Assembly: GCF_947495565.1 (NCBI RefSeq)
Contig: NZ_CANLZM010000009.1
Location: 1-64,000, forward strand
From: an uncultured Pontibacter sp.
GTDB taxonomy: Bacteria > Bacteroidota > Bacteroidia > Cytophagales > Hymenobacteraceae
Direction: 5' to 3'
Length of the DNA: 64,000 nucleotides
The notes beneath the pieces were generated by a model. That model ran no database searches and was not told where the DNA came from. It saw nothing but the letters and a program-made list of their open reading frames with translations. The position numbers were made by a program, and so were the translations under genes. Positions 1 to 64,000 of the stretch are shown here, piece after piece. Every line of letters begins with the position of its first letter. Positions within the stretch are counted from its first letter, which is position 1.

Positions 1-26
1 TGCCCCGTCCCTGCTGAACCGGGATG

Positions 27-56
27 CAAAAGTAGGCAAAAATCCCGCCCCCGCAA
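27..56 (-). promoter_or_regulatory. Bacteroidota-type promoter firing out of the window
   Basis: Read on the minus strand there is TACTTTTG (27-34), an exact match to the Bacteroidota -7 element TAnnTTTG. A TTG (54-56) lies 19 bases upstream, as expected for the -33 element. Transcription would leave the window at its left edge, so the gene served is not visible. A stable RNA operon is possible but cannot be tested here. Confidence 0.45.
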
Positions 57-511
57 CACCACCACCCAAAAAAACTTGACTGAGGCACGCAAGGCGCTGA
101 AAGACAAGGAGAAAAAGTTTAATCATTAATCCTCTATGCTTAGAGGCAACAAGATTATAGCTTGTTGGAGTTCATCAAAACTGCTTTATTCTTTTAGAAG
201 TACTTCATATTTCTTAACCATCATACTATATACTGTGTACTGCGACTTCTATACCTGAGCAGCCATGCAGCTTTATATTATGCTTTTGTTGCTTTTCATC
301 TCTTGATCTTATACAATGATTCATACTACTCCCCCCTTTTACTAGGTTTGCATATATCATACTTCACTGCCTCTAAAATAGCTCTCTGCATTGCCTTATC
401 AATCAGTACCCATACTTATATAGTATAGAGTGGTAAATATGATGCAGTAGTTCGATGTAATATATAGAAGCAAACCTGTAATAAAAGACGACTATGTAAA
501 GAGCGAGTAGT
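57..511. other. Gene-free AT-rich stretch
   Basis: I see no supportable gene. An open frame runs from base 1 to the stop at 127-129 on the plus strand, but it lacks a start in the window and has a low-complexity Thr/Lys-rich translation. The remainder is AT-rich with many stops in all frames. Confidence 0.5.
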
Positions 512-1912
512 CTACTTTAGTTCGTCCAGCACTCTATACATTTTCTGAACGAGTGAGGCACCAGAGCCATTGTAGTTGTTTACAAGGAAGGAGAAGGCAT
601 ATTCCTTACCGTCTTTACTTTTATGGTAACCTGTATAGCCTTTGACGCCTCTTATGGTCCCGCTTTTCATTTTCATACCATTATATATAGGTAGCGAAGT
701 ATATAACCCGTTAAACCAGGGCTGGTTCTTGGCGTGGTGCAGCAGCTTTACTTGCGTATGCGCTGTTACCCTGTTAAGCGGCGATAGTCCTGAGCCATCT
801 ACCATACTTAATTCTGTTTCCGGAATGCCGTGCTGCTTCCAGAGCGTACGGATTTTATCCAAGCCTTCATCTGTCTTGCTGCTCTGGGTGTGCTGGTAGG
901 CAATAGTTTTTACTAAGGCTTCGCCGTACAGATTTATGCTTTTCCTATTGAACCAGTATATGATGCTATCCAGCGGTGGTGATGTGATAGTATGGAAGGT
1001 AGTATAGCTACGCTGAGGCAACTTAGTATTCTGCTCCACCAGCTGCTTAGGCAATTGTATACCTATTTGCTGAAGCGTATCGGCCCATACACTTATAAAT
1101 TGTTTGCCTGCCGCCGGCATGGCACCTGAAATTTTAAAGCTGCTTTCGTTTACCGGAATAGTGCCTCTTATAGTGGCGGATGAGGTGCTGAGCGGAAAAT
1201 AGATATAAGCATTGTCGCCGGTGCCGGCTGCAGCTGAGGTAAGTTCAGAGTTTAATTCATACCCGTTCATCTCCGGGACTGTCTTTACCACAGCAACCGG
1301 ATCACCGATGCGCTTCCCAGACTTTAAGATAACGTCATACTGATTTTCGCGCCAGTTAAGTTTGGCAGGTCCTGCGCCATAGTAATTGGCGATGTCTTGC
1401 CACATCCAGCCGTCCGGCACAGTTTCATCGTTCCAGCCCTCATTCTCGACAATCACCTTATCAAAGGATTTGACGCCTGTCTGCTGCAGCTTTATAGTAA
1501 GAGTTTTCAACACATTTCCTTCTCTTGACTCAGCCCAACGCCAACTGCCTAAAGTAGGGTCGCCGCTCGGAAGTATGATCAGCTCAGCCTTTCCGTTATT
1601 TTTACTGTATGCGAATTCTGTTTTATACCTGAACCCGCTACCCAATAACTCATAGGCGCTGATGCTGGTAATTACTTTCATGGTGGATGCGGGTGCCAGC
1701 CCTACCCTGCTGTTCCGGTCAAAAATAACTTCCCCGGTTTTTGCGTCTATTATATATAAGGATGCTATGGCATTCTGCAGCTGTGGGTCCTGCTCAAACT
1801 TACTAAAAGCGGCAGCAAGGTTTTGAGGCAAGTTCTGAGCAACTGCGCAAGTATAAACCAGCAGAAACGCCAGTACAAGGGAAGTTTTATATGTAGAAAA
1901 TTTCATACCCAA
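512..1912 (-). CDS. dacB: D-alanyl-D-alanine carboxypeptidase / endopeptidase (PBP4 family)
   Basis: Periplasmic class C penicillin-binding protein (peptidase family S13) that trims or cleaves peptidoglycan stem-peptide cross-links. A signal peptide covers about residues 1-26 and ends in AVAQ. The three active-site motifs are all visible: S76-T-M-K79 with the nucleophilic serine, SIN near residue 320 (KSINLYGEAL), and KSG near residue 412 (MKSGTIRGVKGYTG), in place of the usual KTG. At 466 residues it matches PBP4 homologues. A second in-frame ATG two codons later is an equally good start. It is monocistronic on the minus strand, followed by a gene-free stretch. Family assignment is firm; whether it acts as carboxypeptidase, endopeptidase or both cannot be read from sequence. 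Confidence 0.93.
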   Translation of the reverse strand: MGMKFSTYKTSLVLAFLLVYTCAVAQNLPQNLAAAFSKFEQDPQLQNAIASLYIIDAKTGEVIFDRNSRVGLAPASTMKVITSISAYELLGSGFRYKTEFAYSKNNGKAELIILPSGDPTLGSWRWAESREGNVLKTLTIKLQQTGVKSFDKVIVENEGWNDETVPDGWMWQDIANYYGAGPAKLNWRENQYDVILKSGKRIGDPVAVVKTVPEMNGYELNSELTSAAAGTGDNAYIYFPLSTSSATIRGTIPVNESSFKISGAMPAAGKQFISVWADTLQQIGIQLPKQLVEQNTKLPQRSYTTFHTITSPPLDSIIYWFNRKSINLYGEALVKTIAYQHTQSSKTDEGLDKIRTLWKQHGIPETELSMVDGSGLSPLNRVTAHTQVKLLHHAKNQPWFNGLYTSLPIYNGMKMKSGTIRGVKGYTGYHKSKDGKEYAFSFLVNNYNGSGASLVQKMYRVLDELK

Positions 1913-2030
1913 AATTTAAGCATTTAATGCCACTTATACTTTATAGTAAGGGCAGTTTACTCTTCGCTTTTAAAATTTAAGTGCTACTAAGTGCTTTTAA
2001 AGTATAGATGAAGCATTTCTTGATGGTTAA

Positions 2031-2075
2031 AACAGAAACAGCCGCCTGCATTATATACAAGCGGCTGCTTCTGTT
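2031..2075 (-). terminator. Intrinsic terminator after the disordered protein gene
   Basis: 15-base arms (2031-2045 and 2061-2075) pair with one mismatch around a 15-base loop. On the minus strand the hairpin is followed by TTTTAACC. It lies 25 bases past the stop of the gene at 2100-2801. Confidence 0.8.
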
Positions 2076-2099
2076 ATTTATGTAAATTAATTTTACCGT

Positions 2100-2801
2100 C
2101 TACCAATCCTGATGGCGATTGTAGCGGCGGTTGTGCTGTTCTCGCTCCGAGTAGCGGCGGTCTTCCTGAGGCTGATTGCCACGGCTGTAGGCACTGCGTT
2201 CGCGATCCAGATCGCGGTTATTGTAAGGGGTGGAACCGTAGCCAGTGCCGCCGTAGTCGCTAAAGCCACGGTCATAGCCTGTGTTCCGGCCTTCCCGGCT
2301 TCTGTAGTCCGAGCCCTGGTAGCTGTCGTCGTTGTAGTTGCGGTTATACCTGCTGTTTCTGTCTTCGTTTATATAACCACCATCGCTGCTGCGCCCAAAG
2401 CTATCGCTAAATCGCTGATCGCGGGTACGGCTGTGCTCGTTATCGGCGTACGCATCGTATTGCCTGCTATCAGACCAGCGCCTGTCGTGCTGCGTGATGC
2501 GGGGGCCTTGGTTGCCGGATAGGCCATAGTATGAATGCCCGTAGGAAGAGCCGCCGCCTTCGTTGCTGCCACCTTCGCCATAGCGTGTGCCTCTGCTATA
2601 ATCGCCGTATGCATGCGCGGCGTTGGTGTCGCGGTTGCCATAGCGGTCGTTTTCCCGGTGCTGGCCAAAAGACGAATAACCTTTCTCCGCGTTGTAGCGG
2701 GAAAGGCTGTTTGTATTGCCTGTGCGCGGGTTGCCGTGCTCATCAAAATCGGCGTAATGGTTTTTATCAGGTCCGTTGTTAGGCTCAAAGTTTCTGTTCA
2801 T
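2100..2801 (-). CDS. Low-complexity Gly/Tyr/Arg/Asp-rich protein, probably disordered
   Basis: The 233-residue product is built almost entirely of Gly, Ser, Tyr, Asp, Arg and Asn, with very few aliphatic residues, no signal peptide and no membrane segment. It contains repeated but irregular units such as YG, RD, DRRYS and SRYN. I recognise no domain. Composition predicts an intrinsically disordered, strongly hydrated cytoplasmic protein. A similar protein lies at 60833-61810. Two long open frames in other registers are by-products of the repetitive composition. This frame is favoured by its start codon, the terminator just past its stop and the similarity to the second protein. Function unknown; Tyr/Arg/Gly-rich proteins elsewhere form condensates or bind RNA, but that is only analogy. 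Confidence 0.75.
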   Translation of the reverse strand: MNRNFEPNNGPDKNHYADFDEHGNPRTGNTNSLSRYNAEKGYSSFGQHRENDRYGNRDTNAAHAYGDYSRGTRYGEGGSNEGGGSSYGHSYYGLSGNQGPRITQHDRRWSDSRQYDAYADNEHSRTRDQRFSDSFGRSSDGGYINEDRNSRYNRNYNDDSYQGSDYRSREGRNTGYDRGFSDYGGTGYGSTPYNNRDLDRERSAYSRGNQPQEDRRYSEREQHNRRYNRHQDW

Positions 2802-2859
2802 AGCTTTTATTTTTGATTCGAAAATTACTCCCTATACTAACGCAACAACGTAAAGCATG

Positions 2860-2895
2860 TTTATACTTGCACCAAAATCTGGGGAGCAAGTATAA
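2860..2895. repeat. Inverted repeat built from the TATACTT motif
   Basis: An 11-base inverted repeat (TTTATACTTGC at 2860-2870, GCAAGTATAAA at 2885-2895) has a 14-base spacer. It lies downstream of the DUF1543 gene on the minus strand but has no T-run, so it is only a weak terminator candidate. It may simply be two copies of the window-wide motif. Confidence 0.4.
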
Positions 2896-2952
2896 AAACA
2901 GAAGCAACTATAAACAGCAGCAACAACGGCAAGTATAACTACGCTAAGGCTG

Positions 2953-3516
2953 CTACAGCTTGTGCAGCTGAAAGTACCCCAGGTGCATTTCGTCCTCAGC
3001 CTCAGCCTGAGCTGCGGTTATTTGCAGGCTATACTTCTGCTTGGCAGATGCTGGCAGAATATCCTGTACTTTGTGCAGGTCATCCACATCTACACCAAAT
3101 TTATCGTCAATGTGTGAGGTTGCGCCTTTAAAGCCGGTATGTTTGTAAAATGCCGTTTCTTTGGCCTGCTTTATAGCACCTGCGCTATTTTGTGCCACTG
3201 CCAGCATCTTATAATGAAACTCATCAAACTCTGCCGGCTTATAGCCGCCCAGGTTCAGGAAAAAAAGTTTAGCAGACTCCGCATTGTTTTCAGCGGCCTC
3301 TTTGGGCACTACGGTTATCTTGTAGCCGTTTACCTGCGTCACTTCCCGCCAGGCATCCACATGTATTTCTCCCTTTGCCTCTAGCCAAAAAGCCTTTATT
3401 TCCGGCACCAGCTCCTTAACGGAATTGGCAATACTGAAAAAGACATCATGTTGCTCGGTGTTTCTGCCAGCTGGTGTGCAGCCAAGCATCAGCATGTATA
3501 ATTTGGGTGTTTGCAT
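2953..3516 (-). CDS. DUF1543 domain protein
   Basis: The 187-residue cytoplasmic protein has the characteristic DUF1543 opening: hydrophobic strand KLYMLMLG, then C-x-P-x-GRNTEQHDVFF, then a Glu-Leu-Val-Pro-Glu segment and a second half beginning with a hydrophobic strand (KLFFLNLGGY) and EFDEFHYKMLAVA. The two halves resemble each other, as is usual in this family. The biochemical role of DUF1543 is unknown. The gene appears monocistronic, divergent from the next gene at 3658. Start chosen at the first ATG, which gives the standard N-terminus. Confidence 0.88.
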   Translation of the reverse strand: MQTPKLYMLMLGCTPAGRNTEQHDVFFSIANSVKELVPEIKAFWLEAKGEIHVDAWREVTQVNGYKITVVPKEAAENNAESAKLFFLNLGGYKPAEFDEFHYKMLAVAQNSAGAIKQAKETAFYKHTGFKGATSHIDDKFGVDVDDLHKVQDILPASAKQKYSLQITAAQAEAEDEMHLGYFQLHKL

Positions 3517-3627
3517 CTTGTAAATTTAGAAAGTAAACCGGGCAATTAAAGTATCCGAACCTAAGATTTACAGCCAAGGTAGCTGGGACATCTTTCAGCT
3601 TTTCCATACTTTAAGCTTGTTATTGAT

Positions 3628-3635
3628 TACCTTTG
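3628..3635 (+). promoter_or_regulatory. TAnnTTTG promoter element for the 3658 gene
   Basis: TACCTTTG at 3628-3635 is an exact Bacteroidota -7 match. It lies 22 bases before the ATG at 3658, which would give a very short leader. I find no clear -33 TTG at the right spacing. Confidence 0.55.
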
Positions 3636-3657
3636 TACCTGTAAAGCACAAAATTAT

Positions 3658-4095
3658 ATGAAGTTGATCGGAAACATCCTCGATATAAAGAACACCAGAG
3701 ACAGTCGTAACAGCGAAATTGAGCTGCACATCAGCAGAGTGGAATACGTTACGCACAAAAAGGATGGCCGCTTTTATCAGCCCTTCGAATTTGAGGATGA
3801 GCTGGATACGCCTCTCGTGATTACCGGCGATTGCCTGGCTCGCATCAACAACAAACTTTTGAAAGAAGGCGAGTATGAATTTGAGGTATATGATAAAGTA
3901 GACGAGGAATATATCTTAAATCCGGACAAACAGCTTTCGCTAAGTATAGAGTATGATTTTGATGCTGACGTTACCATACTTTCTTCGCTCTACTATACTG
4001 TTATAGTCTCAAACGAAGAGTTTAAGGAGATTAAAGCAGAGCGCAACAAGCAAAAGAAACAGCAGCAGAAAGGCCGCGGCAGAAAAAACAGGTAA
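3658..4095 (+). CDS. Uncharacterised 145-residue cytoplasmic protein
   Basis: I do not recognise a family. The product is acidic through residues 1-120, with alternating charged and hydrophobic residues suggesting a beta-rich fold (for example SEIELHISRVEYVTHKK and YEFEVYDKVDEEYIL). It ends in a very basic Lys/Gln/Arg/Gly tail (residues about 128-145, KQKKQQQKGRGRKNR) that could bind nucleic acid. There is no signal peptide or membrane segment. A TACCTTTG promoter just upstream and a strong terminator after the stop support a real single-gene unit. Confidence 0.75.
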   Translation: MKLIGNILDIKNTRDSRNSEIELHISRVEYVTHKKDGRFYQPFEFEDELDTPLVITGDCLARINNKLLKEGEYEFEVYDKVDEEYILNPDKQLSLSIEYDFDADVTILSSLYYTVIVSNEEFKEIKAERNKQKKQQQKGRGRKNR

Positions 4096-4129
4096 AGCCA
4101 TTTTTAACCAGCTTTATACTAACAAGCAT

Positions 4130-4174
4130 ACAGCGAGGGCAACTTATACTTTATAAGCTGCCCTCGCTGTTTTA
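4130..4174 (+). terminator. Intrinsic terminator between convergent genes
   Basis: A perfect 12-bp stem (4130-4141 with 4159-4170) extends inward by a further CTTATA/TATAAG pairing and is followed by TTTTAAAG on the plus strand. It separates the gene ending at 4095 from the convergent vWA gene ending at 4190. The loop contains the TATACTT motif. Confidence 0.85.
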
Positions 4175-4189
4175 AAGTATGGCACTAAA

Positions 4190-6043
4190 TTAACGTCTGT
4201 CGCTTAGCAAAGCCCTGGACCGCACGAGCCGTATAAACTCTGCACGATATCCTTCTTCATCATGCCCGACTGCATTTTCCGCCAGCTCCAGCACCTGCGC
4301 ATAAGTTGCATTGCCTTTAAATTCTGAATCGCGGAGCAGCATACCGAAGGAGGCTACTGCCGCCGCAAAACGAAAATTGTTCGAGGTTTGTTTTAGCGCC
4401 GAGGCCTTATCAGAAACTGTGGTGGAAATTAATTTACTCTTGCTCCCCTCCGGATCTTTATACCGCAGCTTCAGCGTCAGGATCTCATCGGTGGCAGTGG
4501 CTTGCTTGTTCAGCTGCGTTTGCTGGTACTTCAGCTTATCCACTGATCCTGTGTGTGTACCTTTGGCACTGGCTGGCACAATTTCATAGAGGGCGGTTAC
4601 GGTGTGGCCCGCTCCAAGTTCCCCCGCATCTTTCTTATCGTCGTTAAAATCCTCGCTCTGCAAGGTGCGGTTTTCATAACCGATCAGGCGGTAAGCCTTT
4701 ACCTTGGCTGGGTTGAACTCCAGTTGCAGCTTTACGTCTTTGGCGATGGTGAACAGCGTGCCGCCAAACTCGTTGATGAATACTTTCTTGGCTTCCAGTA
4801 TGTTATCGACGTAGGCATAGTTACCGTTGCCTTTGTCGGCCAGCTGCTCCATGCGGGAGTCCTTTAAGTTACCTGTCCCCAAACCCAGCACCGTCAGGTA
4901 AATACCCATTTCGCGCTTTTTCTCTATCAGCCGGTTCAGTTCTCCGTCGCTACTAATGCCCACGTTAAAGTCGCCGTCGGTGGCAAGTATAATCCGGTTG
5001 TTGCCCTCTTTCATAAACTGCTCCTGCGCCACCTGGTACGCAAGGTTTAAACCTGCGCCTCCTGCCGTTGAGCCTCCGGCTTCCAGTTTTTCCAGTGCCT
5101 GCCATATTTTCTCTTTCTGGTCTCCGGGAGTGGAAGGCAGCACCAACCCGGCAGCACCGGCATACACCACAATGGCTACTTTATCCTGCGGGCGCAGTTG
5201 GTCTACCAGCAGGCTCAGCCCCGACTTTAGCAATGGCAGCTTATCGGGAGTGGCCATAGAACCCGACACATCCAGCAGAAACACCAGGTTAGAGGCCGGC
5301 AGGTTATCGGTTGCTATTTCTTTTCCCTGCAGGCCAATGTGCAGCAGCTGGTTTTCTTTGTTCCAGGGGCAGGCGGAAAGCTCCGTGTGCACGGCAAACG
5401 GAACCTCAGCGGTTGGCTGCGGATAATCATATTTGAAGTAATTCACCATTTCCTCGATACGCACGGCATCCACAGGCGGCTTCTGCCCTTGGTTCAAAAA
5501 ACGGCGTACATTGCTGTAAGAGGCACGGTCCACATCAATAGAGAAAGTGGAAAGCGGTGACTTTTTAGCGTTCTGAAATGTGCTCTCCTTCAGGTAAGTA
5601 TAATTTTCGGTGTTGTGCAGCACCTCCTGATCGTAAGCCATATAGCTGTTTGTATGCTTCTGCACTGCCACCCCGGCCGCAACACCTCGCAACCTTATTT
5701 TACGTTCTCCATACCCTACTACCACCACTTCTTCTAGCGCTCGGTTATCCACCTGAAGCTGCACATCCAGCACCCGCTTTTTACCTACCTTCACTTCCTG
5801 TGTCTCGTAGCCGATAAACCGGAAAACAAGTATGGCTTTTTCGTTTCTCACCTGCAGGCTATACTTGCCAAACTCATCTGTGGCTACTCCTGATGCCGTT
5901 CCTTTCTCCGTGACTGTCACCCCTGGCAATGGAGTGCCGTTTGCGGAATCGGTTACGGTTCCTGTTACGGTTACAGACTGTGCCTGCGCCTGCAGCCCAA
6001 GCATCAGCAGGGCCAGCAGCAATATGTAGAGTTGTTTTTTCAT
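4190..6043 (-). CDS. YfbK-like von Willebrand factor A protein with CarboxypepD_reg-like head
   Basis: Signal peptide at about residues 1-21 (ending AQAQ), then a CarboxypepD_reg-like beta-sandwich (about 25-105: TGTVTDSANGTPLPGVTV, FRFIGYETQEV) ending in the TonB-receptor-like motif EEVVVVGYG. A YfbK-type N-terminal region follows (STFSIDVDRASYSNVRRFL, VRIEEMVNYFKYDYP). The vWA domain begins near residue 250 with the MIDAS sequence DVSGSM. A C-terminal region typical of the family (DUF3520-like) completes the 617 residues. It is likely an exported metal-ion-dependent adhesion or scaffold protein. It is divergent from an ECF sigma/anti-sigma pair, with only 97 bases between, and the anti-sigma carries the same CarboxypepD_reg-like module. 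A shared regulatory circuit is therefore an inference worth considering. Confidence 0.88.
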   Translation of the reverse strand: MKKQLYILLLALLMLGLQAQAQSVTVTGTVTDSANGTPLPGVTVTEKGTASGVATDEFGKYSLQVRNEKAILVFRFIGYETQEVKVGKKRVLDVQLQVDNRALEEVVVVGYGERKIRLRGVAAGVAVQKHTNSYMAYDQEVLHNTENYTYLKESTFQNAKKSPLSTFSIDVDRASYSNVRRFLNQGQKPPVDAVRIEEMVNYFKYDYPQPTAEVPFAVHTELSACPWNKENQLLHIGLQGKEIATDNLPASNLVFLLDVSGSMATPDKLPLLKSGLSLLVDQLRPQDKVAIVVYAGAAGLVLPSTPGDQKEKIWQALEKLEAGGSTAGGAGLNLAYQVAQEQFMKEGNNRIILATDGDFNVGISSDGELNRLIEKKREMGIYLTVLGLGTGNLKDSRMEQLADKGNGNYAYVDNILEAKKVFINEFGGTLFTIAKDVKLQLEFNPAKVKAYRLIGYENRTLQSEDFNDDKKDAGELGAGHTVTALYEIVPASAKGTHTGSVDKLKYQQTQLNKQATATDEILTLKLRYKDPEGSKSKLISTTVSDKASALKQTSNNFRFAAAVASFGMLLRDSEFKGNATYAQVLELAENAVGHDEEGYRAEFIRLVRSRALLSDRR

Positions 6044-6057
6044 GGCTTTGTTCTTTT

Positions 6058-6130
6058 GTTTCCTAAAGGATGCAGCACCTATAGCTTTTCCATAAGCCTA
6101 TCTGAAAAATATTTACTTTCTTTAGGAAAC
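6058..6130. promoter_or_regulatory. Symmetric 11-base motif before two divergent starts
   Basis: GTTTCCTAAAG (6058-6068) and its reverse complement CTTTAGGAAAC (6120-6130) flank the divergent intergenic region. Read in the direction of each gene, CTTTAGGAAAC lies 14 bases before the vWA ATG and 10 bases before the sigma-factor ATG. It could be a shared leader or ribosome-binding element, or part of divergent autoregulated promoters. Confidence 0.5.
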
Positions 6131-6140
6131 GATCCTCCAG

Positions 6141-6740
6141 ATGCTGCCCTTTTTCCTCAAGCTGTTCACCAACGCCAAGCCGCCTCCACCGGATGCGGAG
6201 CTGCTGCGCCTGTACCGGCAGAGCGGAGAGTTGGAGCACCTAGGCGAGCTTTTCCAGCGACATTCGGAAATGGTATACCTGGTTTGCCTGAAGTATCTGA
6301 AGGATAAGGAAGAGAGCAAAGATGCCACCATGCAGCTTTTCGAATACCTGACCACCACTTTGCTGAAGCATGAGGTAAGCAATTTTAAAAGCTGGCTTTA
6401 TGCCACCGCCAAAAACCACTGCCTGATGAAGCTGCGGGCGCAAAAAGGAGCAACAGGGGTTTTTCGGGAAGAATTGCCGCCTCCGCTTATGGAAAACAAT
6501 GAACCGCTGCATCTTACAGAGGCAGAGCAAACCGAGGAAACGGAACAGCTTTTGCGGAAAGCCATGCAGCAGCTGCCGGCAGAGCAGTATACTTGTGTAG
6601 AACTGTTTTACCTGCAGCAGAAGAGCTATGCCGATATTGTTGGCCTTACCGGTTTTGAGCTTCATAAAGTAAAAAGCTATATCCAAAACGGGAAGCGCAA
6701 CCTTAAAATCTACATGGAAAAGAACCATGCCACACGCTAA
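6141..6740 (+). CDS. ECF-type RNA polymerase sigma factor
   Basis: The 199-residue product has the sigma-70 family layout. Region 2 lies at about residues 15-105 (ELFQRHSEMVYLVCLKYLKDKEESKDATMQ, then NFKSWLYATAKNHCLMKLR). Region 4 lies at about 135-190 (LPAEQYTCVELFYLQQKSYADIV, then HKVKSYIQNGKRNLK). There is no region 1 or 3, as expected for ECF factors. It overlaps the following anti-sigma-like gene by 14 bases, so the two are translationally coupled. It probably directs transcription in response to an envelope signal relayed by that partner. The target promoters are unknown; the neighbouring vWA gene and its own operon are natural candidates. Confidence 0.9.
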   Translation: MLPFFLKLFTNAKPPPPDAELLRLYRQSGELEHLGELFQRHSEMVYLVCLKYLKDKEESKDATMQLFEYLTTTLLKHEVSNFKSWLYATAKNHCLMKLRAQKGATGVFREELPPPLMENNEPLHLTEAEQTEETEQLLRKAMQQLPAEQYTCVELFYLQQKSYADIVGLTGFELHKVKSYIQNGKRNLKIYMEKNHATR

Positions 6741-8100
6741 GCACCATATACTTTGGCCAGACGGCGAGCATCCTTCGCTGGAATTGCTACGGCAGTACCA
6801 GCACGGCAACCTGCCTGCTGCCCTGCACCACCAGCTGGAGCGGCACGTGCTAGGTTGTGCGCTTTGTGCGGATGTGCTGGAAGGTATGGAGCTCTCTGAT
6901 GCGGGGAAGACCAAAGTTGCCGTAGCCGATATTAACCAGCGTGTACAGGCAAAGGTGCAGCAGCGCAAGAAGAAAACAGCGCCTTTGTACTGGCAAAGCG
7001 CCGCAGCCATACTTATATTGGTGGCATCGGCTGTGCTGGTACTATACTATAATTACAAAGAGCAGCAGCCGGCGCTACAGGAAATAGCCAAAGAAGAAGC
7101 AGTGGTAGAACCAGAGGCAGCGCCGCTACTTGACCTCTCCCAGCCCTCAGCAGCAACAGAAGCTGATAGCATGGCCATACCTCAAATTCCGAAAGCAAGT
7201 ATAGCAGCAGTTGAGTCTCAACGAAAGTATACTTCGCCGGTGGTAAAGCAGGATGTGGAGGAAGTATACGACCAGGAGGAGTTTTTTTACATGGATATGT
7301 ATCCTGAAGATACTCTTATTGATGATAAACCTTTAAATCTAGGATATTTTGCAGGCATTGACAAGGTAGAGAAAAAGCAATCAGTAGAAATTGACTCTAT
7401 TGCTTTTCATAAAAAACCGCTGCCTACCATGGCACTCGCACCGGAATCTGTGGATGTTTCCAAAGCGCTGGCGGGCAAAGCGGCGGGAGTTACCATCAGA
7501 GGGGTCAGCACTATAAAGTCTATAATTTCATTAAACCAAAAGCAGGTGAGCGGGCAGGTGCTGTCTGAAGAGGGGGAGCCGCTGCCGGGGGTAGCGGTTT
7601 TACTGAAAGGCAAGGCCATTGGCACTGTAACGGATGCTGAGGGAAAATACAGCCTGGCAACGCCGGATGGGGAGCAAACGCTGCGCTTTAGTTTTATAGG
7701 GTATGAGACCGCAGAAAAAGCACTGGCCCAAAACGACACTTCCGCTGACATTACTTTAACGCCTGACCAGCGCGCATTGAGCGAAGTGGTTGTGATAGCT
7801 TACGGCACCGCAAAAGCACACGCCATTATTCCGGCAAAACCAGTTGGAGGTATGCGCAAGTATAAAAAGTATGTAAAGGAAAACAGCAGACCTGTTCCGG
7901 AGCAGGGGAAGGTAAAAATTGTCTTTACCGTAGCAGAAGACGGAAAGCCGCAGCAACTGCGCGTAGAGCAGAGCCTGTGCGCAGCCTGTGATGCGGAGGC
8001 GCTGCGCCTGGTGCAGGAAGGCCCGCTTTGGAAACCCGCCTCACAAAACGGACAACCTATACCTCAGGAGGTAAAAGTTACCGTCAAATTCAAAAACTAG
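6727..8100 (+). CDS. Anti-sigma-like membrane protein fused to CarboxypepD_reg and TonB C-terminal domains
   Basis: This 457-residue protein combines modules usually found apart. Residues about 20-60 hold a zinc-finger anti-sigma pattern (HHQLERHVLGCALC). One membrane helix lies at about 95-116 (SAAAILILVASAVLVLYY). A Glu/Ala/Ser-rich periplasmic linker follows. A short stretch near 245-262 resembles a TonB-receptor plug (ALAGKAAGVTIRG). A CarboxypepD_reg-like domain sits at about 273-350 (SGQVLSEEGEPLPGVAV, FSFIGYETAEKA), ending in SEVVVIAYG. A TonB C-terminal-like domain closes the protein at about 375-457 (GKVKIVFTVAEDGKPQQLRVEQS, PQEVKVTVKFKN). It is encoded in a 14-base overlap with the sigma factor. 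Inference: it holds the sigma factor in the cytoplasm and senses an outer-membrane partner through the periplasmic domains. Confidence 0.82.
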   Translation: MPHAKHHILWPDGEHPSLELLRQYQHGNLPAALHHQLERHVLGCALCADVLEGMELSDAGKTKVAVADINQRVQAKVQQRKKKTAPLYWQSAAAILILVASAVLVLYYNYKEQQPALQEIAKEEAVVEPEAAPLLDLSQPSAATEADSMAIPQIPKASIAAVESQRKYTSPVVKQDVEEVYDQEEFFYMDMYPEDTLIDDKPLNLGYFAGIDKVEKKQSVEIDSIAFHKKPLPTMALAPESVDVSKALAGKAAGVTIRGVSTIKSIISLNQKQVSGQVLSEEGEPLPGVAVLLKGKAIGTVTDAEGKYSLATPDGEQTLRFSFIGYETAEKALAQNDTSADITLTPDQRALSEVVVIAYGTAKAHAIIPAKPVGGMRKYKKYVKENSRPVPEQGKVKIVFTVAEDGKPQQLRVEQSLCAACDAEALRLVQEGPLWKPASQNGQPIPQEVKVTVKFKN

Positions 8101-8134
8101 CCCTTGTATTTCCTGAAATGCAAGGGCTAGTTTA
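8097..8134 (+). terminator. Intrinsic terminator overlapping the stop codon of the anti-sigma gene
   Basis: Arms CTAGCCCTTG (8097-8106) and CAAGGGCTAG (8121-8130) form a perfect 10-bp stem followed by TTTATACTT. The TAG stop codon is inside the left arm. It may also serve the convergent VOC gene. Confidence 0.75.
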
Positions 8135-8149
8135 TACTTGTAAGCCTGT

Positions 8150-8563
8150 TTAGGAGGCAAATACCTCCTCCGGGTTTTTAAAAGCCTTGAACTCCAGCGG
8201 GTTGCCGCTCAGGTCTAGCACAAACATAGTACGCTGCTCGCCAACCTGGCCTTCGTAGCGGGTATGCGCCTTCACCACAAATTTTATATCGTGCTGCTGT
8301 AGCTGCTGCTGCACCTGCTCAAATTGATCGTAACTCAGTATGCAGCCAAAATGCGGCACCGGCACGCTCACACCGTCTACCTTCCCGCAGTAATCCAGTT
8401 CCGGGATATTATCGCTTACGTGGCCGGAAAGCTGATGCCCGAAGAAATCAAAATCTATCCAATGCTCGGTGCTTCTCCCCTCCTGGCAACCCAGCATATC
8501 TACATAAAACCTTCTGGTAGAGGCAATATCTTTTATCTTAAAAGCATAATGAAATGCGTTCAT
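8150..8563 (-). CDS. VOC (glyoxalase/dioxygenase fold) family protein
   Basis: The 137-residue single-domain VOC protein has the usual beta-alpha-beta opening (FHYAFKIKDIASTRRFYVDMLG), a glycine turn with following Cys-Gln-Glu-Gly, and a closing strand MFVLDLSGNPLEFKAF in which the Glu is the normal metal-ligand position. His residues near the N-terminus (FHYAF) and in the middle (PHFGCI) are candidate ligands. The start at 8563 is preferred over one nine codons upstream. The shorter form begins one base after the upstream gene's stop, has AAAGGA at good spacing, and starts at the usual family position. It follows a hydroxyacid dehydrogenase gene in an operon, suggesting a shared oxoacid or aldehyde substrate. 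The actual substrate is unknown. Confidence 0.85.
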   Translation of the reverse strand: MNAFHYAFKIKDIASTRRFYVDMLGCQEGRSTEHWIDFDFFGHQLSGHVSDNIPELDYCGKVDGVSVPVPHFGCILSYDQFEQVQQQLQQHDIKFVVKAHTRYEGQVGEQRTMFVLDLSGNPLEFKAFKNPEEVFAS

Positions 8564-8564
8564 A

Positions 8565-9494
8565 CTAATATCCTTTGGTGCGTGAAACAAGATTGATTAA
8601 GGGCTTGCTGTTCTGGAGCCTGTCATAGTTTTCCAGTACCTGATCAACTGCCGAGGCCGGATTTGTAACACTTGCGATGTGCGGCGTAATTTTTATACTT
8701 GGATGAGCCCAAAACGGGTGTTTCTCCGGCAGCGGCTCCTCCCGAAACACATCCAGGCTCGCCCCTGCTAAATGTCCGCTCTCAATCAAGTCGATCAAGT
8801 CCTGCTCTATCAGGTGCTCTCCCCTTGCCACGTTAATGACAAAGGCATTTTTCGGCAGTTTCCCGAGCGTGTCTTTATTCAGAATGTCTGCGGTTTCCTG
8901 AGTGAGCGGCAGCAGGCAGATGAGAATATCGGCAGTTTCTAGGAAAGAGTCAAGTTCTTCGGCTCCGGCATAAACTTTTATACTTTCCAGCTGCTTGGCA
9001 GAATTAGCCCAGCCGGTTACGTTAAACCCGTTGCTGCTGAGGCGGCGCGCCACTTCACTACCCAGTGCGCCCACACCCATCACGCCGATGGTTATCTCTG
9101 CTTTATTTTTGTAGCGCAGCGGTTTCCAGGTATGCGTTTGTTCTGCAGTTTTATACTTGTGGAGGTCGCGCATATAGTTCAGAACCTGCGCCAGGCAGAA
9201 GTCCGCCATGTCGTTTGTCAGGTTCTTATCTTTGATCCTGCTTATCTGCACCTGCTCCGGAATATTCGGGTCTTTCAGCACATGGTCCACTCCGGCACCA
9301 AGCGAGGAAATGCATTGCAGGTTTGGGAATTGTGTAAATGCACCAAGCGGATGGTTCCAGGCCAAGGCAAATGTGATTTCATCGCGCGGGTGATCATCAG
9401 GGTAGATACGTACATCCAAGTCTGGTTTTTTTTCTTTCAGCGCTTTAACCCAGGTACTCAGGTCTCTGCCCTGGCTAACAATAGAAATAGGCAT
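8565..9494 (-). CDS. D-2-hydroxyacid dehydrogenase, glyoxylate/hydroxypyruvate reductase A type
   Basis: Cytosolic NAD(P)H-dependent reductase of 2-oxoacids. At 309 residues it has the length of GhrA. The Rossmann motif GVMGVGALGSEVARRL is near residue 137. The catalytic triad is visible as Arg in NVARGEHL, Glu in DVFREEPLPEKHPFW, and His in ITPHIASVT. The compact N-terminal substrate domain, with SLGAGVDHVL, fits GhrA rather than the longer PGDH or lactate dehydrogenase branches. It is first in a two-gene minus-strand operon: its TAG stop is one base from the ATG of the VOC gene. Glyoxylate or hydroxypyruvate is the best guess for substrate, not proven. Confidence 0.9.
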   Translation of the reverse strand: MPISIVSQGRDLSTWVKALKEKKPDLDVRIYPDDHPRDEITFALAWNHPLGAFTQFPNLQCISSLGAGVDHVLKDPNIPEQVQISRIKDKNLTNDMADFCLAQVLNYMRDLHKYKTAEQTHTWKPLRYKNKAEITIGVMGVGALGSEVARRLSSNGFNVTGWANSAKQLESIKVYAGAEELDSFLETADILICLLPLTQETADILNKDTLGKLPKNAFVINVARGEHLIEQDLIDLIESGHLAGASLDVFREEPLPEKHPFWAHPSIKITPHIASVTNPASAVDQVLENYDRLQNSKPLINLVSRTKGY

Positions 9495-9648
9495 AACAAA
9501 CAGAAGTATCAGCAGCGGCAGTGGATATAAAAGGTTAGATAAAAAAACTTAGCTGCTGCCACTAAGGTACAACCTAAACACCTAAAAATTGGCATTTTCA
9601 GCCAAAATTCAGGATAAAGAAAAGGTAAGTTTGATGTAGGATCAGGAC

Positions 9649-9687
9649 AAAAAAGAGCCTGCCTTAAGCTTAAACTCAAGGCAGGCT
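9649..9687 (-). terminator. Intrinsic terminator for the 65-residue protein gene
   Basis: Arms AGCCTGCCTT (9656-9665) and AAGGCAGGCT (9678-9687) form a perfect 10-bp stem. On the minus strand the stem is followed by CTCTTTTTTG (A-run at 9649-9654). It lies about 140 bases beyond the stop at 9831. The rest of 9495-9830 holds no gene I can support. Confidence 0.85.
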
Positions 9688-9830
9688 TTCCATCAAGCGT
9701 TCCAAACAAACGAAAAGTTAAAACTCAAAGCTTCTACAAGCTTTATTCAGGCTATCACCTGTCTGGTCGGAAACTTAAAATGTATACTGCTTTATACGTA
9801 GCCTCTTTCAAGAGGTTAAACGCAGCCAAC

Positions 9831-10028
9831 CTATTTTCCGCTTCTGCCTAAGTAAATTGCATAGCCGATAAGGCCAGCAGCGGCTGCAAACAGAATATAC
9901 TGCTGCTCTTTAACAGATAGCGCTTTGTAAAAATCAAGCCCTTTTGTAGGATCTTTGATGATGTCAGTCAGTTGGGATGGGTCTTGGAGAAGCCCCCGCA
10001 GAGAAGTGTTCTCTAATGTATTTTCCAT
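9831..10028 (-). CDS. Small single-pass membrane protein, 65 residues
   Basis: The first 43 residues are polar (LRGLLQDPSQLTDIIKDPTKGLDFYKAL). They are followed by one hydrophobic helix, residues about 44-60 (YILFAAAAGLIGYAIYLG), and a short basic tail. I do not recognise the family. The clean start, conservative protein-like composition and a dedicated terminator about 140 bases downstream argue that it is a real gene. Function unknown. Confidence 0.65.
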   Translation of the reverse strand: MENTLENTSLRGLLQDPSQLTDIIKDPTKGLDFYKALSVKEQQYILFAAAAGLIGYAIYLGRSGK

Positions 10029-10358
10029 AGTTTTATAGCTGTTTTATCAATCTGTTAGTGGATACGTTATCAATAGCTAATTAGATATTCTTTGAGCGTT
10101 AAAAGCAACTCCCTGCAGTTTAAATTTATAAGCATACAAACTATAATGCCATCATACTTTGAGCCGAATCTCATGTATAGATATTAAAGCTTTTCAGAAA
10201 GCATCCATACTTTTTCAGGAAGAGGCTTGTGCAGCAGCAGCAGGCAACTTTACCTTGCCCGCTAACGAATTTTAAGTATAAAGTTTAACTAATTCAGGCT
10301 CGTACCTGTTACCTTCAAGCTTACTCCGGTACAGCATTCATTTAAATAAAGAAAAACA
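10029..10358. other. Intergenic region upstream of selO
   Basis: This divergent spacer contains several AAGTATA/TATACTT copies. TACCTTCA near 10310 is one mismatch from the TAnnTTTG consensus. I see no gene in it. Confidence 0.5.
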
Positions 10359-11915
10359 ATGAAGAGCCTCAGCTCAGAAAACTATAAAAAGGAATTTATC
10401 AGCACTTTTCCCGGCGACGAAAGCGGCGACCTAACGCCACGGCAAACACCGGGCATGCTGTACAGTAAAGCTATCCCAACTCCGGTAGAAAAAGTCACCT
10501 TGCTGGCCTGGTCAGAAGAACTGGCAACAGAACTTGGCATTGGAAAACCAGTAAGCCAGCAGGAGGTAGATATATTGGGAGGCAACAACTTAGCCAGCAC
10601 CATGCACCCTTACGCTGCCTGCTACGCCGGCCACCAGTTTGGCGGCTGGGCCGGACAGCTTGGAGATGGCCGCGCCATTACCTTAGGCGAGTGGGAAGCA
10701 CCAAATAACAAGTATTTTGAGCTGCAGCTGAAAGGCGCTGGCCCCACTCCTTATTCCAGACGCGCAGATGGGCGTGCGGTGCTTCGTTCCTCGGTGCGTG
10801 AGTATTTAATGAGCGAGGCCATGCATTACCTGGGTGTGCCTACCACACGTGCCCTAAGCCTGGTTACTACCGGCGAGCCCGTGCTGCGCGATATGTTTTA
10901 CAACGGAAACGCGGCTTATGAGGCCGGTGCCATTGTGATGCGCGTAGCACCAAGCTTTCTGCGCTTCGGAAACTTCGAGCTGCTGAACGCGCGCAAAGAA
11001 ACCGATAACCTGCGCCAACTCGTGGACTGGACCATCAGCCGTTACTACCCGCACCTGACTGGTGAAGGAAAAGTGATTTCATGGTTCAAGGAAATAGTGG
11101 AGCGAACAGCCAGCCTTATGGTGGAGTGGCAGCGCGTAGGTTTTGTGCACGGCGTCATGAATACCGATAACATGTCTGTACTTGGCCTCACGATTGATTA
11201 CGGACCCTACTCTTTCCTGGACGACTTCGACCCTGACTTTACGCCTAACACCACTGACTTGCCAGGCAAGCGCTACGCTTTTGGCAAGCAACCAAGTATA
11301 GGCTACTGGAACCTCGGCTGCCTGGCAGCGGCACTGCTCCCTTTAGTAGAAAAAGACCAGCTGCTACCCGCATTAGAGAGCTACAAGGAAGTATACTGGG
11401 GCAAATATTATGCGATGATGGGTAAAAAACTAGGGCTGGACCACGTCAGTAAAATTGACACAGATCTTATCGCGCAGTTTGAGAAAACGCTTGCCGCCCT
11501 AAAACCTGATATGACCATTTTCTTCCAGTTGCTGATAGAGCTGCCTTTACACATGGGCAGCACGCAGGAAGTGAAGGAGTTTTTCAAAACCAGCCTGTAT
11601 AAGGAATTAAGTACAGAGGAGCAGGAGATGCTGTATTCGCTGATCGTAAATTACCTGGACCGCCTTAACAAGAATACCATCACACGGCAGTATTCTCAGA
11701 AACTGATGCGGGAGGCCAACCCAAGATTTATACTTCGGAACTACCTGCTGCACCAGGCTATTGAGGGTTTGGAGAAAGGAGAACCGGATTTGTTCGAAAA
11801 GCTGCAGCAAGCCCTGAAAGAACCTTACTCAGATAAGTTTGATGAGTTCTTTACAACCAGACCCGACTGGGCCAGCCAGAAAGCAGGATGCTCTATGTTA
11901 TCATGCAGTTCGTAA
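10359..11915 (+). CDS. selO: Protein adenylyltransferase SelO (YdiU/UPF0061 family)
   Basis: Pseudokinase-fold enzyme that transfers AMP to Ser, Thr or Tyr of target proteins; in other bacteria it responds to oxidative stress. Family signatures are strong: HPYAACYAGHQFGGWAGQLGDGRA near residue 84, ELQLKGAGPTPYSRRADGRA, RSSVREYLMSEAMHYLGVP, and the active-site region FVHGVMNTDNMSVLGLTIDYGP followed by FLDDFDP. The 518-residue length is typical. The C-terminus ends CSMLSCSS, with Cys at the third residue from the end (C516), where eukaryotic SELENOO has selenocysteine. The gene is monocistronic with a strong terminator behind it. No toxin or defence neighbours are present. Confidence 0.96.
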   Translation: MKSLSSENYKKEFISTFPGDESGDLTPRQTPGMLYSKAIPTPVEKVTLLAWSEELATELGIGKPVSQQEVDILGGNNLASTMHPYAACYAGHQFGGWAGQLGDGRAITLGEWEAPNNKYFELQLKGAGPTPYSRRADGRAVLRSSVREYLMSEAMHYLGVPTTRALSLVTTGEPVLRDMFYNGNAAYEAGAIVMRVAPSFLRFGNFELLNARKETDNLRQLVDWTISRYYPHLTGEGKVISWFKEIVERTASLMVEWQRVGFVHGVMNTDNMSVLGLTIDYGPYSFLDDFDPDFTPNTTDLPGKRYAFGKQPSIGYWNLGCLAAALLPLVEKDQLLPALESYKEVYWGKYYAMMGKKLGLDHVSKIDTDLIAQFEKTLAALKPDMTIFFQLLIELPLHMGSTQEVKEFFKTSLYKELSTEEQEMLYSLIVNYLDRLNKNTITRQYSQKLMREANPRFILRNYLLHQAIEGLEKGEPDLFEKLQQALKEPYSDKFDEFFTTRPDWASQKAGCSMLSCSS

Positions 11916-11930
11916 GCTGAGTCACTCATA

Positions 11931-11974
11931 AGTATAAATCCGCCCCGGAGCCTTTGCCGGGGCAGATTTATACT
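11931..11974. terminator. Bidirectional terminator between selO and the aminotransferase gene
   Basis: A long hairpin has a GCCCCGG/CCGGGGC core, extended by AAGTATAAAT on the left and ATTTATACTT on the right. T-rich sequence follows on the plus strand. It lies between two convergent genes, and its outer stem is made of the window-wide TATACTT motif. Confidence 0.85.
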
Positions 11975-11986
11975 TTGTTTTCAGGT

Positions 11987-12835
11987 TTATGATTGCATTC
12001 CTACTTGCTCCTCCAGCCTTATAAGGTCCTGCAGCAACGAGAGCGTAACCTCCCCTGGTTTGCCGTTCCCGATCACCTGCTCATCCACCTGCACAATGGG
12101 CACAATGCGCTTGGTCGTGCTGGTCAGGAATACTTCTTTTGCCTGAAATATATCCTCCAACGTAACCGTGCCTTCAGCGGCCTTATATTTTTTACCGGCC
12201 AGGTCCAGTACGTTTTTGCGAGTTACGCCCAGCAGCACATTTTCTGCTGGCGTTACCACAGCGCCGTCCTGTTTTACGATAAAAAGATTGCACCTCGGAA
12301 ACTCTGACACCACACCATTGCGCTGGTAAAGCACATCGCTCGCCCCTCGCTGCCGTATCTCGTCTATCAGCCGAATGCCCATAGTATAATTTATGGTTTT
12401 GGCCTGCGGCACCTCCCGCACAAATTCATGGGTGATGATCTTGATGCCATTCTCCAGCATTTCTGCCCCCGGAAGTATAAGCGGCTGCTGAAAAATAACC
12501 AAACTTGGCTCTGCCAGATCGTAACCATTGGAGGAATAGCCTCCGGTCAGGATCATCTTCATACCTGCCAGGGGCATACTGTTTTTCTGTATCAGCTCCT
12601 GAATAACAGCCTTCAACTCGCCATCTGATATTGGGAGAGCCATGCGCATAGCCTTTGCCGATGCATGAAAACGCTCCAAATACTTGTCTAGAAAGACAGC
12701 TTTGCCATTATGCACCCTAAAATAATCAAACACACCGTACCCTCTCTGTATAGAAAGGTCGCTAATGTGGAGTGTAGCTTTTTCGAGGGGCAGCACCTGG
12801 CCGCGCACGTAGGCATAGTTAGGGTTGGATTGCAT
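11987..12835 (-). CDS. Class IV aminotransferase, D-amino-acid aminotransferase-like
   Basis: PLP enzyme of the fold-type IV family (D-alanine aminotransferase, BCAT and aminodeoxychorismate lyase), 282 residues. The PLP lysine lies in QAKTINYTMGI near residue 145. The conserved glutamate is in GVVSEFPRCNLFIV near residue 177, and the phosphate-binding region is LLGVTRKNVLDLA. The N-terminal signature RGYGVFDYFRVHNG fits the D-aminotransferase/lyase branch rather than BCAT. The gene start overlaps the end of the P1-peptidase gene by 17 bases, so the two are co-translated. Together they suggest use of peptides or D-amino acids. The exact substrate cannot be decided by eye. Confidence 0.87.
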   Translation of the reverse strand: MQSNPNYAYVRGQVLPLEKATLHISDLSIQRGYGVFDYFRVHNGKAVFLDKYLERFHASAKAMRMALPISDGELKAVIQELIQKNSMPLAGMKMILTGGYSSNGYDLAEPSLVIFQQPLILPGAEMLENGIKIITHEFVREVPQAKTINYTMGIRLIDEIRQRGASDVLYQRNGVVSEFPRCNLFIVKQDGAVVTPAENVLLGVTRKNVLDLAGKKYKAAEGTVTLEDIFQAKEVFLTSTTKRIVPIVQVDEQVIGNGKPGEVTLSLLQDLIRLEEQVGMQS

Positions 12836-13955
12836 GGTGTTTCTTTAACAGCTTTAAAACTTTATTTAGTGGCAGCGCTTCTACCTTTCTCCCTTCCTTG
12901 CCGGTTATGGTTTCGGCCTTAAACAGTGAGTTGATAATTGCTTCTTCCGTTGCCTCTATCACCGCCAGAAAAAGGGGCGACATTTCATCGTTACGAAGTA
13001 TGGGTGCCGTTTGAGTTTTATCTTCAGAGGAGTAAGGTATACGGAGTTTAGGGTTTATGGAAAAGGCGATCACATAGTCACCGCTGCCGTTGGAGGCGAT
13101 GCCGCCGGTTTTAGCCAGCCCCATCATCGCACGCTTGGCCATACGCTCCAGGTTACGTGCATCTACGGGTGCGTCAGTGGCAACTATAATCATACAGGTA
13201 CCGTCTGCGCTGTCTTTTAGCTGCTGGTTCATGAAATACTGCTCCAGCTCCTGGCCAACAGGCGCACCGTTTACCTGCAGCACGCCGCCAAAGTTTGTCT
13301 GCACCAGCACCCCAACTGTATAGCCGCCTGAGTTAACAGGAAGTTTACGCGAAGATGTGCCGATACCTCCTTTAAACCCAAAACATACCGTACCTGTGCC
13401 AGCCCCAACATTACCTTCCTGCACCGCGCCGCTCTCAGCCTTCTCAATAGCGTCCAGCACGTTTTGCTCGCTCACGTGCCGGCCCCTGATGTCACTGAGG
13501 TAGCCATCGTTTGTTTCGCCCACCACCGCATTAACCGACTGCACCTGCTCATTGCCGGGCTGCTGCAGCGCATGGCTTATCAGGGCATTCATGGCGGTGG
13601 CCACGCTCAGGGTGTTGGTAAGTATGATTGGAGTCTCCAGGTTACCGAGTTCCAGTATTTGTGTACTGCCAGCCAACTTTCCGAATCCATTTCCCACATA
13701 CACGGCGGCAGGCACTTTCTCCTGAAAAATATTGCCCGGATGCGGCAGAATGGCTGTTACACCGGTTCGTACCTGCTCCCCCTCCACCAGCGTAACCTGC
13801 CCGACACGCACTCCGGCTACGTCCGTTATGGCGTTATACCTGCCTGTCGGTAAAACGCCAATTTGTACGCCGTATTCTCTTGCCCGTTTGCGCTCCTGCC
13901 CGCTCACTTGTGTATACATACTCATCAGCAATAAAAGTATAAAGGCAATCCTCAT
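12819..13955 (-). CDS. P1 family peptidase (DmpA-type L-aminopeptidase/D-esterase)
   Basis: N-terminal nucleophile hydrolase of MEROPS family P1 that self-cleaves into two chains. A signal peptide (about residues 1-19, ending VSGQ) indicates export. The autocleavage/nucleophile motif is GGIGTSSRKLP near residue 207, cut before a Ser. The upstream chain has the conserved AITDVAGVRVGQVTL and GVTAILPHPGN. The downstream chain has GVLVQTNFGG and ATDAPVDARNLERMA. The length of 378 residues is usual. It is first in an operon with a D-aminotransferase-like gene that overlaps its end by 17 bases. P1 enzymes release N-terminal L- or D-residues from small peptides or amides, consistent with that partner. 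Confidence 0.92.
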   Translation of the reverse strand: MRIAFILLLLMSMYTQVSGQERKRAREYGVQIGVLPTGRYNAITDVAGVRVGQVTLVEGEQVRTGVTAILPHPGNIFQEKVPAAVYVGNGFGKLAGSTQILELGNLETPIILTNTLSVATAMNALISHALQQPGNEQVQSVNAVVGETNDGYLSDIRGRHVSEQNVLDAIEKAESGAVQEGNVGAGTGTVCFGFKGGIGTSSRKLPVNSGGYTVGVLVQTNFGGVLQVNGAPVGQELEQYFMNQQLKDSADGTCMIIVATDAPVDARNLERMAKRAMMGLAKTGGIASNGSGDYVIAFSINPKLRIPYSSEDKTQTAPILRNDEMSPLFLAVIEATEEAIINSLFKAETITGKEGRKVEALPLNKVLKLLKKHHAIQP

Positions 13956-14092
13956 GTTCTTCGGTTTAGAATGTTACTACAGGGGCAAAGCACTCCTTGC
14001 ATAAAAATAGAGAAGCCATTTGAGAAAAGCTATACTTTAAGAAGCAGCGCTCGATAAGCGTTACTTATACTTGACATTGTCACCACCACACA

Positions 14093-14153
14093 AAAAATAG
14101 CCCTACGCAAAGAGCCGCCGTGAATAACAACGGCGGCTCTTTGCGTAGGGCTA
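14093..14153 (-). terminator. Very strong 24-bp perfect hairpin, minus-strand terminator
   Basis: 24-base arms (14098-14121 and 14130-14153) pair perfectly around an 8-base loop (GAATAACA). On the minus strand the stem is followed by TTTTTTG (14093-14097 on the plus strand is A-rich). It lies 111 bases past the stop of the 38-residue gene at 14265-14381 and is the likely end of that transcript. It also shields the P1-peptidase promoter region. Confidence 0.85.
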
Positions 14154-14264
14154 TCTAGACGATTAATATCAGCTTATTTTGGGCACATTATGCCACAGCC
14201 TACAGGCTATAACCTGAGGAAAAAGTATATGCCCGTCACACAAGCCAGCTTAACGCATGAGGCA

Positions 14265-14381
14265 TTACCAGTAGTGATCGTAATGCTTGCGCGGCGGCCG
14301 CTGCTCTTTGCCATAGCAGTAGTAGATGAAGTAGGCTACTCCATACAGAGCCAGAACCAAACCTATAATCAATGTTTCCAT
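14265..14381 (-). CDS. Tiny single-pass membrane protein, 38 residues
   Basis: Start at 14381, stop TAA at 14265-14267. The translation begins METLIIGLVLALYGVAYFIY, a textbook membrane helix with few polar residues. It is followed by a Tyr/Cys segment and a short tail rich in Arg, Pro, His and Tyr (EQRPPRKHYDHYW). I do not recognise the family. Support comes from the coherent membrane-protein composition and the strong terminator downstream on the same strand. No Shine-Dalgarno is visible, as is common in this phylum. Function unknown; small membrane proteins of this size often tune larger membrane complexes. Confidence 0.6.
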   Translation of the reverse strand: METLIIGLVLALYGVAYFIYYCYGKEQRPPRKHYDHYW

Positions 14382-14591
14382 AACACGATTATACGTAATA
14401 ATATTAAGAAGTTATGGTGTAAACAACAGATAAATGAGGGTTATCAGCAAAAAAATGGGGGTAAAACCGATCTTATATTAAACTATATTGAATCGATAAC
14501 AATTTTTTATAAAAAATATATAATTTTTACACCATAAATTTTAATAAATCGTATACACACTTAATCTTTCAATATTCCCACCCACAAAACC

Positions 14592-14601
14592 AGGAGGAGG
14601 T
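14592..14601 (+). promoter_or_regulatory. Unusually strong Shine-Dalgarno sequence
   Basis: AGGAGGAGGT lies four bases before the ATG at 14606. Most genes in this window have no such sequence, so this and AGGAGG at 15092-15097 before nuoA stand out. Confidence 0.75.
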
Positions 14602-14605
14602 AACT

Positions 14606-15037
14606 ATGGGCACAGTAAGACATATATTACAGAAGAAAGGCCATAACGCTTATTCTGTTGATCCATCCGCCACTGTCTATTATGCGCTTGAGTACATGGT
14701 TGAGAAGAATGTGGGCGCCCTGCTGGTAATGGATAAAGAGCGGTTTGCGGGAATTTTTACGGAAAGAGACTACGCCAGAAAAGTTATACTGAAAGGAAAG
14801 GCTTCTAAAGAAACCCTAGTACGTGAGATTATGAGTGAGCACCCCGCTACCGTAACACCAGACGACACGGTAGAAGGCTGCATGAAGCTGATGACTCAAA
14901 AATATATAAGGCACCTTCCGGTTTTAGAAGGCGATAAGCTGGTTGGCTTGGTTTCGATTGGGGATATTGTAAAGTACATCATCGAGGAACAAAAGTTCAT
15001 CATTGATAACCTGGAGCACTATATTACAGGTCACTGA
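14606..15037 (+). CDS. Tandem CBS-domain protein
   Basis: A stand-alone CBS pair of 143 residues. The first CBS motif covers about residues 8-62 (SVDPSATVYYALEYMVEKNVGALLVMD, GIFTERDYARKV). The second covers about 75-130 (PATVTPDDTVEGCMKLMTQKYIRHLPVLEGDKLVGLVSIGDIVKYI). CBS pairs bind adenosine nucleotides (AMP, ATP, NAD, SAM) and act as energy or redox sensors. No catalytic domain is attached. The gene sits 70 bases upstream of the complex I operon on the same strand, so a role linked to respiratory state is plausible but unproven. The start is fixed by the strong Shine-Dalgarno. Confidence 0.92.
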   Translation: MGTVRHILQKKGHNAYSVDPSATVYYALEYMVEKNVGALLVMDKERFAGIFTERDYARKVILKGKASKETLVREIMSEHPATVTPDDTVEGCMKLMTQKYIRHLPVLEGDKLVGLVSIGDIVKYIIEEQKFIIDNLEHYITGH

Positions 15038-15107
15038 GCAATACCAGCACAGCATTTTCTGATTAATTTTAAGTTAGACACAGAATTCGATAGGAGGCGA
15101 AACCACT

Positions 15108-15539
15108 TTGGATACTTCCAGTGAAAGCACAACATTGCTGTGGCCCATGGTAGTTTATGGCGCTATTGTATTAAGCCTGGTTGCGCTTATACTTGGCCTG
15201 TCTTACGTATTAGGCCAGCGCCACAACGACCGCGCAACCGGCGAGCCTTACGAAGGCGGCATACTTAGCGAAGGTTCTGCACGCACACGCTTCTCCTCCC
15301 AGTTTTACCTGGTGGCCATGCTCTTTGTCATTTTTGACGTGGAGACGGTATTTATACTTTCCTGGGCGATTGCTTTTCGGGAGTTGGGCTGGTATGGTTA
15401 CCTGGGCGTGCTGGTTTTCATTGTGATGCTGGCCGTGGTGCTGGTGTACGAGTGGCGCAACGGCGCTCTGGATTTCGGCCCAAGCGGCAGCAAGATTTTG
15501 GCTGCCTATAAGCGCCTGCTGCAAAAGCCTGCAGCCTGA
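15108..15539 (+). CDS. nuoA: NADH-quinone oxidoreductase subunit A
   Basis: Small membrane subunit of respiratory complex I with three helices: about residues 14-34, 66-88 and 95-117. The family motif [39 protein letters not shown] is present. The start is TTG at 15108, supported by AGGAGG at 15092-15097 ten bases upstream. The first ATG is at codon 14, inside helix 1. The length of 143 residues matches E. coli NuoA (147). It is the first gene of the operon running to 30612, in the canonical order. Confidence 0.95.
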
Positions 15540-15615
15540 TTTAATTGACAACAGACTGGTAGGCAAAGGAAAATACACCTTTTTGCAAGCTACCTTCATT
15601 ATAAAACAATTACGC

Positions 15616-16254
15616 ATGAAATGGTGGCTAAGCAAACCCGATGATCCGGTAAAGGCAACGAGCGGAACTAGCTCTTACGAGGAAACCGTGCAGCAAAGCG
15701 TGATGCTCAGCACTATGCAGGACCTGCTGGCCTGGGGCCGTAAAAACTCCATGTGGCCCTTCCATTTTGGATTGAGCTGCTGCTTTGTAGAAATGGCCAC
15801 CAGCATGACCCCAAAGTATGACGTGGCCCGTTTCGGGGCAGAAGTGATACGCGGCACGCCGCGCGAGGCCGATGTGATGATTATCGCCGGAACGGTTTTC
15901 ATTAAAATGGCACCGATAATAAAGCGTTTGCACGAGCAGATGATGGAGCCGCGCTGGGTGATCTCGATGGGAAGCTGCGCCAACTCCGGCGGCATGTTCG
16001 ACATTTACAGTGTGGTGCAGGGCGTGGACAAATTTCTGCCTGTGGATGTATACGTACCCGGTTGCCCTCCCCGCCCCGATGCGTTTATGGAAGGCCTGAT
16101 GCTGCTGGCAGAATCAGTAGGCAAAGAAAAAAGGCCACTCAGCTGGACAATCGGCGAGCAGGGCGTGATCCGGCCAAACAAGATTGATGTAAAGGAAAGA
16201 CGGCAGGAAGCAAGATTCAAGATGACGGAGTTCCGATCGCCGGATGAAGTGTAG
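15616..16254 (+). CDS. nuoB: NADH-quinone oxidoreductase subunit B (N2 cluster)
   Basis: Peripheral-arm subunit carrying the terminal 4Fe-4S cluster N2, which hands electrons to quinone. The ligands are present: tandem Cys55-Cys56 (GLSCCFVEM), Cys121 (GSCANSGG) and Cys150 (VPGCPPRP), numbered from the ATG at 15616. An upstream in-frame ATG at 15583 would add 11 residues ([11 protein letters not shown]) absent from homologues, so the later start MKWWLSKP is preferred. The length is 212 residues. It is separated from nuoCD by a 316-base spacer holding a palindromic repeat. Confidence 0.95.
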
Positions 16255-16351
16255 GGAGCTTAGGAGTTAGGGGGTTTGTGAGGTTGGGAGTTAAAGGCCT
16301 TATGTGCTGGTGTTTGCAGAAGGTAAATACTTCATGTGCTGGTACGAGCTT

Positions 16352-16422
16352 CCGCTGGTGCGAGCTTGCAGCTCGTACCTTCATAATACCTTAAAATACG
16401 AGCTGCAAGCTCGCACCAGCGG
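16352..16422. repeat. Palindromic intergenic repeat inside the nuo operon
   Basis: Perfect 26-base inverted arms (16352-16377 and 16397-16422) are separated by 19 bases. Each arm contains GGTGCGAGCTTGCAGCTC, itself nearly palindromic around TTGCA. An additional partial copy (GGTACGAGCTTCCGC) lies just left. The rest of the nuoB-nuoCD spacer (16255-16570) is gene-free. Confidence 0.85.
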
Positions 16423-16570
16423 AGAAGAGACAAAACTCAGCTAATTGAATTAAAGAATCAAAATCAGAACTTAATAAACTTTAACATCATAACTTTTACT
16501 TATCATAAAATACCAACTACAGAAGTATAGCATGAAGTAACATAGTCAGGTCATTTTTCAGAATTCACCC

Positions 16571-18319
16571 ATGGAAAACGGGAACAGCATAGTAGCGCAA
16601 CTGCAGGCGCGGTTTGGCACCGATACGTTTAAGCCGCAAAGCACAAAGGATGAGATCCTCACCCTCTGGATGCCGCACGACAAAATAAAGGAGGTGCTGG
16701 CTTTTCTGAAGCACGACATTCCGCAGCCTTTCCCCCTACTCTACGACCTAACAGCCACCGACGAGCGCACCCGCAAACACGAGAACGGGCACGTTCCTTT
16801 TGCCTTCACCATCATTTACCACCTCCTTTCTTTCGAGCGCAACAGCTTTATCCGGCTAAAAGTCGGCTTCCGGGACGAGTTCCCGACGGTGCAAAGTATA
16901 AGCAGACTTTGGGCAAATGCCAACTGGTACGAGCGCGAAGTATACGATATGTTCGGTATCCGCTTCGAAGGGCATCCGCACCTTTACCGTATCCTGATGC
17001 CGCGCACCTGGGTTGGCCATCCGCTTCGGAAAGAGCATCCTGCCCGCGCCACCGAAATGGGGCCTTTTGCTTTGTATGACGATAAAATGGATTTGGAGCA
17101 GGAAGCTCTGCAGTTTAAACCCGAGGAATGGGGTCTGGCGCGACAAAGCGAAGACAGTGATTTTATGTTCCTGAATATCGGCCCGCAGCACCCCGGCACG
17201 CATGGCGTATTGCGCATTGTGCTGCAACTGGATGGCGAGGATATTGTGGATGCCATACCTGATATCGGTTTCCACCACCGCGGGCAGGAAAAAATGGCCG
17301 AGCGGCAGTCGTGGCACACCTACCTCCCCTACACCGACCGCGTGGATTACCTGGGCGGCGTGATGAACAACCTCGCTTACCTGATGGCCGTGGAGAAACT
17401 TGCCGGTATAGAGGTGCCGGAGCGGGTAAAAGTGATCCGTGTGATGCTCTGCGAGTTGTTTCGGATTGCCAGCCACCTGGTTTGGTACGGCACTTTTGCC
17501 CAGGATGTAGGCCAGCTCTCGCCAGTGTTCTACATGTTCACCGATCGCGAGAAAATATTTGATATAGTAGAAGCTATCACCGGCGGACGCATGCACCCGA
17601 ACTGGTTCCGCATAGGCGGCGTGGCGCAGGACCTGCCCAAAGGCTGGGAAAAGCTGGTGCAGAATTTTCTCAACTACTTCCCGAAGCGGCTGAAAGAGTA
17701 CGACAACATGGTGATGAAGAACAGCCTGTTCAAGGCCCGCACCAAAGGCATCGGCATATTTACGTTGGATGAAGCCATCGAATGGGGCGTAACAGGGCCG
17801 AACCTGCGTGCCTGCGGTTTTGAATGGGACTTCCGGAAAAAGCAACCTTACTCCGGGTATGAGATGTTCGATTTTGACGTGCCGACCGCCACCAACGGAG
17901 ATTGCTACGACCGTGCCTTGGTGCGCGTGGCAGAAATGCGCCAAAGCCTGCGCATCATCGAGCAATGCCTTAAAAACATGCCCGAAGGCCCTTACAAAGC
18001 TGATCATCCGCTCACTACGCCGCCTATCAAGAAAAATACCATGCACGATATCGAAACCCTGATCACACATTTTCTGGGTATGAGTTGGGGGCCTGTAATG
18101 CCTTTCGGCGAAGCTATGAGCTGCATCGAAGCGACCAAAGGCGCCAACGGCTATTACGTTACCAGCGACGGCAACACCTCACCCTACCGCCTGCGCATAC
18201 GCACCCCCTCGTTCCCGCACATGCAAATGCTGCCTTACATCACCAAAGGCTATACCGTAGCAGACTTGCTTTCTATACTTGGGGCCATGGATTATGTGCT
18301 GGCGGATATTGACAGGTGA
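16571..18319 (+). CDS. nuoCD: NADH-quinone oxidoreductase fused subunit C/D
   Basis: A fusion of the 30-kDa (NuoC, about residues 1-190) and 49-kDa (NuoD, about 200-582) subunits of complex I, as in E. coli. NuoC part: [29 protein letters not shown]. NuoD part: [53 protein letters not shown] and [13 protein letters not shown]. The first two carry the His and neighbouring residues that line the quinone site beside cluster N2. The C-terminus [28 protein letters not shown] is standard. A fused nuoCD is typical of the E. coli-type enzyme. Start ATG at 16571. Confidence 0.97.
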
Positions 18320-18401
18320 CGCGATAATTAGAAATTATGGATTCAAAATTAGATATGGAAAGTGATACAAATAAATTATGCTTATTGCAATTGCCACCAC
18401 C

Positions 18402-18467
18402 GCTGGTGCGAGCTTGTAGCTCGTACCGCACACAAGATAGAGGTACGAGCTACAAGCTCGCACCAGC
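18402..18467. repeat. Palindromic intergenic repeat between nuoCD and nuoE
   Basis: Perfect 26-base inverted arms (18402-18427 and 18442-18467) have a 14-base spacer. It is the same family as the element at 16352-16422, with TTGTAG in place of TTGCAG at the arm centre in both arms. This compensatory change keeps the palindrome. Confidence 0.85.
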
Positions 18468-18515
18468 ACATGACTAAACAAAAGTTTAACAATCAGCAAT
18501 TTAACAATTTAAAAA

Positions 18516-18980
18516 ATGCTGACAACAGAAGAAAAATACCAGATCGACCATGAGATAAGCCTGGTGCCGACACCAAAGAACGCCTGCATAGAGGCCCTGA
18601 AGATCGTGCAGCACAGCCATGGCTGGGTGTCGGATGAGAGCCTGAAGGATGTGGCCGACTATGTGGGCATGTCTACGGCTGAGCTAGACAGCGTGGCAAC
18701 GTTTTACAACCTGATCTTCCGGAGGCCGGTGGGCCGCCATGTCATTCTGCTCTGCGACAGCATCAGCTGCTACGTGATGGGTTACGAAGACATCCGCAAT
18801 AAATTATTTGAAAAACTAAGTATAAAATACGGCCAAACCACAGCAGATGGCCGCTTTACCCTGCTCCCAAACTGCTGCCTCGGCACCTGCGACTGTGCCC
18901 CCGCCCTTATGATTGACAATGATCTGTACCGCAACCTAACGGTGGAACAACTGGATGAGATTTTGATGAAGTATACTTAA
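18516..18980 (+). CDS. nuoE: NADH-quinone oxidoreductase subunit E (2Fe-2S N1a)
   Basis: Peripheral NADH-dehydrogenase-module subunit with a thioredoxin-like 2Fe-2S domain. Ligands: Cys80 and Cys85 (LCDSISC), then Cys121 and Cys125 (CCLGTC). The stretch ISCYVMGYEDIRNKL through GQTTADGRFTLLPNCCLG closely follows the E. coli NuoE pattern as I recall it. The length is 154 residues. It ends 17 bases before nuoF. The last codons overlap an AAGTATACTTAA palindrome that includes the stop. Confidence 0.96.
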   Translation: MLTTEEKYQIDHEISLVPTPKNACIEALKIVQHSHGWVSDESLKDVADYVGMSTAELDSVATFYNLIFRRPVGRHVILLCDSISCYVMGYEDIRNKLFEKLSIKYGQTTADGRFTLLPNCCLGTCDCAPALMIDNDLYRNLTVEQLDEILMKYT

Positions 18981-18997
18981 ACCGAAAAAGCGGGCCT

Positions 18998-20299
18998 ATG
19001 GAAAAGCCGCTTACCCAACACATTGTACCCGGCCGCAAACCACTCAACTTACAAGAGTATGAGAAAGTGGGGGGGTACCAATCGGTGCGTAAAGTGCTAA
19101 AAGAGATGACGCCGCAGGAAGTGCAGACGCTGGTAAAAGACTCTAACCTGCGCGGCCGTGGCGGTGCGGGCTTTAACACAGGTCTGAAGTGGAGCTTTGT
19201 GCCCATGGGAGATGATGCCGCCACTCCCAAATACCTGGTAGCCAACGCCGATGAGATGGAGCCCGGCACTTTTAAGGACCGCGTGCTGCTGGAGGGCAAC
19301 CCGCATCAGTTGATTGAAGGGATGATTGTGTCGGCCTATGCTATTCAGGCAAGTATAAGCTATGTGTTCATGCGCTGGGCCTACAAGCTGGCGGCAAAGG
19401 AAATTACCCAAGCCATACACGAAGCTTACGATGCCGGATACCTCGGCAAAAACATACTTGGCTCCGGCTTCGACCTGGAAATGCACCTGCATACCGGTGT
19501 GGGGCGCTACATGTGCGGCGAGGAAACAGCCCTGCTCAACGCCCTCGAAGGCAAACGGGCCAACCCCAGAGCAAAACCCCCTTTTCCACAGGTCAGCGGC
19601 TTGTTCGGCAAACCGACTATCGTTAACAACGTGGAAACGCTTTGCAACATTCCACACATCATTAATAAGGGTGCGGAGTGGTTTAAGAAGTTAGGATTAA
19701 CAGAGGATGCCGGAACCAAACTTTACGGCGTAAGCGGCCGCGTGAAAACGCCCGGCTGCTGGGAACTGCCCATGGGCACCACCATCCGTGAGCTGTTGGA
19801 AGTACACGCCGGCGGCATGCAGGACGGCTACCTTTTTAAAGGACTTTTACCAGGCGGCGCCTCCACAGATTTCTTAGTAGAAGAACACCTCGACCTCCCC
19901 ATGGATTACCCGTCCATACAAAACGCGGGCAGCCGCATGGGCACGGGCACTATGATAATTTTGGATGATCAAACCTGCCCCGTTGGCTTTGTTCACAACC
20001 TGCAGCACTTTTTTGCACAGGAGTCCTGCGGCTTCTGCACCCCTTGTCGCGAAGGCTTGCCCTGGGTAGAGAAAATACTGCTGGCCCTGGATCGCGGCGA
20101 AGGCAAGCCCGAGCACCTCCTCACCCTCGACTTCCATACCAAATACCTTGGCCCCGGCAACACGTTTTGCGCGCTTGCCCCCGGTGCCATGGAACCCCTG
20201 CAGAGCGCCCTGAAATATTTCAGGGAGGATTTTGAACGGCATATACACGAACATCACTGTCCCTGGAGCAAAACCACTGCATGGCAACCATCTACATAG
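18998..20299 (+). CDS. nuoF: NADH-quinone oxidoreductase subunit F (NADH/FMN, N3)
   Basis: The NADH-oxidising flavoprotein subunit of complex I. The nucleotide/FMN-binding motif GRGGAGFNTGLKWSF is at residues 53-67. YMCGEETALLNALEGKRANPRAKPPFP lies in the FMN region. The N3 4Fe-4S cluster uses SCGFCTPCREG near residue 345 and a later Cys in FCALAPGAMEP. At 433 residues it is close to E. coli NuoF (445). Its 3' end overlaps nuoG by 19 bases, which couples translation. Confidence 0.96.
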   Translation: MEKPLTQHIVPGRKPLNLQEYEKVGGYQSVRKVLKEMTPQEVQTLVKDSNLRGRGGAGFNTGLKWSFVPMGDDAATPKYLVANADEMEPGTFKDRVLLEGNPHQLIEGMIVSAYAIQASISYVFMRWAYKLAAKEITQAIHEAYDAGYLGKNILGSGFDLEMHLHTGVGRYMCGEETALLNALEGKRANPRAKPPFPQVSGLFGKPTIVNNVETLCNIPHIINKGAEWFKKLGLTEDAGTKLYGVSGRVKTPGCWELPMGTTIRELLEVHAGGMQDGYLFKGLLPGGASTDFLVEEHLDLPMDYPSIQNAGSRMGTGTMIILDDQTCPVGFVHNLQHFFAQESCGFCTPCREGLPWVEKILLALDRGEGKPEHLLTLDFHTKYLGPGNTFCALAPGAMEPLQSALKYFREDFERHIHEHHCPWSKTTAWQPST

Positions 20300-23010
20300 A
20301 TAACAAACCTTACGACGTAAAAGCCGGAAAAAACCTGCTCGAAGCCTGTCTTTCGCTGGGCCTCGACCTGCCATACTTTTGCTACCACCCCGCCATGGGC
20401 TCGATCGGAGCATGCCGCCAGTGCGCCGTAAAAGTATACCGCGACGAGAACGACACCAAGGGAAAGCTCTTTATGTCGTGTATGGAGCAGGTGCGCGAGG
20501 GTATGCGTGTTTCGATAGCCGACCTGGAAGCCAAAGAGTTTCGGGCGCACATCATCGGCTGGCTCATGACCAACCACCCCCACGATTGCGCCGTCTGCGA
20601 CGAGGGCGGCTCCTGCCATCTGCAGGACATGACCGTGATGACCGGCCATAATTACCGCCAGTACCGCTTCGACAAGCGCACCTATATTAACCAGTACCTC
20701 GGCCCCTTCCTCAACCACGAAATGAACCGCTGCATACAGTGCTACCGCTGCGTGCGCTATTATAAAGACTATGCCGGCGGCAAAGACCTGGATGTGTTTG
20801 CGGCGCACAACCATTTATACTTTGGCCGTGCCGAGGATGGCGTGCTGGAGAGCGAGTTCAGCGGCAACCTGGCCGAAGTATGCCCCACAGGCGTGTTTAC
20901 TGATAAAACCCTGAAGCAGCACTATACCCGCAAATGGGATCTAACCTCTGCTCCTTCGGTTTGCCACCATTGTAGCCTTGGCTGCAACACCATTGCCGGC
21001 GAAAGGTATGGCACCATACGCAACATCACCAACAGGTATAACGGCGAGGTGAACGGCTACTTCCTCTGCGACCGGGGCCGCTTTGGCTATGAGTTCGTGA
21101 ACAGTGCGGGCCGCGTGCGCATGCCGCTGGTGCGCCAGATGCTGCCTGAGGCCACCGATAAGTACACCGCCTTGAAAGCAACCGCCTCCGCCCTCAAAGC
21201 TGGCCGGGTAATCGGTATTGGCTCGCCGCGCGCATCACTGGAATCGAATTATGTGCTGCGTAAACTGGTGGGCGAGGATAATTTCCATCATGGCGTATCC
21301 GATACCAGCCACGATCTGGTAGACCTGGCCCTGAACATACTTAGCGAAGGCTCTGCCCCCACGCCAACCTTGCAGGAGACTGAGCAGTGCGATGCCGTAT
21401 TTATACTTGGCGAAGACCTGACGAATACTGCGCCGCTGATGGCTTTGGCCGTGCGGCAATCGGTGCGGCAGAAACCGATGCTGGAGCAAGTCTCGAAAGC
21501 CAATATTCCGGTATGGCAGGATGCCGCTGCCCGTGCGCTAATTCAATCCGAACAAGGCCCGCTTTTCATGGCGCACTACACCCCGACCAAGCTCGATGAG
21601 CTGGCTACTAAAACATACTTTAACGCCCCCGACGATATTGCCCGCCTAGGCTTTGCGGTGGCAAATCTGATTCACCCTGATTCGCCGGAGGTACGGGGCA
21701 TCAGCGAGGAAGATCAGGCGCTGGCGCAGCAAATTGCCGATGCGCTGATGCAAGCCAATAAGCCTTTGGTAATCTCAGGCACCTCTTCCGGCAACGAGCG
21801 TGTGCTGAAAGCCGCCGCCAACATTTCCCACGCCCTTATTGCGCGCGAGAAAGCTGCAAGTATAAGCTTGGTGGTGCCGGAGTGCAACAGTATGGGTTTG
21901 GCGCTGATGGGCGGCCACAAACTGGAATCCGCTTTCGAGGCTGTGCTGAACGATTACGCCGACACGGTTATCATCTTGGAGAATGATCTTTTCCGAAGGG
22001 CCAGCACCGCTCGCGTAACGCAGTTCCTGGACCGCTGCGAGCAGGTCATCGTGCTGGATCATCTACACAACGCCACCACCGAAAAAGCCGACATACTATT
22101 GCCAGTCGGCGCTTTCTCGGAAGCCGACGGTACGCTCATCAACAACGAAGGGCGGGCGCAGCGCTTTTTCCAGGTACACGCCACGCCCGAGGAAATTCAG
22201 GAGAGCTGGCACTGGCTGGCCGAGCTGGGCACTATCATGGCCGACGAACAGATCAGCAGCTGGCAAGGCTACGACGATATTGTAAAAGCCCTGACCGATG
22301 AGATTCCGGCGCTGCGAAGTATAAAAAAAGCCGCTCCAACATCCGATTTCCGGATTGCAGGCCAGAAAATACCGCGCGAGCCGCACCGTTTTAGCGGGCG
22401 CACCTCCATGCTTGCCAATATAAACGTAAGCGAGCCCAAACCGCCGCAAGACCCCGATTCGCCGCTTTCTTATACCATGGAGGGCTACCGTGGCCAGCCG
22501 CCTTCATCGGCTATTCCTTTTTTCTGGTCGCCGGGTTGGAACTCGGTGCAGGCCACCAACAAATACCAGCAGGAAGTGGGCGGGCACCTCAAAGGCGGAG
22601 ACCCTGGCGTAAGGCTCATCGAACCGATTGGCACCGCGCCTTTTTCGGTAGCCGTGCCGCAGGCATTTATACCTTTGGAGGGCCACTTATACATGCTGCC
22701 GCTGCATCATACCTTTGGTTCCGAAGAGCTCAGCAACCAGGCAGCCGCCATCCGGGAGCGCATTCCCGAGCCTTATGTTACCATCAATGCCACCGATGCC
22801 CAACGCATGAAGCTAAGCGAGGGCCAGCTCCTCAGCTTTTCCATCGAAGGGCAGGTGTATCAATTACCCATAAAACTAAGCCAGATCATACCCAGCGGAG
22901 CCGCCGGCATGCCAAACGGTTTGCCGGGCGTGCCTTTCGCCGAGTTACCCGCCTGGGCCATACTTAACCGAGACATAAAATGGAAGAAGCAGCCCCAAAC
23001 TACTTTCTGA
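20281..23010 (+). CDS. nuoG: NADH-quinone oxidoreductase subunit G, long E. coli-type
   Basis: Largest peripheral subunit, 909 residues against about 908 in E. coli. The N-terminal 2Fe-2S cluster N1b ligands are C34, C45, C48 and C67. The His/Cys cluster motif is [19 protein letters not shown], and [11 protein letters not shown] plus [12 protein letters not shown] form the next ferredoxin-type cluster. The extra N7 cluster typical of this clade is intact: C-x2-C-x3-C-x27-C, beginning CHHCSLGC near residue 230. A molybdopterin-oxidoreductase-like remnant domain fills the C-terminal two thirds and lacks catalytic function in complex I. It overlaps nuoF by 19 bases and nuoH by 31 bases. Confidence 0.96.
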
Positions 23011-23942
23011 TCATCGGCGGCGTGCTGTTCGTGATGCTCAACGTGGCCGCCGCACTCATCTGGGTAGAGCGCCGCCTGCTTGCCTTGTTCCAAGACCGCT
23101 ACGGCCCGAACCGGGCGGGTCCGCTGGGACTGTTCATCGTGGCCGCCGACTCCATCAAGCTGTTTTTTAAGCAGGATTGGATACCACCTTTCGCCGATAA
23201 GCCTGTGTTTATACTTGCCCCGGCCATTGTGGTGGTTACCGTGCTCATGAGTTTTGTGGTAATCCCGTTCGCGCCGGGCGTGATAGTGGCCGACCTGAAC
23301 ATCGGGCTGCTGTTTTTCCTGGCCATGTCGTCGATGGGCGCTTATAGTATCATACTGGGTGGGTGGGCCTCTAACAACAAGTATAGCTTACTGGGTGCCA
23401 TGCGCGGTGCGGCGCAGATGATCTCTTACGAGGTTTTCATGGGGCTTTCGCTGATGGGTGTGGTGCTGTTGAGCAGCTCGTTCAGCCTGGTGGAGATTGT
23501 GGAGGCACAGCGCGGCCTGTGGTTTTTCATTCCGCAAATTGTCGGGTTTGTCATCTTTTTCATCGCGGGCATCGCTGAAACGCACCGCCTGCCTTTCGAT
23601 ATCCCGGAGGCCGAAAGCGAGCTGGTGGCGGGCTTTCACTCGGAGTACTCGGGTATGAAGTTCGGCATGTTCTTCATCGGGGAGTACATGGGCATCACCT
23701 TGATTTCCTGCATGATAGTGACGCTATACTTTGGCGGCTGGCTCGGCCCGGACTTCCTGCCGCCGGTGGTATGGTTTATCCTGAAAACAGCCTTTTTCCT
23801 GATGATCTTCATCCTGCTCCGCGCCTCTATGCCCCGCCCCAGGTATGACCAACTGATGGAATACGGCTGGAAAATCCTGCTACCGCTAACGCTGCTTAAC
23901 CTGCTGGTAACAGCTGCTGTGGTGCTTTGGGTGAATGAGTGA
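22980..23942 (+). CDS. nuoH: NADH-quinone oxidoreductase subunit H
   Basis: Membrane subunit that joins the peripheral and membrane arms and forms part of the quinone chamber. It is 320 residues with about eight helices. Family motifs: [24 protein letters not shown] near residue 25, [34 protein letters not shown] near residue 200, and [25 protein letters not shown] near the end. The acidic cluster EAESELVAG is the conserved loop at the quinone channel. Its ATG lies 31 bases inside nuoG. Confidence 0.96.
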
Positions 23943-23981
23943 TTGGGGAGTTTAAGAGTTAGAGAGTTTAGAAGTTACTTA

Positions 23982-24002
23982 CCGCTGGTGCGAGCTTGCA
24001 GC
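23982..24002 (+). repeat. Solo arm of the nuo palindromic repeat
   Basis: CCGCTGGTGCGAGCTTGCAG and one more base match the left arm of the element at 16352, but no matching second arm follows. This suggests a decayed or half-deleted copy. Confidence 0.75.
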
Positions 24003-24069
24003 AAAGGTCAATAAAAATAGAAAGTAAACTTGTGCTACAAAACTACTCAAGTTAAGAAGTAAGAAAATT

Positions 24070-24103
24070 CCCCGCCTTGGACAAGGAGGGGTTAGGGGTG
24101 GTT
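24070..24103. repeat. CCTTGG/AAGGAGGGG intergenic repeat
   Basis: A G-rich segment contains the hairpin CCTTGGACAAGG followed by AGGGGTTAGGGGTGG. From memory, similar sequences recur between genes in many Bacteroidota and other bacteria. A cousin (CCCTACCCCCGCC, opposite orientation) occurs near 49650. Confidence 0.5.
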
Positions 24104-24156
24104 TGACCTGGCACAGCACAAGTATAAAAAGAACACTTAAAACGAAAGGAGCAGCT

Positions 24157-24672
24157 ATGTTTAGTTTGTTGCGAAGTATGTGGCTCACGTTTCTGCACGC
24201 GTTTCATAAGCGGGAAACCATACTTTACCCCGAGGAAAAACCCATCCTGCCTACCCGTTGGCGCGGCCGCATCGTGCTCACCCGCGACCCCGACGGCGGT
24301 GAGCGCTGCGTGGCCTGCAACCTCTGTGCCGTGGCCTGCCCCGTAGACTGCATCGCACTGCAAGCCACCGAAGACGACGCCGGCCGCCGCTATCCCGACT
24401 TCTTCCGCATTAACTTTTCGCGCTGCATTTTCTGCGGCTACTGCGAGGACGCCTGCCCCACCTACGCCATCCAGCTCATCCCTGATTTTGAAATGGGCGA
24501 GTACAACCGCCAGAACCTGGTGTATGAAAAGAAAGACCTGCTCATCAACAGCGAGGGCAAGTATCCGGGCTACAATTATTACAAAGTGGCTGGTATGGCC
24601 ATTGGCGGCAAAGGCAAGGGCGAGGCCGAAAACGAAGCCCCTCCGGTAGACATCAAAAGCTTAATACCTTAA
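24157..24672 (+). CDS. nuoI: NADH-quinone oxidoreductase subunit I (two 4Fe-4S)
   Basis: Ferredoxin-like subunit holding clusters N6a and N6b. Two classic motifs are seen: C51-x2-C54-x2-C57-x3-C61 ([11 protein letters not shown]) and C90-x2-C93-x2-C96-x3-C100 ([11 protein letters not shown]). The ATG at 24157 is chosen because AAAGGAG lies seven bases upstream and the sequence then starts as in homologues. A start at 24103 would add 18 unlikely residues. [20 protein letters not shown] and the C-terminal [18 protein letters not shown] follow the E. coli protein closely as recalled. Confidence 0.95.
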
Positions 24673-24677
24673 AGCCT

Positions 24678-25214
24678 ATGGAACTCACATTTTATATTGC
24701 GGCGGCGGTTGCCATCCTTTCCACCATCATGGTCATCACCCGCTACAACATGATTCACGCGCTGCTCTACCTGGTGGTGTCTTTTATGGCGGTGGCCGTG
24801 GTATTCTTCACGCTTGGCGCACCCTTTATGGCTGCGCTGGAGATCATCATCTACGCTGGGGCCATTGTGGTGCTCATCATTTTCGTGATTATGATGCTGA
24901 ACATGACCAAAGAGGACGTGCAGCGCGAAAAAGAGTGGCTGAAGCCCTCGGTTTGGGTGGGCCCTGCCCTTTTATCGGCGGTGCTGCTGGCCGAGCTGGC
25001 CTATATCCTATTGGGTGCCAACCCCTTGCAAACAGAAGCGCTGGTTGCCGTGGATGCCAAACTGGTCGGGCTGGCGCTGTTCGGGCCATACTTGCTGGGT
25101 GTGCAACTCTGCGGCATTCTGCTGATGGCGGGCATTGTGGGCGCATACCATTTAGGCAGGCAGAAGAAGAAAGTCGTTCACCGGTTTTTACAGGAAAGGA
25201 GCGCAGCCGCATGA
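24678..25214 (+). CDS. nuoJ: NADH-quinone oxidoreductase subunit J
   Basis: Membrane subunit of complex I with five predicted helices in 178 residues. The conserved third helix ALEIIIYAGAIVVLIIFVIMMLNM carries the pi-bulge region that couples redox to proton pumping. It starts five bases after nuoI and its TGA overlaps the ATG of nuoK (ATGA at 25211-25214). Confidence 0.95.
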   Translation: MELTFYIAAAVAILSTIMVITRYNMIHALLYLVVSFMAVAVVFFTLGAPFMAALEIIIYAGAIVVLIIFVIMMLNMTKEDVQREKEWLKPSVWVGPALLSAVLLAELAYILLGANPLQTEALVAVDAKLVGLALFGPYLLGVQLCGILLMAGIVGAYHLGRQKKKVVHRFLQERSAAA

Positions 25215-25519
25215 GCACCGCATCCATGGAAGCCGCTTTACTGCTGGCAGGAATACTTTTTATGCTCGGCTTGATCAGTGTGCTGATTCGGCGTAACATC
25301 ATTTTTATGCTGATCTCGGTGGAGATTATGCTCAATGCCGCCGGCTTGGCCTTTATTGTGGCGGGCACGCGCTGGGTGCAACCCGACGGGCAGATCATGT
25401 TCATCTTCATCCTGACTATGGCTGCTGCCGAAGTATCGGTTGGGCTGGCGCTTATATTACAGATTTACCACCAACTCAAAACGCTCAACAGCGATGCAGC
25501 CAACATCATGAAAGGATAA
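25211..25519 (+). CDS. nuoK: NADH-quinone oxidoreductase subunit K
   Basis: A 102-residue, three-helix antiporter-related subunit. The conserved membrane glutamates are in helix 2 (LISVEIMLNAAGLAF) and helix 3 (MAAAEVSVGLAL). The open frame extends upstream to 24935, but the true start is the ATG at 25211, which overlaps the nuoJ stop and gives the normal family length (E. coli 100 residues). Confidence 0.95.
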   Translation: MSTASMEAALLLAGILFMLGLISVLIRRNIIFMLISVEIMLNAAGLAFIVAGTRWVQPDGQIMFIFILTMAAAEVSVGLALILQIYHQLKTLNSDAANIMKG

Positions 25520-25523
25520 CGCT

Positions 25524-27410
25524 ATGGAAAATCTACTCTGGTTAATTCCGGCTTTGCCATTTTTAGGAGCCATACTTTTAGTGCTTTTCGGAGGGCGCTT
25601 GCCCAGGCCGCTGCTAGCTGTTGTCGGGGTGGGCAGCGTGGGCGTTAGTGCACTAGTAACTATACTTTTAGGGCTTGAATTCCTGGCTGATCTGCCGCTT
25701 TATTACCAGCAGGAAGTATGGCAGTGGTTCAGCGTGGCGGGTTTCACGCCTTCCATCGCTTTTCACGTCGATGCACTTTCCATGGTCTTCATCTTCGTGA
25801 TTACCTTTGTGGGATTTCTGATTCACCTGTACGCCACCGCCTACATGGCCGACGAGGCAGATTTTGCCCGATTCTTTGCCTGTATGAATTTGTTTGTCGG
25901 CTCGATGCTGGTGCTGGTGCTGGCCGATAACCTGCTGCTTTTATACCTGGGCTGGGAAGGCGTGGGCTTGTGCAGCTACTTGCTCATCGGGTTTTGGTAC
26001 AAGGAGCCCGCCAACGGCTATGCCGCCCGCAAGGCTTTCATCATCACGCGCGTCGGCGACACAGCCATGGCGATTGGTCTGTTCCTGCTTTTCCAGCTTT
26101 TCGGTACGCTCAACATTCAAAGTATACTTTCTGATGCCCCACAAGTATGGCCGGTCGGGTCCGAAGGTGCTTTGCTGGTAGCCTTGCTGCTTTTAGGTGG
26201 TGCCGTGGGTAAATCGGGGCAGTTGCCGCTGCAAACCTGGCTGCCCGATGCCATGGCTGGCCCTACGCCTGTCTCGGCCCTAATACATGCGGCCACTATG
26301 GTAACAGCTGGAGTGTACTTGATCGCGCGAATGAACGTAGTGTTTGAGCTGGCTCCGTTGGCGCAGCTGCTGGTGGCTGTTGTAGGTGCGGCCACCCTGC
26401 TCATTGCCGGGTTCTCGGCCCTTACGCAGTATGACCTGAAGCGCGTCCTCGCCTACTCCACCATCAGCCAGATTGGGTATATGTTTCTGGCATTGGGCGT
26501 GGGCGCCTGGTCGGCGGGCATTTTCCATTTCATGATTCACGCATTCTTTAAGGCGCTGCTTTTCCTGTGTGCCGGGGTCATAATACTGGCGCTGCACCAC
26601 AAGCAGGACATGCGGCACATGGGCGGGCTGCGCAAAAGTATGCCCGTCGTGTTCTGGACCTTCCTGATCGGGGCTGGCTCCCTGGCTGCGCTGCCCCTGA
26701 TTACCGCCGGTTTCTACAGCAAAGATCAGATTTTATGGTATGCCCTGGCTGGCGAGAACGGCAATGTATGGCTGTACGCTGCTGGCCTTGCCGGTGCTTT
26801 TATTACTTCGATTTATACTTTTCGGATGGTCTTTCTCACATTCTACGGCCCTGCTAGAACCCATGTATCGCATCCGCCAGGCAAGCTCATTACTATACCT
26901 TTAATCCTGCTGGCCATACTTTCGCTGGTGAGTGGGTTTATAGAGTTGCCGCACAACTTCGGGCATTTGGTGCTCTTCTCTGACCTGTTGCAACCGGTGT
27001 TGCCTGCCATTGAGGCTAGCGCCAGCCTGGCGGCAAACGAATGGCTTTTCCAGGTACTGGCGGCGGTTGTATCGCTGGGTGGCGTTTACGTGGCCTATCT
27101 ATTCTACATCAAAAGCCCTTACTTGCTACACCGCCTCATGCACAATGGGTTGGCTGTGCGCTTGCAGCAGTTCTGGTTTGCTGGCTGGGGCTTTGATGCG
27201 CTGTATGACAACCTGTTTGTGCGGCCCTACGTGTTCCTGTCCAACCTTAACAAGCGCGACATCATCGACAGTTTTTATACCGGACTTGCCCGTATGGCCG
27301 AGGGCTTCCATGTGATGCTTTCGCAGAGCCAGAGCGGGGTGTTACGCAGCTATGTGATGGGCATTGTGGTCGGCGCCATCATGATTCTAACCATAAGTTT
27401 ATTCCTATGA
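25524..27410 (+). CDS. nuoL: NADH-quinone oxidoreductase subunit L
   Basis: The distal proton-pumping, antiporter-like subunit, 628 residues. Key features: YLGWEGVGLCSYLLIGFWY (conserved Glu of the pumping core), GKSGQLPLQTWLPDAMAGPTPVSALIHAATMVTAGVYLIAR (Lys and Pro of the broken helix), and FFKALLFLCAGVIILALHHKQDMRHMGGL. The C-terminal lateral helix region that lies along the membrane arm is present (SNLNKRDIIDSFYTGLARM onward). Its stop overlaps the nuoM start (ATGA, 27407-27410). Confidence 0.96.
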   Translation: MENLLWLIPALPFLGAILLVLFGGRLPRPLLAVVGVGSVGVSALVTILLGLEFLADLPLYYQQEVWQWFSVAGFTPSIAFHVDALSMVFIFVITFVGFLIHLYATAYMADEADFARFFACMNLFVGSMLVLVLADNLLLLYLGWEGVGLCSYLLIGFWYKEPANGYAARKAFIITRVGDTAMAIGLFLLFQLFGTLNIQSILSDAPQVWPVGSEGALLVALLLLGGAVGKSGQLPLQTWLPDAMAGPTPVSALIHAATMVTAGVYLIARMNVVFELAPLAQLLVAVVGAATLLIAGFSALTQYDLKRVLAYSTISQIGYMFLALGVGAWSAGIFHFMIHAFFKALLFLCAGVIILALHHKQDMRHMGGLRKSMPVVFWTFLIGAGSLAALPLITAGFYSKDQILWYALAGENGNVWLYAAGLAGAFITSIYTFRMVFLTFYGPARTHVSHPPGKLITIPLILLAILSLVSGFIELPHNFGHLVLFSDLLQPVLPAIEASASLAANEWLFQVLAAVVSLGGVYVAYLFYIKSPYLLHRLMHNGLAVRLQQFWFAGWGFDALYDNLFVRPYVFLSNLNKRDIIDSFYTGLARMAEGFHVMLSQSQSGVLRSYVMGIVVGAIMILTISLFL

Positions 27411-28957
27411 TACTGCTTTGGATGATCGTGCTTTTGATGGCTGGCGGCGTGTTGGCCTGGCTTTCTAAAAAGTGGCACCCCGTGCTGCCCCGCTGGATTG
27501 CGCTGTTTGCCATCCTCACTGATCTCATACTCGCTCTCTTCCTTTGGCTCGGCACGCCAACGGCTGTTACCGGTTCCTCTCCCTGGCTCATCCGCCTCGA
27601 AATCCCCTGGATTCCGCAGTGGGGTGTCAATTTTATACTTGCCCTCGATGGCCTGAGCCTGCTGATGCTGCTGCTCACCTTTTTTCTGGGTGCGCTGGCC
27701 GTGCTCATTTCCTGGCGCGAGATCAACACTAAAACCGGCTTCTTCCATTTTAACCTGCTTTGGGTACTGGCCGGCATCACGGGCGTGTTCCTAACGATGG
27801 ACCTGTTCCTGTTTTATTTTTTCTGGGAGGTGATGCTGATCCCGATGTATTTTCTGATCGGGGTTTGGGGGCATGCCAACCGCAATTACGCCGCCTACAA
27901 GTTTTTCCTGTTCACGCAGGCGTCGGGTTTGCTCATGCTGCTGGCCATACTTGGTTTATACTTCACCCACGGCAGCCAGACGGGCATGTATACTTTCAAC
28001 TACTTCGAGCTGCTCGAAACCACTCTCGATCCGCTGGCTGCGCGCCTGCTGATGTTCGGTTTTCTAGCTGCTTTCTTGGTGAAACTGCCTGTTGTGCCTT
28101 TTCACTCCTGGCTACCCGACGCGCACTCCGAAGCACCAACGGCGGGCAGTATCATACTTGCCGGGCTGCTGCTAAAAACAGGAGCCTATGGCTTGCTGCG
28201 CTTTGTGCTGCCGCTGTTCCCGGATGCCGCCCTGGAATTTGCGCCCTGGGCCATGCTGCTGGGTGTGGTTGGGATAATTTACGGGGCCATACTTGCCTTC
28301 TCGCAAACCGACCTGAAACGCCTGGTGGCTTATACCAGCGTGAGCCACATGGGCTTTGTTATACTTGGTGTCTTTGCCTTTAACACCTGGGCACTGCAGG
28401 GCGTGGTGATGCAGATGATCGCGCACGGACTGAGCACCGGTGCGCTATTCATAATCGCTGGCTTTTTATACGAGCGCCTTCATACCCGCGACATACAGCA
28501 AATGGGTGGTTTTTGGTCCAAAGCGCCCAAAATGGGCGTGATTGCGCTTATTTTCGTGATGGCTTCGCTGGGACTGCCGGGCCTGGGCAATTTTATCGCA
28601 GAGTTTCTTACGCTTGTCGGTTCCTGGCAGGCCAATAACTGGCTCACGGTTTTCGCCACCATCGGCTTGGTTTTGGCCACGGTATACTCGCTGCGCATCA
28701 TGCAGAAAGTGTTTTACGAACCCGCCCCCACAGATCGGCCGCTCCCGGATCTTACCTCTCGCGAAATGCTGATCAGCTTGCCAATGGTAGCCATGATCCT
28801 CTGGCTAGGCCTCTACCCTCAGCCCATACTCGATACTGCCCTGCCAAGTATAAACCAACAACTTAAAGCCTATCAGGAGCTGGAGGTGGAAGAGAAGAAA
28901 GTGGTTCTGGTAGAGGTGCCGGAAGCGGAGTTAAGCATTGAGAAATCGAGTAAATGA
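27407..28957 (+). CDS. nuoM: NADH-quinone oxidoreductase subunit M
   Basis: Second antiporter-like pumping subunit, 516 residues. Markers: FFWEVMLIPMYFLIGVWG (conserved Glu), VKLPVVPFHSWLPDAHSEAPTAGSIILAGLLLKTGAYGLLRF (Lys and broken helix), and AYTSVSHMGFVILGVFAFN. The C-terminal tail after the last helix is longer and more acidic than needed (QELEVEEKKVVLVEVPEAELSIEKSSK). The spacer to nuoN is 194 bases and contains two palindromes. Confidence 0.96.
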   Translation: MILLWMIVLLMAGGVLAWLSKKWHPVLPRWIALFAILTDLILALFLWLGTPTAVTGSSPWLIRLEIPWIPQWGVNFILALDGLSLLMLLLTFFLGALAVLISWREINTKTGFFHFNLLWVLAGITGVFLTMDLFLFYFFWEVMLIPMYFLIGVWGHANRNYAAYKFFLFTQASGLLMLLAILGLYFTHGSQTGMYTFNYFELLETTLDPLAARLLMFGFLAAFLVKLPVVPFHSWLPDAHSEAPTAGSIILAGLLLKTGAYGLLRFVLPLFPDAALEFAPWAMLLGVVGIIYGAILAFSQTDLKRLVAYTSVSHMGFVILGVFAFNTWALQGVVMQMIAHGLSTGALFIIAGFLYERLHTRDIQQMGGFWSKAPKMGVIALIFVMASLGLPGLGNFIAEFLTLVGSWQANNWLTVFATIGLVLATVYSLRIMQKVFYEPAPTDRPLPDLTSREMLISLPMVAMILWLGLYPQPILDTALPSINQQLKAYQELEVEEKKVVLVEVPEAELSIEKSSK

Positions 28958-28965
28958 ATTTTACT

Positions 28966-28986
28966 GGCGCGGGTTTGCAAACCGTG
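28966..28986. repeat. TTGCAA-centred palindrome after nuoM
   Basis: GGTTTGCAAACC (28972-28983) is a perfect 12-base palindrome. It sits inside a longer imperfect one (GGCGCGGGTTTGCAAACCGTG) and resembles the other TTGCAA-centred elements of the window. Confidence 0.6.
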
Positions 28987-29050
28987 TCTACCTATAAAGT
29001 CGGATTTGTAACTGACCGGGCCAAAGGCCCAAACAATACGCAAAACTAAG

Positions 29051-29105
29051 TAGCATCTGCTTATTAGGCGCGAGCTGCAAGCTCGCGCCTAATAAGCAGA
29101 TGCTA
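29051..29105. repeat. 55-base near-perfect palindrome between nuoM and nuoN
   Basis: 26-base perfect arms (29051-29076 and 29080-29105) surround a three-base loop (GCA). The central part, GGCGCGAGCTGCAAGCTC, belongs to the same family as the 16352 and 18402 elements. The outer part is different. No T-run follows on the plus strand, so it is not an obvious terminator. Confidence 0.85.
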
Positions 29106-29151
29106 CCAGCAAAAATGAAAAACATATTCAAAGCTTCAAATTGATAAAACC

Positions 29152-30612
29152 ATGAGCCAAAACGATTTTCTACACCTGATGCCGCTGCTCATACTTACGT
29201 TTGCGGCCCTGCTTATTATGCTGGTGATCGCGGCATGGCGCAACCATAAAATCATTTATGTTATCACGGCTATATCGTTTGTGGCGGCCTTTCTTTCGCT
29301 TTTTGAGTTGCGCGCGGTAACGGAATATACCATCGAGCCGCTGCTGGTCATTGATGGCTTTGCTGTGTTTTACATGGGCTTGATGCTGGCAACTGCGCTG
29401 CTCATCAGCATGCTGTCTTACGCTTATTTTGAGCAGCAAAAAGAGCAGAAAGAAGAGTACTATATCCTACTGATTCTGGCTACTTTAGGCGCTTGCGTCT
29501 TGGTGATCAGCAAGCACTTTGCTTCGCTGTTTCTGGGGCTGGAAGTACTCAGTGTGGCCTTGTATGCGCTCATTTCATACTTGCGGGTGCGGGAGCGCTC
29601 CGATGAGGCAGGCATTAAATACCTGATTCTGGCTGCTTTTTCGTCGGCTTTTCTGCTCTTCGGGATGGCGCTGGTATACTTCAGCACCGGCACCATGACG
29701 TTCGAAGGAATTGCCGCGGCTATGTCGGGGTACCGGGAATTACCCATGCTGCTGCTTGCAGGTTTTGGGATGATGATTATCGGCATCGGGTTTAAACTCA
29801 GCGTGGTTCCCTTCCATATGTGGACGCCTGATGTGTATGAAGGCGCCCCTGCTCCGGTCACCGCTTTTGTTGCCACGGTATCTAAAGGCGGTGTGCTGGG
29901 CCTGCTGATTCGCTTTTTTATGGAAGTGGACGGGTTCCGTTACCCTACCCTGATGCTGATTTTTACCATTGTAGCTATTGCCTCCATGTTTGCCGGAAAC
30001 CTGCTGGCGCTGATGCAGCAAAACGTGAAGCGCATTTTGGCTTACTCTTCCATCTCGCATTTAGGGTACTTGCTGGTGGCTTTTTTGGCAGGCAGCCAGA
30101 TGGGTGTGGAGGCTGTCACCTTTTACCTCGTCGCATACTTTATCACAACGGTAGGCGCTTTCGGCGTCATTGCCATGCTCTCCGATAACAGCCGCGATGC
30201 CGAGCAAATGGACGATTTTCGGGGGCTGCTCTGGCGCCGCCCCTGGACGGCCACAGCCTTTACCGCCATGCTGCTATCGCTGGCCGGCATTCCGCTCACC
30301 GCCGGTTTCGTGGGCAAATTCTATGTACTGGCGGCAGGCATGAACACGCAGAAATGGTTGCTGGTGTCCATGCTCGTACTCAACAGCGTGATCGGTTTAT
30401 ACTACTACATCAAGATCATCGCGGTCATGTTCCAGCAACCGGACACGGAAAAAGAACCAGCCGTAAAGCTCCGCCCTTCCATCTACATCGCCAGTGTCGG
30501 CACATTGGCTGTTCTAACGCTGCTGCTGGTTTGGGTGGGCGTATACCCGACTGCTTTAGTAGATATGATACAAGGCATGTTTGCCGAGGTGCCTGCTTTG
30601 GTGGCGAGGTAA
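29152..30612 (+). CDS. nuoN: NADH-quinone oxidoreductase subunit N
   Basis: Third antiporter-like pumping subunit and last gene of the complex I operon, 486 residues. Markers: FLGLEVLSVALYALISYLR (core Glu), GFKLSVVPFHMWTPDVYEGAPAPVTAFVATVSKGGVLGLLIRF (Lys and broken helix), AYSSISHLGYLLVAFLAG, and LSLAGIPLTAGFVGKFYVL. The length matches E. coli NuoN (485). I see no obvious terminator directly after it; an AAGTATAA copy follows the stop. Confidence 0.96.
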   Translation: MSQNDFLHLMPLLILTFAALLIMLVIAAWRNHKIIYVITAISFVAAFLSLFELRAVTEYTIEPLLVIDGFAVFYMGLMLATALLISMLSYAYFEQQKEQKEEYYILLILATLGACVLVISKHFASLFLGLEVLSVALYALISYLRVRERSDEAGIKYLILAAFSSAFLLFGMALVYFSTGTMTFEGIAAAMSGYRELPMLLLAGFGMMIIGIGFKLSVVPFHMWTPDVYEGAPAPVTAFVATVSKGGVLGLLIRFFMEVDGFRYPTLMLIFTIVAIASMFAGNLLALMQQNVKRILAYSSISHLGYLLVAFLAGSQMGVEAVTFYLVAYFITTVGAFGVIAMLSDNSRDAEQMDDFRGLLWRRPWTATAFTAMLLSLAGIPLTAGFVGKFYVLAAGMNTQKWLLVSMLVLNSVIGLYYYIKIIAVMFQQPDTEKEPAVKLRPSIYIASVGTLAVLTLLLVWVGVYPTALVDMIQGMFAEVPALVAR

Positions 30613-30936
30613 AGTATAACCTTAGCCAAATAATCAGGCTACGTAGTTGGTAACGTGTCTGTTAAGATCGCAGTAAGTATTTCTTATACTTCTTCTAACT
30701 TTCATTCAGCATTTTCCAGGCCACAACTCCTGAAAATGGCTCAGTCAGAAGTATGGTTTTCGTTTATTGGTTAGCAGCCATTTTATCTAAACACTCTCAT
30801 CACAAAGTATAACTTGATAACAACAGTTTTTGGTGCAGGCAAATTCATCCGCAAGAAAACCAGTGATTTATACTTACTGCCGCACCAAAATAACATTTCC
30901 GTCCCATTCTCTCTTCACTGCTCACACAGTATGTCG

Positions 30937-30944
30937 TACCTTTG
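30937..30944 (+). promoter_or_regulatory. TACCTTTG promoter element for the CAT-like gene
   Basis: An exact -7 match at 30937-30944 lies 34 bases before the ATG at 30979. It falls inside the longer open frame that begins at 30814, which argues that the first 55 codons of that frame are not translated. Confidence 0.6.
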
Positions 30945-30978
30945 CTGCTTCGAAAAACATCCGATTAGTAAAAAATTG

Positions 30979-31629
30979 ATGGCCTCGCAAACTCGACACA
31001 ATAAAACATACTTCAACACAAAAGGCTGGGACCGGGAAGAGCATTTCCATTTTTTCAGAAGCTTTACGCAGCCCTTTTTTAACGTGCATACCGAGGTTGA
31101 AATAACCAACCTTTACCATTATTGCAAGCGCAATGGCTTGTCTGTTTTTCTAGCTTACATGCATGCAGCCACCGCAGCGGTGCGTAAAACAGAAAATTTC
31201 CTGTTGCGGCTGGAAGGCGATGCCGTAGTGAAGTATGATGCCGCAGATATCTCCACCACTGTTCTGAAAGACAACAAAACCGTTTCCTTTGTGCACCTGC
31301 CGCACCACCCAGACCTGCATACTTTCTGTAAAGAGGCCTCGGCGGTTGTGGAAGAAGTAAAGAAATCGAACAATCTGTTTTATGGTTACAACGGGCCCGA
31401 CGTGGTGCACGCAACAACGCTGCCGTGGTTTAAGGTAAACGGTATGGAACACGCCCACACAGATGATCCGGATGATGCTATTCCGAAACTGGTTTTTGGG
31501 CGGATGGAGAAGCAGGGCGAAAAAGTAATGCTGCCGCTCAGCGTTCGGGTGCATCATGCCCTGGCAGATGGCTATCACATCCATCTTTTTCTGCAGCACA
31601 TGGAGGCCTTCATCAAGTCATTAGTTTAA
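30979..31629 (+). CDS. Chloramphenicol acetyltransferase-like protein
   Basis: Acetyl-CoA-dependent acyltransferase of the CAT fold, 216 residues from the ATG at 30979, which is the usual CAT monomer length (about 213-219). The catalytic motif HHALADGYH (HHxxxDG) is near residue 193 and supplies the general-base histidine. The N-terminal FNTKGWDREEHFHFF is family-typical. The longer open frame from 30814 is rejected because a TACCTTTG promoter lies within it. Members of this family in Bacteroidota chromosomes are not necessarily resistance genes, and sequence alone does not show chloramphenicol activity. Confidence 0.88.
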   Translation: MASQTRHNKTYFNTKGWDREEHFHFFRSFTQPFFNVHTEVEITNLYHYCKRNGLSVFLAYMHAATAAVRKTENFLLRLEGDAVVKYDAADISTTVLKDNKTVSFVHLPHHPDLHTFCKEASAVVEEVKKSNNLFYGYNGPDVVHATTLPWFKVNGMEHAHTDDPDDAIPKLVFGRMEKQGEKVMLPLSVRVHHALADGYHIHLFLQHMEAFIKSLV

Positions 31630-31649
31630 CAGTCGCCATACCGCTTTTA

Positions 31650-31683
31650 TTTGAAGTTCCGTATGCAGGATTTGTTATATTTG
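31650..31683 (+). promoter_or_regulatory. Promoter with both -33 and -7 elements
   Basis: TTTG (31650-31653), 22 bases, then TATATTTG (31676-31683), an exact TAnnTTTG. It lies 60 bases before the ATG of the lipoprotein gene at 31744. Confidence 0.6.
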
Positions 31684-31743
31684 TATCGCTCAGCTTATTT
31701 TAAATCAACAACATAATTTTTAACTAAACTAAATTTACTAACT

Positions 31744-32061
31744 ATGAATCGTATCAAACCAATTTTGCTGGCCCTGTTATTTATGGTGCCGTTTCTTTAT
31801 TCTTGCGAGGAAGGCACAGATGTAGTAGAGTCTGGCACTTACCAGGGAACTGTTGACGAAGTGGAAGCAGATAAAACAGAGATTTACGTTAAAACGGCTG
31901 ACGACAAGCGCCTGGAACTATACTTTAACGAGAATACCACACTCACCAGAAATGGCGAAACCGTTGCGTTTGAACAACTGGAAACAGGCCAGCAGGTAGA
32001 GGTTGAGGTAGAGAAAGTAGGACAGCGCCTGGAGCCGATTGCGGTAAGAATACTGGAGTAG
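31744..32061 (+). CDS. Small lipoprotein with an OB-like beta domain
   Basis: A 105-residue product with a type II signal peptide and lipobox FLYSC (Cys21). The mature part is short, acidic and beta-rich (GTYQGTVDEVEADKTEIYVKT, ...RLELYFNENTTLTRNGE, ...QQVEVEVEKVGQRLEPIAVRILE). This pattern resembles small DUF5666-like or OB-fold domains, but I am not certain of the family. It is followed one base after its stop by the DUF2231 membrane protein gene, so the two are co-transcribed. Confidence 0.78.
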   Translation: MNRIKPILLALLFMVPFLYSCEEGTDVVESGTYQGTVDEVEADKTEIYVKTADDKRLELYFNENTTLTRNGETVAFEQLETGQQVEVEVEKVGQRLEPIAVRILE

Positions 32062-32062
32062 C

Positions 32063-32554
32063 ATGGCCGAACCAACTTTTTGGCGAACAGAAGTATGGCA
32101 TCCGCTCACGGTTCATTTCCCGATTGCGCTGCTGATTTTTGCTACGCTCTTAAAATTGTTTGCATTGTTTTTAAAACCCGCTTCTGCTGAGTTCTGGCAG
32201 AAGTCGGGTTCTTTTTTATTGTATACCGGCGCCCTTGCCGCCTGGGTCAGCATCTTCACCGGCGATATGGCCGATGGCATTGTATCGCGCAAGCTCTGTG
32301 ACCCAACCGTACTGAAAGACCATGAAATTTACGCCCAGTATCTGGCCTATACCTTTACTGTTGCCGCGCTGGTAGATATAGCGCAACGTTCTCAGCTGAT
32401 AAAATTTAAGCCACGCCTTCTGCAGATTTTAGTAGTTTTGCTCTTACTTGTGGGGAGCGGCTTTCTGGCCTATGCCAGCCATCTTGGCGCGCAGGTTGTT
32501 TACCAGCAAGCTGGCGGGGTCTACATTCCTTCTGGTAACTGTGCTGAATTCTGA
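32063..32554 (+). CDS. DUF2231 multi-pass membrane protein
   Basis: A 163-residue protein with four predicted helices. The DUF2231 signature HPLTVHFPIALLIFA is at residues 13-27, FTGDMADG is near residue 66, and the C-terminal helix ends in SHLGAQVVYQQAGGV. The His residues in helices 1 and 4 are conserved in the family and suggest haem or metal binding, which is inference. Its ATG is one base after the stop of the lipoprotein gene, and the CDF transporter follows 24 bases later. The arrangement hints at a small envelope or metal-related operon. Confidence 0.88.
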   Translation: MAEPTFWRTEVWHPLTVHFPIALLIFATLLKLFALFLKPASAEFWQKSGSFLLYTGALAAWVSIFTGDMADGIVSRKLCDPTVLKDHEIYAQYLAYTFTVAALVDIAQRSQLIKFKPRLLQILVVLLLLVGSGFLAYASHLGAQVVYQQAGGVYIPSGNCAEF

Positions 32555-32578
32555 AGACTCTGAAGGGAAAGAAATTAC

Positions 32579-33469
32579 ATGGCAAAGCAGACACCACCCT
32601 CCCACGAAGGGCTTAAAACCACGCTTATCGGCATTGTATTCAGTGGCTTTCTGGCGATTGTGAAAGCGCTCGGCGGCATTTTTGGCCATTCGTTTGCCCT
32701 TGTTGCCGATGCCATTGAGTCTACTGCCGATATTTTCACCTCTACCATGCTGTGGCTTGGCTTAAAGTGGTCTTCTAAACCAGCAGACCAGAACCACCCG
32801 TACGGCCACGGTAAGGCAGAGGCACTGGTAGCCATTGGCATTGCCTTAGCCTTGTGCGCAGCCGCCATTCTAATCGCTAAGGAGAGCATTCTTAATATAC
32901 AGTCGCCTCACAAAAGTCCGGCTCCCTTTACGCTGATTATTCTGCTGGTGGTTATCGTTACCAAAGAGCTGCTGTACAGGTTCGTGCTGAAAACAGGGCT
33001 AGAAACAAACAGTGACGCAGTAAAAGCTGATGCATTTCACCACCGGAGCGACGCTATCACCTCTGGTGCAGCGTTTATAGGCATAACCATAGGTATTGTA
33101 GGCGGAGAGGGGTATGAAGTGGCCGACGATTGGGCCGCCCTTTTAGCCGCTGGCATCATCCTGATCAACGCCTACAAAATTGTAAGGCCGGCCATCGGGG
33201 AGTTACTGGACGAAGACCTTGACCCGGAGCTTAACAACCGTGTGGCAGCGCTAGCTGAAGAGGTGCCGAATGTAGTGAAAGTACAGAAATGCCATACCCG
33301 TAAGATGGGAGTAATGAACCACGCCGACCTGCACATCTGGGTAGATAAAAACATGACTGTGGAGCAAGGGCACGTGGTGGCGCATGAGGTAAAAGATAAC
33401 ATACAGCAGCACCTGCCGCAGTTTATAGACGTAATGATTCACGTAGAACCTACCGATGCCATTAATTAA
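32579..33469 (+). CDS. Cation diffusion facilitator (CDF) transporter
   Basis: Inner-membrane antiporter exporting divalent cations (Zn, Fe, Mn, Co or similar) against protons. It is 296 residues with six helices. Helix 2 has the metal-site sequence ALVADAIESTADIF and helix 5 has ADAFHHRSDAITS (the HxxxD half of the site). The Asp/Glu arrangement does not pin the metal; Asp in helix 2 with His-Asp in helix 5 is common for zinc exporters. The cytoplasmic C-terminal domain (about 205-296, KCHTRKMGVMNHADLHIWVDKNMTVEQGH) is the usual dimerising metal sensor. It lies upstream of a heavy-metal RND operon but has its own spacing. Confidence 0.92.
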   Translation: MAKQTPPSHEGLKTTLIGIVFSGFLAIVKALGGIFGHSFALVADAIESTADIFTSTMLWLGLKWSSKPADQNHPYGHGKAEALVAIGIALALCAAAILIAKESILNIQSPHKSPAPFTLIILLVVIVTKELLYRFVLKTGLETNSDAVKADAFHHRSDAITSGAAFIGITIGIVGGEGYEVADDWAALLAAGIILINAYKIVRPAIGELLDEDLDPELNNRVAALAEEVPNVVKVQKCHTRKMGVMNHADLHIWVDKNMTVEQGHVVAHEVKDNIQQHLPQFIDVMIHVEPTDAIN

Positions 33470-33606
33470 GCTTTTGGTATTTTGACGCTGCCAGAGCATG
33501 TATAACTCATCAGTGGTTAAGCTTGAGCTTATACTTATTTCAGGCTGAGGGAGAAATAATGTAAAAGTTTTTGTTAATTGTATAAGCATACTTGCCGCAC
33601 CCGTTA

Positions 33607-33614
33607 TACCTTTG
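33607..33614 (+). promoter_or_regulatory. TACCTTTG promoter element of the metal-efflux operon
   Basis: An exact -7 match lies 22 bases before the ATG at 33637. It falls inside the longer open frame starting at 33592, supporting the downstream start. I see no good -33 TTG. Confidence 0.6.
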
Positions 33615-33636
33615 TAGCAAGTCTTTAACCCAACCC

Positions 33637-34074
33637 ATGAACTTATACCGCCAAATCATACTGCTAACGCTTACGCTGCTGGTGCTCGTCTCCTCGACGG
33701 GTATGGCCGTGGGTATGCATATTTGTGGCGGCGAGTTACGCGACATTACATTTTTCGGGGCTGAGGCTGACTGCCTGATGGACATGGACAAACCGCAGGA
33801 AAACGTCCCTGCCTGCCATGCTCCCCAACAGGCTGCCGAAGATGACGCCTGCTGCGAAGACCACCAGGTAATTATGGAGCGCCTGGATGTGGAGGCCAAG
33901 CACAAAACACTGTCTCTCACTAAACTGCAGGACGTACGGTTTACAGCTGTTGTAAAGGCAGTTATACTTCAGTTATTTGCTCCGGAGGCCGATCTAAAGC
34001 CTCAGTACGCTTTGTACGAGTCTCCCCCACTGGCCCGCGACATACCGGTGCTGGTGCAGTCTTTCCTTCTGTAA
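33637..34074 (+). CDS. HYC_CC_PP-like exported Cys-rich protein
   Basis: A 145-residue exported protein with a signal-type helix (about 5-25). Conserved Cys are scattered through it: C30 in HICGG, C46, C60 and a C72-C73 pair in ACCEDH. Near the end is a Pro-Pro (SPPLARDIPVL). This pattern matches the Bacteroidota HYC_CC_PP family as I remember it, usually found beside CusA/CzcA genes. A metal-binding periplasmic role is inferred from the Cys, His and Met content and the operon. The start at 33637 is preferred because a TACCTTTG promoter precedes it closely. Confidence 0.72.
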   Translation: MNLYRQIILLTLTLLVLVSSTGMAVGMHICGGELRDITFFGAEADCLMDMDKPQENVPACHAPQQAAEDDACCEDHQVIMERLDVEAKHKTLSLTKLQDVRFTAVVKAVILQLFAPEADLKPQYALYESPPLARDIPVLVQSFLL

Positions 34075-34168
34075 ATCCGCTTTTTCGATTCATACCTGCC
34101 TGTGGGCTGGTAAAGTTTTGCGCTGCCACTCCGGTAGCCATACTTCTTTGTATTCAATCGAATAAGGC

Positions 34169-37100
34169 ATGTTAAACAGCATTATAAAGTTCTTTCTGGA
34201 GCAGAAACTGGTTACAGTCCTGCTTCTGCTGCTCATTGTTGGGTGGGGTATTGTAGTAGCGCCATTCAACTGGAAAGTCGATTTCCTCCCAAGCGACCCA
34301 GTTCCTGTAGACGCCATTCCGGATATTGGCGAGAACCAGCAAATTATTTTCACCGAGTGGATGGGCCGCTCACCGCAGGACGTGGAAGACCAGATCACCT
34401 ACCCCTTAACTACCTCTCTTTTAGGCATGCCGGGTGTTAAAACCATCCGTTCTACCTCCATGTTCGGCTTCTCCAGCATCTACGTTATTTTTGACGAGGA
34501 CACGGAATACTACTGGAGCCGCTCCCGCATTCTGGAGAAGTTAAACTCGCTGCCAACCGACCTGCTTCCCGATGAGGTAACCCCAAAGCTCGGGCCGGAT
34601 GCCACTGCGCTGGGGCAAGTATACTGGTATACCTTGGAGGGCCGCGATGCAGAAGGCAACCCTGCCGGAGGCTGGGACCTGCACGAGCTGCGCTCTATTC
34701 AGGATTTTTATGTACGTTATGCACTGTCCGGTGCTGAGGGTGTAGCTGAAGTGGCATCCGTGGGTGGCTATATCAAAGAATATCAGGTTGACCTGGACCC
34801 GGTGGCCATGAAGGCCAATAATGTCTCTATGATGGAGGTGATGACGGCCCTGAAAAACAGCAACCAGGATGTAGGCGCTAATACCGTGGAGATAAACCAG
34901 GTAGAGTATCTGGTGCGCGGCTTGGGTTACGTGCAGGACCTGGAGGATATTGAGGAGGCCGTGGTGAAGGTAACATCCAACGTTCCGGTGCGCATCCGGG
35001 ATATTGCCCGCGTAAACATCGGCCCCGCCGACCGCTCCATGCTGGGTGTGCTGGATAAAAGCGGAGCCGAGGCAGTGGGCGGTGTGGTTATAGCCCGCTA
35101 CGGTGACAACCCGCTGGCTGTAATCAACAACGTAAAGCAGAAACTGGACGAGATTTCCGCCGGGCTCCCTTCTAAAACACTAGCCGACGGACGCGTTTCT
35201 AAAGTTACCGTGGTACCTTTCTACGACCGCACGCATCTGATAAACGAAACGCTGGGCACGCTGAACGAGGCGATTATACTTCAGATTCTCATCACCATTA
35301 TTGTCATTATCGTGATGGTGTACAACCTGCGGGCTTCTTTGCTCATTTCGGCTCTGCTCCCACTGGCCGTTTTAATGACCTTCATCATGATGAAGCAGTT
35401 TAACGTGGATGCCAATATCGTGGCGCTGTCCGGTATAGCTATTGCCATTGGCACCATGGTAGATTTAGGCATCATCCTGAATGAGAATATTCTGCGGCAC
35501 CTGGATGAGGCCCCTCCCGGCCAGTCGCTGCTGAAGACTGTGTACAATGCCACTATTGAAGTTGCCACCGCCATACTTACCGCCGTATCTACCACAATAG
35601 TCAGTTTTTTGCCGGTATTTACACTAGAAGCAGCAGAGGGTAAACTGTTTGGCCCGTTGGCCTTTACAAAGACTTTTGCGCTGGTGGCTTCGCTGATTTT
35701 CACGATCCTGATCATGCCTGCCTTCGCCCACTCCATACTTGGGCTGAAGTCGAAGAACGTGGCCTGGTCCAAAATCCTGAATATTGGGCTGTTTGTGCTT
35801 GGCCTGGTGGCACTGTTTATACTTCCGCTGGCAGGTATCACACTGCTGCTGATTGCTGCCAATAACCTGCTCACTTTTTACCAACCGGAGCGCTACGGCA
35901 AGTATAACACCCCTGTTATGATAGGCATTGCAGTGTTGGCGGTGTCGTGGCTTTTAGCTACGCAGTGGATGCCGCTGGGTGCTTCTGTCAGCCTGATTCT
36001 CAACTTCCTGTTTATCCTGCTTGTTATCGGGTTGGTACTCGGGGGTTTTGCTTTGTTTATTGGGGCTTACCCGCGCATCCTCATGTGGTGCCTGGATCAT
36101 AAAGGCGCTTTCCTGCTGCTACCTGCTTTCATTATGCTGATAGGCCTTAATGTTTGGCTGGGTTTTAACGGCGTGTTTGGCTGGGTGGCCAACGGCATCG
36201 ACAAAACAGGAAATAACATCCGCACCACCTCTGTCTGGAGCGAGCTGGTGCATACCTTTCCGGGGCTGGGCGAAGAGTTTATGCCCTCGCTGGATGAAGG
36301 TGCTTTCCTGCTCATGCCAACCTCCATGCCGCACTCCGGCGTGGAGGCCAACAAGCGTATTGTGCAGCAGTTGGATATGTTGATTACGGCTATTCCGGAG
36401 GTGGAAATAGTGGTGGGCAAGGCAGGTCGTGCCGAAACCGCGCTGGACCCGGCTCCTATGTCCATGTATGAGAATATCATCCAATACAAATCAGAGTATA
36501 AAACCGATGTAAACGGCCAACGGATTCGCTTTAAAGTAGACGATGAAGGCGAGTATGTGCGCGACGAAGCCGGCCAGCTCATCGAAGATAAAAACGGAGA
36601 ATACTACCGCCAGTGGCGCGACCATATCAAGAATCCGGATGATATTTGGGATGAGATAGTAGCTGCGGCCAACATACCGGGTGTTACTTCTGCTCCTAAA
36701 CTGCAGCCCATCGAAACACGCCTCGTGATGCTACAAACAGGTATGCGCGCGCCAATGGGCGTAAAAGTATATGGCCCGGACCTGAAGACAATCGAGGATT
36801 TTAGCCTGCAGATGGAGCGTTTTCTGAAAGAAGTGCCTTCCGTTAAATCAGAGGCTGTGTTTGCAGACCGGTCTTTGGGCAAGCCGTACATGGAGATAGA
36901 GTTAAATCGCAGGGCAATGGCTCGCTACGGCTTAAATGTAGCCGATGTGCAGGAGTACATAGAAGTAGCGATGGGCGGCATGGCACTGACCACCACCGTG
37001 GAGGGCCGCGAGCGCTATTCTATCCGGGCACGCTATGCCCGCGAGTACAGAAACAGCCCTGAGTCTGTAGACCGTATTTTGATTACTACCGCCGGGGGGG

Positions 37101-37930
37101 CGCAGGTGCCTTTGGGCGAAATTGCGGAGGTAGTCTACCGTCCCGGCCCGATGATGATCCGAGGCGAAAACTCTTTCCTGACAGGCTATGTGCTACTTGA
37201 TAAGCGGGATGGCTTTGCCGAGGTGTCGGTGGTGGAGGATGCGCAGCGTTACCTGAGCCAGAAGATAGAGTCAGGTGAGTTGGTGGTGCCAGCGGGTGTC
37301 AGCTATAAATTCTCGGGCAACTATGAGAACCAGGTGCGTGCCGAGAAGCGGCTGTCTCTAGTTATCCCGCTCAGTTTGCTGATCATTTTCCTGATTCTAT
37401 ACTTCCAGTTCCGTTCGGTTTGGACTACGCTTTTCATTTTCACCTCCATCGCCATGGCTTTTTCCGGGGGCTTTATGATGCTGTGGCTCTACAGCCAAGA
37501 TTGGTTCCTGAACTTCTCGTTTGGCGACACAAACCTGCGGGAGCTTTTCCAGATGCGCACATTTAACCTGAGCGTAGCCGTGTGGGTTGGCTTTATCGCC
37601 CTTTTCGGCATCGCCACAGATGATGGTGTGGTAATGGGCACTTACCTAAAACAAAGTTTTGAAAGTCTGCAGCCAGAGTCGAGAAAAGGTGTGCGCAAAG
37701 CGGTGCTGGAGGCTGGCATCCGCCGTGTAAGGCCGTGCCTCATGACCACGGCTACTACCCTGCTGGCCCTGCTGCCGGTGCTCACCTCCACAGGCCGCGG
37801 CTCCGACATTATGATTCCAATGGCTATTCCTACCTTCGGAGGTATGGTGGTAGCTTTAATTACCCTGTTCATCGTGCCCGTGCTGTATAGCTGGCGCGAA
37901 GAGCTGAAAGTAAAAAAGGAAATTTTATGA
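34169..37930 (+). CDS. CusA/CzcA-type heavy-metal efflux RND pump
   Basis: Inner-membrane proton-driven exporter, trimeric partner of the CusB-like adaptor and TolC channel encoded next. It is 1253 residues, about 200 longer than CusA. Markers: [19 protein letters not shown] near the N-terminus, IAIGTMVDLGIILNENILRHL (transmembrane relay region), GLGEEFMPSLDEGAFLLMPTSMPH, and FGIATDDGVVMGTYLKQSF. The extra length lies in two places. One is a hydrophobic block at about residues 535-665 with several extra helices. The other is an acidic insert near 770-825 (KTDVNGQRIRFKVDDEGEYV). Metal specificity is not readable with certainty; the adaptor's Cys-rich head and Met-rich partners favour Cu/Ag. 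Its stop overlaps the TolC start (ATGA). Confidence 0.93.
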   Translation: MLNSIIKFFLEQKLVTVLLLLLIVGWGIVVAPFNWKVDFLPSDPVPVDAIPDIGENQQIIFTEWMGRSPQDVEDQITYPLTTSLLGMPGVKTIRSTSMFGFSSIYVIFDEDTEYYWSRSRILEKLNSLPTDLLPDEVTPKLGPDATALGQVYWYTLEGRDAEGNPAGGWDLHELRSIQDFYVRYALSGAEGVAEVASVGGYIKEYQVDLDPVAMKANNVSMMEVMTALKNSNQDVGANTVEINQVEYLVRGLGYVQDLEDIEEAVVKVTSNVPVRIRDIARVNIGPADRSMLGVLDKSGAEAVGGVVIARYGDNPLAVINNVKQKLDEISAGLPSKTLADGRVSKVTVVPFYDRTHLINETLGTLNEAIILQILITIIVIIVMVYNLRASLLISALLPLAVLMTFIMMKQFNVDANIVALSGIAIAIGTMVDLGIILNENILRHLDEAPPGQSLLKTVYNATIEVATAILTAVSTTIVSFLPVFTLEAAEGKLFGPLAFTKTFALVASLIFTILIMPAFAHSILGLKSKNVAWSKILNIGLFVLGLVALFILPLAGITLLLIAANNLLTFYQPERYGKYNTPVMIGIAVLAVSWLLATQWMPLGASVSLILNFLFILLVIGLVLGGFALFIGAYPRILMWCLDHKGAFLLLPAFIMLIGLNVWLGFNGVFGWVANGIDKTGNNIRTTSVWSELVHTFPGLGEEFMPSLDEGAFLLMPTSMPHSGVEANKRIVQQLDMLITAIPEVEIVVGKAGRAETALDPAPMSMYENIIQYKSEYKTDVNGQRIRFKVDDEGEYVRDEAGQLIEDKNGEYYRQWRDHIKNPDDIWDEIVAAANIPGVTSAPKLQPIETRLVMLQTGMRAPMGVKVYGPDLKTIEDFSLQMERFLKEVPSVKSEAVFADRSLGKPYMEIELNRRAMARYGLNVADVQEYIEVAMGGMALTTTVEGRERYSIRARYAREYRNSPESVDRILITTAGGAQVPLGEIAEVVYRPGPMMIRGENSFLTGYVLLDKRDGFAEVSVVEDAQRYLSQKIESGELVVPAGVSYKFSGNYENQVRAEKRLSLVIPLSLLIIFLILYFQFRSVWTTLFIFTSIAMAFSGGFMMLWLYSQDWFLNFSFGDTNLRELFQMRTFNLSVAVWVGFIALFGIATDDGVVMGTYLKQSFESLQPESRKGVRKAVLEAGIRRVRPCLMTTATTLLALLPVLTSTGRGSDIMIPMAIPTFGGMVVALITLFIVPVLYSWREELKVKKEIL

Positions 37931-39357
37931 AAAAGCTGATAGCAAGTATATTTCTTCTCCTGACATGCATCTCAAACCTGCAGGCACAAACCCTGGAGGA
38001 GTACCTCGTGATGGCCGGAGAAAACAACCCGCAGCTGAAAGCCCGCTACGCGGAGTACCAGGCTGCGCTGCAAAAGGCTCCTCAGGCTGGTTCGCTTCCC
38101 GACCCGGAGGCTAATTTCAGCTTCTTCCTCCAACCAATGGAAAGGCTAATGGGCAACCAGGTAGGCGATGTTTCTATTATGCAGATGTTTCCCTGGTTCG
38201 GCTCTCTGGGTGCGGCCAAGAGTGAGGCAAATTACATGGCCCAGATGAAGTTTTCATCTTTCATAGAAGCCAAAATAAACCTCTACCACAGCGTGCGCAC
38301 CACCTGGCTGGCACTGTACCAGATAGATGAGGAAGTACAGCTGCTGGAGCGTGAGCTGGAGATTCTGCAGGCGTTGGAGCGTGTGGCACTGGCTAAGTAT
38401 AAATCGGCACCGGCGGCTTCATCGCAGGGCCAGGCTAGTCAACGGCAAAGTGCCGGCGCTACTTCTTCGGCAGCTGCAGGAGGCGGCTCTTCCAGTGGCA
38501 TGGCAGGTATGGGCGGCAACTCAACCAGCGGCAGCTCCGCTTCCAGAAGCAGAAGTATGAGCAGCGGCGGTATGTCGTCGTCTATGGCAAGCTCTGGCAA
38601 CAGCATGGTAGATGTCATCCTTATCCGGGTGCAGGTAAAGGACCTTGAAAACCGTCTGCAGCTGCTCCGCGACTCCAGGAGGCCAAAAGAAGTTGCTTTT
38701 AACAGCATGCTCAACCGAGAGCATAACCTGGCAGTGCAGCTAGCGGATACATTGCAGCCAGTTGCCTTGCCTGCCTCGCTTGCCCTCATCCAAGACTCTA
38801 TCCGCCAAAACCACCCGATGCTGCAAATGTATGAGTGGGACGAAAAGGCGCGTGAATCGCAGTACCGGATGGCGCAGCTGATGGGGAGGCCGATGTTTGG
38901 CGTAGGCTTGAACTACATGGTTTTTAAACCCAGAACAGATGAAATGACACAGATGCCGATGGGCGGGAAAAACATGGTAATGCCAATGGTTACCGTTACG
39001 CTGCCCATCTATCGTAAAAAGTATAAGTCAGCCCAAAAAGAGGCTCAGTATGCACAAGAGGCGGCTGCGGCCAACAGAGAGTCCGCCGAAAACGAGCTGC
39101 TGGCAGAATTGAGCGCCCTTTTGTATGATTATCAGCGGGCCAGCAGCACCCTGCAGCTGCTAGAGGAACAAATCCGGCTGAACGAGCAGGCTATCCGGCT
39201 GCTAACCACAGATTACAGTGTGGCAGGTGCAGGCATAGAGGAAATTCTGCGGCAACGCCAGGCTATTTTAGGGTACAGGCAGCAGCAGCTGCAGGCCATT
39301 ACAGATCAGCACGTTGCCGTGTCGGCTATTAACCGGATGATGAACAGCGATAGTTAA
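37927..39357 (+). CDS. TolC-family outer-membrane channel with Met/Ser/Gly-rich tip insert
   Basis: Outer-membrane efflux protein of 476 residues with a signal peptide (ending LQAQ). The two coiled-coil repeats of the TolC fold are evident. Between the helix ending LERVALAKYKS (Y158) and the next helix (VDVILIRVQVKDLENRLQLL) there is an insert at about residues 161-226. It is made of Ser, Gly, Ala and six Met (GMAGMGG, RSMSSGGMSSSMASSGNSM). By comparison with the other TolC in this window, which reads straight through this turn, the insert sits at the H3-H4 turn, the periplasmic tip that meets the adaptor. The gene overlaps cusA-like by four bases. Confidence 0.9.
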   Translation: MKKLIASIFLLLTCISNLQAQTLEEYLVMAGENNPQLKARYAEYQAALQKAPQAGSLPDPEANFSFFLQPMERLMGNQVGDVSIMQMFPWFGSLGAAKSEANYMAQMKFSSFIEAKINLYHSVRTTWLALYQIDEEVQLLERELEILQALERVALAKYKSAPAASSQGQASQRQSAGATSSAAAGGGSSSGMAGMGGNSTSGSSASRSRSMSSGGMSSSMASSGNSMVDVILIRVQVKDLENRLQLLRDSRRPKEVAFNSMLNREHNLAVQLADTLQPVALPASLALIQDSIRQNHPMLQMYEWDEKARESQYRMAQLMGRPMFGVGLNYMVFKPRTDEMTQMPMGGKNMVMPMVTVTLPIYRKKYKSAQKEAQYAQEAAAANRESAENELLAELSALLYDYQRASSTLQLLEEQIRLNEQAIRLLTTDYSVAGAGIEEILRQRQAILGYRQQQLQAITDQHVAVSAINRMMNSDS

Positions 39358-39468
39358 CAGCTCCTGAGTCAAAACTTCATTTAACGTTAGTTAAAAAGGC
39401 AGCAAGTGCAGCTCTGAAAGAGGCGTTGAACTATCAATTAAAAAAATATTTATCTACAGGATAAACAC

Positions 39469-41241
39469 ATGAAATCTAAAACGAAGCAAAACATAACGTA
39501 CCTGCTGATAGCTGTGGGCGGCCTGCTGCTGGGCTGGCTGATCTTTGGAGAGCGATCTTCGGAAGAGACACACGTCCACACAGCAGATGTGGCAGGCGTA
39601 ACCGAGTATACTTGCTCCATGCACCCCCAGATCCGGCAGAACAAGCCAGGCCAGTGCCCTATCTGCGGCATGGACCTGATTCCGGTAACCACAGGCGGAA
39701 ACGGTAGCGATGCGGCAAGTCCCTACGTGCTGGAAATGACCCCGGAGGCTATTGCCCTTTCTAACATCCAAACCTCGCCGGTACAGCGCGTAGACCCGGA
39801 GAATGAGCTGTTACTGTCGGGTACTGTAGAACTGAACGAACAGAAAGTTTCCTCGATCACCGCGAAGTTTCCGGGGCGCATTGAGCGGCTGTATGTTAAC
39901 TTTACCGGTCAGGAAGTGCGCAAGGGAGAAAGGCTGGCTTCTATCTACTCTCCGGAGCTGCTCACGGCACAGCGCGAGTTGCAGGAAGCGGCTAAATCAA
40001 AAGACCTGATGCCGGAATTGTACGAGGCTGCCAAAACCAAACTGAGGCTCTGGAACATCTCCAACAGCCAGATACAGCGCATTGAAAACGCTAGCGAACT
40101 GCTCACCAACTTCGATATTTACGCTGATGCCTCCGGTGTGGTAACTGAGCGCATGGTGGCCGTAGGCGATTACGTAAGCACCGGTTCCGTACTGTTTGAG
40201 GTAGCTAACCTTACGTCAGTGTGGGTGGTGCTGGATGCCTACGAAAGCGACCTCTCCTGGATTAAAGAAGGGGCTACGGTAAACTTTACGGTGCCCGGCA
40301 TTCCCGGAAAAGAGTTTACGGCCAACGTACAGTTTGTAACTCCTGTGCTCAATGCCAGTACAAGAGCAGTGCAGGTACGCGCCGAAGTTTCCAACCCGGG
40401 CAACCAGTTAAAGCCTGGCATGTTTGCCAACGCCCGCATCAAAACATCCACCAAATCAGCGGCACGCGAAAACGCACTGGCCATACAGCGCACCGCCGTT
40501 CTCTGGACAGGCAAACGCTCTGTGGCTTATGTGAAAGTGGCTGATCGTGAGGCACCTGCTTTTGAGATGCGCGAAATAACACTTGGCCCCCGCGTAGGCG
40601 ATATGTATATTATAGAGTCGGGGTTGAGTGAAGGAGAGCAAGTGGTGACCAACGGCGTGTTTGCCGTGGATGGTGCCGCCCAGCTAACGGGCAACTACAG
40701 CATGATGACAGCTCCGGCCAACAAGATGATGGAGGTGCCCGAGCAGTTTCAGCAGCAGGTAACAGCGCTGGTGGACACGTATTATACTTTGAAGAACGCA
40801 TTGGTAGCCTCTGACGCACCCGCGGCCCGCCAGGCAGCTGGCAAATTTAACCATGCGCTAAGCAAGGTGGATATGAGCCTACTGGATGGCAGCACCCACG
40901 CCAAATGGATGCAGCTGCTGCCTACGCTGCAGTCAAACGCCGGTACAATTAAGAAAAGCACGGCCATAGAGAAACAGCGTGAGGCATTCTCACCGCTCTC
41001 TGACCATCTGATTGAGGTGGTGGAGACTTTCGGCACGAACAAAGAAATTGTGTATAAACAGAAGTGCCCGATGGCGCTAGGCGACAAAGGCGCTTTTTGG
41101 CTGAGCGAGCAGCAGGAGATCAGAAATCCATACTTTGGAGAGGCCATGCTTAGCTGCGGCGAGACAACGCAAACCTTCCGAAAAGGCGCTGGTGTGCCTG
41201 CTGCTGAGAAACCAAAGCCTGTACAGCCTCACGTGCATTAA
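39469..41241 (+). CDS. CusB-type RND periplasmic adaptor with metal-binding head and DUF3347 tail
   Basis: Membrane-fusion protein of the metal pump, 590 residues. An N-terminal membrane anchor (about 10-27) is followed by a heavy-metal-binding domain at residues 47-72 (YTCSMHP...GQCPICGMDL; C49, H52, C63, C66). The adaptor core follows: SSITAKFPGRIERLYVNFTG barrel/lipoyl, a hairpin at about 165-205, and GVVTERMVAVGDYVSTGSVLFEVANLTSVWV. From about 425 to 575 there is a DUF3347 domain (QKCPMALGDKGAFWLS, EIRNPYFGEAMLSCG) with conserved Cys, probably a second metal site. The same domain is encoded alone two genes downstream. Confidence 0.92.
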   Translation: MKSKTKQNITYLLIAVGGLLLGWLIFGERSSEETHVHTADVAGVTEYTCSMHPQIRQNKPGQCPICGMDLIPVTTGGNGSDAASPYVLEMTPEAIALSNIQTSPVQRVDPENELLLSGTVELNEQKVSSITAKFPGRIERLYVNFTGQEVRKGERLASIYSPELLTAQRELQEAAKSKDLMPELYEAAKTKLRLWNISNSQIQRIENASELLTNFDIYADASGVVTERMVAVGDYVSTGSVLFEVANLTSVWVVLDAYESDLSWIKEGATVNFTVPGIPGKEFTANVQFVTPVLNASTRAVQVRAEVSNPGNQLKPGMFANARIKTSTKSAARENALAIQRTAVLWTGKRSVAYVKVADREAPAFEMREITLGPRVGDMYIIESGLSEGEQVVTNGVFAVDGAAQLTGNYSMMTAPANKMMEVPEQFQQQVTALVDTYYTLKNALVASDAPAARQAAGKFNHALSKVDMSLLDGSTHAKWMQLLPTLQSNAGTIKKSTAIEKQREAFSPLSDHLIEVVETFGTNKEIVYKQKCPMALGDKGAFWLSEQQEIRNPYFGEAMLSCGETTQTFRKGAGVPAAEKPKPVQPHVH

Positions 41242-41252
41242 ACTATTACGCC

Positions 41253-41381
41253 ATGAAGAACTGTTGCAAAACCGAAAACACCGCACCTCACAAGCCAAAG
41301 CAAAACTGGCTGAAATGGTTTATTTATGCAGCGGTTATACTTGCAATTGTATTTGTGGCGCTTCAGCAAATAAACTATTGA
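41253..41381 (+). CDS. 42-residue membrane protein with N-terminal Cys-Cys
   Basis: Begins MKNCCKTENTAPHKPKQNWL, then a single membrane helix (FIYAAVILAIVFVALQQI) and a short end NY. The ATG is 11 bases after the stop of the CusB-like gene and the stop is 30 bases before the DUF3347 lipoprotein start, so it lies inside the metal-efflux operon. The Cys pair next to a helix suggests a small membrane metal ligand or a pump regulator, but there is no family I recognise. Reading frame, spacing and membrane-protein composition support it as real. Confidence 0.72.
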   Translation: MKNCCKTENTAPHKPKQNWLKWFIYAAVILAIVFVALQQINY

Positions 41382-41411
41382 AATCAAAATTTATAACTAT
41401 TATTTAACACC

Positions 41412-42032
41412 ATGAAAAAGACATTTTTTGCAGCAGCTGTTGTAGCCGCGTTCGCCTTTACGTCATGCTCTGAGAGCAACACCGATAACACAGCGGCCAC
41501 CACAGAGCACCACGAAGAAGCGGATCATAGCGAAATGGACCATGCGCAGGCTGTGGTAGAAACACCTGACTATACTTCCGGGGCAGAGCCCGTAGAAACG
41601 CAGATCTCTCAGTTAGTGGGTGAATACCTGAAGCTGAAAGATGCTCTGGTTGCCTCTGACGCCGATGCCGCCAGAGCCGCTGCCAATGAGGTGCTGACCG
41701 TAGCCAAAGCCATGCCTGTTGCCTCCCTGTTAGATACAGAAGCGAAGGCCTTTGCCGAGGAGAAAACTGATAAAGTGATCAGCAGCGCCACCAGCATTAG
41801 CGGTGCTGCTGACATTGATGCACAGCGCGAGAACCTGGAGCAGCTTTCGGAGTCTGTGTACGCTATGGCAAAAGCCTTTGGTGCCAACGACCAGCAACTA
41901 TACTATCAGCACTGCCCGATGGCCCTGAACGACAAAGGCGGCTATTGGCTGAGCTCTAACGAAGAGATCCGTAATCCATACTTTGGCGATAAAATGCTGA
42001 AGTGCGGCAGCACAAAAGAAGTGCTGGACTAA
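41412..42032 (+). CDS. DUF3347 lipoprotein, candidate metal chaperone
   Basis: A 206-residue lipoprotein (lipobox FTSC, Cys19) with a His/Glu/Asp/Met-rich linker (EHHEEADHSEMDHAQ, about 32-46). A DUF3347 domain covers about 60-206. Its C-terminal signature, YQHCPMALNDKGGYWLS through NPYFGDKMLKCG, nearly repeats the tail of the CusB-like adaptor. The paired Cys and the Met and His nearby fit copper binding. It is last in the operon and followed by a terminator. Inference: it delivers periplasmic copper or silver to the adaptor that carries the same domain. Confidence 0.88.
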   Translation: MKKTFFAAAVVAAFAFTSCSESNTDNTAATTEHHEEADHSEMDHAQAVVETPDYTSGAEPVETQISQLVGEYLKLKDALVASDADAARAAANEVLTVAKAMPVASLLDTEAKAFAEEKTDKVISSATSISGAADIDAQRENLEQLSESVYAMAKAFGANDQQLYYQHCPMALNDKGGYWLSSNEEIRNPYFGDKMLKCGSTKEVLD

Positions 42033-42055
42033 GTATAAAGTTTAAAATTGTATTG

Positions 42056-42092
42056 AAAGGCAGAGGGCTCAGAAAGCTCTCTGCCTTTTTTT
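42056..42092 (+). terminator. Terminator of the metal-efflux operon
   Basis: AAGGCAGAG pairs with CTCTGCCTT, with a further GCT/AGC inside, followed by a seven-base T-run (TTTTTTTG). It lies 25 bases after the DUF3347 stop. Confidence 0.92.
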
Positions 42093-42474
42093 GTTTACAG
42101 CGCCGGCTGTTATTGATACGGCTTCAGCAAGACTGCTCTAACCGAAAGCTATACTTCTGAGACAGTTTCACTTAGTCATTTATACTTCCTGATAAATCAT
42201 AACTCTAACGATAGAAGCTATACTTGCCTTTATTTTTTCTTGAGTTAAAGCAACCTTTCCACCTGCTCCTTTATCTTTTTACCCAAAGCCTTTCATGGGG
42301 AGCGAGCTAACACATACTCTGCGCCCTTGCCCAGGTTCGGCAGGTGTTAGAAGATAAAATTCTCCGGTTCGTCTAAAAGTCATTTCATAAACCAAACAGT
42401 ACCTTGCTATACAAAGTACTATAGTATACTTTTACAGCATCGATCCATTTATCAAAACTACACAAAATAAAACC
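42093..42474. other. Intergenic region upstream of the outer-membrane receptor
   Basis: There is no gene I can support. It contains at least five ATACTT or AAGTA(C/T) copies. An AT-rich stretch before the start at 42475 probably holds the promoter, but no TAnnTTTG is exact. Confidence 0.45.
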
Positions 42475-44910
42475 ATGAAAAAAATTTACGTTTACCTCAC
42501 ACTTCTCTTTTTCCTCTGTACCAGCCATACTTTTGCGCAGACGGCAGGTATGCTAACAGGCACTGTTCTGGACGACAAAAACCAGCCTGTGGGCTTTGTG
42601 AATGTGGCCGTAATGGAGGCTGCCAGTTCTAAAGTAATAACAGGCGCCATTGCCGACATGGACGGGAATTTCCAAATTATGACGCCAGCCAAAGGAACTT
42701 ACAAGCTTAAGCTGAGCGGCTTAGGTTATACAGAACACCTGACGCCAGCCTTTGAGGTAACCGGCCCCAGCTTCTCCAAAAACTTTGGCCAGCTGCAGGT
42801 AAAACCTGATACAAAAGTGCTGGCAGAGGTACAGGTACAGGCCATGCGCCCCACAGTTATTACGGAGCCTGATAAGATGGTGGTGAGCGTGGAGGGAACC
42901 GCTTTGGCCAGCGGCGCCACCGCCTATGAGGTACTCACCAAATCGCCGGGCGTATGGGTAGACCAGGATGGCAACATACAGCTGAACGGAAAATCCGGTG
43001 TGCAGATAATGGTTAACGGCAAACGCAGCTACCTCTCTGGCAAGGAACTGCAGACGCTGCTGCAGGGCATGTCTGCCGAGAATATCAAAAACCTGGAGCT
43101 TATCACGAACCCTTCGGCTAAGTTTGACGCTGAGGGAGCCTCGGGTGTAATCAACATCAACTTAAAAAAGGCTGTGGACACTGGTATGAACGGGAGTGGG
43201 TACGCCGGCTACCAGTACAACAGCCTGAGCACCTACACCTCGGGTGCAGAACTGAGCTACAAAAGCGGAAAGTGGAACTCCTTTGGCAGCCTGGACTTTG
43301 CCCGCCGCACGCGTTTCCGGGATATGGAGATGACGCGCCTTTTTACAAATCAGGACGGTAGTAAAAGTAATTTCGACCAGTTAGGGTATGAAGAGAGTGA
43401 GCGCTTGGAACCTTCACTGCGCATCGGCACCGACTATGATGTAAATGAAAAGCATAGCATCGGGGCTATGGCCAACATCATCTTCAACAGCAGCACCAAT
43501 AGCTTCCAAAGCGATTCATACTTACGAAACGGCAACTCAGCGGAAAATCTGTACATCGACGCCCTAAACTCGGCTGAAGGCAACTATGGAAACGGCACTT
43601 TTAACCTGCATTACCTGGGCAAGTTCGATACAACTGGCACTAGCCTTTCTGCCGACCTGGACTATGTGCACATTACCAGCCGCGATGATTTTGAGTTCCG
43701 CAACAGGTACGTGCCCGCTAACGATGCTCCGGTACGCAACGAACTGCTGCTAAGCGAGAACCCGACCGGCTACGATATTTATTCTGCCAAGGTAGATTTC
43801 ACAAAGCCACTTGCTAAAAACACTAAATTGGAAGTAGGCGCTAAGGCCAGCCATGTGGTGTCGGATAACGAGCTGCGCTTTTACGAGACAGCCGATAGCA
43901 AGAAAACCATCGACCCGAAACGCAGCAACCACTTCATCTACAAAGAAGATATTTATGCAGCTTACGCTAACCTTAATGCTAGTCTGGGCGAAAAATGGAC
44001 ACTACAGGCAGGCTTGCGTGCAGAGCAGACGGACTCCAGGGGCAAATCCTTGACAACCAATGAGAAAACCGACCGCAATTACCTGGACCTGTTTCCGAGC
44101 GTGTTCCTGCAGCAGAAGGTGAGCGATAATTACCAGATCGGATACAAGTATAGCCGCCGCATTAACAGGCCTAATTACCAGGCACTTAACCCATTTATTT
44201 TTTACCTGGACCCGTACACCTGGGCAAAGGGAAATCCGCAGTTAAGGCCGCAATACACAAACTCTTTTGAGGTAACGCACACACTTAAGCAGACTTACAA
44301 CCTGATTCTGGGCTACTCTGTTACGGATGATTATATAGCGGAAGTGCCAAGGCAGAACCCAGAGGATAACACTACGGTTTTCCAGCAGCAGAACGTACGC
44401 GATATGAAAAGCGCCAGAGCTACTTTGGTGGCACCCATTAAAGTATCGAAGAACTGGGACATAAGTAACAACGTGGTTGTGATGTACCAGGAATTCACCA
44501 ACATGTCGAACGGGGAGCTGGTTGTAAATGACCAGGTAACAGCTATCGCCCAAACAACCAACAACATTATGCTGCCGCACAACATCCGGCTGGAAGTAGG
44601 CGGCAGCTACCAGGGCGCTGCCGTGTACGGCCTTTACAGAGTAGAACCGCTATGGTGGCTGGATGCCGGCCTGAAGCGTAGCTTCCTCCAAGACAGGCTA
44701 ACCCTGAGCATGAATGTAACTGACATTTTCAAGAGCCGTGTGCTGAAGGTAGATACAGAACTGAACGGCAACATCAATGCCATCGAGCAGTACCAAGGCG
44801 CCCAATCTTTTAGGGTAAACCTGCGCTACCGCTTCAGCAAAGGCTCGGAGTTTGTATCTAAAAAACGCAGCGTAAACCTGGACGAGCTGAACCGTGCAGG
44901 CGGAAACTAA
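42475..44910 (+). CDS. TonB-dependent-receptor-like outer-membrane beta-barrel protein
   Basis: An 811-residue outer-membrane protein with a signal peptide (ending FAQ at about 22). It has a CarboxypepD_reg-like domain (about 25-110, GTVLDDKNQPVGFVNVAVME). The plug domain (about 120-235) carries AYEVLTKSPGVWVDQDGNIQLNGKSGVQIMVNGK, NLELITNPSAKFDAEGASGVINI. The barrel ends with the aromatic-rich final strand pattern (RVNLRYRFSKG). This is the outer-membrane beta-barrel family 3 layout common in Bacteroidota, where it often replaces a classic siderophore receptor. Substrate unknown. It follows the metal-efflux operon but has its own spacer and terminator, so no functional link is claimed. Confidence 0.9.
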   Translation: MKKIYVYLTLLFFLCTSHTFAQTAGMLTGTVLDDKNQPVGFVNVAVMEAASSKVITGAIADMDGNFQIMTPAKGTYKLKLSGLGYTEHLTPAFEVTGPSFSKNFGQLQVKPDTKVLAEVQVQAMRPTVITEPDKMVVSVEGTALASGATAYEVLTKSPGVWVDQDGNIQLNGKSGVQIMVNGKRSYLSGKELQTLLQGMSAENIKNLELITNPSAKFDAEGASGVININLKKAVDTGMNGSGYAGYQYNSLSTYTSGAELSYKSGKWNSFGSLDFARRTRFRDMEMTRLFTNQDGSKSNFDQLGYEESERLEPSLRIGTDYDVNEKHSIGAMANIIFNSSTNSFQSDSYLRNGNSAENLYIDALNSAEGNYGNGTFNLHYLGKFDTTGTSLSADLDYVHITSRDDFEFRNRYVPANDAPVRNELLLSENPTGYDIYSAKVDFTKPLAKNTKLEVGAKASHVVSDNELRFYETADSKKTIDPKRSNHFIYKEDIYAAYANLNASLGEKWTLQAGLRAEQTDSRGKSLTTNEKTDRNYLDLFPSVFLQQKVSDNYQIGYKYSRRINRPNYQALNPFIFYLDPYTWAKGNPQLRPQYTNSFEVTHTLKQTYNLILGYSVTDDYIAEVPRQNPEDNTTVFQQQNVRDMKSARATLVAPIKVSKNWDISNNVVVMYQEFTNMSNGELVVNDQVTAIAQTTNNIMLPHNIRLEVGGSYQGAAVYGLYRVEPLWWLDAGLKRSFLQDRLTLSMNVTDIFKSRVLKVDTELNGNINAIEQYQGAQSFRVNLRYRFSKGSEFVSKKRSVNLDELNRAGGN

Positions 44911-44931
44911 TTAGTATTTTGTGTTAGAGCG

Positions 44932-44966
44932 AAAAAGTCCTGCGGCGTTTGCTGCAGGGCTTTTTG
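44932..44966 (+). terminator. Terminator of the outer-membrane receptor gene
   Basis: AAAAAG-CCTGC pairs with GCAGG-CTTTTT around a ten-base loop. The A-run/T-run symmetry lets it work in both directions. Confidence 0.9.
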
Positions 44967-45178
44967 CTTGACATACTTTTGCTAGCTTAACCTCTGATTT
45001 TATACTTGCTGATTGAGCGGATGATTTACGTAATGGGGTTAATCGCTCCTGCTGCAGTGAACTCTTAATTTTGACTAGCAGGAAGTATAGATTTAAACTT
45101 TTGAGATCTAAAATCATATCAATTTCTAAAAATACCTCTATATTAGAGTATAATGCTTTAGAATGCTGCTACCAACTC

Positions 45179-45871
45179 ATGAAACAAACTTTCTGCTCAC
45201 GCCCTAATTCTTCGCTGGCTTTCGCCCTGCTGCTTCTTTTAGTTTTGGTCAGCGGCTGTATCCCTTCTACACAGTTTACCTCCTCTGCCGGGGGCTGCCC
45301 CACAGCTTTGGTGGCTGGAGAGAAGTTGTTGATTGGCGAGGCATTTGGCATAACACCTAATCGGTCTTACGAGCTATACCAAATGCTTGATTCCCAGGTT
45401 AAAGAAGCCGGAATACAACCAGCCTATGCCGTGGAGCAGGACATGTACCTCCGGGTACAAGGCGTAAAACCTGAGACTGCCACTGACACGAGCAACCTGG
45501 CAAAGATGCAGCAAATGGGTTATGCATATTATCTGGAATTAGCAGTAGGTAACCAGGCTGCGGGCTTGGGTTATGCCTCTGTTAGCGCAGCAGAGAAAAG
45601 GGAAATGCAGCAGTACAATGTTAGCCCTACCCAGGACAATACGAAGGCTACAGTTAAGTTTAACCTTTATTCTACGCAGGCAAAAAAGCTGATCTACACC
45701 CTCACCACCACCACAGAAATATCCCCGGTAACCTTGCCAAAGCAAGACCAGGCAAACGGGCACAGAGGCAGTACTTCTGTTAACTTGTCCTCCATCAGCA
45801 TGGCAGTTGACAAAGCCTTCCAAAAAGGAACCCAAAAACTGTTTGAAGATTGTAAATGCTGCCGTGAGTAG
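45179..45871 (+). CDS. Uncharacterised lipoprotein, 230 residues
   Basis: Type II signal peptide with lipobox LVSGC (Cys27). The mature part has a conserved-looking middle (VEQDMYLRVQGVKPE, MGYAYYLELAVGNQAAGLGY), then a beta-rich segment (KATVKFNLYSTQAKKLIYTLTTTTEISPV). It ends in a Cys-rich tail, EDCKCCRE. I do not recognise the family. The start at 45179 is preferred over an open frame from 45071, which would put 36 basic residues before the signal peptide. The following lipoprotein gene on the same strand may be co-expressed. Confidence 0.8.
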   Translation: MKQTFCSRPNSSLAFALLLLLVLVSGCIPSTQFTSSAGGCPTALVAGEKLLIGEAFGITPNRSYELYQMLDSQVKEAGIQPAYAVEQDMYLRVQGVKPETATDTSNLAKMQQMGYAYYLELAVGNQAAGLGYASVSAAEKREMQQYNVSPTQDNTKATVKFNLYSTQAKKLIYTLTTTTEISPVTLPKQDQANGHRGSTSVNLSSISMAVDKAFQKGTQKLFEDCKCCRE

Positions 45872-45988
45872 CCTTCGCTTTGTTTGAGACTCCACCCTAA
45901 ACGTACTATTGCAGTGTCAGCTTGGCGCGTTCCAACGTTAAATAGCAAAATAATGCAGTGACCCAAATCATTTAACTGAGATAATGCT

Positions 45989-46450
45989 ATGCACCAGAAA
46001 CCAATCTTAATTCGCTTTATACTTTTCGCATCTGCTTCAGCTATGCTGTCTGCAACAACTAGCTGTGATCGGAACAATGACCGCATCAACCGCAAGTATG
46101 TTTTGGAAAATGGCACTGAGCACGAAATAAAAGTTGAGTTTTACAGATTTGGGAGACAACAAAAGACAGCATCTATCACAGGGGCAGGACTAATTGCAGA
46201 AGGCGTTTCCAGTAATGATGCAGGTAAAACAATAAGTGCTCAAGCTGCTTTTGCGACAGACTCTGTGATTGTTACGTTCGATGATGAGAAGCAACAGGTT
46301 TATACCAATATTGTATCATCTTTGAGAAAAAACATTTCCCCGGAGTTCAGAAATATACTCGTGGATTCATCCTATGAGAGGGAGAGCAATTCTCTTTACC
46401 GCTTCATATTCATAGAAGAAGATTACGATAAGGCAGAAGATTGTAAATAA
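45989..46450 (+). CDS. Uncharacterised lipoprotein, 153 residues
   Basis: The signal peptide ends SATTSC (Cys26). The mature protein is beta-rich with no motif I know (RKYVLENGTEHEIKVEFYRFGR, SVIVTFDDEKQQVYTNIV). It ends DKAEDCK, reminiscent of the EDCK-containing tail of the preceding lipoprotein. Composition is more AT-rich than its neighbours, which could indicate transfer or relaxed selection. Function unknown. Confidence 0.75.
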   Translation: MHQKPILIRFILFASASAMLSATTSCDRNNDRINRKYVLENGTEHEIKVEFYRFGRQQKTASITGAGLIAEGVSSNDAGKTISAQAAFATDSVIVTFDDEKQQVYTNIVSSLRKNISPEFRNILVDSSYERESNSLYRFIFIEEDYDKAEDCK

Positions 46451-46794
46451 CCGCACAAACAATACTTGCCCCTGCTCAAGATAAAAAGATTTTAAGTAAG
46501 AGCGGATAAGCTAAAGGTTGTCCTAAGAAGACGCTCCTTGCCGTTGCAGGTATAGTACTTGCCAATACTTTTCACTTTAAACTACAACTCCTGCAGCAAA
46601 GCGTTTCGACCCTGCATGAGCATGCTTATAAGATTGATCATAACCACTATTTTAAAGATGGTTAGAATGACAAAAATCATCATGCTTTATCCTCAAAGCT
46701 AACCTGATGCGCGCTGGGGTTGTTTTACATTCTCTATTCTGAAACTTGAGTGCCTTGTACCGATCTCCCAGTCTTTCGCGTATGAAAACGCATC
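46451..46794. other. Gene-free spacer
   Basis: I find no gene or clear signal apart from ATACTT motif copies. Open frames here are short and composition is not coding-like. Confidence 0.45.
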
Positions 46795-47847
46795 ATGATG
46801 AAGCAGACACCATCTACAGACCATTACACGCTTACGGTTACAGGAATCCGCCAGGAGCTGCCAGATTTTAAAACCTTCGTACTTGAACCGGACAGGCCCC
46901 TCGATTATAAAGCCGGCCAGTACCTCACGCTGGTGCATTCAGATAAAGAACAGGATATAAGAAGATCATACTCCATCACCTCCTCGCCGGCGCTGCAGGA
47001 GCCGCTAAGCATTGGCGTAAAGCGTATCGAAAACGGTTTTTTCTCCAGAAGGCTGGTTGATGATGTGCAGCCGGGAGACAAACTGTATGCCGCAGGTGCT
47101 GCCGGGCTTTTTATACTTCCCGATAATATGCCTGCTTACCGGCAAGTGATTCTGTTGGCAGCCGGAAGCGGCATCACGCCTGAGCTGTCACTTTTAAAAT
47201 CTATACTTTATACTTACCCGGATGTGGCGGTAACGCTTATCTACAGCAACAGTAACCCTGAAAAAGCAATTTACAAAGAGGAGCTGCAGCAGCTGGCGCA
47301 GGCTTTTCCCCACCGCTTTCGGTTACAGTTTCTGTTCAGTAATTCGCCGGATCTGTCGCGGGCAAGGTTGTACAAAGACCTGCTGCAGCAGTTTGTGCGC
47401 CAGTATGCGGAGGCACCGCTGCAGCAGGTGCTGTTTTACATATGCGGGCCGTACAGCTATATGCGCATGTGTTACTGGGCACTTCGGCAGCTAGGCGCTC
47501 CCACAGAAAATATCCGCAGAGAGAACTTCAACACCACCAAAGTGGCCATCAGCCAAACGCCACCCGATACCGCCCCGCATGAAGTTATACTTCAGGTAAA
47601 CGACCAGGAACACAAGCTAACGGTTGAGTATCCGGATACCATACTTCGGGCGGCGCGAAAAGCCGGATTGCACCTGCCTTACAGCTGCGAGGCAGGCAAG
47701 TGCGGCAACTGCACCGCCCGCTGCACCAGCGGCAAGGTATGGATGTCGTATAACGAGGTGCTGACGGAGCGGGACCTGCAGCAGGGGCTTATACTTACCT
47801 GCGTCGGCTACCCGGTGGGCGGCCCGGCTACGCTGAAAATACGCTGA
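46795..47847 (+). CDS. Ferredoxin-NAD(P)H reductase with C-terminal 2Fe-2S domain (PaaE-like)
   Basis: Electron-transfer flavoprotein of 350 residues in three parts. The FAD-binding barrel (about 8-100) has RRSYSITSSP. The NAD(P)-binding domain (about 105-235) has LLAAGSGITPELSLLKS and FYICGPYSYMRM. The plant-type ferredoxin domain (about 265-350) has Cys ligands in CEAGKCGNC and a final Cys in LILTC. This is the layout of phenylacetyl-CoA epoxidase reductase PaaE and of several oxygenase reductases. No paa genes or oxygenase are adjacent, so the electron acceptor is unknown. A second in-frame ATG directly follows the first. Confidence 0.9.
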   Translation: MMKQTPSTDHYTLTVTGIRQELPDFKTFVLEPDRPLDYKAGQYLTLVHSDKEQDIRRSYSITSSPALQEPLSIGVKRIENGFFSRRLVDDVQPGDKLYAAGAAGLFILPDNMPAYRQVILLAAGSGITPELSLLKSILYTYPDVAVTLIYSNSNPEKAIYKEELQQLAQAFPHRFRLQFLFSNSPDLSRARLYKDLLQQFVRQYAEAPLQQVLFYICGPYSYMRMCYWALRQLGAPTENIRRENFNTTKVAISQTPPDTAPHEVILQVNDQEHKLTVEYPDTILRAARKAGLHLPYSCEAGKCGNCTARCTSGKVWMSYNEVLTERDLQQGLILTCVGYPVGGPATLKIR

Positions 47848-47953
47848 GAAAGAGGCTTTCTGCCTGCCTCTCACATTTTTCCGGCTGAAATACGTAACTT
47901 TAAGCCTGCGGCCATTGCTGCACCAAAAACGGAAATTAAAAACGATACAAACT

Positions 47954-49417
47954 ATGAGCTCTGAAGTACGCAGCCTGGAGCCGAAGGCGCTTTGGGAAAA
48001 CTTTGCTGACTTAAACGCTGTGCCACGTCCCTCTAAAAAAGAAGAGCGGGTGATACAGTTTATACTTGATTTTGGCCAGAAGCTAGGCCTGGAAACCATA
48101 AAGGATGAGGTGGGCAACGTCATCATCAAAAAGCCTGCTACGCCTGGCATGGAGAGCCGCCAAACCATAGCCATGCAAAGCCACCTGGACATGGTGCACC
48201 AGAAAAACAACGACACCAACTTTGACTTCGACACACAAGGCATTGACATGTATGTGGATGAAGATTGGGTAAAGGCCCGTGGCACCACGCTGGGCGCCGA
48301 CAACGGCATCGGCGTAGCTACTATCATGGCCATACTTGCTTCTAACGATATTGCACACCCGGCCATCGAGGCGCTTTTTACCATTGATGAAGAAACCGGC
48401 ATGACCGGTGCTCTGGGCCTGAAAGGCGGCTTGCTGGATGCCAGCATCCTGCTGAACCTTGATACTGAAGACGACCGCGAACTGACCATCGGCTGCGCTG
48501 GCGGCGTAGATGTAACCGCCACAGGCAAGTATGAGCAGGAAAACACACCAGCAAGTATGGCTGGCTACAAGCTTACGGTAAAAGGCCTCACCGGCGGCCA
48601 TTCCGGCATGGATATTATACTTGGCCGCGGCAACGCCAACAAACTAATGAACCGCCTGCTGCACCACGCCTCCAAACAGTTTGACCTGCGCATTGGAAGT
48701 ATAGACGGTGGCGGCTTGCGCAATGCCATCCCCAGAGAGTCTGCCGCTGTAATAGCTATGGCAGAAAGTGATAAAGCGGCTTTTGAGAAGTATGTGGAGG
48801 AGCAGCGTACTGTACTTGTGCAGGAGTACAAAACCACAGACCCTAACCTGCAGGTACAGTTAGAAAGCACAGAAGCCCCGGCACAAGTAGCCGCTTCATC
48901 CTTTGCCTCTACCCTACTGCGCGCTATATATGCCACGCCAAACGGCATTTACCGCATGAGCCCAGAGATTGATGGGCTGGTGCAGACTTCGAACAATGTG
49001 GCCCGTGTAGAACTGAAGGACGGAGCTTACAAAATCCTCTGCCTCACCCGCAGCTCCGTAGACTCTGAGAAAGATGACTTGGCGGCGGCGATACAGGCAG
49101 CGTTGGAACTGACTGGCGCTGAGGTTACTTTTAACGGTTCTTATCCAGGTTGGGCTCCTAACCCCGATGCTTCTATTATAAAGTTGATGAGTGATTTGTA
49201 CCGCAGCAAGTTCAACAGCGAGCCGGATGTGAACGCCTGTCACGCCGGATTAGAATGCGGTATACTTGGTTCCAACTATCCGGGTATGGAGATGATTTCC
49301 TTCGGCCCGAATATTCGTGGCGCCCATTCCCCGGACGAGAAAGTTCAGATCAGCTCTGTGCAAAAGTACTGGGACTTCCTACTGGAAACGCTGCAGCGCA
49401 TTCCGGAGAAAATATAA
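47954..49417 (+). CDS. pepD: Aminoacyl-histidine dipeptidase (M20C, PepD)
   Basis: Cytosolic zinc dipeptidase with broad Xaa-His and related specificity. At 487 residues it is almost the length of E. coli PepD (485). Metal-site motifs are in order: QSHLDMV (His, Asp), GADNGIGVA (bridging Asp), DEETGMTGA (catalytic and ligand Glu), LDTED (Asp), and the C-terminal CHAGLECG (His). GGHSGMD in the lid region is also typical. The start at 47954 is preferred over one 13 codons upstream that adds a basic stretch (MLHQKRKLKTIQT). It is a single gene with a strong terminator. Confidence 0.93.
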   Translation: MSSEVRSLEPKALWENFADLNAVPRPSKKEERVIQFILDFGQKLGLETIKDEVGNVIIKKPATPGMESRQTIAMQSHLDMVHQKNNDTNFDFDTQGIDMYVDEDWVKARGTTLGADNGIGVATIMAILASNDIAHPAIEALFTIDEETGMTGALGLKGGLLDASILLNLDTEDDRELTIGCAGGVDVTATGKYEQENTPASMAGYKLTVKGLTGGHSGMDIILGRGNANKLMNRLLHHASKQFDLRIGSIDGGGLRNAIPRESAAVIAMAESDKAAFEKYVEEQRTVLVQEYKTTDPNLQVQLESTEAPAQVAASSFASTLLRAIYATPNGIYRMSPEIDGLVQTSNNVARVELKDGAYKILCLTRSSVDSEKDDLAAAIQAALELTGAEVTFNGSYPGWAPNPDASIIKLMSDLYRSKFNSEPDVNACHAGLECGILGSNYPGMEMISFGPNIRGAHSPDEKVQISSVQKYWDFLLETLQRIPEKI

Positions 49418-49423
49418 GTATAA

Positions 49424-49466
49424 AAAACAAGGAAGCCGCTCAGTAGTTGGGCGGCTCCCTTGTTTT
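49424..49466 (+). terminator. Terminator of pepD
   Basis: AAAACAAGG-AGCCGC pairs with GCGGCT-CCTTGTTTT, with a small internal mismatch, and ends in TTTT. It begins seven bases after the stop codon, right after an AAGTATAA copy. Confidence 0.9.
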
Positions 49467-49992
49467 AGCAGGGAATGCGGTTCTTCTGGGTCCAAACACC
49501 AACCCTTTAGCAGCTTAACATAATGTCCACTTTTTTGTTGCAAGTCCAGTGAGATTCCGGTGCCCGTGAGGGCATTGCGACCGAAGGGTAGCAAAGGAAG
49601 GGAACACAGCGCGATGCGGGAAGACGAGGCCTCCCTTAAAGAGGGCCCCTACCCCCGCCTGGAGGGAGCCAAAGCAAGAGGTGAAAAGAGCAGGATGTAA
49701 AGCCGTGGATAAGCAGCAGTTAGAAAGTATAACCTGTATAAAGGAGTAAGCAGTGGCTATGCAAGTATAAACAGGCAATTTTAAAGTATGGCTCAGGTAA
49801 TAACACTAAAGGCACGAGTTGCAAACTCGCGCCAGCGGAGGCTTGGCAGGTCATGCATTTTTAAAAAATACCCTTACTCAACAATTATACATCAAGTGTT
49901 AAACAGCGGAGGCCGCCCAAAGTATAAATTAAGCGGCCTTCAATGTTTTAAATTCCAGCTTTACGGGGTAACCCTACCAGCATTGAAATTAA
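49467..49992. other. Gene-free region with repeat debris
   Basis: A 526-base spacer carries several repeat-like pieces. A segment near 49570-49620 resembles the widespread CATTGCGA...GAAG...GCGATGCGGGAAG intergenic element. A CCCTACCCCCGCC stretch near 49650 is the reverse of the G-rich repeat at 24070. A near-palindrome lies at 49811-49838 (GGCACGAGTTGCAAACTCGC). The short open frame at 49788-50003 runs through that palindrome and is not believed. Confidence 0.55.
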
Positions 49993-51648
49993 TTAACTAT
50001 TAAACATCTGCTCATAATACTGATGCGCCATTCGGTTAGACTCAAAATGCGGCACCACATCGCGCATACTTTGCTTCACGATATGTAGCCAGCGCTCCTG
50101 GTTGTGGTAGTAAACAGGTACAATCTCTTTTTCCATCAAACGCATCAGATTACTGTAGTCCTCATCGTCCTGCGCCTCGTTAGGTTTGCTGGTATCTGCA
50201 ACGGGGAGCACAAAGCTGTTTTCACCATTGCGGGCATATTCTGGCAGCCAACCATCCTGCACCGATACGTTTACACCACCGTTCATGGCGGCCGTCATGC
50301 CACTGGTGCCAGAAGCCTCTCGTGGTCTACGCGGGGTATTCAGCCAAACATCACAGCCCTGCTTCAGCTTACGCGATAACTCAATTTCATACCCTGTCAG
50401 CACGGCCATATTATCCAGTTGCTGCGAGATTTTGACAAGCTTGTTAAACACGTTTATCGCCCCAAAATCGAACGGATAAGGTTTGCCGGCCCATATTACC
50501 TGCACCGGCATCTCCTGGTTTGATATCAGATCGACGAAGCGTTCGATGTCGCGCACGATCAGGTCGGCGCGCTTATAGGCGGCAAAACGCCTTGCCCATA
50601 CGATGGTCAGCACATCCGGCCGAAAAAGCTTGCCTGTCTGGTTTGCCACTTCTTTAAACAGCTGCTGCTTCAGCTCCTTTTTCCGTCTGGTCAGCGCATT
50701 GTCATCGTCTCGCTCCTGCGCCTCCCAAAGCTCCATATCAGCCCAAAAGTTAAAATTCTGCGCATTGGTGATAGCCTTGATCTCGCATACGCCCTCGTTG
50801 TCGTACCACATATCGCGGGCTACCTCTCCGTGCAGTTGCGACACGCCGTTGGCTACTTTGGCCAGTCGGAGTGCCGCTAAAGTATGGTCAAACAGCTGCC
50901 CGTGCATGGCTGTTAACTCCCGCACCTCCTCCAGCGACACGCCGTTAAAGAAGCTCATCTTGTTCAGCAAATGAATGTCGTGCTGCTCGTTGCCTGCCTT
51001 TTCGGGAGTATGTGTGGTAAACACCAGGCGCTTGCGTATCTCGTCTAGTTTTCCGTAATCTTCAAAAAGCTTAAAGGCAAGCGGTAGGGCATGCCCTTCG
51101 TTCATGTGGTAGATCTCAGCCCCGCCAAGCGCCTCTACCACTTTAGCGCCGCCCACTCCTAAAACTATACTTTGGGCAATACGTGCCTGTGGCTCAGGAT
51201 CATAGAGGCGGTGCGTAATGGTGCGGGCCAGATGGTCATTATCAGGAATATCGGTGGTGAGGAAATACATGGGCACCGTTCCGAATATCTCCGGCTTTAG
51301 CACCATGGCTTTTACCAGTACCGGATGCTCGTTAACCAGCACCCTCACCGTAATGCCCGAATCCTCCAGAAAAGAGTAAAACTTCTGCTGAAAATGCGGG
51401 CGCATAGTCTGGTCTTCATTCCGCTCCTGGTCATAGTAGCCATACTTCCAGAGCATGCCAATACCAATCATATTTTGCCTCAGCTCACAGGCGCTGCGCA
51501 TATGTGAGCCTGCCAGAAAACCTAATCCGCCGGAGTACACCTTTAGCGCCTGGTCGATGCCGTACTCCATACAGAAGTAGGCGACACGTTTTTTATACTG
51601 CTCGTTGATTTCGTAAGGATGATACCATCTGTTGTATAATGAAGCCAT
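49993..51648 (-). CDS. Short alpha-glucan phosphorylase-like protein lacking the PLP lysine
   Basis: Glycosyltransferase family 35 homologue, 551 residues against about 800 for classical enzymes. Conserved parts: YSGGLGFLAGSHMRSA near residue 40, EIYHMNEGHALPLAF near residue 178, VFTTHTPEKAGNEQHD, the phosphate-site WARRFAAYKRADLI near residue 355, and LNTPRRPREASGTSGMTAAMNGG near 438-460. In the last motif classical phosphorylases have Lys, forming the Schiff base with PLP, where this protein has Thr452 (codon 50293-50295). It may be a PLP-independent or non-catalytic relative, or a subfamily with a different mechanism. The gene is monocistronic and divergent from the MarR-family regulator. 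Confidence 0.85.
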   Translation of the reverse strand: MASLYNRWYHPYEINEQYKKRVAYFCMEYGIDQALKVYSGGLGFLAGSHMRSACELRQNMIGIGMLWKYGYYDQERNEDQTMRPHFQQKFYSFLEDSGITVRVLVNEHPVLVKAMVLKPEIFGTVPMYFLTTDIPDNDHLARTITHRLYDPEPQARIAQSIVLGVGGAKVVEALGGAEIYHMNEGHALPLAFKLFEDYGKLDEIRKRLVFTTHTPEKAGNEQHDIHLLNKMSFFNGVSLEEVRELTAMHGQLFDHTLAALRLAKVANGVSQLHGEVARDMWYDNEGVCEIKAITNAQNFNFWADMELWEAQERDDDNALTRRKKELKQQLFKEVANQTGKLFRPDVLTIVWARRFAAYKRADLIVRDIERFVDLISNQEMPVQVIWAGKPYPFDFGAINVFNKLVKISQQLDNMAVLTGYEIELSRKLKQGCDVWLNTPRRPREASGTSGMTAAMNGGVNVSVQDGWLPEYARNGENSFVLPVADTSKPNEAQDDEDYSNLMRLMEKEIVPVYYHNQERWLHIVKQSMRDVVPHFESNRMAHQYYEQMFNS

Positions 51649-51850
51649 AAGTAGCTATTTTTTATCTTGACACATCGTATTTAACTGATATTCGGAAACA
51701 TAACGCTGCATACCGAAATTATCTTATACCCTAACCTCCTACGCATGATTTAGCATTATAGATAGATATAGCTTAAATCCACTCTACTAAGCTTTTAAAA
51801 TAGATAAAATACTATACTTTTGCAGCCGCTTCTAAAAAAGATAAAAATAT

Positions 51851-51880
51851 TGGTTCTTAAATTTTAGAACTAAAAGAACC
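51851..51880. promoter_or_regulatory. Operator-like inverted repeat upstream of the MarR-family gene
   Basis: GTTCT (51853-51857), eight bases, AGAAC (51866-51870), followed by a second AGAAC (51875-51879). The extended site TGGTTCT-N8-AGAACTA (51851-51872) ends 13 bases before the -7 element, so it would cover the -33 region. An equivalent site with the same spacing precedes the efflux genes at 52423. Confidence 0.6.
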
Positions 51881-51885
51881 ATTTA

Positions 51886-51893
51886 TACCTTTG
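51886..51893 (+). promoter_or_regulatory. TACCTTTG promoter element of the MarR/efflux operon
   Basis: An exact -7 match, 36 bases before the ATG at 51930 and inside the longer open frame that begins at 51891. It therefore decides in favour of the later start. Confidence 0.65.
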
Positions 51894-51929
51894 TGCTGTT
51901 CAGAATATAGAACACTAGAGAAAAACACG

Positions 51930-52403
51930 ATGAGCATAAAATTGGACGATAAGCACAAGGCACTGATTGAGAAAATAGGGATTGCCCACGAGGAGAAGGG
52001 GCTGCAGCCGGTGGCAGGACGCATTTTGGGCCTGCTTTACGTTTCGCCACGCCCTGAGCTCACTTTTGATGAGATCCGGGAAACGCTTAACATCAGCAAA
52101 AGCGCCACTTCCACCGCCCTCAACCTGCTCATGCACATCGGCCATATAGATTATACCACTTTCTCCGGCAACCGCAAGCGTTATTTCAGGCTTAAAGTTG
52201 GCAACTGGCGCGACCTGATCCAGGGTGAGATTGAAAAGGTAATCAAAATGAGCCACGTGCTGAAGGAAGTACTGGCTGTGCGCGGCGATGAGACTCCCAC
52301 CTTTAACTGCAGCATTGAAGAGTTTGCAGACTTCATGCAGTTTATGCACAAGGAGTTTCCGGTGCTGCTGCAGCGTTGGGAGCAAACCAAAAATAAAGAG
52401 TAG
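51930..52403 (+). CDS. MarR/GbsR-type transcriptional regulator
   Basis: A 157-residue winged-helix protein. The DNA-binding part is at about 25-80 (GRILGLLYVSPRPELTFDEIRETLNISKSATSTALNLLMHIGHIDYTT, wing FSGNRKRYFRLK). A helical C-terminal dimerisation region follows (GEIEKVIKMSHVLKEVLAV). It resembles GbsR-like MarR proteins. It stands 87 bases upstream of a TolC-adaptor-RND operon, and both its promoter and the following gap hold GTTCT-N8-AGAAC inverted repeats. It is therefore probably an autoregulated repressor of that pump. The ligand is unknown. Confidence 0.87.
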   Translation: MSIKLDDKHKALIEKIGIAHEEKGLQPVAGRILGLLYVSPRPELTFDEIRETLNISKSATSTALNLLMHIGHIDYTTFSGNRKRYFRLKVGNWRDLIQGEIEKVIKMSHVLKEVLAVRGDETPTFNCSIEEFADFMQFMHKEFPVLLQRWEQTKNKE

Positions 52404-52422
52404 CCTCTTTTTTTGACCTATT

Positions 52423-52462
52423 TAGTTCTCTGTTTTCAGAACCAACTATAACTAAAAAGAAC
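52423..52462. promoter_or_regulatory. Second operator-like inverted repeat, upstream of the efflux genes
   Basis: TAGTTCT-N8-AGAACCA (52423-52444) has the same eight-base spacing as the site at 51851. A further AGAAC lies at 52458-52462. The -10 region of the efflux genes probably lies in TTTAATTTTATACA just downstream. Confidence 0.6.
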
Positions 52463-52490
52463 TTAACAAACTGTTTAATTTTATACAACT

Positions 52491-53846
52491 GTGATCAAGA
52501 AATATTTTTTAATCGGCATGATGGCGCTCGTCCTGAAGCCAGCCTTTGCCCAGGAGCCAGCCACTGGCGGACAGGTGCAGGAGCTGACGCTGCAGGAAAG
52601 CATAAAGTATGCGCTGAGCAACAACCAGGATGTTAAAAAAGCGATTTACGACGAGCAGATCGGCACGCAGCAAATCCGGGAGGCCAGAAGCCAGGGACTG
52701 CCACAGGTAAGCGTTTCCGGTGGAGTAGACTACTATCCTGCCCTGCCAACTCAGATTTTACCCGGCGAACTGGCCGGAATGCCTGGTCAGGACATACCTG
52801 TTAAGTTCGGTAAAGACTATAACGCCAACGGCAACGTACGCCTGACGCAGCTGCTCTTTAACCAATCATACTTTGTGGGGCTAAAAGCCGCCAAAACAAC
52901 GCAGGACCTTTACCGCCTGAGAAGAGAAATGGCTGAGGAAGACCTGATCTATAACATCAGTACGGCTTACTACCAGACGCTGCAAACCAAAGAGCAGTTC
53001 GAGAATATTGAGGCTAACCTGCAGCGACTGACGGAACTGGAGCGCATCATGGAGCTGCAGTACCAGAACGACCTGGTGGCCAAGGTGGATGTAAACCGCA
53101 TAAAAGTGAACAAGACAAACCTGCAAAACCAGTTGCAGACCTTAACCACTTCTTTCGAGCAGCAGAAGAACATTCTGAAGTTCTTTATAAACATGCCGCT
53201 GGAGCAGGAAATCGCCCTTACCAATGAAACAGGAGGGATTGACAATGTAGTGACTGAAGCGATAACCGCAGAGCAGGCTGCTGCACAAAAAACGCAGTTC
53301 CAGTTATTGCATACCCAGAAGCAGCTGCAGGGCTACAGCATTAAAAATGTACAGGCTGGCTACTATCCTACTTTGTCTGCTTATGGCCAGTATGGCTATA
53401 ACACCCAACGCGACGAGCTTTTCGGTTCGGACGTGCCGTGGTTTAAGACCTCTGTGGTAGGCCTGCAGGTTAACATCCCGATTTTTGATGGCTTTAGAAA
53501 AGACGCTCAGGTAAAGCAAGGGCAACTGGAGCTAAAGAAAACGGAAGAAGATATCTCCAAGCTGGAGACAAACACGGCTGTTGAACTGACAAACGCGCTT
53601 GCCCAACTACAGAACAGCGAAAGCTCCATTGAGGTGCAGCGACAGAATGTAGACCTGGCGCAAGAGGTATACAACACAACCAATGACCGGTACAAGGAAG
53701 GCATTTCGCCACTCACCGACCTGCTGGAAGCAGAGGTAAGCCTACGCGAGGCCAAGACAAACCTTAACAACGAGAACCTGAAGTATAAAATAGCCCAGCT
53801 GAACTATCTGAAAGCCAGAGGCGAGTTACAAATATTAACACAATAA
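52491..53846 (+). CDS. TolC-family outer-membrane efflux channel
   Basis: A 451-residue TolC protein with a GTG start. The signal peptide (IKKYFLIGMMALVLKPAFAQ) needs this start, because the next ATG is at codon 10. Both coiled-coil repeats are complete, with the H3-H4 turn LQYQNDLVAKVDVNRIKVNKTNLQNQL and the H7-H8 turn NDRYKEGISPLTDLLEAEVSLREAKTNL. It is first in a three-gene pump operon, with the adaptor 20 bases downstream. Confidence 0.93.
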   Translation: MIKKYFLIGMMALVLKPAFAQEPATGGQVQELTLQESIKYALSNNQDVKKAIYDEQIGTQQIREARSQGLPQVSVSGGVDYYPALPTQILPGELAGMPGQDIPVKFGKDYNANGNVRLTQLLFNQSYFVGLKAAKTTQDLYRLRREMAEEDLIYNISTAYYQTLQTKEQFENIEANLQRLTELERIMELQYQNDLVAKVDVNRIKVNKTNLQNQLQTLTTSFEQQKNILKFFINMPLEQEIALTNETGGIDNVVTEAITAEQAAAQKTQFQLLHTQKQLQGYSIKNVQAGYYPTLSAYGQYGYNTQRDELFGSDVPWFKTSVVGLQVNIPIFDGFRKDAQVKQGQLELKKTEEDISKLETNTAVELTNALAQLQNSESSIEVQRQNVDLAQEVYNTTNDRYKEGISPLTDLLEAEVSLREAKTNLNNENLKYKIAQLNYLKARGELQILTQ

Positions 53847-53866
53847 GACACACACCACAAACACAA

Positions 53867-54922
53867 ATGAAAAAGGTAATTTATATCATAGCAGTACTGG
53901 CAGTTTTAGGGCTCATTGGTTACAAACTGATGAGCAACAAAGAGCAGATGGCCGCAAACGCAGCTGTAGCCGAGATTAAGAGTGATGCTATTCCGGTGGG
54001 TATTACAGAGGTTAAATCCGCCAAACTTGACAAATCGTTTACGGCGCAGGGTAACTTCGCTCCTATCCAGAGCCTGACGCTTCTATCGGAAACGCAGGGC
54101 CAGATACAGCGTGTTCTGAAGCGCAAGGGCGATAAGGTGAATGTTGGGGAACTGCTGCTGCAGGTAGAGAGCAACACCATGGCTGCGGATTTGGCTACAG
54201 CCCAGACTAACGCTCAAAAAGCTCAAAGAGATCTGGAGCGTTTCGAGAACCTGGCCGCCGGCGACGCTATTACTAAAAGACAACTGGAAGAAGCCCGTTT
54301 AGCCGCTAAGTCTACGCAGGCGCAGTTGGTAGCAGCCCGTCAGCGCTTGAACAAAACACGTATCACAGCCCCAATCAGCGGCGAGATAAATGAGATCTAT
54401 GTAGAGGTAGGTTCTTACCTGAACGCAGGCACGAAGCTATACGACATTGTAAACGTGGATAAACTGAAGCTAAAAGTGAAAGCATCGGAAAGCGAAGTGC
54501 TCCTGATCAACAAAGGCGATAAGGTAACGGTGAAAGCAGATGCAGGTGCAGGCCAGGAGTATGAAGGCACTGTTACTGCCATCGCTGCGCAAGCCGACCC
54601 AACCCTGAAGTTTGATGTGGAAGTGGAAGTGAAAAACGCCGCCAACAACAACCTGAGAGCCGGTATGTATGGCACTGCATACTTTGAAGTAGCCGACCAG
54701 CGCGAGGCCATGCTGTTGCCGCGTGAAGCCATTGTAGGAAGCATTCAGAACCCGAACGTGTATGTGGTGAAAGACGGAAAAGCCTTCAGCCGCCAGGTGA
54801 AGGTAGGTATTGTGACCCAAAACCAGGTAGAGATACTGGATGGCGTTAAGCCGGGCGAGAAGATTGTACAGAGCGGCCAGATCAACCTTCGCGAAGGTAT
54901 GAAAGTGACTGTGCTGAAGTAA
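53867..54922 (+). CDS. RND pump periplasmic adaptor (HlyD/MFP family)
   Basis: A 351-residue membrane-fusion protein anchored by an N-terminal helix (VIYIIAVLAVLGLIGYKLM). The lipoyl halves are at about 62-95 and 160-195 (GQIQRVLKRKGDKVNVGELLLQVES, RITAPISGEINEIYVEVGSYLNAG). A coiled-coil hairpin lies between them (AQRDLERFENLAAGDAITKRQLEEA), and the beta-barrel and membrane-proximal domains follow. It has no metal-binding head, unlike the CusB-like adaptor, which fits a multidrug or lipophile pump. It links the TolC protein and the RND pump encoded on either side. Confidence 0.93.
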   Translation: MKKVIYIIAVLAVLGLIGYKLMSNKEQMAANAAVAEIKSDAIPVGITEVKSAKLDKSFTAQGNFAPIQSLTLLSETQGQIQRVLKRKGDKVNVGELLLQVESNTMAADLATAQTNAQKAQRDLERFENLAAGDAITKRQLEEARLAAKSTQAQLVAARQRLNKTRITAPISGEINEIYVEVGSYLNAGTKLYDIVNVDKLKLKVKASESEVLLINKGDKVTVKADAGAGQEYEGTVTAIAAQADPTLKFDVEVEVKNAANNNLRAGMYGTAYFEVADQREAMLLPREAIVGSIQNPNVYVVKDGKAFSRQVKVGIVTQNQVEILDGVKPGEKIVQSGQINLREGMKVTVLK

Positions 54923-54972
54923 ACAGTTAATTGTTTGCTCTTTCGGATTTGCAATCAGAAAGTATAGCTGCC

Positions 54973-55019
54973 GCGGATTTGCAAATCCGCTACTATAAAA
55001 GCTCCGGATTGCAAATCCG
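54973..55019. repeat. Pair of TTGCAA palindromes between adaptor and pump genes
   Basis: GCGGATTTGCAAATCCGC (54973-54990) is a perfect 18-base palindrome. CGGATTGCAAATCCG (55005-55019) is the same element with one T deleted. They share the TTGCAA centre of the nuo-operon elements. Confidence 0.75.
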
Positions 55020-55062
55020 AAGCAGCATGAAGAAAAACTTCTTTCTTAAGAGAATTTAGAAA

Positions 55063-58000
55063 ATGAATATAACCAAATTATCGATACAGCGATCAACCCT
55101 GGTGGTGGTGGTATTTACCGTCCTCACGCTACTCGGGATTGTCAGCTACCAATCGCTGAACTATGAGCTTTTACCGAAGTTCAGCCCACCGGTGCTTACA
55201 GTAAGTACCATTTATCCGGGTGCTTCGCCTAACGAGGTAGAGAACTCAGTAACGAAGGAGATTGAAGAAGCACTCTCGTCGTTGGAAAACGTGAAGGAAA
55301 TGAACAGTACCTCTTTGGAAAGCTTTTCTATCATCACGATCCAGCTGAACCAGGGTACGGACGTAGACTTGAGCTTACAGGATGCGCAGCGTAAGATCAA
55401 TACGATTTTATCAAAACTTCCGGAGGATGCCGATGCGCCCACCCTGAACAAGTTCGACTTCGACGACCTGCCGATTATCAAGATGGGTGCTACGGCCAAC
55501 ATGTCGGCAACAGAATTCTATGACCTAATCGACAAAAAGATCAAGCCGGAGCTTTCGAGAGTGCCGGGTATGGCGGCTATCAAAGTATTGGGTGGCCAGG
55601 AGCGTGAGATCAAGGTAAACATCGACGCCAATAAACTGGAGGCTTATAACCTTTCTATCCTGCAAGTGCAGCAGAAAATCCGCAACTCCAACCTCGACTT
55701 CCCTACAGGTAAGATTAAGCAGGAAAGCGGTCAGACGCAGATTCGTTTGGCTGGTAAATTCCAGTCTCTGGACCAGCTGCGCAACCTGATCGTACGCGAA
55801 GACCAGAACGGTATTGTGCGTTTGTCTGATGTGGCCGAGGTACAGGATACGCAGAAGGACGTGGAAGTACTGACGCGTGTAAACCAGAAAGCCTCTGTGG
55901 GTATTACCATCCAGAAGCAGTCGGATGCCAACGCCGTGGAAGTAAGCCGCCTGACAAAGGAAGCGCTTGCAAAATTGGAGCAATCCTATGCTGACCAAGG
56001 CCTGAGCTTTGAAATTGCCAGCGACTCCTCCGACTTTACCCTGGAGGCTGCCGACTCTGTGATGCACGACTTGGTAATTGCGATTATACTTGTGGCCGTG
56101 GTGATGCTCTTGTTCCTGCACTCGCTGCGTAACGCCGTGATCGTGATGATCTCTATTCCGGCATCTTTGGTGGCTACGTTTATAGCCATGTATTTGCTGG
56201 GTTACTCGCTTAACCTGATGTCTTTGCTGGCACTATCGCTGGTGGTGGGTATACTTGTGGACGATGCCATTGTGGTAATTGAAAACATTCACCGCCACAT
56301 GGAGATGGGCAAAAAAGCGGCGCAGGCTGCTTACGACGGTATCCGTGAAATTATGGCTACGGTAACGTCTATCACACTTGTAATTGTGGTAGTGTTCATC
56401 CCGATTGCCCTTTCTTCAGGCCTGGTATCGGACATTCTGCGTCAGTTTGCCGTGGTAGTGGCGATTTCTACAATGATTTCCCTGTTCGTGGCTTTCACGC
56501 TGATTCCGTTGCTGGCCAGCCGTTTCTCGCGCCTGGAGCATGTATCTGATAAGAACATCTTTGGAAGGTTTATACTTTCATTCGAGCGCTTCCTGGATAG
56601 AATCATCGACGGCTTTATAGCTGCTCTAAAGTGGGCGTTCAACCATAAGTTCATCACGTTAGCCTTAACCTTTGTGCTGCTGATTGCCTCATTCATGCTG
56701 GTGCCGTTCGGCTTTATCGGTTCAGAATTTATACCTGCCGGTGACCGTGGTGAAGTAAGCTTGCAGCTGGAGTTGCCGAAGAACGCGACTGTGGAGCAGA
56801 CTAATTTGGCTACAAAGCAGGTAGAAGCATTTCTGCAGTCTAAACCTGAAGTAAAAAGAATATTTACCACCGTAGGTACAACTACCTCGGCTCAGGCAGG
56901 CCAGAATACAGCCTACAAATCAGATGTATCGGTTACGCTGGTAGACGTGAAGGAGCGTGATTTCAGCACCGACCAGTTCAGCCGCCAGGCCAAAGCCGAT
57001 ATCGAGAGCAAGTTTCCGGATGTGGAAGTAACGCCGGTTCCGGTTGGTTTAGTAGGTAATTCTCAGGCACCGATCCAGATCATCGTGTCAGGTTCCAGCC
57101 TGGACTCTGTGATGGCTTTCTCAGAAAAGCTGATGGCGATTACGGAAAGTATACAGGGTACAGCCGACGTGGACATGTCTGTAGAAGGCGGTAACCCGGA
57201 GATTGAAGTGGTAGTGGACCGTGATAAGATGGCGAATGTTGGCCTGTCGCTGGAGAACGTGGGTGCGAGTATGCAGCTTGCCTTCAGCGGCAACTCTGAT
57301 GTTACCTTCCGTTCCGGCACCGAAGATTACGATATCAACATCCGCCTGGACGAATTCGACCGCCGCAGCGTAACCGACATTGGCAACCTGCCTTTCGTGA
57401 ACAACCAAGGGCAACTGGTGCGCCTGGCGCAGTTCGCCGACATCCGCCAGTCTACTGGTCCGTCGCAGCTGGAGCGTTACAACCGTGTAACTTCGGTTAA
57501 AGTAGAGTCGCAGGTAATCGGTCGTCCGTCAGGTTCGGTAGGTGCCGATATTCAGGCCAAGGTGGCCGAGATTGACATACCTGCCGGTGTGAGCATCGAT
57601 TATGGCGGCGACCTGAAAAACCAGAGCGAAGGTTTCGGTACGCTGGGACTTGCTTTGCTGGCCTCGATCATCTTCGTGTACCTGATCATGGTGGCGCTCT
57701 ACGACTCATACGTGTATCCGCTGGTGGTACTGTTCTCTATCCCGCTCGCTATCATCGGTGCCTTGCTTGCCCTGGCACTGGCGGCTCAGTCGTTGAGTAT
57801 CTTCTCTATACTTGGTATTATCATGATGATTGGTCTGGTAGCGAAGAACGCGATTATGGTGGTGGACTTTACAAACAAGCTGAAAGATGAAGGCGTGTAT
57901 GTAAAAGACGCCCTGGTTGAAGCTGTTCGTATCCGTTTCCGCCCGATCCTGATGACAACGCTGGCCATGGTGATTGGTATGTTGCCGATTGCGCTGGCAG

Positions 58001-58242
58001 GTGGCTCGGTGGCCGCTACTAAAAACGGTCTGGCCTGGGCTTTGATCGGCGGCTTGAGCTCTTCAATGTTCCTTACCTTGATTGTGGTGCCGATTATCTA
58101 CTACGGCTTCGACCGTATACTTGCCAAATTTGGCCTCGATAAGAAAACCGTAATCGAGCTGGAAGATAAGTCGTTGGAAGAACTGGAGCACGAAACCAAA
58201 GCGCTGGAAGACCAGAAGATGGCGCATGAGTTTGCACACTAA
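55063..58242 (+). CDS. AcrB-type (HAE1/HAE2-like) RND efflux pump
   Basis: A 1059-residue, 12-helix proton antiporter. The N-terminus, ITKLSIQRSTLVVVVFTVLTLLG, is the first helix. GASPNEVENSVTKEIEEALSSLENVKEM is porter-domain sequence. The proton-relay aspartates are in helix 4: LVVGILVDDAIVVIENIHRHME. The helix 10-11 region is IIMMIGLVAKNAIMVVDFTNKLKDEG, with the relay Lys in LVAKNAI. The C-terminal tail is acidic and helical (ELEDKSLEELEHETKALEDQK). With the upstream TolC and adaptor it forms a complete tripartite pump, probably controlled by the MarR-family gene at 51930. Substrates unknown. Confidence 0.94.
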   Translation: MNITKLSIQRSTLVVVVFTVLTLLGIVSYQSLNYELLPKFSPPVLTVSTIYPGASPNEVENSVTKEIEEALSSLENVKEMNSTSLESFSIITIQLNQGTDVDLSLQDAQRKINTILSKLPEDADAPTLNKFDFDDLPIIKMGATANMSATEFYDLIDKKIKPELSRVPGMAAIKVLGGQEREIKVNIDANKLEAYNLSILQVQQKIRNSNLDFPTGKIKQESGQTQIRLAGKFQSLDQLRNLIVREDQNGIVRLSDVAEVQDTQKDVEVLTRVNQKASVGITIQKQSDANAVEVSRLTKEALAKLEQSYADQGLSFEIASDSSDFTLEAADSVMHDLVIAIILVAVVMLLFLHSLRNAVIVMISIPASLVATFIAMYLLGYSLNLMSLLALSLVVGILVDDAIVVIENIHRHMEMGKKAAQAAYDGIREIMATVTSITLVIVVVFIPIALSSGLVSDILRQFAVVVAISTMISLFVAFTLIPLLASRFSRLEHVSDKNIFGRFILSFERFLDRIIDGFIAALKWAFNHKFITLALTFVLLIASFMLVPFGFIGSEFIPAGDRGEVSLQLELPKNATVEQTNLATKQVEAFLQSKPEVKRIFTTVGTTTSAQAGQNTAYKSDVSVTLVDVKERDFSTDQFSRQAKADIESKFPDVEVTPVPVGLVGNSQAPIQIIVSGSSLDSVMAFSEKLMAITESIQGTADVDMSVEGGNPEIEVVVDRDKMANVGLSLENVGASMQLAFSGNSDVTFRSGTEDYDINIRLDEFDRRSVTDIGNLPFVNNQGQLVRLAQFADIRQSTGPSQLERYNRVTSVKVESQVIGRPSGSVGADIQAKVAEIDIPAGVSIDYGGDLKNQSEGFGTLGLALLASIIFVYLIMVALYDSYVYPLVVLFSIPLAIIGALLALALAAQSLSIFSILGIIMMIGLVAKNAIMVVDFTNKLKDEGVYVKDALVEAVRIRFRPILMTTLAMVIGMLPIALAGGSVAATKNGLAWALIGGLSSSMFLTLIVVPIIYYGFDRILAKFGLDKKTVIELEDKSLEELEHETKALEDQKMAHEFAH

Positions 58243-58375
58243 GTAATTACTTTCTATTCATATTTGACTGTTTAGTGGTAGGATTGTGGAGGCTTCTGGC
58301 TTTCACAATCCTTTAACCACACTCGCTGCTAAGGAAAGGCAGCAGGCAATATTTCTCCATTAACTCTTACATGCC

Positions 58376-58636
58376 ATGACTAATGTGATCCCAAATACAC
58401 AGGCAATTCAAAACGAAGTGGTTAACATTATCACTTCCATTACCAAAATCAACCCAAACAGGCTACTGAAAGTCCGCGACCTCACCAGTCTGGGGCTTGA
58501 TATTATCGATGTGGTGGACATAATCCTGAAAGTGGAGAAAACCTACCAGCTTACAATACCTGACGAGGTGCCGGTTTATACTGTTGATGACTTTGTGAAC
58601 TATGTTTACAGCCATAGTGCCAAGCAAGCCAGCTAG
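58376..58636 (+). CDS. Acyl-carrier-like protein lacking the phosphopantetheine serine
   Basis: An 86-residue protein with the length and four-helix pattern of acyl carrier proteins. Helix 2 and its surroundings (TSLGLDIIDVVDIILKVEKTYQLTIPDE) match the carrier consensus L-G-x-D-S-L-D-x-V-E and the following ..I-P-D-E. The serine that carries 4'-phosphopantetheine is replaced: the motif reads D42-I43-I44 instead of D-S-L (codon ATT at 58502). It therefore cannot be an ordinary carrier. It may be a scaffold or regulatory homologue. It stands alone after the pump operon and before a strong terminator. Confidence 0.8.
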   Translation: MTNVIPNTQAIQNEVVNIITSITKINPNRLLKVRDLTSLGLDIIDVVDIILKVEKTYQLTIPDEVPVYTVDDFVNYVYSHSAKQAS

Positions 58637-58653
58637 AAGCCGTAGAAAATCAC

Positions 58654-58708
58654 ATAAAACCAGAAAGGGAGCCGCAGTTTATACTTGCGGCTCCCTTTCT
58701 GGTTTTAT
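58654..58708. terminator. Bidirectional 23-bp terminator hairpin
   Basis: Perfect 23-base arms (58654-58676 and 58686-58708) have a nine-base loop (GTTTATACT). A- and T-rich bases at the foot make it work for the ACP-like gene and for the convergent metallophosphoesterase gene. The loop is a copy of the window-wide motif. Confidence 0.9.
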
Positions 58709-58760
58709 ACATCCTGTTTATACTTTGTGCAAAGTATAAATCTCAAATTTAACTTCTGAT

Positions 58761-59504
58761 TTATACTTCAAAAATAAAGAATGGCGGATCGTAGCCTTCT
58801 TTCTGAAGTATGGGCTTGGATACATTGAATACTTTTACGCCTTTCGATGTTTCGCCCTCCAGCGTACCGATGTGCGCATGCCCGTGAAAAGCGGCTACAA
58901 CCTCGCGTCTGTTAATCGGTTCGGCCAGGCGCGATGATCCAAGGAACGGGAAAATCTGTTCGGGCTCCCCAATTATCGTAGCTTTTATAGGAGCGTAATG
59001 CAGCACCGCAATCTTTTTTACGTCCACGGTATCGCTGTCTATTCGAGAGAGGGCACCGTCTAGTTTCAGAGCTTCGTCCACGGCCTCCTGCACAAACTGC
59101 TTAATCATCGGCTCGCCAAACATGCCTAGCATGCTGTTATCAAAGCCGCCGCCAAAGCCTTTTACGCCGGCAAAGCCCACATTCCCAATCACCACACTGT
59201 CGCCATCCAGCATGTGCACGTTCTGCTTTATCAGCACTTTGCGTATGGCTTTCTGGTTATCGCGCTCATAATCGTGGTTACCGAGCACAGCCACAACCGG
59301 AATACTGCAGGACTTCAGCTCCTCTGCCAGCACCTCTGCCTCTGCAGTGCGTCCTGTATCTGTCAGGTCTCCGCAAAGCAGCAGCACATCCGCCTCTTCT
59401 GATACTTTCGTAAAATATTCTTCGTACTTCCCGCGGTCCGTCTCCCGCACATGTATATCCCCTACTGCCGCAATTCTGGTTTTTTTCTCCTTTTTTGTAG
59501 CCAT
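58761..59504 (-). CDS. Calcineurin-like metallophosphoesterase
   Basis: A 247-residue two-metal phosphoesterase. The five signature blocks are GDIHVRE (near 15), LCGDLTDTG (near 43), LGNHDYERD (near 74), LHYAPIK (His near 168) and FHGHAHIG (near 208). It has no signal peptide, so it is cytoplasmic. Substrate unknown; the family covers phosphodiesterases of nucleotides, lipids and proteins. The gene starts six bases after the stop of the nucleotidyltransferase gene, so both belong to one minus-strand operon. Confidence 0.9.
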   Translation of the reverse strand: MATKKEKKTRIAAVGDIHVRETDRGKYEEYFTKVSEEADVLLLCGDLTDTGRTAEAEVLAEELKSCSIPVVAVLGNHDYERDNQKAIRKVLIKQNVHMLDGDSVVIGNVGFAGVKGFGGGFDNSMLGMFGEPMIKQFVQEAVDEALKLDGALSRIDSDTVDVKKIAVLHYAPIKATIIGEPEQIFPFLGSSRLAEPINRREVVAAFHGHAHIGTLEGETSKGVKVFNVSKPILQKEGYDPPFFIFEV

Positions 59505-59510
59505 GTGTTT

Positions 59511-60266
59511 TTATACTGATCTGATGGTAACTACTTTAAAGTCCCAATCGGTGATGTCTATTTTGTACTGCGTTTGGTCTATGAGAGGGCCGCGACAAAT
59601 CTTTTCTATAGGCGCTGGCATCTCCAGCTCGGCCTGTGCACGCATAAACAGCTCATCAAACAGCCACTTCGGAATAATATCGCGCTCTGATGGATACACA
59701 AACTGAAAAGAAAGCAATTGCGCCAGCAGCAGCTGCCAGTGTGTTTCCATGTGCTGCCACAGCCATTTCCAGTCTAACCTATCGCCGTAGCGAAGTATGA
59801 TGTGGTTGATATCAGCCCCATCGTAACGCTCCCTGTTCTGCACATACAGCTTCGACCAGATAAGGGTTTCTGCAGGTATCACTTTCACCTTAACTCCAAG
59901 CAGTTCGCTTTGGGTGGAGCGCTCAAACCAGCTATCGTCCACGGCGCAGTGGTTTCCGGGGTTGTTAAAGATGATATCCATAAAGTGCTCCCCTCTTATA
60001 GCCTTCGCCAGCCAGCGTATGTCTGTAAGTTCGGTGTCGTAGCCGTTTTCCTTGAAAGCTTTCAGGATGGCTGGTGTGTCACTTCCTTTGCAGAATACAT
60101 CCAGGTCTTTTGTATCGCGCATAATATCGGTGTACAGGCGCAGGGCAAAGCCACCTCCCACCATAAAATCTGTATTGCTCTCCGCCATAATTCCGAGGGC
60201 TTCACGGTAAAAATCGTGCGCAGCCTGGCGGTGAATTCCTCCTTGTAGTTCTATTACTTTAGCCAT
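59511..60266 (-). CDS. Nucleotidyltransferase-like protein
   Basis: A 251-residue protein with a polymerase-beta-like nucleotidyltransferase core. MVGGGFALRLYTDIMRDTKDLDVFC (near 35-59) holds the GG helix and the D-x-D metal-binding pair, and HFMDIIFNNPG (near 93) the third acidic residue. The following region (ETLIWSKLYVQNRERYDGADINHIIL) matches the AbiEii-like/nucleotidyltransferase fold seen in several uncharacterised families. It is first in an operon with a metallophosphoesterase. A transfer-and-remove pair acting on a nucleotide modification is an attractive but unproven idea. No abortive-infection partner gene is visible nearby. Confidence 0.82.
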   Translation of the reverse strand: MAKVIELQGGIHRQAAHDFYREALGIMAESNTDFMVGGGFALRLYTDIMRDTKDLDVFCKGSDTPAILKAFKENGYDTELTDIRWLAKAIRGEHFMDIIFNNPGNHCAVDDSWFERSTQSELLGVKVKVIPAETLIWSKLYVQNRERYDGADINHIILRYGDRLDWKWLWQHMETHWQLLLAQLLSFQFVYPSERDIIPKWLFDELFMRAQAELEMPAPIEKICRGPLIDQTQYKIDITDWDFKVVTIRSV

Positions 60267-60832
60267 TATGGTTTGTTTTCTGAATTAGACTAAAGCAGCC
60301 GCATCAGCGTGCTGCAGCTGGCTAAGGTGCGCGCTGCCTTGGAAGCAGCTGTTTAATTGTGCGTTCACCAAAGCAGCGTAAAGTTCTTGTACTACCTTAC
60401 AGGCCTGTTGGTTGCCTGCTTTTGAACAAATAATGAGCTTGAGAACCTATCAAGGCAATAACACATGTTTCACCTCATTAAAAATTGCACAATATAAAGT
60501 ATGATTATTTTAAACGCTTAGCGGTAACGTAGAAAGGAATGTTAAAGTGGCAAGTTTCTATACGCAACACAGATTTTATAATGGTGCTCAGTATGGCGTT
60601 GATGACTGTTTAAAATTACCTCAGCCACCTTTCATTTTTGAAAGGAAGATTAGCGGATTATTGGCCTAAAAACTCAGAAAAAACAACACCTGCCTCAAAG
60701 GCTTCGGCACATGCCTTATACTTCCCGGACCTGCTCCCCTAAGAATACTGGAACCAAATTGGCTCAACCCATGCTGCGCCTTTCCGTTAAGAGTATAGAG
60801 TAAATTGCTTGTAAAATTTAAACCAGAAAGCT
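60267..60832. other. Long gene-free spacer
   Basis: A 566-base spacer between divergent genes. I found only short, unconvincing open frames (for example about 41 codons from a GTG near 60546). There is no tRNA or structured RNA that I recognise. The start of the next gene is at 60833. Confidence 0.45.
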
Positions 60833-61810
60833 ATGAATTCAGATTATTCTAACCGAGCCGACAGAGACGAGAACCGCGGATTTAAGACGCACCGTTCCGA
60901 GCGCTACAGGCACCCGGAGCAGGACAGCAGCTATCATTTTGATGACTATGGTTCTTCTGCTCGCGGCGGATACGGAAACGAGAGCCACACCGGCACCTGG
61001 GGCAACCAAGGCAACGAAATGGGCGGCTCACGCAACACCAGCAACCAAGGAATGCGTGACACCTACAGCACCTCCCGCAACTATGGCAACATGGGCAGCT
61101 ACGGCGGTGCGCAGGGCTTCGGCGACTCCAGGGGCGGATACTCCTCACAGCGCGAGCGCGGCCATGAATATGATAGTGGTATGGGTTCGAGAGACAATTC
61201 TGGCCAAGGGCGCCGCAGAAGCTATGGCTACGAAAGCGACTACGACAGCCACGGATCAGGTTACAAGTATGATTCTCACCCTGATTTGTACGGATCAGAT
61301 ACCTCACGCCGGTTCCAGGGGTCCTCAGGGCAAGGCCGCTACGACTTTGACAGGGATAACTATAACCAAGGCAGCGGCAGCTTCCGCAGCTCTGACAGAG
61401 ACCGTAACAGAGGCAGAGACAGAGACTATCGTGGATCGTCTTCCTCTTCTAACTATGGTGGCTCACAGGGCAGCTACATGGGCAGCGGCTACAACCGCTC
61501 ATCAAACCGCGACTACAACTCCGGCAACTATGGCTCTATGGGCAGCTACGACAGCGGAAGCTCAGGCAGAAGCTACGGAGAATCTTCTGACTCAATTGGC
61601 TACAGGGGCAGCCGCCATACAGAATACCCGAACGACACCTACGCACGCGACGCTGACAACAGCCGTATACAGCACCGCGACAGCGACTACGACTATGATC
61701 CAAACCGCAGTTTCAACGCCCGCAAAGATCCGTACTACATTACAAGCCACAACCGTAACCGCACTTGGACACAGGATCGGAACAGAGATAGAAATAACGA
61801 AAGATATTAA
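60833..61810 (+). CDS. Long low-complexity Gly/Ser/Tyr/Arg/Asp-rich protein
   Basis: The 325-residue product is almost devoid of hydrophobic residues and dominated by Gly, Ser, Tyr, Arg, Asp and Asn. It has recurrent pieces such as SYGGAQGFGDS, YGYESDYDSHGSGYKYDSH and NYGGSQGSYMGSG. There is no signal peptide or membrane segment. It resembles the protein at 2100-2801 in composition and style, and may be a paralogue. Strong predicted disorder and Tyr/Arg spacing recall condensate-forming or RNA-binding domains, only by analogy. An overlapping 292-codon frame is a by-product of the repetitive composition. A strong terminator follows. Confidence 0.75.
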   Translation: MNSDYSNRADRDENRGFKTHRSERYRHPEQDSSYHFDDYGSSARGGYGNESHTGTWGNQGNEMGGSRNTSNQGMRDTYSTSRNYGNMGSYGGAQGFGDSRGGYSSQRERGHEYDSGMGSRDNSGQGRRRSYGYESDYDSHGSGYKYDSHPDLYGSDTSRRFQGSSGQGRYDFDRDNYNQGSGSFRSSDRDRNRGRDRDYRGSSSSSNYGGSQGSYMGSGYNRSSNRDYNSGNYGSMGSYDSGSSGRSYGESSDSIGYRGSRHTEYPNDTYARDADNSRIQHRDSDYDYDPNRSFNARKDPYYITSHNRNRTWTQDRNRDRNNERY

Positions 61811-61826
61811 AACTTAACTTCCTATA

Positions 61827-61866
61827 AAGCAACAGGCACAGCTAAACAGCTGTGCCTGTTGCTTTT
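61827..61866 (+). terminator. Terminator after the disordered protein gene
   Basis: 18-base arms (61827-61844 and 61849-61866) pair perfectly around a four-base AAAC loop. T-rich bases (CTTTTAAC) follow. It lies 16 bases after the stop. Confidence 0.9.
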
Positions 61867-61930
61867 AACACCCTTTAGTTTATACTGGAGTAGCTTTTTG
61901 ATATCTAAACAAAAGTATAAACCAGCTTTA

Positions 61931-62749
61931 TTACGGAATGCAAACACTCTTAAGATCTCGCATGCTGCCATAAAACACGTTGCAGTCAACGGAGGTTTCA
62001 ATGCCTCCTATAGAGCCGTTATCTGTGTGTTGCCAGAAAGTGAGTTTGCGGGTGTTGGTCCTTTCGATGTGAAGCTTTGGCACCTCGTAATGTGCGATCC
62101 AGAGCGGATAACTATCGAAGTGGCCCTCCAAGTAATCTTTGTAGAAATGATAGCCCGTGTAAATGATGGGCTTTGTGCCGTAAGTATTCTCTACGTGGTC
62201 CAGCCATACTTTTAAGTCTTTTCGGAGTTGCGCTACAGGCTTTCGACCCCGCACTTCCACATCCAGCACCGGCGGCAAATCGCCACTCTGAAGCTGCACG
62301 GTAGCCGTAAAGTTTTTCGCCTGTTTTATGGGGTCAAGGTATGGCAGGTAAAAATGGTATGCGCCTCTTATTATACCTGCCTCAGTCGCTCCAGACCAAT
62401 TTTCCTTAAACTTCTTATCCTTCAGAGTTACACCTTCTGTGGCTTTTACGAAAGCAAAGGTGATTTCACTTTCCCGCACCTTGGTCCAGGCAACTTCTTT
62501 CTGGTAATGGCTCACATCTACCCCGTAAATTGTGTGTCCCTCCGGCCATACGGGCTTGGGTTTCACTACAAAGTACTCCACATAAAATACAAGCAGCGCC
62601 AGCGCCAGCAAAATAGCCACGCCAATCCAGAAGCGCTTGGGCGGCTGGCCCGTTTGCTTCTTACGCGGCTGCTTTGGCTTGGCAACACGTTTGGCAGGCG
62701 CTTTTACAGCAGCTGCTTTCTTAACAGGTAGCTTGGTGGTGGTGGCCAT
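61931..62749 (-). CDS. GH25 lysozyme-like muramidase with basic N-terminal tail
   Basis: A 272-residue membrane-anchored glycoside hydrolase family 25 protein. A cytoplasmic tail of about 40 residues is almost all Lys, Ala, Pro, Val and Arg (VKKAAAVKAPAKRVAKPKQP). It is followed by a membrane helix at about 42-62. The GH25 barrel starts at GVDVSHYQKEV (the first catalytic-region Asp). LPPVLDVEVRG carries the Asp/Glu catalytic pair, then IIYTGYHFYKDYL, PLWIAHYEVPKL and FWQHTDNGSIGG. The enzyme would cleave the glycan backbone of peptidoglycan in the periplasm. A TACTTTTG promoter element lies just upstream on the minus strand. Confidence 0.92.
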   Translation of the reverse strand: MATTTKLPVKKAAAVKAPAKRVAKPKQPRKKQTGQPPKRFWIGVAILLALALLVFYVEYFVVKPKPVWPEGHTIYGVDVSHYQKEVAWTKVRESEITFAFVKATEGVTLKDKKFKENWSGATEAGIIRGAYHFYLPYLDPIKQAKNFTATVQLQSGDLPPVLDVEVRGRKPVAQLRKDLKVWLDHVENTYGTKPIIYTGYHFYKDYLEGHFDSYPLWIAHYEVPKLHIERTNTRKLTFWQHTDNGSIGGIETSVDCNVFYGSMRDLKSVCIP

Positions 62750-62758
62750 ATTTACCTA

Positions 62759-62766
62759 CAAAAGTA
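62759..62766 (-). promoter_or_regulatory. TAnnTTTG promoter element of the lysozyme gene
   Basis: TACTTTTG on the minus strand ends nine bases before the ATG at 62749, so the leader would be only a few bases. The element overlaps a TATACTT motif copy, so part of the match may be due to that motif. Confidence 0.45.
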
Positions 62767-62798
62767 TAAACCCGGACGTAATTTGCTATACTTTATAC

Positions 62799-63917
62799 TT
62801 AAGAAACAAGCTCACGCTGCGGTAAACCCGTCAGGTGCTCCAACTGCTCTCCCGCTGTAGTCAAGTATCCTTGCATTAGGTTGGCTGTGAGGCAGGAATG
62901 AACCGGTAATACTCCCATCAGATCCCCGATTTTATACTTATCAAATAGCTCAGGCGAGGCTTTTACCACCCCATGCTCCTGTGAGAGCGAAACAACCTCA
63001 ATGCCTTCCAGCGGCCCTGACCAACCGTTCTCCGTCAGCTCCACCACACGTCCGTAAACAGAAGAGGCATCCTCCTGAAGTATAACATCCTTGGAAAAAT
63101 GCACGCTGCCGCCGTAAAGTATAAGCTCGCCCCGGTCTGGGTGTTTGGCCACTACCGGGCAAGCCATGCACACGGCAATATCGTCGAAGGAGCAGGAACC
63201 GATGCGCTGCTGCGTCAGGTCATAAAACACAAAATTACCGGGCCGGATCTCATCTACCCCATGTATGGTTTTGATGATGCTGCAGGAAGGCGTATCGCCG
63301 ATGGACAGCTGCAGGTCCGGAAACTTAGACTTGTAGCGCTCCCGCAGCAGGCGCAGCTGGTACACCGAGGTATTGAATATCGTCTGGATCGCGTCTGTAT
63401 CGGTCTGCTTATACGTATGTCCGTCGTGCACTACAAAACCGGCAAACTGCAGCTTATCCTGCTCCCGAATTTGCTGCACAAGGGCATCTACCTCAGCATA
63501 ATTTGTGGCCATTATACCTGTGCGCCGATAACCCGTGTCTATTTTGAGTGAAAGCTGTACTGGGTGCTGCAGGTGCTTCGCCAGGGCTGCCACTGTTTCC
63601 TGGTTTACCGCCACCAGGTGCAGCTTAATGCGTGCGGCAAGCTCGTTTATACTTTCCAGCTCCAGAATATTGGCCGGAAAAGCAATCATAATATCATCCC
63701 AGCCGTGGTTGGCAAAGTAGCGGGCCATGCGCACCGAAGAAACTGTAATAGCCTCCACGCCATGCGCCCGAAACCACTCGCCCACCTGCGCGGACTGATG
63801 CGTTTTGAAGTGCGGACGCAGCCGTACCCTGTTTCGTTTTGCTTTCTCCACCATGCGGCGGATGTTCTGCATTGCTTTTTGTTTATCTAAAAGTAGTGTT
63901 GGTGTCGATATCTTCAT
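62799..63917 (-). CDS. D-threonine aldolase / D-serine dehydratase-like PLP enzyme
   Basis: Fold-type III PLP enzyme with an alanine-racemase-like barrel, 372 residues from the ATG at 63917. The PLP lysine lies in RLRPHFKTHQSAQVG near residue 36. SLKIDTGYRRTG and GFVVHDGHTY line the cofactor pocket. IGDTPSCSI is a substrate-region motif. The metal-binding pair H-x-C is in LPVHSCLTANLM near the end. This layout is shared by D-threonine aldolases and eukaryotic-type D-serine dehydratases; which reaction it performs is not decided. The ATG at 63917 is preferred over one 16 codons earlier because homologues begin KISTPTLLLDK. Confidence 0.9.
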   Translation of the reverse strand: MKISTPTLLLDKQKAMQNIRRMVEKAKRNRVRLRPHFKTHQSAQVGEWFRAHGVEAITVSSVRMARYFANHGWDDIMIAFPANILELESINELAARIKLHLVAVNQETVAALAKHLQHPVQLSLKIDTGYRRTGIMATNYAEVDALVQQIREQDKLQFAGFVVHDGHTYKQTDTDAIQTIFNTSVYQLRLLRERYKSKFPDLQLSIGDTPSCSIIKTIHGVDEIRPGNFVFYDLTQQRIGSCSFDDIAVCMACPVVAKHPDRGELILYGGSVHFSKDVILQEDASSVYGRVVELTENGWSGPLEGIEVVSLSQEHGVVKASPELFDKYKIGDLMGVLPVHSCLTANLMQGYLTTAGEQLEHLTGLPQRELVS

Positions 63918-64000
63918 AGGTTGTAATCTGTGCAAAAAAGTAGCTAATCCTGTGAAATTAATCATCTTTTAGCAAAGAAACACAGCCAGCAGCGGGTAAG

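Follow-up and report, generated by a model that had tools for sequence, protein, structure and literature searches.

A Met-spaced, predicted flexible loop at the inner mouth of a CusC-like channel from Pontibacter

The window, i.e., the whole stretch of DNA that was analysed, comprises 64,000 nt from an uncultured Pontibacter sp. (GCF_947495565.1, NZ_CANLZM010000009.1, positions 1-64,000). It carries on its forward strand an operon in the order HYC_CC_PP protein, CusA-type RND pump, channel, CusB-type adaptor and DUF3347 protein. The first gene product, of the HYC_CC_PP family (33592..34074, +), was recognized by NCBIfam NF047658, and the CusA-type HME-RND pump that follows (34169..37930, +) scores 787.8 bits against TIGR00914, where the cut-off is 701. 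In the columns of the Met triad, which we take to be M573, M623 and M672 of E. coli CusA, this pump has a three-Met site in LLM, MSM and VML contexts. Beyond the channel lie the CusB-like adaptor (39469..41241, +), in which Pfam and AlphaFold2 (AF2) place an HMBD, an HlyD_D23, a short helical hairpin (helices at residues 162-176, 182-194 and 199-207 of the model) and a DUF3347 domain, and a separate DUF3347 protein (41412..42032, +; Pfam). The operon is thus of the Cus type, having a CusA/CzcA-family pump next to the channel, the three-Met site and a CusB-type adaptor.

The channel between pump and adaptor (37927..39357, +) is a CusC-like outer-membrane protein of the OEP/TolC family, 476 aa long, whose ORF matches PF02321 in two stretches (Pfam; E 5.5e-32, 111.5 bits against a gathering score of 22). 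An AF2 model of the monomer, computed from the window's channel and 50 relatives (51 aligned sequences), reached a mean pLDDT of 81 and a pTM of 0.70, and shows the two beta hairpins (S1 61-73, S2 76-88, S3 323-334, S4 350-358) and the long helix pairs (H3 93-160 with H4 222-261, H7 363-433 with H8 437-472) of the TolC fold, with matches to 1EK9, 3PIK and 9RMM; TolC, SilC and CusC tie as its best structural matches. In this model H3 (38203..38406, +) reaches the periplasmic tip, H4 (38590..38709, +) bears a conserved MVDV near its start, and the turn between H7 and H8 consists of residues 434-436 only (39226..39234, +), so that, as the first-pass annotation had stated, this other turn is normal and has no insert.

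The H3-H4 turn, by contrast, contains a Met/Ser/Gly-rich insert at residues 161-226 (38407..38604, +), which are bounded by AKYKS and MVDV; the length from anchor to anchor is 75 residues, whereas insert-less relatives mostly have 13 and at most 17. The model agrees with the earlier placement of the insert in this turn, with helix up to residue 160, predicted disorder (pLDDT < 50) at 165-221 and helix again from 222, and by its topology puts the insert at the periplasmic tip of the channel. The insert had been described as about 65 residues with six Met; the insert itself was borne out (66 aa by strict count), and its Met number five (192, 195, 211, 216 and 220), the supposed sixth, M227, being part of the MVDV at the start of H4 and outside 161-226. 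Two of the five form the conserved MxxM motif M192-A-G-M195 (38500..38511, +), which was seen in the Met columns of same-genus orthologues and in diverse inserts, and M211, M216 and M220 form a second group (38557..38586, +); there is neither His nor Cys. No tandem repeat was detected in the DNA, and a search by sequence among solved structures returned two low-complexity matches and nothing else. The second OEP of the window (52479..53846, +, as a stop-to-stop frame; ORF 52479-53843), which had been said to lack an insert, indeed has a turn of 13 residues in the alignment, as do 10 of the other 11 OEP proteins that were found in the genome, the remaining one (L162) being below the family cut-off and aligned unreliably.

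Conservation was followed with a search of 204 genomes of the family, 31 of which gave a match at E <= 1e-30, all of them in the same genus. The match was full-length, at E 3.7e-194 or better, in 28 of the 31 (the window's included), and three genomes (G147, G188 and G193) gave only split, insert-less matches. One genome (G178, contigs C10 and C2) gave two full-length matches, at 79% and 68% identity, the second of which was judged by its continuous match. The insert, which was to be doubted if close orthologues lacked it or had it without Met, is present with Met in 27/27 same-genus orthologues read, and the window protein and these 27 span 71-83 residues from anchor to anchor. Three Met columns inside the insert, i.e., both Met of the MxxM and M220, are conserved in 28/28, and the M216 column is kept at 0.82 within the genus. 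Across aligned pairs of the 28 inserts the retention of Met is 0.78, as compared with 0.07 under random placement, and that of other residues is 0.45 (Ser), 0.53 (Gly), 0.49 (Pro), 0.38 (Ala) and 0.26 (Thr); Met is therefore the best-kept residue of the insert, although its single codon allows no silent changes.

The same preference is seen in a set of 43 diverse, non-redundant inserts of 37-74 aa, in which Met makes up 8.9% and His and Cys do not occur. The pattern M..M is present in 38 of the 43 and MxM alone in one; the four with neither include L200, which has a single Met. Shuffling, which ignores shared descent, gave 17.2 expected M..M pairs against 51 observed, and 18.0 expected MM against none observed, with 0/1000 shuffles as extreme in either case. 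When the first M..M of each insert was removed, the further M..M were no longer significant (11 against 7.8 expected; 151/1000 shuffles as high), so that most of the spacing signal comes from a single motif that may be shared among relatives by descent; MM was still at 0 against 8.0 expected, and MxM was mildly raised (14 against 8.0; 24/1000 shuffles as high). No MM occurs in the 66 full-length inserts read, and it occurs in one of five shortened inserts (L050). As far as can be judged from sequences, conservation and spacing of Met speak for a Met-based function of the insert.

As a background, the ORFs of at least 200 aa on the fetched loci, some of which may not be genes, were screened for similarly Ser/Gly-rich stretches of 60 aa. 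Eight non-channel ORFs among 946 have such a stretch, with 0-3 Met each, and four of the eight are mutually related; the corresponding stretch of 64 channels (near-duplicates included) has 3-9 Met. The Met-richest of the eight is an ORF of the window itself (60815-61807, +) that is rich in Gly, Ser and Asn and whose spaced Met number 3 in 60 residues. The insert is confirmed as more than a chance feature.

Further searches with the window's channel covered an order sample of 390 genomes, a phylum sample of 395 genomes and GTDB contigs, and added members that include Botryobacter, Parapedobacter, Litoribacter, Belliella, Lunatimonas and Bacteroidales MAGs. Because the sample is what a search with the window protein finds, its proportions are not those in nature: 132 channels remained after removal of redundancy at 97%, and the length from anchor to anchor was 40 residues or more in 60 of them, at most 18 in 67 and intermediate in 5; at 85%, with six distant rows and incomplete rows dropped, there were 100, i.e., 43 insert-bearing, 4 with a shortened insert and 53 insert-less. 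When the insert and the outer loops were left out of the tree, the 47 insert-bearing rows all fell into one group of 55 rows together with 8 insert-less ones (SH-aLRT 92, under the 95 at which a branch is starred). Four changes explain the distribution, one of the insert-less groups having a long branch, and one gain with three losses has moderate support, its direction depending on the root. A plasmid search gave 5 records, none above 60% identity. Judged by these sequences, a long floppy loop with spaced Met appears to be present at the inner mouth of the channel in many Bacteroidota.

The insert-bearing clade also has Met-rich hairpins, namely PMERLMG at 38107-38190 and MTQMPMGGKNMVMPM at 38893-39000. 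According to the alignment and the AF2 model, the window's channel has Met71 and Met75 in the S1-S2 hairpin (38107..38190, +) and Met340, 343, 345, 350, 352 and 354 in the S3-S4 hairpin (38893..39000, +), and both hairpins would, by analogy with the TolC fold, face the outside. Mean Met numbers in insert-bearing as against insert-less channels are 4.0 vs 2.2 for S1-S2 and 6.5 vs 2.7 for S3-S4 (80% non-redundancy). On the tree the association of Met-rich outer loops with the insert comes mainly from one clade, with three independent pairs on starred branches, and is not significant.

The partners of the channel were compared in the same way. The CusA Met triad, considered as a correlate of the insert, proved uninformative, being present in 132/132 pumps read (the window's and near-duplicates included), beside insert-bearing (65/65), shortened (4/4) and insert-less channels (63/63) alike. 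The proposal that Met-rich tips go together with DUF3347 adaptors did not hold, the domain being found in 32/40 adaptors beside inserts and 37/50 beside insert-less channels (Fisher p 0.62; matches at E <= 0.001; from the 43 and 53 representatives, three of each were dropped for want of a readable adaptor, and those beside the four shortened inserts were left out). HMBD is present in 40/40 and 50/50, respectively, and the two kinds of adaptors share their main domains. Since triad and adaptor domains are alike with or without the insert, the insert does not define a Cus system, and since insert-less Cus-type channels with the same triad are common, it is an optional elaboration and not essential. 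One adaptor of each group has a DUF2911 match besides the adaptor domains, and the unusually long adaptor ORFs (770 aa in L188, 759 aa in L214) likely carry this domain.

A search of the window's genome for CusF (PF11604) gave no match at E <= 0.001, with E. coli as the control genome giving a match; CusF was above the cut-off in 10/390 genomes of the order sample. Of the 93 order-sample genomes with a channel match at E <= 1e-25, for which the best few candidates per genome were scored, 52 were insert-bearing (49 by a continuous match, three by shortened inserts read) and 41 were others, with the insert state read in 15 of these 41 and always at 13 residues. CusF was found in 0/52 and 5/41, respectively. 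These counts were rejected as a sign that the insert replaces CusF, since all five CusF genomes belong to a single genus and are not independent evidence.

A second Cus-type operon in the same genome (contig C16, locus L246) belongs to a system that 30 of 50 same-genus genomes (G000, G147-G195) possess; 28 of the 50 have the insert system, 8 have both and none has neither, a near exclusion with a Fisher p of 1.3e-7 in which kinship is ignored. Matches in G150, G166 and G169 (E about 1e-41) adjoin insert channels, are thus adaptors of the first system and were excluded from the count. The channel of the second system has a short tip in 21/21 loci read (L246 and 20 more). Its adaptor (L246:5964-7286, -) has, in 30/30 loci read, an Ala/Ser/Gly/Pro-rich loop with 2-4 Met in the barrel-sandwich domain, often with paired Met as in GGGMDAMGG, which interrupts the HlyD_D23 match (102-222, followed by HlyD_3 from 266); M..M occurs in 24/30 of these loops and M..M or M...M in 28/30. 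With one Met loop in the channel tip and the other in the adaptor, the two alternative pumps would place a flexible Met loop near the adaptor-channel junction in different subunits; that the adaptor loop lies close to the junction and does the same job as the insert is something we infer.

The CusA of this second system is split into two adjacent ORFs (L246:8513-11719, -; also L277-L296) in 21/21 loci read, one of ~430 aa ending in VMVEN.YRHLA.. and one of ~635 aa whose first ATG is at M-L-..-R..IIE. From the first stop to that ATG there are 19-460 bases, in the same or in different frames, and the two halves in L246 correspond to PF00873 positions 2-416 and 413-1019. The split is conserved and can hardly be a sequencing error; among the best 10 of 86 papers listed, none reports a split HME-RND pump.

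The reading that we lean towards, by a little, takes the insert for a tethered brush of Met, disordered and binding Cu(I)/Ag(I) weakly, at the mouth of the channel. Provided that the channel forms trimers as TolC and CusC do, three copies, with 15 Met in all for this species, would hang at the adaptor-channel junction, and would bind and rapidly exchange the ions via the conserved MxxM pair and the second Met group. Such a brush would concentrate at the channel entrance ions released by CusA or coming in from the periplasm, and might stand in for a soluble chaperone such as CusF. The trimeric state, the side of the barrel taken by the loops, the metal binding and the direction of transfer are presumed here. 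The brush builds on the H3-H4 position in the model, the predicted disorder, the retention of Met against drift, the absence of His and Cys and the Cus-type context without a CusF match; it is further favored by the excess of M..M, the absence of MM, the CusA triad next door, the lower Met content of Ser/Gly stretches elsewhere and the adaptor loop of the second system. Against it stand the many insert-less channels with the same triad, the spacing that comes mostly from one motif, the four of 43 inserts without M..M or MxM, the single Met of L200, the MM in the shortened L050, and the protein core, which is itself Met-rich (5.7% compared with 9.3% in the insert). A broader version, in which a movable Met-brush module sits at the adaptor-channel junction of some Cus pumps, on the channel tip or, by convergence, on the adaptor of the alternative system, is more tentative, and we would rather doubt than assert it.

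The H3-H4 turn is the adaptor-facing tip in tripartite pumps, and the insert might therefore be an element for docking or gating, in which Met would serve as flexible hydrophobic stickers on the adaptor hairpin or would plug the closed mouth, metal being irrelevant. In E. coli CusC, according to the available part of PMC3017539, Leu403 closes the periplasmic end, which is of a relatively hydrophobic character; this would suit such a role. A hydrophobic sticker should, however, accept changes from Met to Leu or Ile, yet Met is kept, and the insert contains little Leu, Ile or Phe (0.6, 0.8 and 0.2%); the adaptors, moreover, have the same main domains beside both kinds of channels. Docking or gating is in our judgement unlikely. 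Still less probable is a neutral spacer of low complexity, which a permissive turn allowed to grow and in which Met are passengers. The length and most residues of the insert do drift among same-genus orthologues, and several lineages of the clade have lost or shortened it, but it persists over a wide clade, Met is best kept although any change of its codon alters the residue, MM is avoided in full-length inserts, and the few similar stretches elsewhere are poorer in Met. That surface Met form a sink for oxidants, shielding the pump from copper-driven oxidation, is very improbable, since ready oxidation of Met and the oxidative nature of copper stress leave the fixed MxxM spacing, the avoidance of MM and the placement at the mouth unexplained.

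A metal-binding brush would bear on how Cu(I)/Ag(I) passes from the pump or the periplasm into the exit channel, and the loop suggests that the channel itself catches metal ions rather than being a passive pipe. If the broader version with a movable module is true, the exit duct would act as a relay that binds metal, and for this part of the Bacteroidota CusC could no longer be viewed as an inert pipe. Otherwise alike channels with and without a Met-rich mouth form a natural set, which makes the question testable in one gene, and the loop is short and hydrophilic, so that metal binding should be measurable on a peptide. The mirror-image loop in the adaptor would mark the disordered Met brush as a building block that metal pumps can reuse.

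A Met-rich or disordered insert at the tip of a TolC-family protein was not described in the literature searched, a weak negative given its partial coverage, nor in the available parts of PMC3017539, PMC8277102, PMC12509749, PMC10092412 and PMC13082787. The window's channel has the same fold as E. coli CusC (3PIK; VIA-align Z 28.5, rmsd 3.4, 377 aligned) and SilC (9RMM; Z 28.6, rmsd 3.6, 377 aligned) at 12% identity in the structural alignment, and the type of partner is shared as well, namely a pump of the CusA family that has Met at all three site positions. The gene order is CusA, channel, adaptor in the window and cusCFBA in E. coli, and the window's genome has no CusF match. CueO, a periplasmic copper protein, has a Met-rich insert that binds Cu(I)/Ag(I); it differs in being an oxidase, not a channel. 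The ectodomain of hCtr1 is alike in having a Met-only motif in its N-terminal region; MxMxxM is called Cu(I)/Ag(I)-selective in the part of PMC9117721 at hand. It differs as an unrelated eukaryotic copper importer with additional His and ATCUN motifs. For E. coli CusC, the available part of PMC3017539 judged substrate-binding sites unlikely, with only three scattered Met on the inner surface, and proposed diffusion inside the duct; no metal was found bound in crystals after soaking with Cu(I)/Ag(I), which by analogy counts against the brush, and no such insert is described there. The closest precedent for a brush may be the His/Met-rich disordered domain of PcoB from Caulobacter, which, going by the available part of PMC12509749, raised cell copper when its Met or His were mutated. 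The Met mutant accumulated copper yet was not copper-sensitive, a point against the brush, and a minimal set of His was needed. Both are disordered, Met-containing and probably periplasmic segments of a copper outer-membrane channel that tolerate changes of sequence and size (PMC12509749, in part); the domain of PcoB is N-terminal, on a beta-barrel, and has more His than Met, whereas the insert of the window sits in an internal turn of a TolC-type channel and has Met but lacks His.
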